Positions 1 through 22,375 of a DNA stretch of 22,375 bases are shown one piece after another. Source of the stretch: a virus; IMG/VR virus record IMGVR_UViG_3300024520_000526, positions 1 through 22,375 of that record. One strand, given 5' to 3'. Numbering within the stretch: the first letter of the stretch is position 1; the number at the start of each line of letters is the position of its first letter. The notes under the pieces are model-generated. The model had not been told where the DNA came from. It made no database searches and saw only the letters and a list, made by a program, of their open reading frames with translations. The position numbers and the translations under genes were made by a program.

Positions 1-1
1 G

Positions 2-151
2 TCTGCACTAGGAAATGGTAATGCAGACGAAGGAGCAAGGTACATGGATTCAATGGTAAAGAATATTAGACAGAAGGCGTTTGGTACAGACAAGCAACCT
101 AATGAAATAAATGGTTTAGCTGCACTACGTCCAATGATAGAAAGGGTTTAA
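2..151 (+). CDS. 3' end of an unknown phage gene (partial)
   Basis: An open frame enters from the left edge and stops with TAA three bases before the next ATG. The visible 49 residues run from SALGNGNADEGARYMDSM to the end LRPMIERV. They are mostly polar and helical, with no motif I recognise. It has the same strand and tight spacing as the large virion genes that follow, so it is probably a structural (tail or internal virion) gene of the same late operon. Its start and function lie outside the window. Confidence 0.6.
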   Translation, partial: SALGNGNADEGARYMDSMVKNIRQKAFGTDKQPNEINGLAALRPMIERV

Positions 152-154
152 GTT

Positions 155-2473
155 ATGGGATTTTTATCTTCACTATTTGGTAGTAGTAAAAGCCAACCAG
201 CAACTACTACTAATGTTATCTCACAGAAACTTCCAGAGGAGATAGCTCCTTTTGCTAAAGAAGTTCTTGGAGAAGCACAACAACTATATCAAGCTAATAT
301 AGAAAGAGGTTATGATCCTTTTACAGGACAGACCATAGCACCTTTTACACCTGAACAACAAAGATCTATGGAAGGTATATCAGGATTAGTTGGAACTACT
401 AAACCTTTACAAGAAGAAGCATTAGCTACCTATAGACAAGGAGCAGAGCAATTTACAGGTGATACTGCACAACAGTATATGTCTCCTTATCAACAAGCAG
501 TAACTGATATAGAAAAGAGAGAAGCTACTAGAAACTTTGAAGGTAATGTATTACCTAGATTAGAAGCACAAGCTGTAGGTGCTGGAGCTATGAGTGGTTT
601 AGGTTCTAGGGCTGGTGTAGAGTTTGCAGAAGCACAGAGAAATCAAGCACAGTTACTATCTGACATACAAGCTAAAGGACAACAAGCAGCATTCCAAGAT
701 GCTAGTAGAAGATTTGAGCAACAGAAGAATAGAGAAAGAGCTATGGCTGGTGATGTTTCTCAATTAGGCCCAGCTATGTTTGCATCTGGTCTACAGGAGC
801 AAGGAGCATTAGGAGCAGTAGGTGAGCAGAAACAACAGTTAGCTCAGTCTGCACTAGATGAAGCTTACTTTAAATTCTTAGAAGAAGAACAGTATCCACA
901 ACAACAGCTTGCTAATTACTCTGGGTTTGTCTATGGTAATCCTGCTGCTGGTATGGTTAATTCAACTCAAACAGGAACGTCTACTCCATTTCAACCTTCA
1001 TTTGGTCAGAGTCTTTTAGGAATAGGATCTACTCTAGGTGCTGCTGCATTACGTAATCCTAATATCTTTTCTGGATTTGGTGGTGGAGCTTCTGTTCCCG
1101 GTACAGGAAAAAAAGAAGGTGGTAAAGTTAGTGGTGGTTTAGCTGGATTAGTTAGGAGACAAGAAGGTAAGCAAGTTGGTAGTGGTGATTCACAGTTTAC
1201 AAAAGATTTTATTAATCCAATAACAGGATTTTTTGGAGGACTTGGTGATAAGTTAGAACAAGAACAAGAAAGAGCTAGAGAAAAAACTAACTTAGGTAAA
1301 GCAATAGCAGCGCAAAGAAGATCTAATTTATCTGATTATTTTTTTAAATCTGCTGACGATCCTAAAGTTGTTTCTGGTATAGATGCATTAAGAGAAAAAC
1401 AATTAGATCAAGAAGATTTTGAAGGTCGTATTAGATCACAAAATGCTAAACCTAATTATGATGAAGAACTACTACAGGGTAGAAAATTAGTTGATCCTGA
1501 AATAGAAGCTCAACTTAAAGAAAAATCTGCACCACAAAAAGAAGCTATTAAAGTTATACAGTCTTTATCTACTCAACCTAAAGCTCTTACTAATAAACAA
1601 TCAGCAGCATTAGATGAAAAAGAAGCAGGAAAAATATATGATAATAATCCTACTGCTTTTGGAGATTTAACAAGAAAGCAATACTTAGCTGATACAAAAG
1701 CACAGAATGAAAAATACTTAGCCTTTGTTAATAAGATGTATCCTGAAGGACAGAATGAGTTTCTTGCTGATGCTTTACAAGCTTTTGGTGCAATGGTTAT
1801 TTCAGAAAATAAAGGTGAAGCTTTTATAAATACATTTAATAAACTACAAGAAGCTGGAGTAAAGAGAAGAGATGCACGTAGAATAGCTATAGGTAAAGTA
1901 GGTTTAGAAAACTTAAAGAGAGATGACGCAACTCTAGAGAAAATTAGAATGTTACCTAAAAAACGTAGAGAAGCTATTGAAAAAATCTTAGCAAAGAAAT
2001 ATGGTATTGAGAAGAGAGATCTTGACAAAAGAAAAACAGAAGCTTCTATAAGAAGTCTAGATGCTAAAGCAGACAAAGATAGAAAAGGTACAGTTAAAAA
2101 AGCAGGAGTTGCAGGAAAACCTGATATGAAAAGTGTAGCTCCATTATTAACTACACAGAGTTTTTATGTTGAAGCTTTAAAAAAATTTCCAATATCAACG
2201 ACTGATTTTGCTAAAACAGGGACAGCATCTACAGATCCAAAAGCTAGGCAACAACTAATTAAAGAAACTCTTGAAAACGAATCAGCACAAATTAGAATAG
2301 CTACTAGAGCTAAACAAATTGAAAGGTCAGTAGCAGATCAAGGAAAAACACCAGATGCTAGTATAGCTCTACAACAGGCTATCTCACAAGTATTAAAAGA
2401 ATTATTTTCTACTGGTCAGATAGGGACAAAAGAAGGTATCATATATGGTAGTAATACAATAGGTTTAGATTAA
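155..2473 (+). CDS. Putative internal virion / DNA-ejection-type structural protein (772 aa)
   Basis: The ATG has an AAGGG ribosome site eight bases upstream, inside the end of the preceding gene. The protein starts with a short hydrophobic FLSSLFG segment. A Gln/Ala/Glu-rich helical region follows (about residues 30-240), containing YDPFTGQTIAPFTPEQQ and many AEAQRNQAQ-like stretches. Next is a Gly-rich hydrophobic patch (about 285-330) and a GGKVSGGLAGLVRRQEGKQ segment. The C-terminal 450 residues are highly charged and helical. No catalytic motif is visible. Proteins of this build sit beside the tail genes of many marine podoviruses and are annotated as internal virion or injection proteins. 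I base the role on composition, size and position, not on a named family. It ends directly against the next gene with no gap, so the two are probably translated together. Confidence 0.6.
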   Translation: MGFLSSLFGSSKSQPATTTNVISQKLPEEIAPFAKEVLGEAQQLYQANIERGYDPFTGQTIAPFTPEQQRSMEGISGLVGTTKPLQEEALATYRQGAEQFTGDTAQQYMSPYQQAVTDIEKREATRNFEGNVLPRLEAQAVGAGAMSGLGSRAGVEFAEAQRNQAQLLSDIQAKGQQAAFQDASRRFEQQKNRERAMAGDVSQLGPAMFASGLQEQGALGAVGEQKQQLAQSALDEAYFKFLEEEQYPQQQLANYSGFVYGNPAAGMVNSTQTGTSTPFQPSFGQSLLGIGSTLGAAALRNPNIFSGFGGGASVPGTGKKEGGKVSGGLAGLVRRQEGKQVGSGDSQFTKDFINPITGFFGGLGDKLEQEQERAREKTNLGKAIAAQRRSNLSDYFFKSADDPKVVSGIDALREKQLDQEDFEGRIRSQNAKPNYDEELLQGRKLVDPEIEAQLKEKSAPQKEAIKVIQSLSTQPKALTNKQSAALDEKEAGKIYDNNPTAFGDLTRKQYLADTKAQNEKYLAFVNKMYPEGQNEFLADALQAFGAMVISENKGEAFINTFNKLQEAGVKRRDARRIAIGKVGLENLKRDDATLEKIRMLPKKRREAIEKILAKKYGIEKRDLDKRKTEASIRSLDAKADKDRKGTVKKAGVAGKPDMKSVAPLLTTQSFYVEALKKFPISTTDFAKTGTASTDPKARQQLIKETLENESAQIRIATRAKQIERSVADQGKTPDASIALQQAISQVLKELFSTGQIGTKEGIIYGSNTIGLD

Positions 2474-5400
2474 ATGGAAACTACTGCAACTTTATTTGAT
2501 GATGTAGTTGAAACTTCTCCCTCTTTACAAAGTGAAAGTACTGCAACTTTATTTGATGATGTAGTTAAAACTTCTCCTTCTTCTTTACAAGATGAAACTA
2601 CTGCAACTTTATTTGATAGTCCTAATCTTGGAATAGATCCTAACTCAACAGCTAATAAGTGGGACATAGCTACTGATCAAGCTGGTGAGATGTTTTATGA
2701 TGGTGTTGCTTTGCTTGCAGCTAAAGTAGGAGCAGATGATATTGCTACTAACTTTCGTAAAACATCTGATGAGTATAAACAAAGTGCTGCATCTAAACCT
2801 CAACCAGAAATAAGTATGTCTATTACTGAGGAAGCTCCTAAGATTTATGATAAGTTTTCTGAGGGTGAAATACTAGAAGCTATTACAGATACAGCAGACT
2901 TTGTACATTCTGTTCTTGTAGGTGTAGCTCCTTCTATGTTAGCCACTGGTGCTGCTGTAGGTGCTGCTGCTGTAGCTAAACCTGTGATGTTAGGTATAGG
3001 TGCAGGAGCTATAGCTAGTAACTTAACCGCAGCAGTTATAGGTATGACACCTAGTATGCTTATGTCTTCTGGTCAAGTATATGAAGATGCTTTAAAGTAT
3101 GGAGCTTCAGAAGAAGAAGCAGAGAACATAGGTATAGGTGCAGGTAGTGTTGTAGGTGCATTAGATAGATTAGGATTCACAGCTTTACTTAGTGGTCTTA
3201 CTGGTAAGTTAGGTAAGGAAACAACTATCAAAGCTATTAAAGAACAGACTGACCTATCTGAAAGCATGATAAGAGAAGCTGTTAATAAAGCTGTTAAGCA
3301 AGGTGGTCGTGGTATAAAAATAGAAGGGGCTACTGAAGCAGCACAGACTATCGTAGAAGAAACTTCTCCAGCTTTAGTCTCTGAGAAAGAAGTAGAACTA
3401 GCTAACCTTGTACCTAAAGTTATAGATTCATTTGCTGCTGGTGGTATAGGTGGTGGATTTGTAGGTGCTATGACAGGTGCTATCTCAGTACCTGTAGCTC
3501 GACAAGCTATTAAACAAGCTGAAGAACAAGACTTAGAGTCAGAAAGATTACAAAGAGATGCTAAAGAACAAGGTGAACTATTTAGTTTTGAAGAAGACTT
3601 AGGTACTATAGATACTGATCTTGATCCTAAAGTAAAATCAACAGTAGATAAGAAACCTAGAGATCCTAAAGAACCAGAATTAGATTTAGGTCTTACAGAA
3701 GAAGCTGCTCCTGAAACTGGTACGCTTGATCTTGATGAAGAATCTATACTAAGAAAACAAGAAGAAGATAGGATAGAAGAAGCACGAAGAGAGATAGAAA
3801 GAGATGCAAGTCTTGTTGATCCTACGTTAAATGAAGGAGCTAGAGAAAGACCTTCTGATGCTACTCAACGTCAATTAGATGAAATAAAAATTTTAGAAGA
3901 TAGAGAAAGTATTAAGGGTACTATTATAGCTAATCCTAAAGTAAGGGCTTTAGAAAAAGACAGAAGAAAATTAGAGAACGAAGTTATTAAATTAAAAAAT
4001 CAAGGTGCTTTAGATACTGACCAATCTGTAGAAGTAAAACAAAAAGAGATAGATAGTCTTACTAAATTAATAGATAGCACTAGTAGAAAGAAACTTACAA
4101 AAGAACGATCAAAGCTTAAAGGTTCTAAATTAACTGATAAGAATTTACAAAAGTTAGTTGAAGAAAGAAGTACTTTAGAAAGTCAAAATAAATTACTTGA
4201 AGAAAAGAAAAGATTAAACAATAAGGATAAAAAGTATAAGGCTGAAAGAAAAGATGGGGATAAAAATAAAAAATTTCCTAAGAGAGATAGATCAAGATTA
4301 AATAAACTTAGGAAACAATTAAAAGGTTCTACTCTTATAAATAATAATAAAAGATTAAATACTATTAAAAATAAATTAAAAAAAGATATAGAGTTAAATC
4401 GAATAGATTTTTTAATAAAACAAGTAAATGAAGAAAAAGTTACATTTACAAAAAAAGATGAAGCTAGATTAACTGAACTTAAAGGTGGGTTAAAAACTAG
4501 AGAAGATGTAAAAAATCTTAGGGCATTATTTAAAGATGTAGTATCTCGTTCTACTACAAAGTTAAGAGAACTTTCTAAGACAGTTCCTATTGCAGGTCAA
4601 ATGATTAATGAGCTTATGAATATAGAGTTTAATAACAATCAAGGTATAGGTAAATTTGCTAGTACAAAAGAATTAATTAACGATAAGCTACGTAAAGCTT
4701 ATAAGTTACCTTTTCAAAGTACTATCTCTATGAATTTAAAAAATCAAGTAACCGATCAACTTAATGGTTATAAAGAAGCTATTGATCCTAGAGCAAGACA
4801 AGTTGCAATAGAAATAAAACAAGAAATATATGATAAGATTTATTATATATTAAGAGCATCAGGTATAGAGATGGGAAAAATAGAAGACTACCTTCCTATT
4901 ATTTATAAATTTAGATTAAAAGGATTAGGTAGAAGTAAAGATATAGCTAAGTTTAAAAAGATACTAAAAAAGAATGAGGCATTATTAGCTGAGAAAGGAT
5001 TAGATTCTACTGAAATAATAGAAAATATTATTACAAATGATGGTGTTTATATTCCTGATCCTAAGTTAGATATTTTTAATACTAAGGAAGATACCGATCC
5101 TAAAGCTGTGCGTAGAGGTTTTGAAAAAGAAAGATCTATACCTAGAGAAGTTGTACAACAACTATCTGATGCTGGTTTAGTTGAAAAAGATTTTGATAAA
5201 GTTACTAATAAATATATAGTTGATAGTATTAGAAGAGCTAACTTAAATAGATTTGTAACTAAATACAAACCTGTTATTAATGAGTTATATCAAAGAGGAC
5301 TCATGACCGAATCAGAAGGAAAACGTATTAAAAATATTGTAGATGCTCTTCAATCTAGATATAGAACTATAGATAACTTAGGACTTAGATCTTTATTTCG

Positions 5401-6622
5401 TTTTACAAACTCATTAGCTTATATACTTACTCTACCTCTTGCTGGTATTACAGCATTAACAGAACCATTAATTGTATTACATAGAGTAAGCCCTAAGAAT
5501 GCTATCTATGGATTAATGAATGCTGCTGAAGTTGGACTACGTAAAGGAGTAAGATCATTTGCTCCTCAGTTTAAAAGATCAGAGAATGAACAAGCTCTTT
5601 TATCTTTAATGCAGACAGCAGACTTAGCTTTAGTTAATGCTCAAAGAGATATAAGTGATATATCTATTAATAAAAAAGTTACTGATACTTTTTTTAAAGT
5701 TAATATGTTAGCCCAAGTCACACAGTTTAGTAGATATATGGCATACTTTGCTGGTAGGCAACAGCTACGAGATGATATTAAACTTATACAGAAAGAAGAA
5801 TTACTAGGAGAACCTAATAGTCAAACACGTAATGCTCGTAAAAGATTAGAACTATTAGGTCTTGCTAATATTGTACCTAAAGTAAATAGAAAGTCAGATA
5901 CAGTTGAATCACCTACTGCTGAACAGAGAGAGGTATTAGATTGGTTTGGTAGAGTTGATCCTAAGACTAATGAATATATTGAAGGTATGGATCAAGATAC
6001 TACTCCAGCTATTATAACTAAAGCATTAGGTAAATTAGTTGATGAAGTTATTATGACACCTAATGTAGTTAATAAACCACTCTGGATGTCTAATCCTTAT
6101 CTTGCTCCAGTAGCACAGCTTAAAGGATTCATGATGGTCTTTGGTAATACTGTTGGTGTGCGTTTTTATAAAGATGTTATTAAACCTTTATTTAAATTTA
6201 GAGCATCAGCAGGAGAGATTATGAAATATGCTATGACATTTACACTACTAACTTCTGCTATAATGGGTACTCAAGTTTTAAAGAATGCTATACGTTATGG
6301 AGATGATGAATCTCCTTATGACAAGTTAGAAGGTTGGGAAAAGTTATGGACTGCCTTCGTACAAAGTAATATCTTTGGATTTGGTAATATATTTATAGAT
6401 GCTTTAAACTCTCAAAAGTATGGTAATGATCCTCTTACACAAATATTAGGACCAACAGTTTCAAAAATATCTGGTCTTGTGAAAGCTTTAGGTAGTGGTA
6501 GTCCTCAACGTATAGCTACAGCATTAGCTAAAGTAACTCCGGGTCTAGCTTCTCTACCTGCTGAATCAAGAAAAAGTGTAACAGAACCTTTTGCAGAATT
6601 TATAGGAGATGTTGTAAACTAA
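2474..6622 (+). CDS. Giant putative internal virion / ejection protein (1382 aa)
   Basis: The ATG follows the previous stop codon immediately and no clear ribosome site is seen, so translation is probably coupled. The first 50 residues hold a tandem repeat (see repeat entry). Small-residue-rich hydrophobic segments follow at about 140-200 and 319-343, of the Ala/Gly kind seen in membrane-penetrating ejection proteins. A very Lys/Glu/Leu-rich coiled-coil region spans about 476-682. Further hydrophobic helices lie at about 974-1002 (LAYILTLPLAGITALTEPL) and 1250-1270. Length, 'membrane plus coiled coil' build and late-operon position resemble the large internal virion proteins of podoviruses (T7 gp16-like in role). 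I see no lysozyme or transglycosylase motif of the kind T7 gp16 carries at its N-terminus. The next gene starts in a TAATG overlap. Confidence 0.6.
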   Translation: METTATLFDDVVETSPSLQSESTATLFDDVVKTSPSSLQDETTATLFDSPNLGIDPNSTANKWDIATDQAGEMFYDGVALLAAKVGADDIATNFRKTSDEYKQSAASKPQPEISMSITEEAPKIYDKFSEGEILEAITDTADFVHSVLVGVAPSMLATGAAVGAAAVAKPVMLGIGAGAIASNLTAAVIGMTPSMLMSSGQVYEDALKYGASEEEAENIGIGAGSVVGALDRLGFTALLSGLTGKLGKETTIKAIKEQTDLSESMIREAVNKAVKQGGRGIKIEGATEAAQTIVEETSPALVSEKEVELANLVPKVIDSFAAGGIGGGFVGAMTGAISVPVARQAIKQAEEQDLESERLQRDAKEQGELFSFEEDLGTIDTDLDPKVKSTVDKKPRDPKEPELDLGLTEEAAPETGTLDLDEESILRKQEEDRIEEARREIERDASLVDPTLNEGARERPSDATQRQLDEIKILEDRESIKGTIIANPKVRALEKDRRKLENEVIKLKNQGALDTDQSVEVKQKEIDSLTKLIDSTSRKKLTKERSKLKGSKLTDKNLQKLVEERSTLESQNKLLEEKKRLNNKDKKYKAERKDGDKNKKFPKRDRSRLNKLRKQLKGSTLINNNKRLNTIKNKLKKDIELNRIDFLIKQVNEEKVTFTKKDEARLTELKGGLKTREDVKNLRALFKDVVSRSTTKLRELSKTVPIAGQMINELMNIEFNNNQGIGKFASTKELINDKLRKAYKLPFQSTISMNLKNQVTDQLNGYKEAIDPRARQVAIEIKQEIYDKIYYILRASGIEMGKIEDYLPIIYKFRLKGLGRSKDIAKFKKILKKNEALLAEKGLDSTEIIENIITNDGVYIPDPKLDIFNTKEDTDPKAVRRGFEKERSIPREVVQQLSDAGLVEKDFDKVTNKYIVDSIRRANLNRFVTKYKPVINELYQRGLMTESEGKRIKNIVDALQSRYRTIDNLGLRSLFRFTNSLAYILTLPLAGITALTEPLIVLHRVSPKNAIYGLMNAAEVGLRKGVRSFAPQFKRSENEQALLSLMQTADLALVNAQRDISDISINKKVTDTFFKVNMLAQVTQFSRYMAYFAGRQQLRDDIKLIQKEELLGEPNSQTRNARKRLELLGLANIVPKVNRKSDTVESPTAEQREVLDWFGRVDPKTNEYIEGMDQDTTPAIITKALGKLVDEVIMTPNVVNKPLWMSNPYLAPVAQLKGFMMVFGNTVGVRFYKDVIKPLFKFRASAGEIMKYAMTFTLLTSAIMGTQVLKNAIRYGDDESPYDKLEGWEKLWTAFVQSNIFGFGNIFIDALNSQKYGNDPLTQILGPTVSKISGLVKALGSGSPQRIATALAKVTPGLASLPAESRKSVTEPFAEFIGDVVN
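2477..2620 (+). repeat. Tandem coding repeat at the N-terminus of the 1382-aa protein
   Basis: Two nearly identical units of 57 and 60 bases (2477-2533 and 2534-2593) and a 27-base third partial copy (2594-2620) encode E(T/S)TATLFDDVV(E/K)TSPS(S)LQ(S/D), twice in full, then ETTATLFDS. The DNA copies differ at only a few bases plus one inserted Ser codon, which implies recent duplication. All units stay in frame. Confidence 0.9.
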
Positions 6623-6978
6623 TGTTAGAACTAGGACCAAGAGAACTCCTCACACTAGGAACAGTGTTGGCAGGATTAGCAGCCACATGGGGTGTACTCA
6701 AGGCTACTATTAAATCTATTGTAGGTCAGGTAGACGACATCAAGGATGATGTTAATAAGATCTATCAACAAGTAGATAATCAAGAGGCTAAACAAGCAGT
6801 GATTCAAAACAGTATTAATATTATTAGTAAAGATATTCTTTCTCCACAGATCCTGAAGAAACAAAGTGAGAGAGATGGTAAGATAGATACAAGAATAGAT
6901 AACATAGAAATACAAATAGATAGACTATATAAAATGCATAATGGAAAACACCCACCAGTAGAAAGGACAGAAGAATAA
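6622..6978 (+). CDS. Membrane-anchored coiled-coil protein, holin- or spanin-like (118 aa)
   Basis: It starts in a TAATG overlap with the preceding giant gene and ends in a TAATG overlap with the endolysin gene. The N-terminus has one hydrophobic segment (about residues 9-30, LLTLGTVLAGLAATWGVL). The rest is a charged heptad-like helix (VDDIKDDVNKIYQQVDNQ, then IDTRIDNIEIQIDRLYKM). No catalytic residues are seen. One N-terminal membrane helix plus a soluble coiled coil, directly upstream of an endolysin, fits a small holin or an inner-membrane spanin; the sequence alone does not choose between them. A tail-assembly role is less likely. Confidence 0.6.
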   Translation: MLELGPRELLTLGTVLAGLAATWGVLKATIKSIVGQVDDIKDDVNKIYQQVDNQEAKQAVIQNSINIISKDILSPQILKKQSERDGKIDTRIDNIEIQIDRLYKMHNGKHPPVERTEE

Positions 6979-7355
6979 TGTGGAAATACTTCACAGAGGA
7001 TGAACTCAAATGTAAAGGTACAGATGAGTGTTATATGGATGGACAGTTCATGGCACAGTTAGAAGCATTGAGACATGAGTTCAATGAGCCAATGGTTATA
7101 TCTTCAGCTTATAGAAGTGTAGGATATAATACAACAATAGGAGGTGCTGCTCACTCACCTCACCTACACGGTAAAGCAGTTGATGTTGTTGTCAGTGGTA
7201 AGGCAGCATATAGATTGTTAAAGTTAGCAATAGAGTATGGCTTCACTGGGATAGGAGTATCTCAGAGAGGGCCACACGAGAGAAGGTTCTTACATCTAGA
7301 TACGATGGAGAACAGTGACGTTCACCCTAGACCTTGGATATGGAGTTATAAGTGA
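6978..7355 (+). CDS. Endolysin, peptidase M15 family (D,D/L,D-carboxypeptidase type)
   Basis: A zinc peptidase expected to cut the peptide stems of host peptidoglycan at lysis. The M15_3-type signature SxHxxGxAxD is visible as S60-P-H62-L-H-G-K-A-V-D69, and the third zinc ligand fits H106 in FLHLD. The AYRS segment before it (44-47) and the terminal W-W-rich end are typical too. At 125 aa it is a bare catalytic domain with no cell-wall-binding domain, as expected for phages of Gram-negative hosts. There is no signal peptide, so a holin must let it out; the membrane protein just upstream is a candidate. The gene overlaps neighbours at both ends (TAATG upstream, GTGA downstream). Confidence 0.9.
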   Translation: MWKYFTEDELKCKGTDECYMDGQFMAQLEALRHEFNEPMVISSAYRSVGYNTTIGGAAHSPHLHGKAVDVVVSGKAAYRLLKLAIEYGFTGIGVSQRGPHERRFLHLDTMENSDVHPRPWIWSYK

Positions 7356-7477
7356 CTAAGATTTTTAAGAAACTATTGGCAAGAGAGAGATACTTACTAC
7401 GATCATTCTGGAAACATACCTTTCACTACCGTAATCATAACTATGAACCTAGAACAGGTAAGAATTATTACCTATAA
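7352..7477 (+). CDS. Small basic protein, 41 aa, GTG start coupled to the endolysin stop
   Basis: A GTG overlaps the endolysin TGA by four bases (GTGA), giving an open frame to the TAA at 7475-7477. The product begins MTKIFKKLLARERYLLRSF and ends GKNYYL. It is rich in Lys, Arg, His, Tyr and aromatic residues, and its N-terminus could form an amphipathic basic helix. It is the last + strand gene before convergence. No family is recognised. The 4-base overlap, a common phage coupling, is the main support; the frame is short enough to be chance. Confidence 0.5.
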   Translation: MTKIFKKLLARERYLLRSFWKHTFHYRNHNYEPRTGKNYYL

Positions 7478-7509
7478 ATAACGATTTGCTTTGTACGCTG
7501 TTTTAAGCG

Positions 7510-8031
7510 TCATACAGAGGTTTCTACCTCTTCAGGGTAGGTAGGGTCCAGAGAGTCCTCGTTGTCATCCTCTATGAGGCTCTCTGGCTCCTCGTTTTCT
7601 TCGTCATCCTCTATAAATAGGTTATGAGCGAAGTCACACTTAGATAATAGCTTCATTACCTCATCTTCACCTAATACATTAAGACATCCTACGATAGCAG
7701 ACTCAAGAGAGTTAGAATCTAAGTTAGTATTAATATCAGAGTTAGCACCACGTACTCTAGATAGTAATTCAAGTGCCTTGATAGCACTATTAGTGTGTCC
7801 ATTTGTTTTTGCATATGTATACTGACTTTCTAGTTCATCTATAACATCAACATTAGTTTCTAGTTCATTCTCTAGTATCTTTATTCTTTCTACAATCTCA
7901 TCTATCTGTAGTAATCTATAACCTTGATTAGCTGCTGATGATGCTGAGTAACCTGCTGCCTTTGCAGCTTCAGTTGCATTGTTATGTAGCACATAAGACT
8001 GTGCAAACTTTTCTTGCTTATCATTTAACAT
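7510..8031 (-). CDS. Terminase small subunit (TerS)
   Basis: The DNA-recognition subunit of the packaging motor. The N-terminus matches the terminase_2 type helix-turn-helix: LNDKQEKFAQSYVLHNNATE, then AAKAAGYS, a Gly-Tyr-x-Leu-Leu turn (37-41) and a following IVERI helix. Residues 50-135 form an oligomerisation-like helical part. The last 37 residues are strongly acidic (DDEENEEPESLIEDDNED). It is the last gene of the - strand module and converges on the late genes; its ATG overlaps the end of the gene upstream by 11 bases. No large terminase subunit or portal gene is in the window. Confidence 0.8.
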   Translation of the reverse strand: MLNDKQEKFAQSYVLHNNATEAAKAAGYSASSAANQGYRLLQIDEIVERIKILENELETNVDVIDELESQYTYAKTNGHTNSAIKALELLSRVRGANSDINTNLDSNSLESAIVGCLNVLGEDEVMKLLSKCDFAHNLFIEDDEENEEPESLIEDDNEDSLDPTYPEEVETSV

Positions 8032-8278
8032 AGTGAGCTACCAATCCATTAATTAATATAGCTAATGATACTGCATTGATTACAAGTAAGGCTCTGTCAT
8101 TCCAAAGAATAGAAACAATGAACCAACCAAACATACCAATAGCATGAAAGAATAAGTTAAGAGGATAGATATTATTACTTGTTAAGATAACCCCTGCAAT
8201 TAAAAATACAGAGGCTATCCATTTAATGTACCAATCTAGTGTATGAGTTGGTGCTAGTTTTTTAAGTTCGTTTTGCAT
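8021..8278 (-). CDS. Small three-helix membrane protein (85 aa)
   Basis: After a short polar N-terminus (MQNELKKLAPTHTLDWYIKW) come three hydrophobic helices, about residues 20-36, 41-60 and 64-82. Charged loops include the WNDRALL turn between helices two and three. The start lies in a TAATG overlap with the 32-aa gene upstream. It lies in the holin-to-TerS cluster, so a part in lysis or membrane change is possible, but no family function is recognised. Similar small WYIKW...LWxDRAL proteins occur in marine phages as far as I recall; I could not check this. Confidence 0.75.
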   Translation of the reverse strand: MQNELKKLAPTHTLDWYIKWIASVFLIAGVILTSNNIYPLNLFFHAIGMFGWFIVSILWNDRALLVINAVSLAILINGLVAHYVK

Positions 8279-8376
8279 TATTCTCTATCTGGTTTTCCTG
8301 TTTTTACCCATGCATCATAAGAAGATTTAACCCAGTAATGCATACAAACTCTTAATCTTTTATAAACTCTATTCAT
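8278..8376 (-). CDS. Small basic protein, 32 aa, coupled at both ends
   Basis: An ATG overlaps the holin stop in ATGA and the frame ends in TAATG with the next gene, so it bridges two genes with no non-coding base. The product (MNRVYKRLRVCMHYWVKSSY, then DAWVKTGKPDRE) is basic and aromatic-rich with no membrane span. Perfect coupling at both ends makes it very likely to be translated. Function unknown. Confidence 0.7.
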   Translation of the reverse strand: MNRVYKRLRVCMHYWVKSSYDAWVKTGKPDRE

Positions 8377-8789
8377 CGTTTCATATTATTCCTTTGTACA
8401 CCTTTAGACTTCTCAAAGCTACGCATACCACCTAGTCCTAAGAGAGCCAATGTTAATGACATCAAACCTTCTGTCTCTATAATAGGGAGAGCAACACCAG
8501 TACCACTAAGTGCTAGACCCCATACAGCTACAGGTTGAAATACAAATTGCCACCCTAAACCAAAGGCACATATCCACATGATAGCAGGTCTAGCACCACT
8601 CACGAAGATACTAGGGTGAGCAGCTTGTATTTTATTTGTTTCTATCTGTGCAAGATTAGCTTTATTAAATGCAGTTGTTAGCTCTTTCTCCATAGAAATT
8701 TTTGCTTTTTGTGCAGCATTCTTATCAGGTACAACTCTGTCAATTATACTGGTTGCAACTGGTAGTAATGAACTAAGTATTCCTATCAT
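8373..8789 (-). CDS. Putative holin, 3TM family
   Basis: A 138-aa protein with an N-terminal hydrophobic stretch (IGILSSLLPVATSII), an amphipathic polar helix (25-57), then the HPSIFVSGARPAIMWICAFG segment that marks 3TM holins of the type found in gene transfer agents and marine phages, with two more hydrophobic helices to about residue 122. The C-terminus is short and basic. Such holins form the membrane lesion that releases endolysin. A strong AGGAGG site lies six bases before the ATG. It overlaps the methyltransferase gene by 17 bases. It is on the opposite strand from the M15 endolysin, so the lysis genes are split between the two modules. Confidence 0.8.
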   Translation of the reverse strand: MIGILSSLLPVATSIIDRVVPDKNAAQKAKISMEKELTTAFNKANLAQIETNKIQAAHPSIFVSGARPAIMWICAFGLGWQFVFQPVAVWGLALSGTGVALPIIETEGLMSLTLALLGLGGMRSFEKSKGVQRNNMKR

Positions 8790-9468
8790 CTTGTTCCTCC
8801 TGTCGTAGTTGAATTATTCTTGGGTTATTGTCTATCTTAAATCCTTCAAGGCTGATTGCTTTATGATTAGCATTCATAACATCAAAGAATAAATAGATAG
8901 ATAAATTTTTATAGTTTCTAATCTTATCTAAGAAAAAGTTTAACCACACATTAGGTTCAAAGACTGAGACATGTACGTTAGTACCATCTTCAAATGTTTT
9001 CATTGCAGGGTAGCAAGCTATATTAAAGAAGGCCATCTTGTTAGACCTCTCTAATATCTCATCTACCACCCATCCTAGATCAGTCTCAGGCACATGTTCT
9101 AGTACGTCAGTACATATTACTGCATCATACTCGTCACTACTAAGTACGTTATACTCAGCAAGAGCAGGTTCATAACGATCAATTTTATCTAGCTCCCAAT
9201 ATTCTGTTAGTGGTTTATCTATCACGTTGGTTAGTCTTTGATAGTCTTCAGTATATAGAGTACCTTTACCTGCTCCATAGTCTAGTAAACTTTTACATTT
9301 ATTAGACTTAAGAAAGCCATCAATAATATAGATAAACTTTGTTAAACTCTTACCATCAAACATACCTTTAGCTGAAGAATGCATTGCAATGTATTGGTCA
9401 AGTAACTCTGTGTACTTAGCTGATGGTCTGTCTCTACTTAACTCTGGATCATATTGTATATCAAGCAT
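8773..9468 (-). CDS. SAM-dependent class I methyltransferase
   Basis: The start chosen is the ATG of MLDIQYDPEL, with AAGGA seven bases upstream; a TTG five codons earlier opens the same frame but has less support. Motif I of the Rossmann fold is LLDYGAGKGT (residues 61-70). The acidic strand-2 end is ELDKID (about 92-97). The VICTDVLEHVPE segment is the motif typical of Methyltransf_11/23 enzymes acting on small molecules or glycans. It overlaps the preceding fusion gene by eight bases, and the glycosyltransferases beside it suggest the substrate is a sugar or surface glycan. No DNA-methylase motif (DPPY/NPPY) is seen, so DNA modification is unlikely. Confidence 0.8.
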   Translation of the reverse strand: MLDIQYDPELSRDRPSAKYTELLDQYIAMHSSAKGMFDGKSLTKFIYIIDGFLKSNKCKSLLDYGAGKGTLYTEDYQRLTNVIDKPLTEYWELDKIDRYEPALAEYNVLSSDEYDAVICTDVLEHVPETDLGWVVDEILERSNKMAFFNIACYPAMKTFEDGTNVHVSVFEPNVWLNFFLDKIRNYKNLSIYLFFDVMNANHKAISLEGFKIDNNPRIIQLRQEEQDDRNT

Positions 9469-11833
9469 CGTAGTATCCTTCAAACTCTGGTCTTGTTTTC
9501 TTTTTCTGTTGTATCTCCCATAGGTCAGCTACCATTGTATCTTTTCCATGAAAGCTTAGTACACCCTCAAGACCTTCATCTTGAAAGACTTTCTCACAGT
9601 CCTGTGCCATAGCTAGTAGCTCACCAGTAGTCCAGTACTTCTTCTCATCAACACTTACTTCAATGTACTTAGGCTTTGGTACTTCACCACCTTCTATATC
9701 ACCTGTAGTCTCAGTAAGTTCTTCCTTACTAGGCTCATCTCTGCAAGAATCAAAACCAAAGAGGTCTATGTTTCTAAAGCCCATTGTATGTAGTATACCT
9801 ATGCCCCTCATAGCAGCACACGTACCACCAGTAATCATAGTAGCACCTTTAGGTATGCCTAGATCATCAGGTACTTTGACTTGTTGATTCTGTATCTGAG
9901 TACCTTGCTCACTCTCTTCTCTAAGAGAATCAGTAAAGGCATGCCATCCCCATATCTTACATTCTTTAGCTATGAAGAAGTTAGTTACAGAAGGATCAGT
10001 CATAGAAGCAACAAAGAAATTAGTATCAGGATCTAAGTTCTTGAAGAGATCCTTACGTACTACGTTGTGAGTAGACACTCCTGTAATAGGTCGAGGATCT
10101 AGTATGATACAACCCCAAGGCTTGATGCCATTGGCAATCAGGTGAGGGTAAGCATGTTTAACTGTTAGTAACTTAGCATCTGGGTTGTCCTTAATGAACA
10201 TCTTCAATGCACCATAGTCTAAGTAAGGGCCAGCAGAAACAAGTATAGCTTTCTGTTGGTGTGCCATATGCTTAGTCACCCACTTCTTAGGATCAATCAG
10301 TGTCATGTTAGACTTAATGTTGTTCTTGATGTAGTCTTTAGGAACACAGTCTCTAGGATGCACAACAATAGGTACACTCTTTAACTGATTAGGTATATCT
10401 TCTACAGTTGGACCGTGAAGAAAAACCACAAGGTGAGTATGACCACCTCCAGCCACCTTGTCTTGGGAAGGGAGAAGATGCTTACGTGTCGTAGACTTCT
10501 CATCAAAGCTTGTCCAGCCATCTTTCGTTGTCTCTTTCTGATCAACCTTCTTTGTCTTGACGCTATCAAAAACATGTTTCACTCCATGATATTTTTCAGG
10601 AGGCATAGACTCATCTTCTTCTGATTCTTTAGTGAAGTAATGATCACCTATAACTACAGGTACGTCCTTAAGTATTTCGTACTCTGTCTGGACTGTCTCA
10701 ATACTATTACCACTACCAATCAAAGCAAAGTCTACATCTTTTATATCCTTCTTTAATAATGTTTCTCTTACATTACCTTTAGTTAATTGAAAGGTAAACT
10801 CTTTATTCTCTTTCTCTTTAACATGCTCAGAGAACTCTATTAGTCTTTTATGTACAGCTTCTAAAGTATTATGAGGCTTTACATTAAACTCTTCGTGATC
10901 TGTCTCTGTAGTTGCATCCTCAAAGAGATCATAACCTATGTAATGTACTTCATCTGTCTTCTGAAATGCAGCAAGTGCCATCTCAATAGCTCTACCACCA
11001 TTCCAAGTACCTGTCTCAAGTATAGTCTTAGGTTTATAATACCTTACTAGATCAGCTAACTGCTTGTATCTACTAGGTAATATGTCTTGAGTAGTCTCTG
11101 TCTCAGACAGCTTGAAGATACGTTTACCATCCTTATCTCTCATGGCAAAGTTCTCACGATCATACATGTTGACAAGTATGTCACCTATAATAGACTTCTT
11201 AGGATCAACCTCTAATGTATTCATACCATGAGCATTATAGATAAGCTTAAGTCTATCAAAGATAAATGTATCATGCCACTCACGGTAGTTGAGAAACTCA
11301 CCTGATATGAAGGCACCTCTAAGATCACCAAGTAAACGCACTGGTGTTTCTCTGTCAAGATTAAATCCTACAATCTGTGTCATGTCTGTAAAGGTTACAA
11401 GGTCCAGTTTATCTGAGTGTTCAGGAAATATAGTATCAATATCTTTTTGATATACATTCTTGATGTTCATACAACTAGGATCAAGCCAGAATAACCAACC
11501 ATTAGTACTATCAAAGGCACACTCTGTTAGTGCAATTACTTTAGGAATATACTTGAGTGGATTTAAGATATCATTGTACTGTATCTTACCCCCTTCAGTA
11601 CCATTGTGTTGAGCAAAGGTCTTGAGAAAGTCTGGATAGTCTGATATCTCCATTAGGTTATGATAGAATATATTCTTAGCTTTAGGTAAGGAATAGTTAG
11701 CAAGGTCAAGGTTATAGTAATAACAATGAAACTCTATGCTAGGCTCCCAGTTATCTTTAAATTCATTTAAGAGATGAAACGTACTATGCTGTAGTGATGT
11801 TTCATCAAAGGCTGTTACAATTTTATAGCTCAT
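9461..11833 (-). CDS. Three-domain fusion: glycosyltransferase-like, SAM-methyltransferase-like, DUF115/MptE-like
   Basis: A 790-aa protein with three visible parts. Residues 1-235 look like a glycosyltransferase or glycan-processing domain (VTAFDETS start, WLFWLDPS at 113-120 where a DxD-type metal site would be, and REWHDTFIFD). Residues 255-400 resemble a class I methyltransferase with ILETGTWNGG as motif I (271-280), IGYDLFED as the motif II strand and DVPVVIGDHYF near the end. Residues 525-700 resemble the DUF115 (MAF/MptE-like) domain: AILVSAGPYLD, the GCIILDPRP strand, ITGGTCAAMRGIGI and DLFGFDSC. DUF115 proteins are linked to flagellin glycosylation and pterin pyrophosphate transfer. 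The gene overlaps its neighbours by 11 and 8 bases. I infer that it builds or alters a surface glycan; the substrate is unknown. Confidence 0.7.
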   Translation of the reverse strand: MSYKIVTAFDETSLQHSTFHLLNEFKDNWEPSIEFHCYYYNLDLANYSLPKAKNIFYHNLMEISDYPDFLKTFAQHNGTEGGKIQYNDILNPLKYIPKVIALTECAFDSTNGWLFWLDPSCMNIKNVYQKDIDTIFPEHSDKLDLVTFTDMTQIVGFNLDRETPVRLLGDLRGAFISGEFLNYREWHDTFIFDRLKLIYNAHGMNTLEVDPKKSIIGDILVNMYDRENFAMRDKDGKRIFKLSETETTQDILPSRYKQLADLVRYYKPKTILETGTWNGGRAIEMALAAFQKTDEVHYIGYDLFEDATTETDHEEFNVKPHNTLEAVHKRLIEFSEHVKEKENKEFTFQLTKGNVRETLLKKDIKDVDFALIGSGNSIETVQTEYEILKDVPVVIGDHYFTKESEEDESMPPEKYHGVKHVFDSVKTKKVDQKETTKDGWTSFDEKSTTRKHLLPSQDKVAGGGHTHLVVFLHGPTVEDIPNQLKSVPIVVHPRDCVPKDYIKNNIKSNMTLIDPKKWVTKHMAHQQKAILVSAGPYLDYGALKMFIKDNPDAKLLTVKHAYPHLIANGIKPWGCIILDPRPITGVSTHNVVRKDLFKNLDPDTNFFVASMTDPSVTNFFIAKECKIWGWHAFTDSLREESEQGTQIQNQQVKVPDDLGIPKGATMITGGTCAAMRGIGILHTMGFRNIDLFGFDSCRDEPSKEELTETTGDIEGGEVPKPKYIEVSVDEKKYWTTGELLAMAQDCEKVFQDEGLEGVLSFHGKDTMVADLWEIQQKKKTRPEFEGYYDA

Positions 11834-12599
11834 CTATTTTTCCATGTAATGTTAAATAAGAATAGTCACTGTTCCACTCACTAGCCATAAGACCATCTAC
11901 TTCACGTTGGCATTCCCACTTAGGAAACCAAGGACCACCTGTTGTAAAGTGTACTAACTTAGGATCAATAGAAGGATCAGAATGACTGTCAAGCCAGTTC
12001 CATTCTTCTGATATTGTACCCATAGCTGAGTTCTTATTAGGTAACCAACCAAATGTATGTAGATAGTTACCTGTCTTATTGTTGACAGCAAAGGGTGTGA
12101 GTTGTTTGTTTAACTCATGACCACAGTTCCACAACATAAGACTAGACCAGTTCTTTCTATTGTATCTAGTCTGTTCTCTACCATCCATTTTAAACTTAGC
12201 AGTTGGTTCATACTCATGCTTAACACAGTACAAAGGATAGAACTCATCGTTGTATTCTTCAAACAATTCATTGATGTCTGTTCTAGGATACATATCGCAA
12301 TCTAAATACAACGCCCATCCTTCATACTGCATCAAAGCAGGTACTAGAAAACGAGTAAAAGTAAACTCACTTGAGAAAGGCTTCTGATCTATGGAGTCAA
12401 TCATTTGATTGTTCACCCACTCGAAAGGTCTGTTAAACATATTCATATGTTCCAAGATATCTTTACGTAGAAACTTAACTATAATATCCTTTGGTGAGTT
12501 AGCTTCTATTAAGTATTTTAACATCTGGGCTGCAACCTTTTCTTTAGGATCATATCCTATAAAAACTGTGTTCACCTTTTTCTCTTTACTAATAGCCAT
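11823..12599 (-). CDS. Glycosyltransferase (GT-A fold, GT8-like)
   Basis: 258 aa. The N-terminus VNTVFIGYDPKEKVAAQMLK is the nucleotide-sugar-binding strand and turn. FTFTRFLVPALMQYEGWALY leads to the metal-binding DxD at LDCDMY (about residues 96-101). LVHFTTGGPWFPKW near the C-terminus matches the HxxGxxKPW-like end of GT8 enzymes, in altered form. It has no membrane helix, so it acts in the cytoplasm on a nucleotide sugar. AGGA lies eight bases before the ATG. The position before the fusion protein and a methyltransferase suggests a shared glycan pathway. The sugar donor cannot be read from the sequence. Confidence 0.8.
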   Translation of the reverse strand: MAISKEKKVNTVFIGYDPKEKVAAQMLKYLIEANSPKDIIVKFLRKDILEHMNMFNRPFEWVNNQMIDSIDQKPFSSEFTFTRFLVPALMQYEGWALYLDCDMYPRTDINELFEEYNDEFYPLYCVKHEYEPTAKFKMDGREQTRYNRKNWSSLMLWNCGHELNKQLTPFAVNNKTGNYLHTFGWLPNKNSAMGTISEEWNWLDSHSDPSIDPKLVHFTTGGPWFPKWECQREVDGLMASEWNSDYSYLTLHGKIDEL

Positions 12600-12610
12600 T
12601 AGTATATCCT

Positions 12611-13057
12611 TTATTTAAGTTCTATCTGTCTAGGTTTTTTATGATCAGGAATGTTTTGTTCTAGATCAATAGTAAGTAACCCATTATTTACACTAGCATC
12701 ATTCACCTCTATGTTATCAGCAAGGTGAAAGATTTTTTTAAAACTTCTGTTAGCAATCCCACGATATAGAATCTTACCATTACTCTCAGTTTCTTTTCCA
12801 TCATAAGAGATGGTGAGGTTCTGCTCCTCAAGAGTAACGTCTAAGTCTTCTTTAGAAATACCAGCAACAGCAAGTGTAATAGTATACTTACCATCTTCGT
12901 ATTCTATTAAATTATGTGGGGGATAATTAGGTTTATTGTTTATTAAGTTATTAGGTTGATTTAACACTGTATTAAATATTTTATCATATCCTATAACCCA
13001 ATCTCTAAAGTCTTGTAGTTGTACTCTAGACGATAGATGTTTATCTACATAGTTCAT
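12611..13057 (-). CDS. Small heat-shock protein Hsp20 (IbpA class)
   Basis: An ATP-independent holdase that binds unfolding proteins. The alpha-crystallin domain spans about residues 48-135: YTITLAVAGISKEDL, LTISYDG, RGIANRSFKKIFHL and NGLLTIDLE. These last two stretches and the IPDHKKPRQIEL end are the IbpA/HspA class A pattern of proteobacteria. The start is the ATG of MNYVDKHLSS, with AAGGAG seven bases before it. A GTG 13 codons upstream in frame lies inside the leader and is rejected. The full length of 148 aa is normal for the class. The gene has its own promoter and a structured leader, unlike most genes here. It is followed closely by the glycosyltransferase. Confidence 0.93.
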   Translation of the reverse strand: MNYVDKHLSSRVQLQDFRDWVIGYDKIFNTVLNQPNNLINNKPNYPPHNLIEYEDGKYTITLAVAGISKEDLDVTLEEQNLTISYDGKETESNGKILYRGIANRSFKKIFHLADNIEVNDASVNNGLLTIDLEQNIPDHKKPRQIELK

Positions 13058-13063
13058 AATGTT

Positions 13064-13081
13064 TCTCCTTAATAAGCAAGA
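13064..13081 (-). promoter_or_regulatory. ROSE-like RNA thermometer hairpin over the Hsp20 ribosome site
   Basis: Read on the - strand: TCTTGCTTATTAAGGAGA. TCTT pairs with GGAGA's GAGA (one U-G wobble), CTT pairs with AAG, the G between TCTT and CTT is unpaired (or opposes a G), and the loop is ATT. The whole AAGGAG Shine-Dalgarno site is inside the stem. ROSE elements of proteobacterial small heat-shock genes carry U(U/C)GCU opposite AGGA with that same bulged or G-G-paired G, which makes the stem melt on heating. The gene downstream is an Hsp20. The pairing is seen; thermometer function is inferred. Confidence 0.65.
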
Positions 13082-13082
13082 T

Positions 13083-13112
13083 TGTATGGAACCCACACTG
13101 GCATTCCATACA
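13083..13112 (-). promoter_or_regulatory. Perfect 9-bp inverted repeat at the Hsp20 transcription start
   Basis: TGTATGGAA and TTCCATACA flank 12 bases, which hold a further CCA/TGG pairing around a GTG loop. The left arm covers the predicted start point (about 13108), so it could be a DNA operator. If transcription starts a little upstream it would form the first stem of a two-stem leader, the layout of known ROSE leaders. Even a start at 13109 leaves six of the nine pairs. Confidence 0.7.
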
Positions 13113-13114
13113 TT

Positions 13115-13143
13115 ATTATACTACACTTTTTATATCTTGGCAA
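13115..13143 (-). promoter_or_regulatory. Sigma70-type promoter for Hsp20
   Basis: The -35 box is TTGCCA (13143-13138), the spacer is 17 bp, and the -10 box is a perfect TATAAT (13120-13115). The start is expected near 13108, giving a leader of about 50 bases. It lies in the gap between the nrdJ stop and the Hsp20 ATG. Confidence 0.8.
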
Positions 13144-13150
13144 GCTTTTT

Positions 13151-14842
13151 TTAATCACACTCTTTCTGACCTGTCGTTGGATCTATGTAACAAGCTTCTG
13201 CTTTAGGCTCATCCTTAACTTCATTGAGGATACCATAGCGTTTACCACTAGCCCTGAAGGTGGTGATGCCCTTGCATCCCTGCTTCCAAGCATTGTAGTA
13301 TAACTCTTTGAACTCTTCGTAAGTTACATTGTCACCTACGTTACAGGTCTTAGAGACAGCACTGTCAATATACTTAGATGTTAAAGCAAGGACTGAGAGA
13401 TGTTCTTCAGCACTAATCTCATTGGCAGTTCTACCATTCACGCCATGTCTATAAGCATAGTCTTCTACACGTTGTATCTGATGACCATCAAACTCTTGTA
13501 TGGTTCTATCATAAAACAAACTAAATGGTGGTTCAATACCAGAGCTTACGTTGTCAGCAGTCAAACTTATTGTACCAGTAGGTGCTATGGAAGTTAGGTG
13601 AGAGTTGCGTAGTCCATTCTCTTTGATCTGATCTTGTACCCAATTAGATAATGTCTTAAAGAACTTACCTTCGATGTACTTATCTTTATCGTACAATGGA
13701 AAGCAACCTTTCTCTTTAGCTAGTAAAGCACTTGCACCATAGGTGTGATCTCGTAATGTCTTAAGAACTTTAGTAGTAAACTTCATGAACTCTTCTGAAG
13801 CATAAGGCATACCACACATCTCACCTGCATTAGCCAGACCAGTAACACCTAGTCCCATCCTACGTTTGTTCTTAGCTTCTTTCTCCTGCTCTTCCAGAGG
13901 ATAGATAGTCCTATCAATAACATTATCCATAGCTCTGACTACATGATGGATGTCACCAGTGAACAGACCATAATCAAATGCACCTGCTCCAACATACTTA
14001 GTAAGATTAAAGCTACCAAGAAGACAAGCACCATAAGGAGGTAGAGGTTGTTCACCACAAGGGTTAGTAGCTTCTATGTTCTCACAGTAGTATAGGTTAT
14101 TCATCTTGTTAATGGTATCTATGAACAACACTCCCGGCTCTGCCCAATCCCATGTGCTACGCATGATCATATCCCATAGGGCTACAGGGTCTACCTCTTC
14201 GTGTACTCTACCTTCAAACTGTAGAGGAAATGGTTCTTTCTTTTCAAGACATCTCATGAACTCATCTGTGATACCAACAGAGATATTAAAACCAGTAAGA
14301 GAAGTACCATCATTCTTAGCTGTGATAAACTGTTCAATGTCAGGATGATCAACACGTAAGACACCCATCTGTGCGCCTCTACGATGTCCACTAGATGCTA
14401 TGGTCTGACATACAGCATCAAAGATCTGCATGAAGCTGACTGCACCAGATGCTCTAGAGTCTAGAGACTTGATACGATCACCTCTGGGACGTAGCCTACT
14501 GAAGTCATAGCCTATACCACCACCTCTACGCATTGTCTCAGCAGCATCAGTAGCTCTACCCATAATAGAATCCATACTATCTTCTATAGCACCACTGACA
14601 AAGCAGTTGTAAGCAGTAGTCTGCCTTGCTGCTCCCATAGCATTCTGTACCCTACCAGCAGGTAAGAACCTCATGTGCCTGAGTGCATCCTTGAAGTTCT
14701 CAAAGTGATCAGGTGTATCCTTTAAGGCTTCTGCAATACGTACAACCTTACTATAAAAATCTTCTCCTGTTTGCCTATACTTAACATTGTCTATCTCTTC
14801 TGAGATGGGTAGTGTCATACCATAGTGTACTTCGTTTTCCAT
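13151..14842 (-). CDS. nrdJ: Class II (adenosylcobalamin-dependent) ribonucleoside reductase
   Basis: Reduces ribonucleotides to deoxyribonucleotides using a cobalamin-generated thiyl radical. Visible: active-site pair C80 (YNCFVSG) and C273 (YGACLLGS), radical Cys C262 with N260 and E264 in NPCGEQPLPP, the APTGTISLTADNVSSGIEP phosphate-binding loop, and GCKGITTFRASGKRYGIL near the end. The tail has two Cys (EACYIDPTTGQKECD) that could pass electrons from thioredoxin. The C80/C262/C273 spacing matches class II rather than class I, and no NrdB-like small subunit gene is near. At 563 aa it is a compact form without an ATP cone. GAAAGGGA precedes the ATG. It supplies dNTPs for the phage polymerase and implies a host that makes or imports B12. 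Confidence 0.92.
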   Translation of the reverse strand: MENEVHYGMTLPISEEIDNVKYRQTGEDFYSKVVRIAEALKDTPDHFENFKDALRHMRFLPAGRVQNAMGAARQTTAYNCFVSGAIEDSMDSIMGRATDAAETMRRGGGIGYDFSRLRPRGDRIKSLDSRASGAVSFMQIFDAVCQTIASSGHRRGAQMGVLRVDHPDIEQFITAKNDGTSLTGFNISVGITDEFMRCLEKKEPFPLQFEGRVHEEVDPVALWDMIMRSTWDWAEPGVLFIDTINKMNNLYYCENIEATNPCGEQPLPPYGACLLGSFNLTKYVGAGAFDYGLFTGDIHHVVRAMDNVIDRTIYPLEEQEKEAKNKRRMGLGVTGLANAGEMCGMPYASEEFMKFTTKVLKTLRDHTYGASALLAKEKGCFPLYDKDKYIEGKFFKTLSNWVQDQIKENGLRNSHLTSIAPTGTISLTADNVSSGIEPPFSLFYDRTIQEFDGHQIQRVEDYAYRHGVNGRTANEISAEEHLSVLALTSKYIDSAVSKTCNVGDNVTYEEFKELYYNAWKQGCKGITTFRASGKRYGILNEVKDEPKAEACYIDPTTGQKECD

Positions 14843-14855
14843 TTATGTTCCCTTT

Positions 14856-15092
14856 CTATTTATATTCTAAGGCTAGTATTAGTTGTGCGTAGTGTATTAC
14901 TTTTTCAATATCTTTTTTACCTTGACCTTTAGTACGATGTCGAGTTATATATTTTATCACATTACCCTCGAAGTAGTCAAGCTTATTCGCATGTATATAT
15001 TCAACAGGCTGTATGCCACAATCTTTATAGTGATCACCACCTACTTGTACCTTAAGTGCTTCAGAGGAGTGATTGAAATTTTCTTCTGACAT
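14856..15092 (-). CDS. DUF3310 protein (SaV-like, 78 aa)
   Basis: The core VGGDHYKDCGIQPVEYIHAN, the EGNVIKYITRH segment and the closing DIEKVIHYAQLIL helix are the DUF3310 signature, a small phage family sometimes labelled 'nucleotide kinase' on weak grounds. AGGAG lies nine bases before the ATG. It overlaps the gene upstream by 32 bases and lies 13 bases before nrdJ, which fits a nucleotide-metabolism link without proving one. Confidence 0.85.
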   Translation of the reverse strand: MSEENFNHSSEALKVQVGGDHYKDCGIQPVEYIHANKLDYFEGNVIKYITRHRTKGQGKKDIEKVIHYAQLILALEYK

Positions 15093-15402
15093 TTAAAATA
15101 TCTCCTGAGTTAATAACATTAGACGCAAAGTTTCTAACAGCAGTAGGCTTAACACCAGCATAAGTACATACTGTTTCAAAGTCTTCACACGTAACACCTT
15201 CTGTTTTAAATATCCAAGCATGGGCTTGATCTCTATATACTTGAACAGAAGTTTTTTCTTTGTCATACTTAGGTTTAGTTAAGTCTAGTAATGCTTGTAG
15301 TATAACACCAACGTATAAAGATCTATGAGAATCTTTACCTGTTATTTCATATAAAGATCCCATAGATACATCAGTGCTTAGTTCGTAAGGACTATCAGTC
15401 AT
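15061..15402 (-). CDS. Conserved-looking phage protein of unknown function (113 aa)
   Basis: The start chosen is the ATG of MTDSPYELSTDV, which overlaps the stop of the gene upstream by eight bases; a GTG 13 codons earlier lies deep inside that gene. A central helix (SLYVGVILQALLDL) is followed by VYRDQAHAWIFKTEGV, then CEDFETVCTYAGVKPTAVRN. That last stretch (DFE-x-VC-x-x-AG-x-x-P-x-x-VR) reads like a small helix-turn-helix and, from memory, recurs in small phage proteins; I know no function for it. It could bind DNA, given the replication-gene context. Confidence 0.75.
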   Translation of the reverse strand: MTDSPYELSTDVSMGSLYEITGKDSHRSLYVGVILQALLDLTKPKYDKEKTSVQVYRDQAHAWIFKTEGVTCEDFETVCTYAGVKPTAVRNFASNVINSGDILNVRRKFQSLL

Positions 15403-15790
15403 TATCAAAATACTCTTCAACTGGCCTATAGAACTTACCACCTACAAAACTATTATAGAAGGCAGGTTCATCAGACCCTTCTAAGGTAGCACATAAAACA
15501 TTGTACTTCATTTGATAGTAACACTCATAGTATCGTAAGCTTCGTTTGTTTTTAAACTCAGCTATAATATTAAACTTAAAGTTATCTTTACCTAACTTCT
15601 TTATGTCTTCTATTAAATGTTTGGAAGATCCCATGTAAGATTTCCAATTTGATTCACGTTTCTTTTTACCTTTAGAATAATTAAAATATTGTTTACAACC
15701 TATGTAAGCTTTCTCTGTTTTGATATTGGTTATCCAGTATACAAAACCAAACTTAGTTAGGTCAGGTTTCTTATCATATTCCCAATGCAT
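15395..15790 (-). CDS. GIY-YIG-like endonuclease (131 aa)
   Basis: FGFVYWITN (residues 14-22) and KAYIGCKQ (27-34) fit the two GIY-YIG strands, in altered form (V-Y and Y-I-G). The later segment RYYECYYQMKYNVL fits the helix with the metal-binding Glu and the following Asn. The rest is Lys-rich, as for a DNA-binding nuclease. The ATG is in a TAATG overlap with the Cas4-like nuclease gene. It could be a structure-specific nuclease in phage recombination or host DNA breakdown, or a free-standing homing-type nuclease. Family call moderate, role unknown. Confidence 0.65.
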   Translation of the reverse strand: MHWEYDKKPDLTKFGFVYWITNIKTEKAYIGCKQYFNYSKGKKKRESNWKSYMGSSKHLIEDIKKLGKDNFKFNIIAEFKNKRSLRYYECYYQMKYNVLCATLEGSDEPAFYNSFVGGKFYRPVEEYFDND

Positions 15791-16650
15791 TACCAGCTAG
15801 TCACCTCTTCAACATTAGGTTCTTTAGCAACCTTAACCAAGTAGTTAAGACCTCTGGCATATTTGAAAGCACGTAGCCCTTTACCTTGATTAACATCTGA
15901 CCAACACTCTCTCTTGTGGCTACAATACACACAACCAATAGGTAACTTAAGATTGCCAGACTGCCCATCAGCAACTGGAGAGTAGCACCTATCAGGTACA
16001 TGACTATCCCCAACCACTCCTTTAAGATGCTTGACTCTTTCTTTAGCATTAATCATCTCCATCTGATGTACAGGAGTTAGACATAACTTACCACTTGATT
16101 TATCTATCACAAGAAATGCTGCCTTATCTACACCATTAGCTTGAGCATAGGCACTAATCTGTGCGATATAACCAAATGGATCATCCTCTAATAGATTATT
16201 TTCTTTAAACTTCTTGAAGCTAAATCCTGATGCACTTTTACAATCAACCAAGACATCATCTATCATTGAATCTTGGTGACCTTTAACACCTTCAACAGTA
16301 ACTTCTTTCTGTTGATCAGTAACCTTATGTCCTGCAACAGAAGCACATAGTAAAAGAAGTTCTTCTAAGATATAACCATATAGAAATTTAATTCTTGTAC
16401 TAGAAGTAATGTCTTCTATATCATGTTTACTATTAACGTCATACCATAATTGTCTATCAGGTTTTCCTATGCCTGATAGTCTGAGGTTACCTCTTGTTCT
16501 AGGTTCCTCATATAGAAATGCTTTAATGTGAACCTTAAGCATCTCTCCAAATGTATCTATATGCTTGTCTACTTCTTTCTCATCCATCTTAATAGGCTCA
16601 AGAGAAAAGAGATCATAGATATCAGCAACTAATGTTTCAATCTTTTTCAT
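15790..16650 (-). CDS. PD-(D/E)XK exonuclease, RecB/Cas4-like, with C-terminal Cys cluster
   Basis: 286 aa from the ATG of MKKIETLVAD; a TTG further upstream would lie within the terminator hairpin. Nuclease residues are E97 (YILEE), D127 (KGHQDSMID), D136 and K138 (VLVDCKSA), and Q164 with Y168 (YIAQISAYA), the RecB-family order. Near the C-terminus C222, C240, C243 and C249 (GCVYCSHKREC) suggest an iron-sulfur cluster as in Cas4 and AddB. The N-terminal Cys of Cas4 is not seen: the matching SGIGKPDRQLWY has none. It probably trims DNA ends in replication or recombination. It has no ribosome site and starts right after a terminator T-run, so its expression is unusual. Confidence 0.8.
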   Translation of the reverse strand: MKKIETLVADIYDLFSLEPIKMDEKEVDKHIDTFGEMLKVHIKAFLYEEPRTRGNLRLSGIGKPDRQLWYDVNSKHDIEDITSSTRIKFLYGYILEELLLLCASVAGHKVTDQQKEVTVEGVKGHQDSMIDDVLVDCKSASGFSFKKFKENNLLEDDPFGYIAQISAYAQANGVDKAAFLVIDKSSGKLCLTPVHQMEMINAKERVKHLKGVVGDSHVPDRCYSPVADGQSGNLKLPIGCVYCSHKRECWSDVNQGKGLRAFKYARGLNYLVKVAKEPNVEEVTSW

Positions 16651-16654
16651 ATAT

Positions 16655-16697
16655 AAAAAAATAGGGAGTGAAAACCAAACCAATAATTCTCACTCCC
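16655..16697 (-). terminator. Intrinsic terminator after the SSB gene
   Basis: On the - strand GGGAGTGAGAA pairs with TTTTCACTCCC (11 bp with one G-U) around a 12-base loop, followed by TA and seven T. It lies between the SSB stop at 16718 and the nuclease ATG at 16650. It is the strongest hairpin plus T-run in the window. Read-through or a separate start is needed for the nuclease gene. Confidence 0.85.
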
Positions 16698-16717
16698 CAA
16701 GTCTCCCTTAGTTTACA

Positions 16718-17194
16718 TTAAGAGGCGAAAGGAATATCATCGTCAATAGAGGATGTATTAGCTACATATCCACCGGGAACAACTTCAAAGTCATCACCCC
16801 CACTAGAGTACTCTATGAAATCTACTACTTGCACAGCAGCTAGGTCAGCAGAAACACCTGACTTACCTGCATAGCTCCACTCAAAAGGTACAGCTTTAAC
16901 ATTAACTGTACTACCATTAGCAATTAACTTACCATCCCAAGCATTGTTCTGGGAATCTTTAACAGATGGGCCTTGTCGTGATGTACCATCTTTACGTTCA
17001 ACCTTACGTTTAATTGTTACAAAGTCTCCACGATCATCACCTTTATTAGAGATTGTAAGACCAGCACTTTCTATAACAGATCTATTATTATCATCTACCT
17101 CAATCTGTATTGACCACACTGGATCAAACTTAGTGTTAGGCTCAGTGATTGAAGCATAGTGACATTTACCAGTAATATAAATTGGATCATTCAT
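16718..17194 (-). CDS. Single-stranded DNA-binding protein (T7 gp2.5-like)
   Basis: 158 aa. An OB-fold-like beta-rich body (YITGKCHYASI, WSIQIEVDD, DFVTIKRKV, STVNVKAVPFEWSYA, AVQVVDFIEY) ends in an acidic tail SSIDDDIPFAS, the classic SSB tip that recruits replication proteins. The order polymerase, nuclease, SSB on one strand matches a T7-type replication set. AGGA lies eight bases before the ATG. It has its own promoter 60-90 bases upstream and a terminator just after, so it can be made as a single-gene transcript in high amount, which suits a stoichiometric protein. Confidence 0.85.
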   Translation of the reverse strand: MNDPIYITGKCHYASITEPNTKFDPVWSIQIEVDDNNRSVIESAGLTISNKGDDRGDFVTIKRKVERKDGTSRQGPSVKDSQNNAWDGKLIANGSTVNVKAVPFEWSYAGKSGVSADLAAVQVVDFIEYSSGGDDFEVVPGGYVANTSSIDDDIPFAS

Positions 17195-17215
17195 TTTTTA
17201 ATTCCTATTTCTATC

Positions 17216-17231
17216 GTCACTCTATTGTGAC
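17216..17231 (-). promoter_or_regulatory. Short hairpin in the SSB mRNA leader
   Basis: GTCAC and GTGAC flank six bases, with one more T-G pair possible outside. It falls within the predicted leader, about 20 bases before the ATG. It may protect the mRNA or bind a regulator; with five to six pairs it may also be chance. Confidence 0.4.
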
Positions 17232-17255
17232 ATGAGTTTCATTTATTGTAACGTA

Positions 17256-17284
17256 ATTATAACATACATATTTCTATAGGTCAA
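17256..17284 (-). promoter_or_regulatory. Sigma70-type promoter for SSB
   Basis: The -35 box is TTGACC (17284-17279), the spacer is 17 bp, and the -10 box is a perfect TATAAT (17261-17256). The start is expected at the A near 17249. The -35 box overlaps the last codons of the upstream nuclease gene. Confidence 0.82.
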
Positions 17285-17766
17285 GGACTAATTTGAATTA
17301 AATTAGCTTTGCCTACAGGAATATGAAAGAAAGGTTCTGCCAAGTGTGGTGAGCCTTTAGGTTGTTTAGAGTTCTGTATCTTTCCTACACTTGATTCGTT
17401 TACAAGACTGTCTTTAATAAACCAAGCTTGCTTACAAGTTGTATTGAAGACAACAAAATATAAATCATGGTCTGGGTAATCTTTCTCCTTTCTATTTATT
17501 AATCTTTGCTTACGTTGAGGAATACGTACTTCTTCCCAAGTTTCAGGCCAGTAAGTATCCCATTGATTTTTTATCTCAACCTCAAAGAAAAACTTCTCAT
17601 CTTTACCTTTGACTTTTTTATTAGCTGAGACATCAAAATAATAATCTTCTTTATCTACAATGTCAGTAAAATTATTTACTGTTAAATAATTAACCATAGC
17701 TTTCTTAGCTCTAGCATCATTCTCTTTATAAGATTGTCTATCAAATGGTCTATTGTTATGTGGCAT
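17281..17766 (-). CDS. Putative PD-(D/E)XK nuclease (161 aa)
   Basis: After a basic N-terminus (NNRPFDRQSYKENDARAKKA) the strand pair YYFDVSA...EKFFFEVEIKNQW gives a D...E-x-K order typical of PD-(D/E)XK folds, followed by a helix with RIPQRKQRLI and a hydrophobic strand LYFVVFN. It sits between DNA polymerase and SSB, near where T7 carries endonuclease I (gp3), but the sequence does not look like gp3. It may resolve branched DNA or degrade host DNA. The ATG is in a TAATG overlap with the polymerase stop. The fold call rests on short motifs. Confidence 0.65.
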   Translation of the reverse strand: MPHNNRPFDRQSYKENDARAKKAMVNYLTVNNFTDIVDKEDYYFDVSANKKVKGKDEKFFFEVEIKNQWDTYWPETWEEVRIPQRKQRLINRKEKDYPDHDLYFVVFNTTCKQAWFIKDSLVNESSVGKIQNSKQPKGSPHLAEPFFHIPVGKANLIQISP

Positions 17767-19400
17767 TAGTGTGTCTCACTCCATGTTGTTCCTATTTTAT
17801 ATTCACAATCAAGAGGACACCGAACCTTGAGTGTACGTTGTGTCTCTATCATTGCATCTCTAGTAATCTGACCAAACCTTTTAGCATCTTTCTTAGCTAC
17901 CTCAAACTGATACTCATCGTGTATAGATGCAACTAACTTAGCATCAACACCTGACTTACGTATACGTTGTGTAATATGTACAAGCCATTGCTTACATATG
18001 ATAGCACCTGCACCCTGTAGTAAAGTATTTAATGCAGCATGTTCTGATCTAATATGTAACAGTCTGCCATCAAGTGCTGGTATTGTACCACCCTTACACC
18101 ACTTAGCAACATCATCTCTGAGCTTCTTAAGCTTTGGCATGTTAGATAAGAACTTAGTAATGAGTTGCTGTCCAGCTTTAGATGAGCCACCAACAACCTT
18201 ACCTATCTTAGCAGGGCCAGCACCATAGAGGAAAGCATAGATAAAAGTCTTAGCTTGATCACGATCAGTAAGTCCAGCAGCTTTCATGTTAGCAGTATGT
18301 ACATCACCATTAACAACTTCTTCAGTGAAGTTAGGATCATTCATGTAGTGCGCTAGACATCGTAGCTCTAACCCAGATGCATCTGTACCAATCAAGGTGT
18401 GTGTATCTGGATTAGAGATTGTCCATAACGATCTACATTCTTTGCCATAAGGAGAATACACTGCTGGCACTTGAGCCATGTTAGGAGAGTTATGTGCCAT
18501 CCTGCCTGTCACGGTTCGTAGCGTCATCACTCTACCTCTAACTCTATTATCTTCTTGACATGCCTTGATCCAAGCTTTCAGTAGGCCAGTACGTTTCTGT
18601 AGTAGAAAGTATCTGCTAAACATCTGTGCTTCAGGCATGTCAATCTTAGATAATATTTCTTCACTCACTATTACATTACCCTTCTCTGTATGATGCGTAG
18701 GTTGCCAGCCTCTCTCCATCAATCTATCAGCTATCTGTTTACGAGAACCAATATTAAATGGTATGTACTTAGTCTTGGTCTTCATTACTACTTCAGTAGG
18801 TTCAAATATTTCTTGGGCTTTGTCCTCCAATTCTTGTTGCTCTTCTTCTAGTGTGGCAAGAAAGCTCATGGCATCACGTAAGTTAAAAGAGAAACCATTT
18901 CTTTCTTGTTGATCTACTATAACTCTTACTTTTCTTTCTAGTTCATAAGACTTAGAGGAGAACTTAGAACCTTCCTTCTCTAACTCTTGGGCTACCTTTC
19001 TGGTAATCCTTACGTCTTGCTTACAATACTCAAGCATCTCAGGTGTATAGTAATCAAACTCTGTGAAGTCTCCCTTCGGAAAGTTAAACCTCTCACCCCA
19101 AGCCTTGAGTGAATGTCCCTTATCTCTGATAGGATTATATAACTGTGATTCAATAAGAGTATCTCTAATCTGTGATGGTTTAATACTTGATCCTGTTAAA
19201 CGATTAAGAACAGGAGCATCAAAGCTTATACCATTGTGCATGATAAACTTATCAATCATCTTAGACCAAGATGCAAACTCTTTACACTCATCTTGTACCC
19301 ATACCTTTTCTTTACCAGTGACATAGTCACAAGCTACAATGCAATGTATCTGGGTTGCATCAAGGCTATCAGTTTCGATATCAACTATTGCTGTTACCAT
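17766..19400 (-). CDS. DNA polymerase, family A (T7-like)
   Basis: Replicative polymerase of 544 aa with proofreading. The 3'-5' exonuclease motifs are DIET (7-10), HNGISFD (55-61) and YCKQD (125-129), all intact. Polymerase motif A is GTDASGLELR (D340), motif B is RDQAKTFIYAFLYG (380-393), and motif C is SIHDEY (H494, D495). At the position of E. coli Phe762 it has Tyr (Y388), as in T7 polymerase. It is shorter than T7 polymerase (704 aa) and E. coli Pol I; there is no 5' nuclease domain and little room for a thioredoxin-binding insert. It lies 14 bases after the helicase gene, in the same operon. Confidence 0.95.
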   Translation of the reverse strand: MVTAIVDIETDSLDATQIHCIVACDYVTGKEKVWVQDECKEFASWSKMIDKFIMHNGISFDAPVLNRLTGSSIKPSQIRDTLIESQLYNPIRDKGHSLKAWGERFNFPKGDFTEFDYYTPEMLEYCKQDVRITRKVAQELEKEGSKFSSKSYELERKVRVIVDQQERNGFSFNLRDAMSFLATLEEEQQELEDKAQEIFEPTEVVMKTKTKYIPFNIGSRKQIADRLMERGWQPTHHTEKGNVIVSEEILSKIDMPEAQMFSRYFLLQKRTGLLKAWIKACQEDNRVRGRVMTLRTVTGRMAHNSPNMAQVPAVYSPYGKECRSLWTISNPDTHTLIGTDASGLELRCLAHYMNDPNFTEEVVNGDVHTANMKAAGLTDRDQAKTFIYAFLYGAGPAKIGKVVGGSSKAGQQLITKFLSNMPKLKKLRDDVAKWCKGGTIPALDGRLLHIRSEHAALNTLLQGAGAIICKQWLVHITQRIRKSGVDAKLVASIHDEYQFEVAKKDAKRFGQITRDAMIETQRTLKVRCPLDCEYKIGTTWSETH

Positions 19401-19414
19401 AACTATTATCCTAC

Positions 19415-21055
19415 TTATAGTTGCGCTTCATCTTCATCGTTATTATCGAATGGATTATTTATCTCTGACATTCTACCAGTTTCTTTATCATAATGCAAGT
19501 GACAAGTTACACCAGTGTCACCAGTATATCTATTCTTTAAGATACGTAGTACAGTAGTGTTAGCTTCTACTTCATCTTGAGCCTGTTGATTACGCTCTAA
19601 TGCTATCACACTATCAGAGAGGTGAGCAATAGATGCAGACCCTCTAAGGTGTGAGAGAGATACTTCTCTACCATCTTCGTGACCTCTATCACCTGATGGC
19701 CTACGTAGATGACTGACAAGTAATAAGCCTATGCCTGTCTCTTCAACAAGAGAACGTAGCTTAGTCATAAGAATATCAATAGACTTACGTTCATCTCCAT
19801 TGTCTTCTTGACCTGATACTAAGATAGATAAGTGATCAAGGAATACCCACTTACATCCTAAACCTTTAGCCATGTATCGTACTCTACCTAGTATCTCATC
19901 GTTAGAGATAGAACCAAAGTGATCAAAGGCAAAGAACCTACCAGTACCTACAGTCTTTTCTTGCCATACTTTTAGCTGATCCCTTGTAAACTGATCTCTA
20001 ATCTCCTTGATATACAACCTAGCATTAGCTTCGACTGACATGATGTTGAAGGCAGTGTTGCGTATGTTTTCTTCCATAGCTAGGACACCTATGTTATCCT
20101 TACTGTTCACCATAATGTGATGCATAAGCTCACGTATGATACTAGACTTACCCATGCCAGCACCACTAGTGAAGGTGACTAGCTCACCAGTACGCATACC
20201 ATATGTCTTCTCATTGAGTGCAGTCCAAGGATAGAGAACTGTCTCACAAAACTTCTCATCGTATAGACTATCACCTAGTTCATCTAAGTTTCTAATACCT
20301 GCTGGTGTAAAGTCTTTAGCATCCCACCACTTGTCTGAGAACTTCTGCCGTTGATTAGTCTTAAGATATTCATTGGCATCTTTTAGTTCTAACTTAACTA
20401 TCTTACATTGGTTAGGCTCAAAGAGTGTAGCACATTTCTCTGATGCTTCACGACCAGCCTTGTCATTATCAAAACATAATACTACCTTATCAAACTTACT
20501 GAGATAGTCGAGAGACTTCTGACAATTCTCAAAGGCAGATGCTGCCCCGTTCTTGATAGATACTACAGGCCACTTAGATCCTAGCATCTCATAGGCAGAC
20601 ATAGCATCTATCTCACCTTCACATACTGTAATAAATTTCTGTGGCTTGTTGAATAGATGTTGCCCGAATAGTATGGAGCTAGATAAGTTACCTTCAGACC
20701 AGAACTTTTTATTCTGTACCTCTCTAACCTTAGATGCAATGTGGTTACCACTATCATCTACATACTTATAGATGTGGTGAGTTGTCATGTTACCTGTCTT
20801 CTTAATCTCTACACCATATCTTTGTGCAGTTTCTTTCTTAATCTTTCTCTCAGGTATGTCAGATAGAATACCTCTAGTCTTGATTGTACCACTAGCAGGA
20901 TTGCTCATGGGTATTACTCTTGACTCTTGTTGCATATTATTTCCTTTCTTGTAAACTTGGCAACTGTAACAATACATATGACCATCGGGGTATGTGGCGT
21001 TGGCATCACTAGAACCACACTCTTCACATGCACCCATTCGTGCTGTATCAGACAT
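19415..21055 (-). CDS. Primase-helicase, T7 gp4-like
   Basis: 546 aa, bifunctional. The N-terminal zinc ribbon has C10, C13, C29 and C32. A TOPRIM primase core follows: VCEGEIDA (E146) and LCFDNDKAG (D196, D198). The DnaB/RecA-type helicase has Walker A SGAGMGKSS (297-305), an EEN acidic motif (LAMEENIRN), Walker B KWVFLDHLS and SHLRRP, then the LRGSASIAHLSDSVIALERN sensor. The C-terminus is acidic (NNDEDEAQL), as in T7 gp4, where the tail contacts polymerase and SSB. AGGAG lies six bases before the ATG. It pairs with the family A polymerase downstream to form the leading-strand replisome. Confidence 0.95.
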   Translation of the reverse strand: MSDTARMGACEECGSSDANATYPDGHMYCYSCQVYKKGNNMQQESRVIPMSNPASGTIKTRGILSDIPERKIKKETAQRYGVEIKKTGNMTTHHIYKYVDDSGNHIASKVREVQNKKFWSEGNLSSSILFGQHLFNKPQKFITVCEGEIDAMSAYEMLGSKWPVVSIKNGAASAFENCQKSLDYLSKFDKVVLCFDNDKAGREASEKCATLFEPNQCKIVKLELKDANEYLKTNQRQKFSDKWWDAKDFTPAGIRNLDELGDSLYDEKFCETVLYPWTALNEKTYGMRTGELVTFTSGAGMGKSSIIRELMHHIMVNSKDNIGVLAMEENIRNTAFNIMSVEANARLYIKEIRDQFTRDQLKVWQEKTVGTGRFFAFDHFGSISNDEILGRVRYMAKGLGCKWVFLDHLSILVSGQEDNGDERKSIDILMTKLRSLVEETGIGLLLVSHLRRPSGDRGHEDGREVSLSHLRGSASIAHLSDSVIALERNQQAQDEVEANTTVLRILKNRYTGDTGVTCHLHYDKETGRMSEINNPFDNNDEDEAQL

Positions 21056-21064
21056 GATAAACTC

Positions 21065-21232
21065 CTATAGTTTTTTTATAATATACTTTACATCAGGTGA
21101 GTATCCCATTGCAATAGTTAATGAGTTACGATACTCTAGTTCTTCTTCAGCTATCTTCTGTGAGCTAAACTTTTCAACAACAATATCACCTACATCTTTC
21201 TCTAGGATTAATGCCCATTTATTTTTCTTCAT
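21065..21232 (-). CDS. Small protein of unknown function (55 aa)
   Basis: The preferred start is the ATG of MKKNKWALILEK, overlapping the gene upstream by 14 bases; an ATG seven codons earlier is possible, and neither has a strong ribosome site. The product is a mixed beta/alpha polypeptide (KWALILEKDVGDIVVEKFSS, then a Glu-rich helix and YSPDVKYIIKKL). No family is recognised. It lies directly before the primase-helicase gene. Confidence 0.65.
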   Translation of the reverse strand: MKKNKWALILEKDVGDIVVEKFSSQKIAEEELEYRNSLTIAMGYSPDVKYIIKKL

Positions 21233-21404
21233 ATTCTTGTTCCCATAACTCATTAACAAAGCTTACCTTCTCTTCCATGATGTCTTGAAGTTCTATCTTT
21301 GCAAAGTGATTAGCTTCAGTACGATCATATCCTTCATCTTCATACTCACGTAGAAGTCTTTTGAATATAGATCTTCTTTCTCTTTCCCATAAGTTTTTAT
21401 CCAT
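21219..21404 (-). CDS. Small charged helical protein (61 aa)
   Basis: MDKNLWERERRSIFKRLL, then REYEDEGYDRTEANHFAKIE and an acidic helix to WEQEYEEK. Almost entirely helical, with alternating Arg/Lys and Glu patches. It starts in an eight-base overlap with the 50-aa gene upstream. GAGAAAG precedes the ATG. Function unknown; early-region proteins of this size often bind host factors. Confidence 0.7.
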   Translation of the reverse strand: MDKNLWERERRSIFKRLLREYEDEGYDRTEANHFAKIELQDIMEEKVSFVNELWEQEYEEK

Positions 21405-21549
21405 CTTTCTCTACCCATTTAGTTCTATCAGATAACCCTTGCTCTCTTCTTAGTCTAGCATTATCATCTCGTAGTTCTTGTAACTGTATCTTTAATGTTC
21501 TAATCATATCATGTAACTTATTCTCTACTTCTAAATGATTCTTAATCAT
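21397..21549 (-). CDS. Small coiled-coil protein (50 aa)
   Basis: ATG with a good AGGAG six bases before it; the frame closes with TAA inside the start of the next gene (eight-base overlap). The product has a heptad pattern (NKLHDMIRTLKIQLQELRDD, then NARLRREQG) and a WVEKDG end, so it probably forms a dimeric coiled coil. Ribosome site, overlap and clean heptads together make it a likely real gene. Function unknown. Confidence 0.75.
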   Translation of the reverse strand: MIKNHLEVENKLHDMIRTLKIQLQELRDDNARLRREQGLSDRTKWVEKDG

Positions 21550-21558
21550 AGCATACTC

Positions 21559-22062
21559 CTATTGTTTTCCTTTGTCAACATAAAAGATATGTGATCCAAC
21601 CCTACCTAACTTAATAAAGGTAGGGCTACGTGACCAACGAGGTGACACCTTCCAAGTATGGTAGTGTGTAGCTCCCATTGTTTGCTCTAACATAACACCT
21701 TGTAGTATTAATTCAGATGTATCCATAACTTCTAAGAGTGCATCCAACTCTTTATAATTTTCTGACTTACCATCACAGTAGTAACTGAATTGGCATCTAT
21801 TTCTTATTAATTTTCCCTTCCATTTCTTAGCTTGATGTACTACACCACAAACTGTATTAGGATATCTTTTATCCTTAACCCTTTGTAATATAACATTTCC
21901 TACAGCTATTTGAGCTACGAATCCTTCTGACCTAGCCTCATGATAGATAGCTTCAACCATGCATTCTATTTCATACTCACTAGCTTTAGATGTATTCATA
22001 GTTAAAATAAATGCTATCATAATAACAAACAACATTAATACATAGTATAATATATATCTCAA
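21559..22062 (-). CDS. Cell-wall hydrolase, SleB type (Hydrolase_2), with N-terminal signal/anchor
   Basis: The start chosen is TTG at 22062: it overlaps the stop of the gene upstream (TTGA), has GAGG six bases before it, and gives Arg2 before the hydrophobic helix. An ATG nine codons later is the alternative. Residues 4-22 form a membrane or export signal ending near SKAS. The catalytic region is EAIYHEARSEG (E42 likely catalytic) with IAVGNVILQRV, then CQFSYYCDG (90-98) and GATHYHT...PRW. This family cuts glycan strands of peptidoglycan. Export by the host could make it a signal-arrest or secreted lysin. It lies in the early region, far from the M15 endolysin. Confidence 0.85.
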   Translation of the reverse strand: MRYILYYVLMLFVIMIAFILTMNTSKASEYEIECMVEAIYHEARSEGFVAQIAVGNVILQRVKDKRYPNTVCGVVHQAKKWKGKLIRNRCQFSYYCDGKSENYKELDALLEVMDTSELILQGVMLEQTMGATHYHTWKVSPRWSRSPTFIKLGRVGSHIFYVDKGKQ

Positions 22063-22241
22063 TGTAACCTCACAATCTTTGTATCAAAACTAAGATCATC
22101 TTCTAGACCTAACTTGACTAAGAATCTAATAGCATCTTCTTCTTTATTAAATTGTTTAACTCTTAGCTCTTGCTCGTCTGGTAACACAGATATATTTTCT
22201 ATGTCAAGTGGATCTTCTACTTGTATTATTATGTATGACAT
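22059..22241 (-). CDS. Small acidic protein (60 aa)
   Basis: MSYIIIQVEDPLDIENISVL, then a helix with EEDAIRFLVKLGLEDD and a final strand TKIVRLH, a compact beta-alpha-beta pattern. No family is recognised. It starts in a TAATG overlap with the 18-aa membrane peptide gene and ends in a TTGA overlap with the hydrolase gene; it has no ribosome site of its own, so it is probably translated by coupling. Confidence 0.7.
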   Translation of the reverse strand: MSYIIIQVEDPLDIENISVLPDEQELRVKQFNKEEDAIRFLVKLGLEDDLSFDTKIVRLH

Positions 22242-22297
22242 TATACTATAAAGAATAGTAAAGGTGGTACTAATAATATAAATAATATTATTTCCAT
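22241..22297 (-). CDS. Tiny hydrophobic peptide, 18 aa
   Basis: ATG preceded by a strong AGGAGG eight bases upstream; the frame encodes MEIILFILLVPPLLFFIV and ends in TAATG with the next gene. After one Glu it is entirely hydrophobic, enough for one membrane helix with a Pro-Pro kink. The ribosome site is better than that of most genes here and the stop couples to the next start, so translation is likely. It may act on the membrane, or simply serve as a leader that loads ribosomes for the 60-aa gene. Confidence 0.6.
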   Translation of the reverse strand: MEIILFILLVPPLLFFIV

Positions 22298-22298
22298 G

Positions 22299-22375
22299 TT
22301 ATATTCCTCCTACATTTTCTCTCATTATATCATTATGATTAAGTTCTGTCCAATATATTTCTAATGCTTCAGTCT
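22299..22375 (-). CDS. 3' end of an unknown gene (partial)
   Basis: An open frame enters from the right edge: TEALEIYWTELNHND, then IMRENVGGI and TAA. It contains the ribosome site of the next gene and a likely promoter. The fragment is too short to assign. Confidence 0.55.
   Translation of the reverse strand, partial: TEALEIYWTELNHNDIMRENVGGI
22324..22352 (-). promoter_or_regulatory. Sigma70-type promoter before the small early genes
   Basis: The -35 box is TGGACA (22352-22347), the spacer is 17 bp, and the -10 box is a perfect TATAAT (22329-22324). The start is expected near 22317, about 20 bases before the ATG of the 18-aa peptide. It lies inside the end of the partial gene. Same layout as the SSB and Hsp20 promoters. 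Confidence 0.65.

Follow-up and report, generated by a model that had tools for sequence, protein, structure and literature searches.

ROSE-like RNA thermometers are defined by a U(U/C)GCU motif that pairs imperfectly with the Shine-Dalgarno (SD) sequence in the 3′ hairpin of a leader (PMC11342760). The closest described system is the Pseudomonas ibpA leader, a short, experimentally proven ROSE element whose second hairpin melts while hairpin I stays folded (two hairpins in all; Krajewski et al., 2013, PMC3669281). Known phage RNA thermometers include lambda cIII, SPbeta blyA (a fourU element), and a thermometer predicted for a Caudoviricetes sigma-70 gene (PMC10586365, PMC11182007). These share with the element described here that they are temperature-responsive, or predicted, RNA elements in phages; they differ from it in being single cases with unrelated motifs and genes rather than a covarying family. 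We found no paper describing the phage Hsp20 leader element in a search of the open-access literature.

Architecture of the Hsp20 Leader

The stretch of DNA analyzed here, referred to as the window, comprises 22,375 bases of an IMG/VR virus record, from a marine virus that infects bacteria, and has a G+C content of 36%. Its DNA polymerase is nearest to those of the Pelagibacter podoviruses HTVC103P/104P/115P (∼45% identity), and further genes encode a primase-helicase, a Cas4-like exonuclease, ribonucleotide reductase, and an ejection protein. The ribonucleotide reductase gene is followed by a minus-strand gene (12611–13057) for a class A (IbpA-type) small heat-shock protein (sHSP) of 148 aa. 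The product contains an alpha-crystallin domain (Pfam HSP20, PF00011, 63.6 bits; phrog_432) and aligns with an A-G doublet (A65 G66), which is a criterion for class A sHSPs (PMC3827213). The residue after the doublet is isoleucine rather than an aromatic, the latter being a typical and not a strict mark of the class, and F or Y occupies this position in more distant phage homologs.

The earlier note had described a consensus promoter, a stem at the transcription start, and a hairpin at 13064–13081 that hides the AAGGAG site while leaving one G unpaired; checked base by base, every pair stood. All features lie on the minus strand. The −35 hexamer TTGCCA (13138–13143), kept in most close relatives, and the −10 hexamer TATAAT (13115–13120), kept in relatives, are separated by a 17-nt spacer and form a sigma-70-like promoter. 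This promoter agrees with the consensus at 11 of 12 positions and is the top promoter-like site within 11500–15000. Hairpin I (13083–13112) occupies the predicted 5′ end of the transcript and comprises 12 pairs with a UGCC/GGG core and a bulged G at 13102. Its folding energy of −13.5 kcal/mol at 37°C was equalled in 1 of 200 shuffles.

Hairpin II (13064–13081) is of ROSE type, UCUUGCUU/AAGGAGA closed by an AUU triloop, and masks the ribosome-binding site. The outer part of the helix is formed by U13081-A13064, C13080-G13065, U13079-A13066, and the wobble pair U13078·G13067; the inner part, beyond the unpaired G13077, is formed by C13076-G13068, U13075-A13069, and U13074-A13070. The SD sequence AAGGAG (13065–13070), 7 nt upstream of the ATG start codon (13057–13055), is thereby paired in its entirety (13070–13065) with CUUGCUU. 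The leader thus has the parts of a ROSE-like element: UUGCU set against AAGGAG in the 3′ hairpin, a bulged G of that motif (G13077) facing G13067/G13068 of the SD, and two hairpins, both covarying, in a class of 5′ leaders that has two to four. Hairpin I mirrors the geometry of hairpin II, with a U·G pair, a bulged G, and C-G pairs (UGCC/GGG), and across phages this core is near-invariant; duplication of a sensor motif, or a tertiary contact, may account for it.

With the Pseudomonas ibpA thermometer (PMC3669281) the phage element shares its place in the 5′ leader of a class A sHSP gene, a stable hairpin I, and the pairing of U(U/C)GCU with the SD in the second of two hairpins. In contrast, the phage element is AT-rich, lies in a phage genome behind a sigma-70-like or T4-late-like promoter rather than a sigma-32 promoter, lacks G-C clamps on both flanks of hairpin II, and is also found before dnaK and groESL.

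Folded by itself, the window leader is not significantly stable (z-score −1.49 over 85 nt), and neither is hairpin II alone (−0.70), whereas hairpin I alone is (−3.06). Single-sequence folding was rejected as proof of the element on account of the leader z-score, and it is conservation and covariation in relatives, rather than the fold of the window alone, that raise the element above chance. At gathering threshold, Rfam gave no match across the window. The Rfam ROSE models, proposed in the earlier note as a check, returned a full-length alignment to ROSE_3 (RF02523; 29.3 bits, E = 1.6e-4 for 201 nt), though one below the gathering score of 43 and hence outside this family. The ROSE_3 consensus also has a GAUGCC..GGGUC hairpin I. 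Phage leaders score below the gathering thresholds of ROSE_3, ROSE (RF00435), and ROSE_2 (RF01832), and a search of 13 diverse phage Hsp20 loci for ROSE gave no match at E = 0.5. Salmonella ibpA and a Sinorhizobium leader pass. Salmonella, Campylobacter, and E. coli records that came up in the Hsp20 search of the phage collection are probably bacterial contamination, and one was used, solely as an Rfam positive control. We read the phage element as a ROSE-like thermometer type that Rfam does not cover, and the covariance model built here supplies one where Rfam has a gap.

A Conserved, Covarying Element Linked to Chaperone Genes

Phage loci were gathered by Hsp20 protein similarity alone, blind to their leaders, and 66 leaders less than 80% identical were kept; many of the contigs are metagenomic fragments. 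The U(U/C)GCU..AGGA core, scored as [CU][UC]GCU..AGGA, occurs in 59 of these 66 leaders and in 3 of 161 other SD-bearing leaders from the same contigs, compared with 0.145 per set in shuffles. One of the three controls with the core (L091) is a genuine element before dnaK. Hairpin I as defined is present in 58/66 and 0/161, respectively. A larger non-redundant set has the unpaired G and hairpin II in all 114 of its phage Hsp20 leaders, about two fifths of which were found via the DNA pattern itself, so that this set is biased for presence of the motif. In cultured phages, the element was recognized by reading in 17 of 17 checked (HTVC115P, HTVC103P, HTVC008M, S-TIM5, ACG-2014f, and twelve more).

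Blind scans of viral contigs lead to the same gene. With the DNA pattern, 59 of the 80 matches listed directly precede Hsp20, and about 7 more are truncated or operon-linked; with hairpin II alone, 65 of the 80 listed do so. One match (L197) precedes an Hsp20 with a longer N terminus, and in another (L218) a 70-aa open reading frame (ORF) lies between leader and Hsp20. Most other non-Hsp20 matches were set aside as chance-like, without a sensible start. Similar-looking small ORFs of 70–90 aa stand directly behind the element in L380, L442, L443, and L218; their products belong to no convincing Pfam family, and the label “phasin-like” is an impression only.

In the leaders of related phages, a comparison that the earlier note had called for, the U(U/C)GCU/AGGAG pairing and the unpaired G are kept while the stems covary. 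In hairpin I, the first four pairs outside UGCC/GGG are paired in 96 of 96 phage leaders, compared with about 45% in shuffled ones, and U-A, A-U, G-C, and C-G are all common among the outer pairs. In hairpin II, pair −4, next to the core, is U-A in 38, C-G in 22, and A-U in 8 leaders of the 114-leader set. It is paired 71 times against 46.8 in shuffles (maximum 58), a count that calls for an independent alignment check, since the anchors favor paired placements. A MAFFT alignment of 45 leaders contains 106 two-sided changes compared with 35.3 when shuffled (0 of 500 as high), and sliding the partners lowers the number to 19–31. Compensated changes extend into the SD helix itself, as in S-TIM5 (CCAC-G-CUU/AAGGUGG), S-RSM4 (GUC-G-CUU/AAGGAC), L054 (UCUU-G-CC/GGGAGA), and L082 (UCUC-G-CA/UGGAGA).

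Other Chaperone Genes and Bacterial Relatives

DnaK and Hsp20 are known in large aquatic phages from work in which RNA thermometers are not mentioned (PMC12619734). We find that phage dnaK also bears the element, in L091 and many other contigs, often beside an hsp20 gene with a second copy. In L320 (2432–5789), dnaK, hsp20, clpS (ClpS), and a heme-oxygenase-like gene lie in a row, with elements at 2432–2503 before dnaK and at 4385–4446 before hsp20. The canonical core is present in 44 of 55 non-redundant phage dnaK leaders; the other 11, as judged by eye, read UCUUACUU/AAGGAG, with an A at the position of the bulged G (L331, L343, L344, L349, L354, L361, L364, L366, L367, L371, and L375). The pairing on both flanks of this A is retained, and these leaders provide a natural variant for asking whether the G itself matters. 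A two-hairpin element also precedes a phage groES-groEL operon (L433:1325–3294), which is the sole phage groES with the element among the matches listed, and we make no general claim for GroES relatives. Where the start of an alphaproteobacterial dnaK gene could be read (20 leaders), one leader matched the loose core and none had the two-hairpin element. The earlier note, which had tied the element to Hsp20, was right in this and understated its breadth: the element belongs to phage Hsp20 genes at large and extends to phage DnaK and one GroESL operon.

Of 80 bacterial class A sHSP loci, 48 are matched (E up to 0.1) by a covariance model built solely from phage Hsp20 leaders. The best bacterial match (3e-14) is in marine alphaproteobacteria and has the same two-hairpin form, and SAR86 matches are weaker. 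In each of two marine alphaproteobacterial genomes with strong matches, the match is single. The phage leader is thus homologous to bacterial ROSE leaders or, at the least, of the same type. Enterobacterial ibpA is not recognized by the model, which indicates that the phage and gamma-type elements are distant.

Marine alphaproteobacterial Hsp20 leaders L107, L130, and L508 likewise have two hairpins and score 55–60 bits with the phage-trained model, and differ from the phage leaders in lying on a bacterial chromosome; they may be phage derived. L107, L130, L118, and similar loci are marine alphaproteobacterial chromosomal Hsp20 genes with a phage-type leader. In a protein tree, the window Hsp20 falls in a phage-only clade (support 100), and the L107 protein, from its chromosomal context, nests inside the phage Hsp20s (support 97). 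Transfer of gene and switch from phage to bacterium is possible on this one quick tree.

The promoter in front of the element is variable. In 99 leaders, the box just before hairpin I is T4-late-like in 29 and sigma-70-like in 25, compared with 1.4% and 0.8% of random positions, respectively. This variation suggests that the leader stays with its gene while the promoter is exchanged, and leader and class A sHSP gene have probably moved together. That gene and switch were captured as a unit, as first proposed from the window sequence, gains support from this and from the bacterial class A sHSP leaders matched by the phage-trained model. The pair would most likely have been acquired jointly from a bacterium, and within aquatic phages the leader would have spread to dnaK and, once, to groES-groEL.

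We lean toward the view that aquatic tailed phages have a chaperone regulon of their own, consisting of hsp20, dnaK, occasionally groESL, and small ORFs, each gene with a ROSE-type switch. Within phage genomes the switch would have passed from class A sHSP genes to further chaperone genes and come to lie behind phage promoters, so that an infected cell would be supplied with chaperone in step with heat or an excess load of protein. The hairpin precedes almost all of the related phage chaperone genes examined, phage dnaK among them, which points to a modest heat- or protein-stress response of their own in many aquatic phages. Where a handful of phage RNA thermometers had been reported, there is now a family that occurs in many phages of marine and fresh waters.

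Probable Thermosensing and Alternative Readings

Taking these data together, and by homology with the proven short ROSE elements of Pseudomonas ibpA, we consider it likely that the two hairpins of the Hsp20 leader form a short ROSE-like thermosensor acting on translation. Transcription from a phage promoter of the host sigma-70 type would begin at hairpin I, which would stay folded and probably shields and insulates the leader. In hairpin II, pairing of the SD with CUUGCUU around one unpaired G would form a weak helix that blocks ribosomes in the cold. Rising temperature would loosen this helix, such that chaperone is made as host proteins begin to unfold. The sequences show the structure, its conservation and covariation, and its link to chaperone genes; that the leader opens as an infected cell warms, and that the phage gains from this, is inferred.

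Computed in isolation, hairpin II of the window weakens from −5.5 kcal/mol at 5°C to −3.4 at 20°C and a very weak −1.4 at 37°C, as would suit a switch tuned to cool water. Computed exposure of the window SD rises only from 0.13 to 0.36 between 5°C and 42°C in a nearest-neighbor model that omits the G·G and triple contacts of ROSE elements. Family-wide computed melting curves are flat and, since the ensembles underlying them mix alternative pairings, uninformative, whereas the calculation is suggestive for the window. Because G·G and triple contacts are left out, we regard the melting calculation as weak evidence either way. No measurement of temperature-dependent translation of such a phage leader was found in the open-access literature. 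What a phage would gain from sensing heat is not obvious in an environment as thermally stable as the sea.

The protein itself offers another route to control. In E. coli, IbpA acts on the 5′ UTR of its own mRNA to repress translation, for which R93, the cationic residues 97/98, and the aromatic residue 34 are needed (PMC10474464). Read by hand on the alignment, and assigned by pattern rather than structure, the equivalents in the window protein are R104 (R93), K107/K108 (R97/K98), and Y45 (Y34). In the phage Hsp20 set, R stands at the R93 position in 176 of 204 proteins and an aromatic residue at the Y34 position in 206 of 206, while position 98 is often S/T/Q and not K/R, and such residues are perhaps conserved for chaperone function alone. 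We hold it possible, rather than probable, that phage Hsp20 binds the leader of its own gene, perhaps also that of dnaK or of host ibpA, and represses translation. Misfolded protein would titrate Hsp20 off during infection and release translation, with temperature acting mainly by unfolding clients. Control by aggregated protein is equally compatible with the evidence as control by heat, and aggregation sensing and direct melting may coexist.

A fixed translational brake or timing device, in which the hairpin sets initiation on a strong phage transcript at all temperatures, would sit well with the shallow computed melting, and the structure of the leader is what tunes expression of many phage genes. 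We nevertheless think this unlikely. A plain brake needs neither a G kept in 114/114 leaders nor a constant U(U/C)GCU geometry, the element is almost confined to chaperone genes, and bacterial relatives of like architecture are proven thermometers (PMC3669281). It is barely credible that the stem is a by-product of the conserved promoter, the SD, and close-relative identity with no regulatory role. The window leader, taken singly, does not fold significantly, and its closest relatives are almost identical in sequence, but this reading is already contradicted by compensatory changes, which occur in both stems among deeply diverged phages and even inside the SD.

The thermosensor reading bears on a standing question. 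Hsp20 is a core gene of cyanobacterial myoviruses, for which a role in capsid scaffolding has been suggested (PMC3037559). A conserved, covarying translational switch before it, of a type shown in bacteria to sense heat, makes the question of why ocean phages carry a heat-shock gene testable at the bench. It also leads one to expect that warming or proteotoxic load would affect infection by very abundant phages.

Elsewhere in the window, a 790-aa protein with an MptE-like (DUF115-type) domain (9461–11833) adjoins glycosyltransferase-like and methyltransferase-like genes, and this region with its flanking genes is a possible sugar-modification cassette. A GIY-YIG endonuclease of the SegE type (15395–15790) lies amid replication genes and is probably a homing endonuclease.
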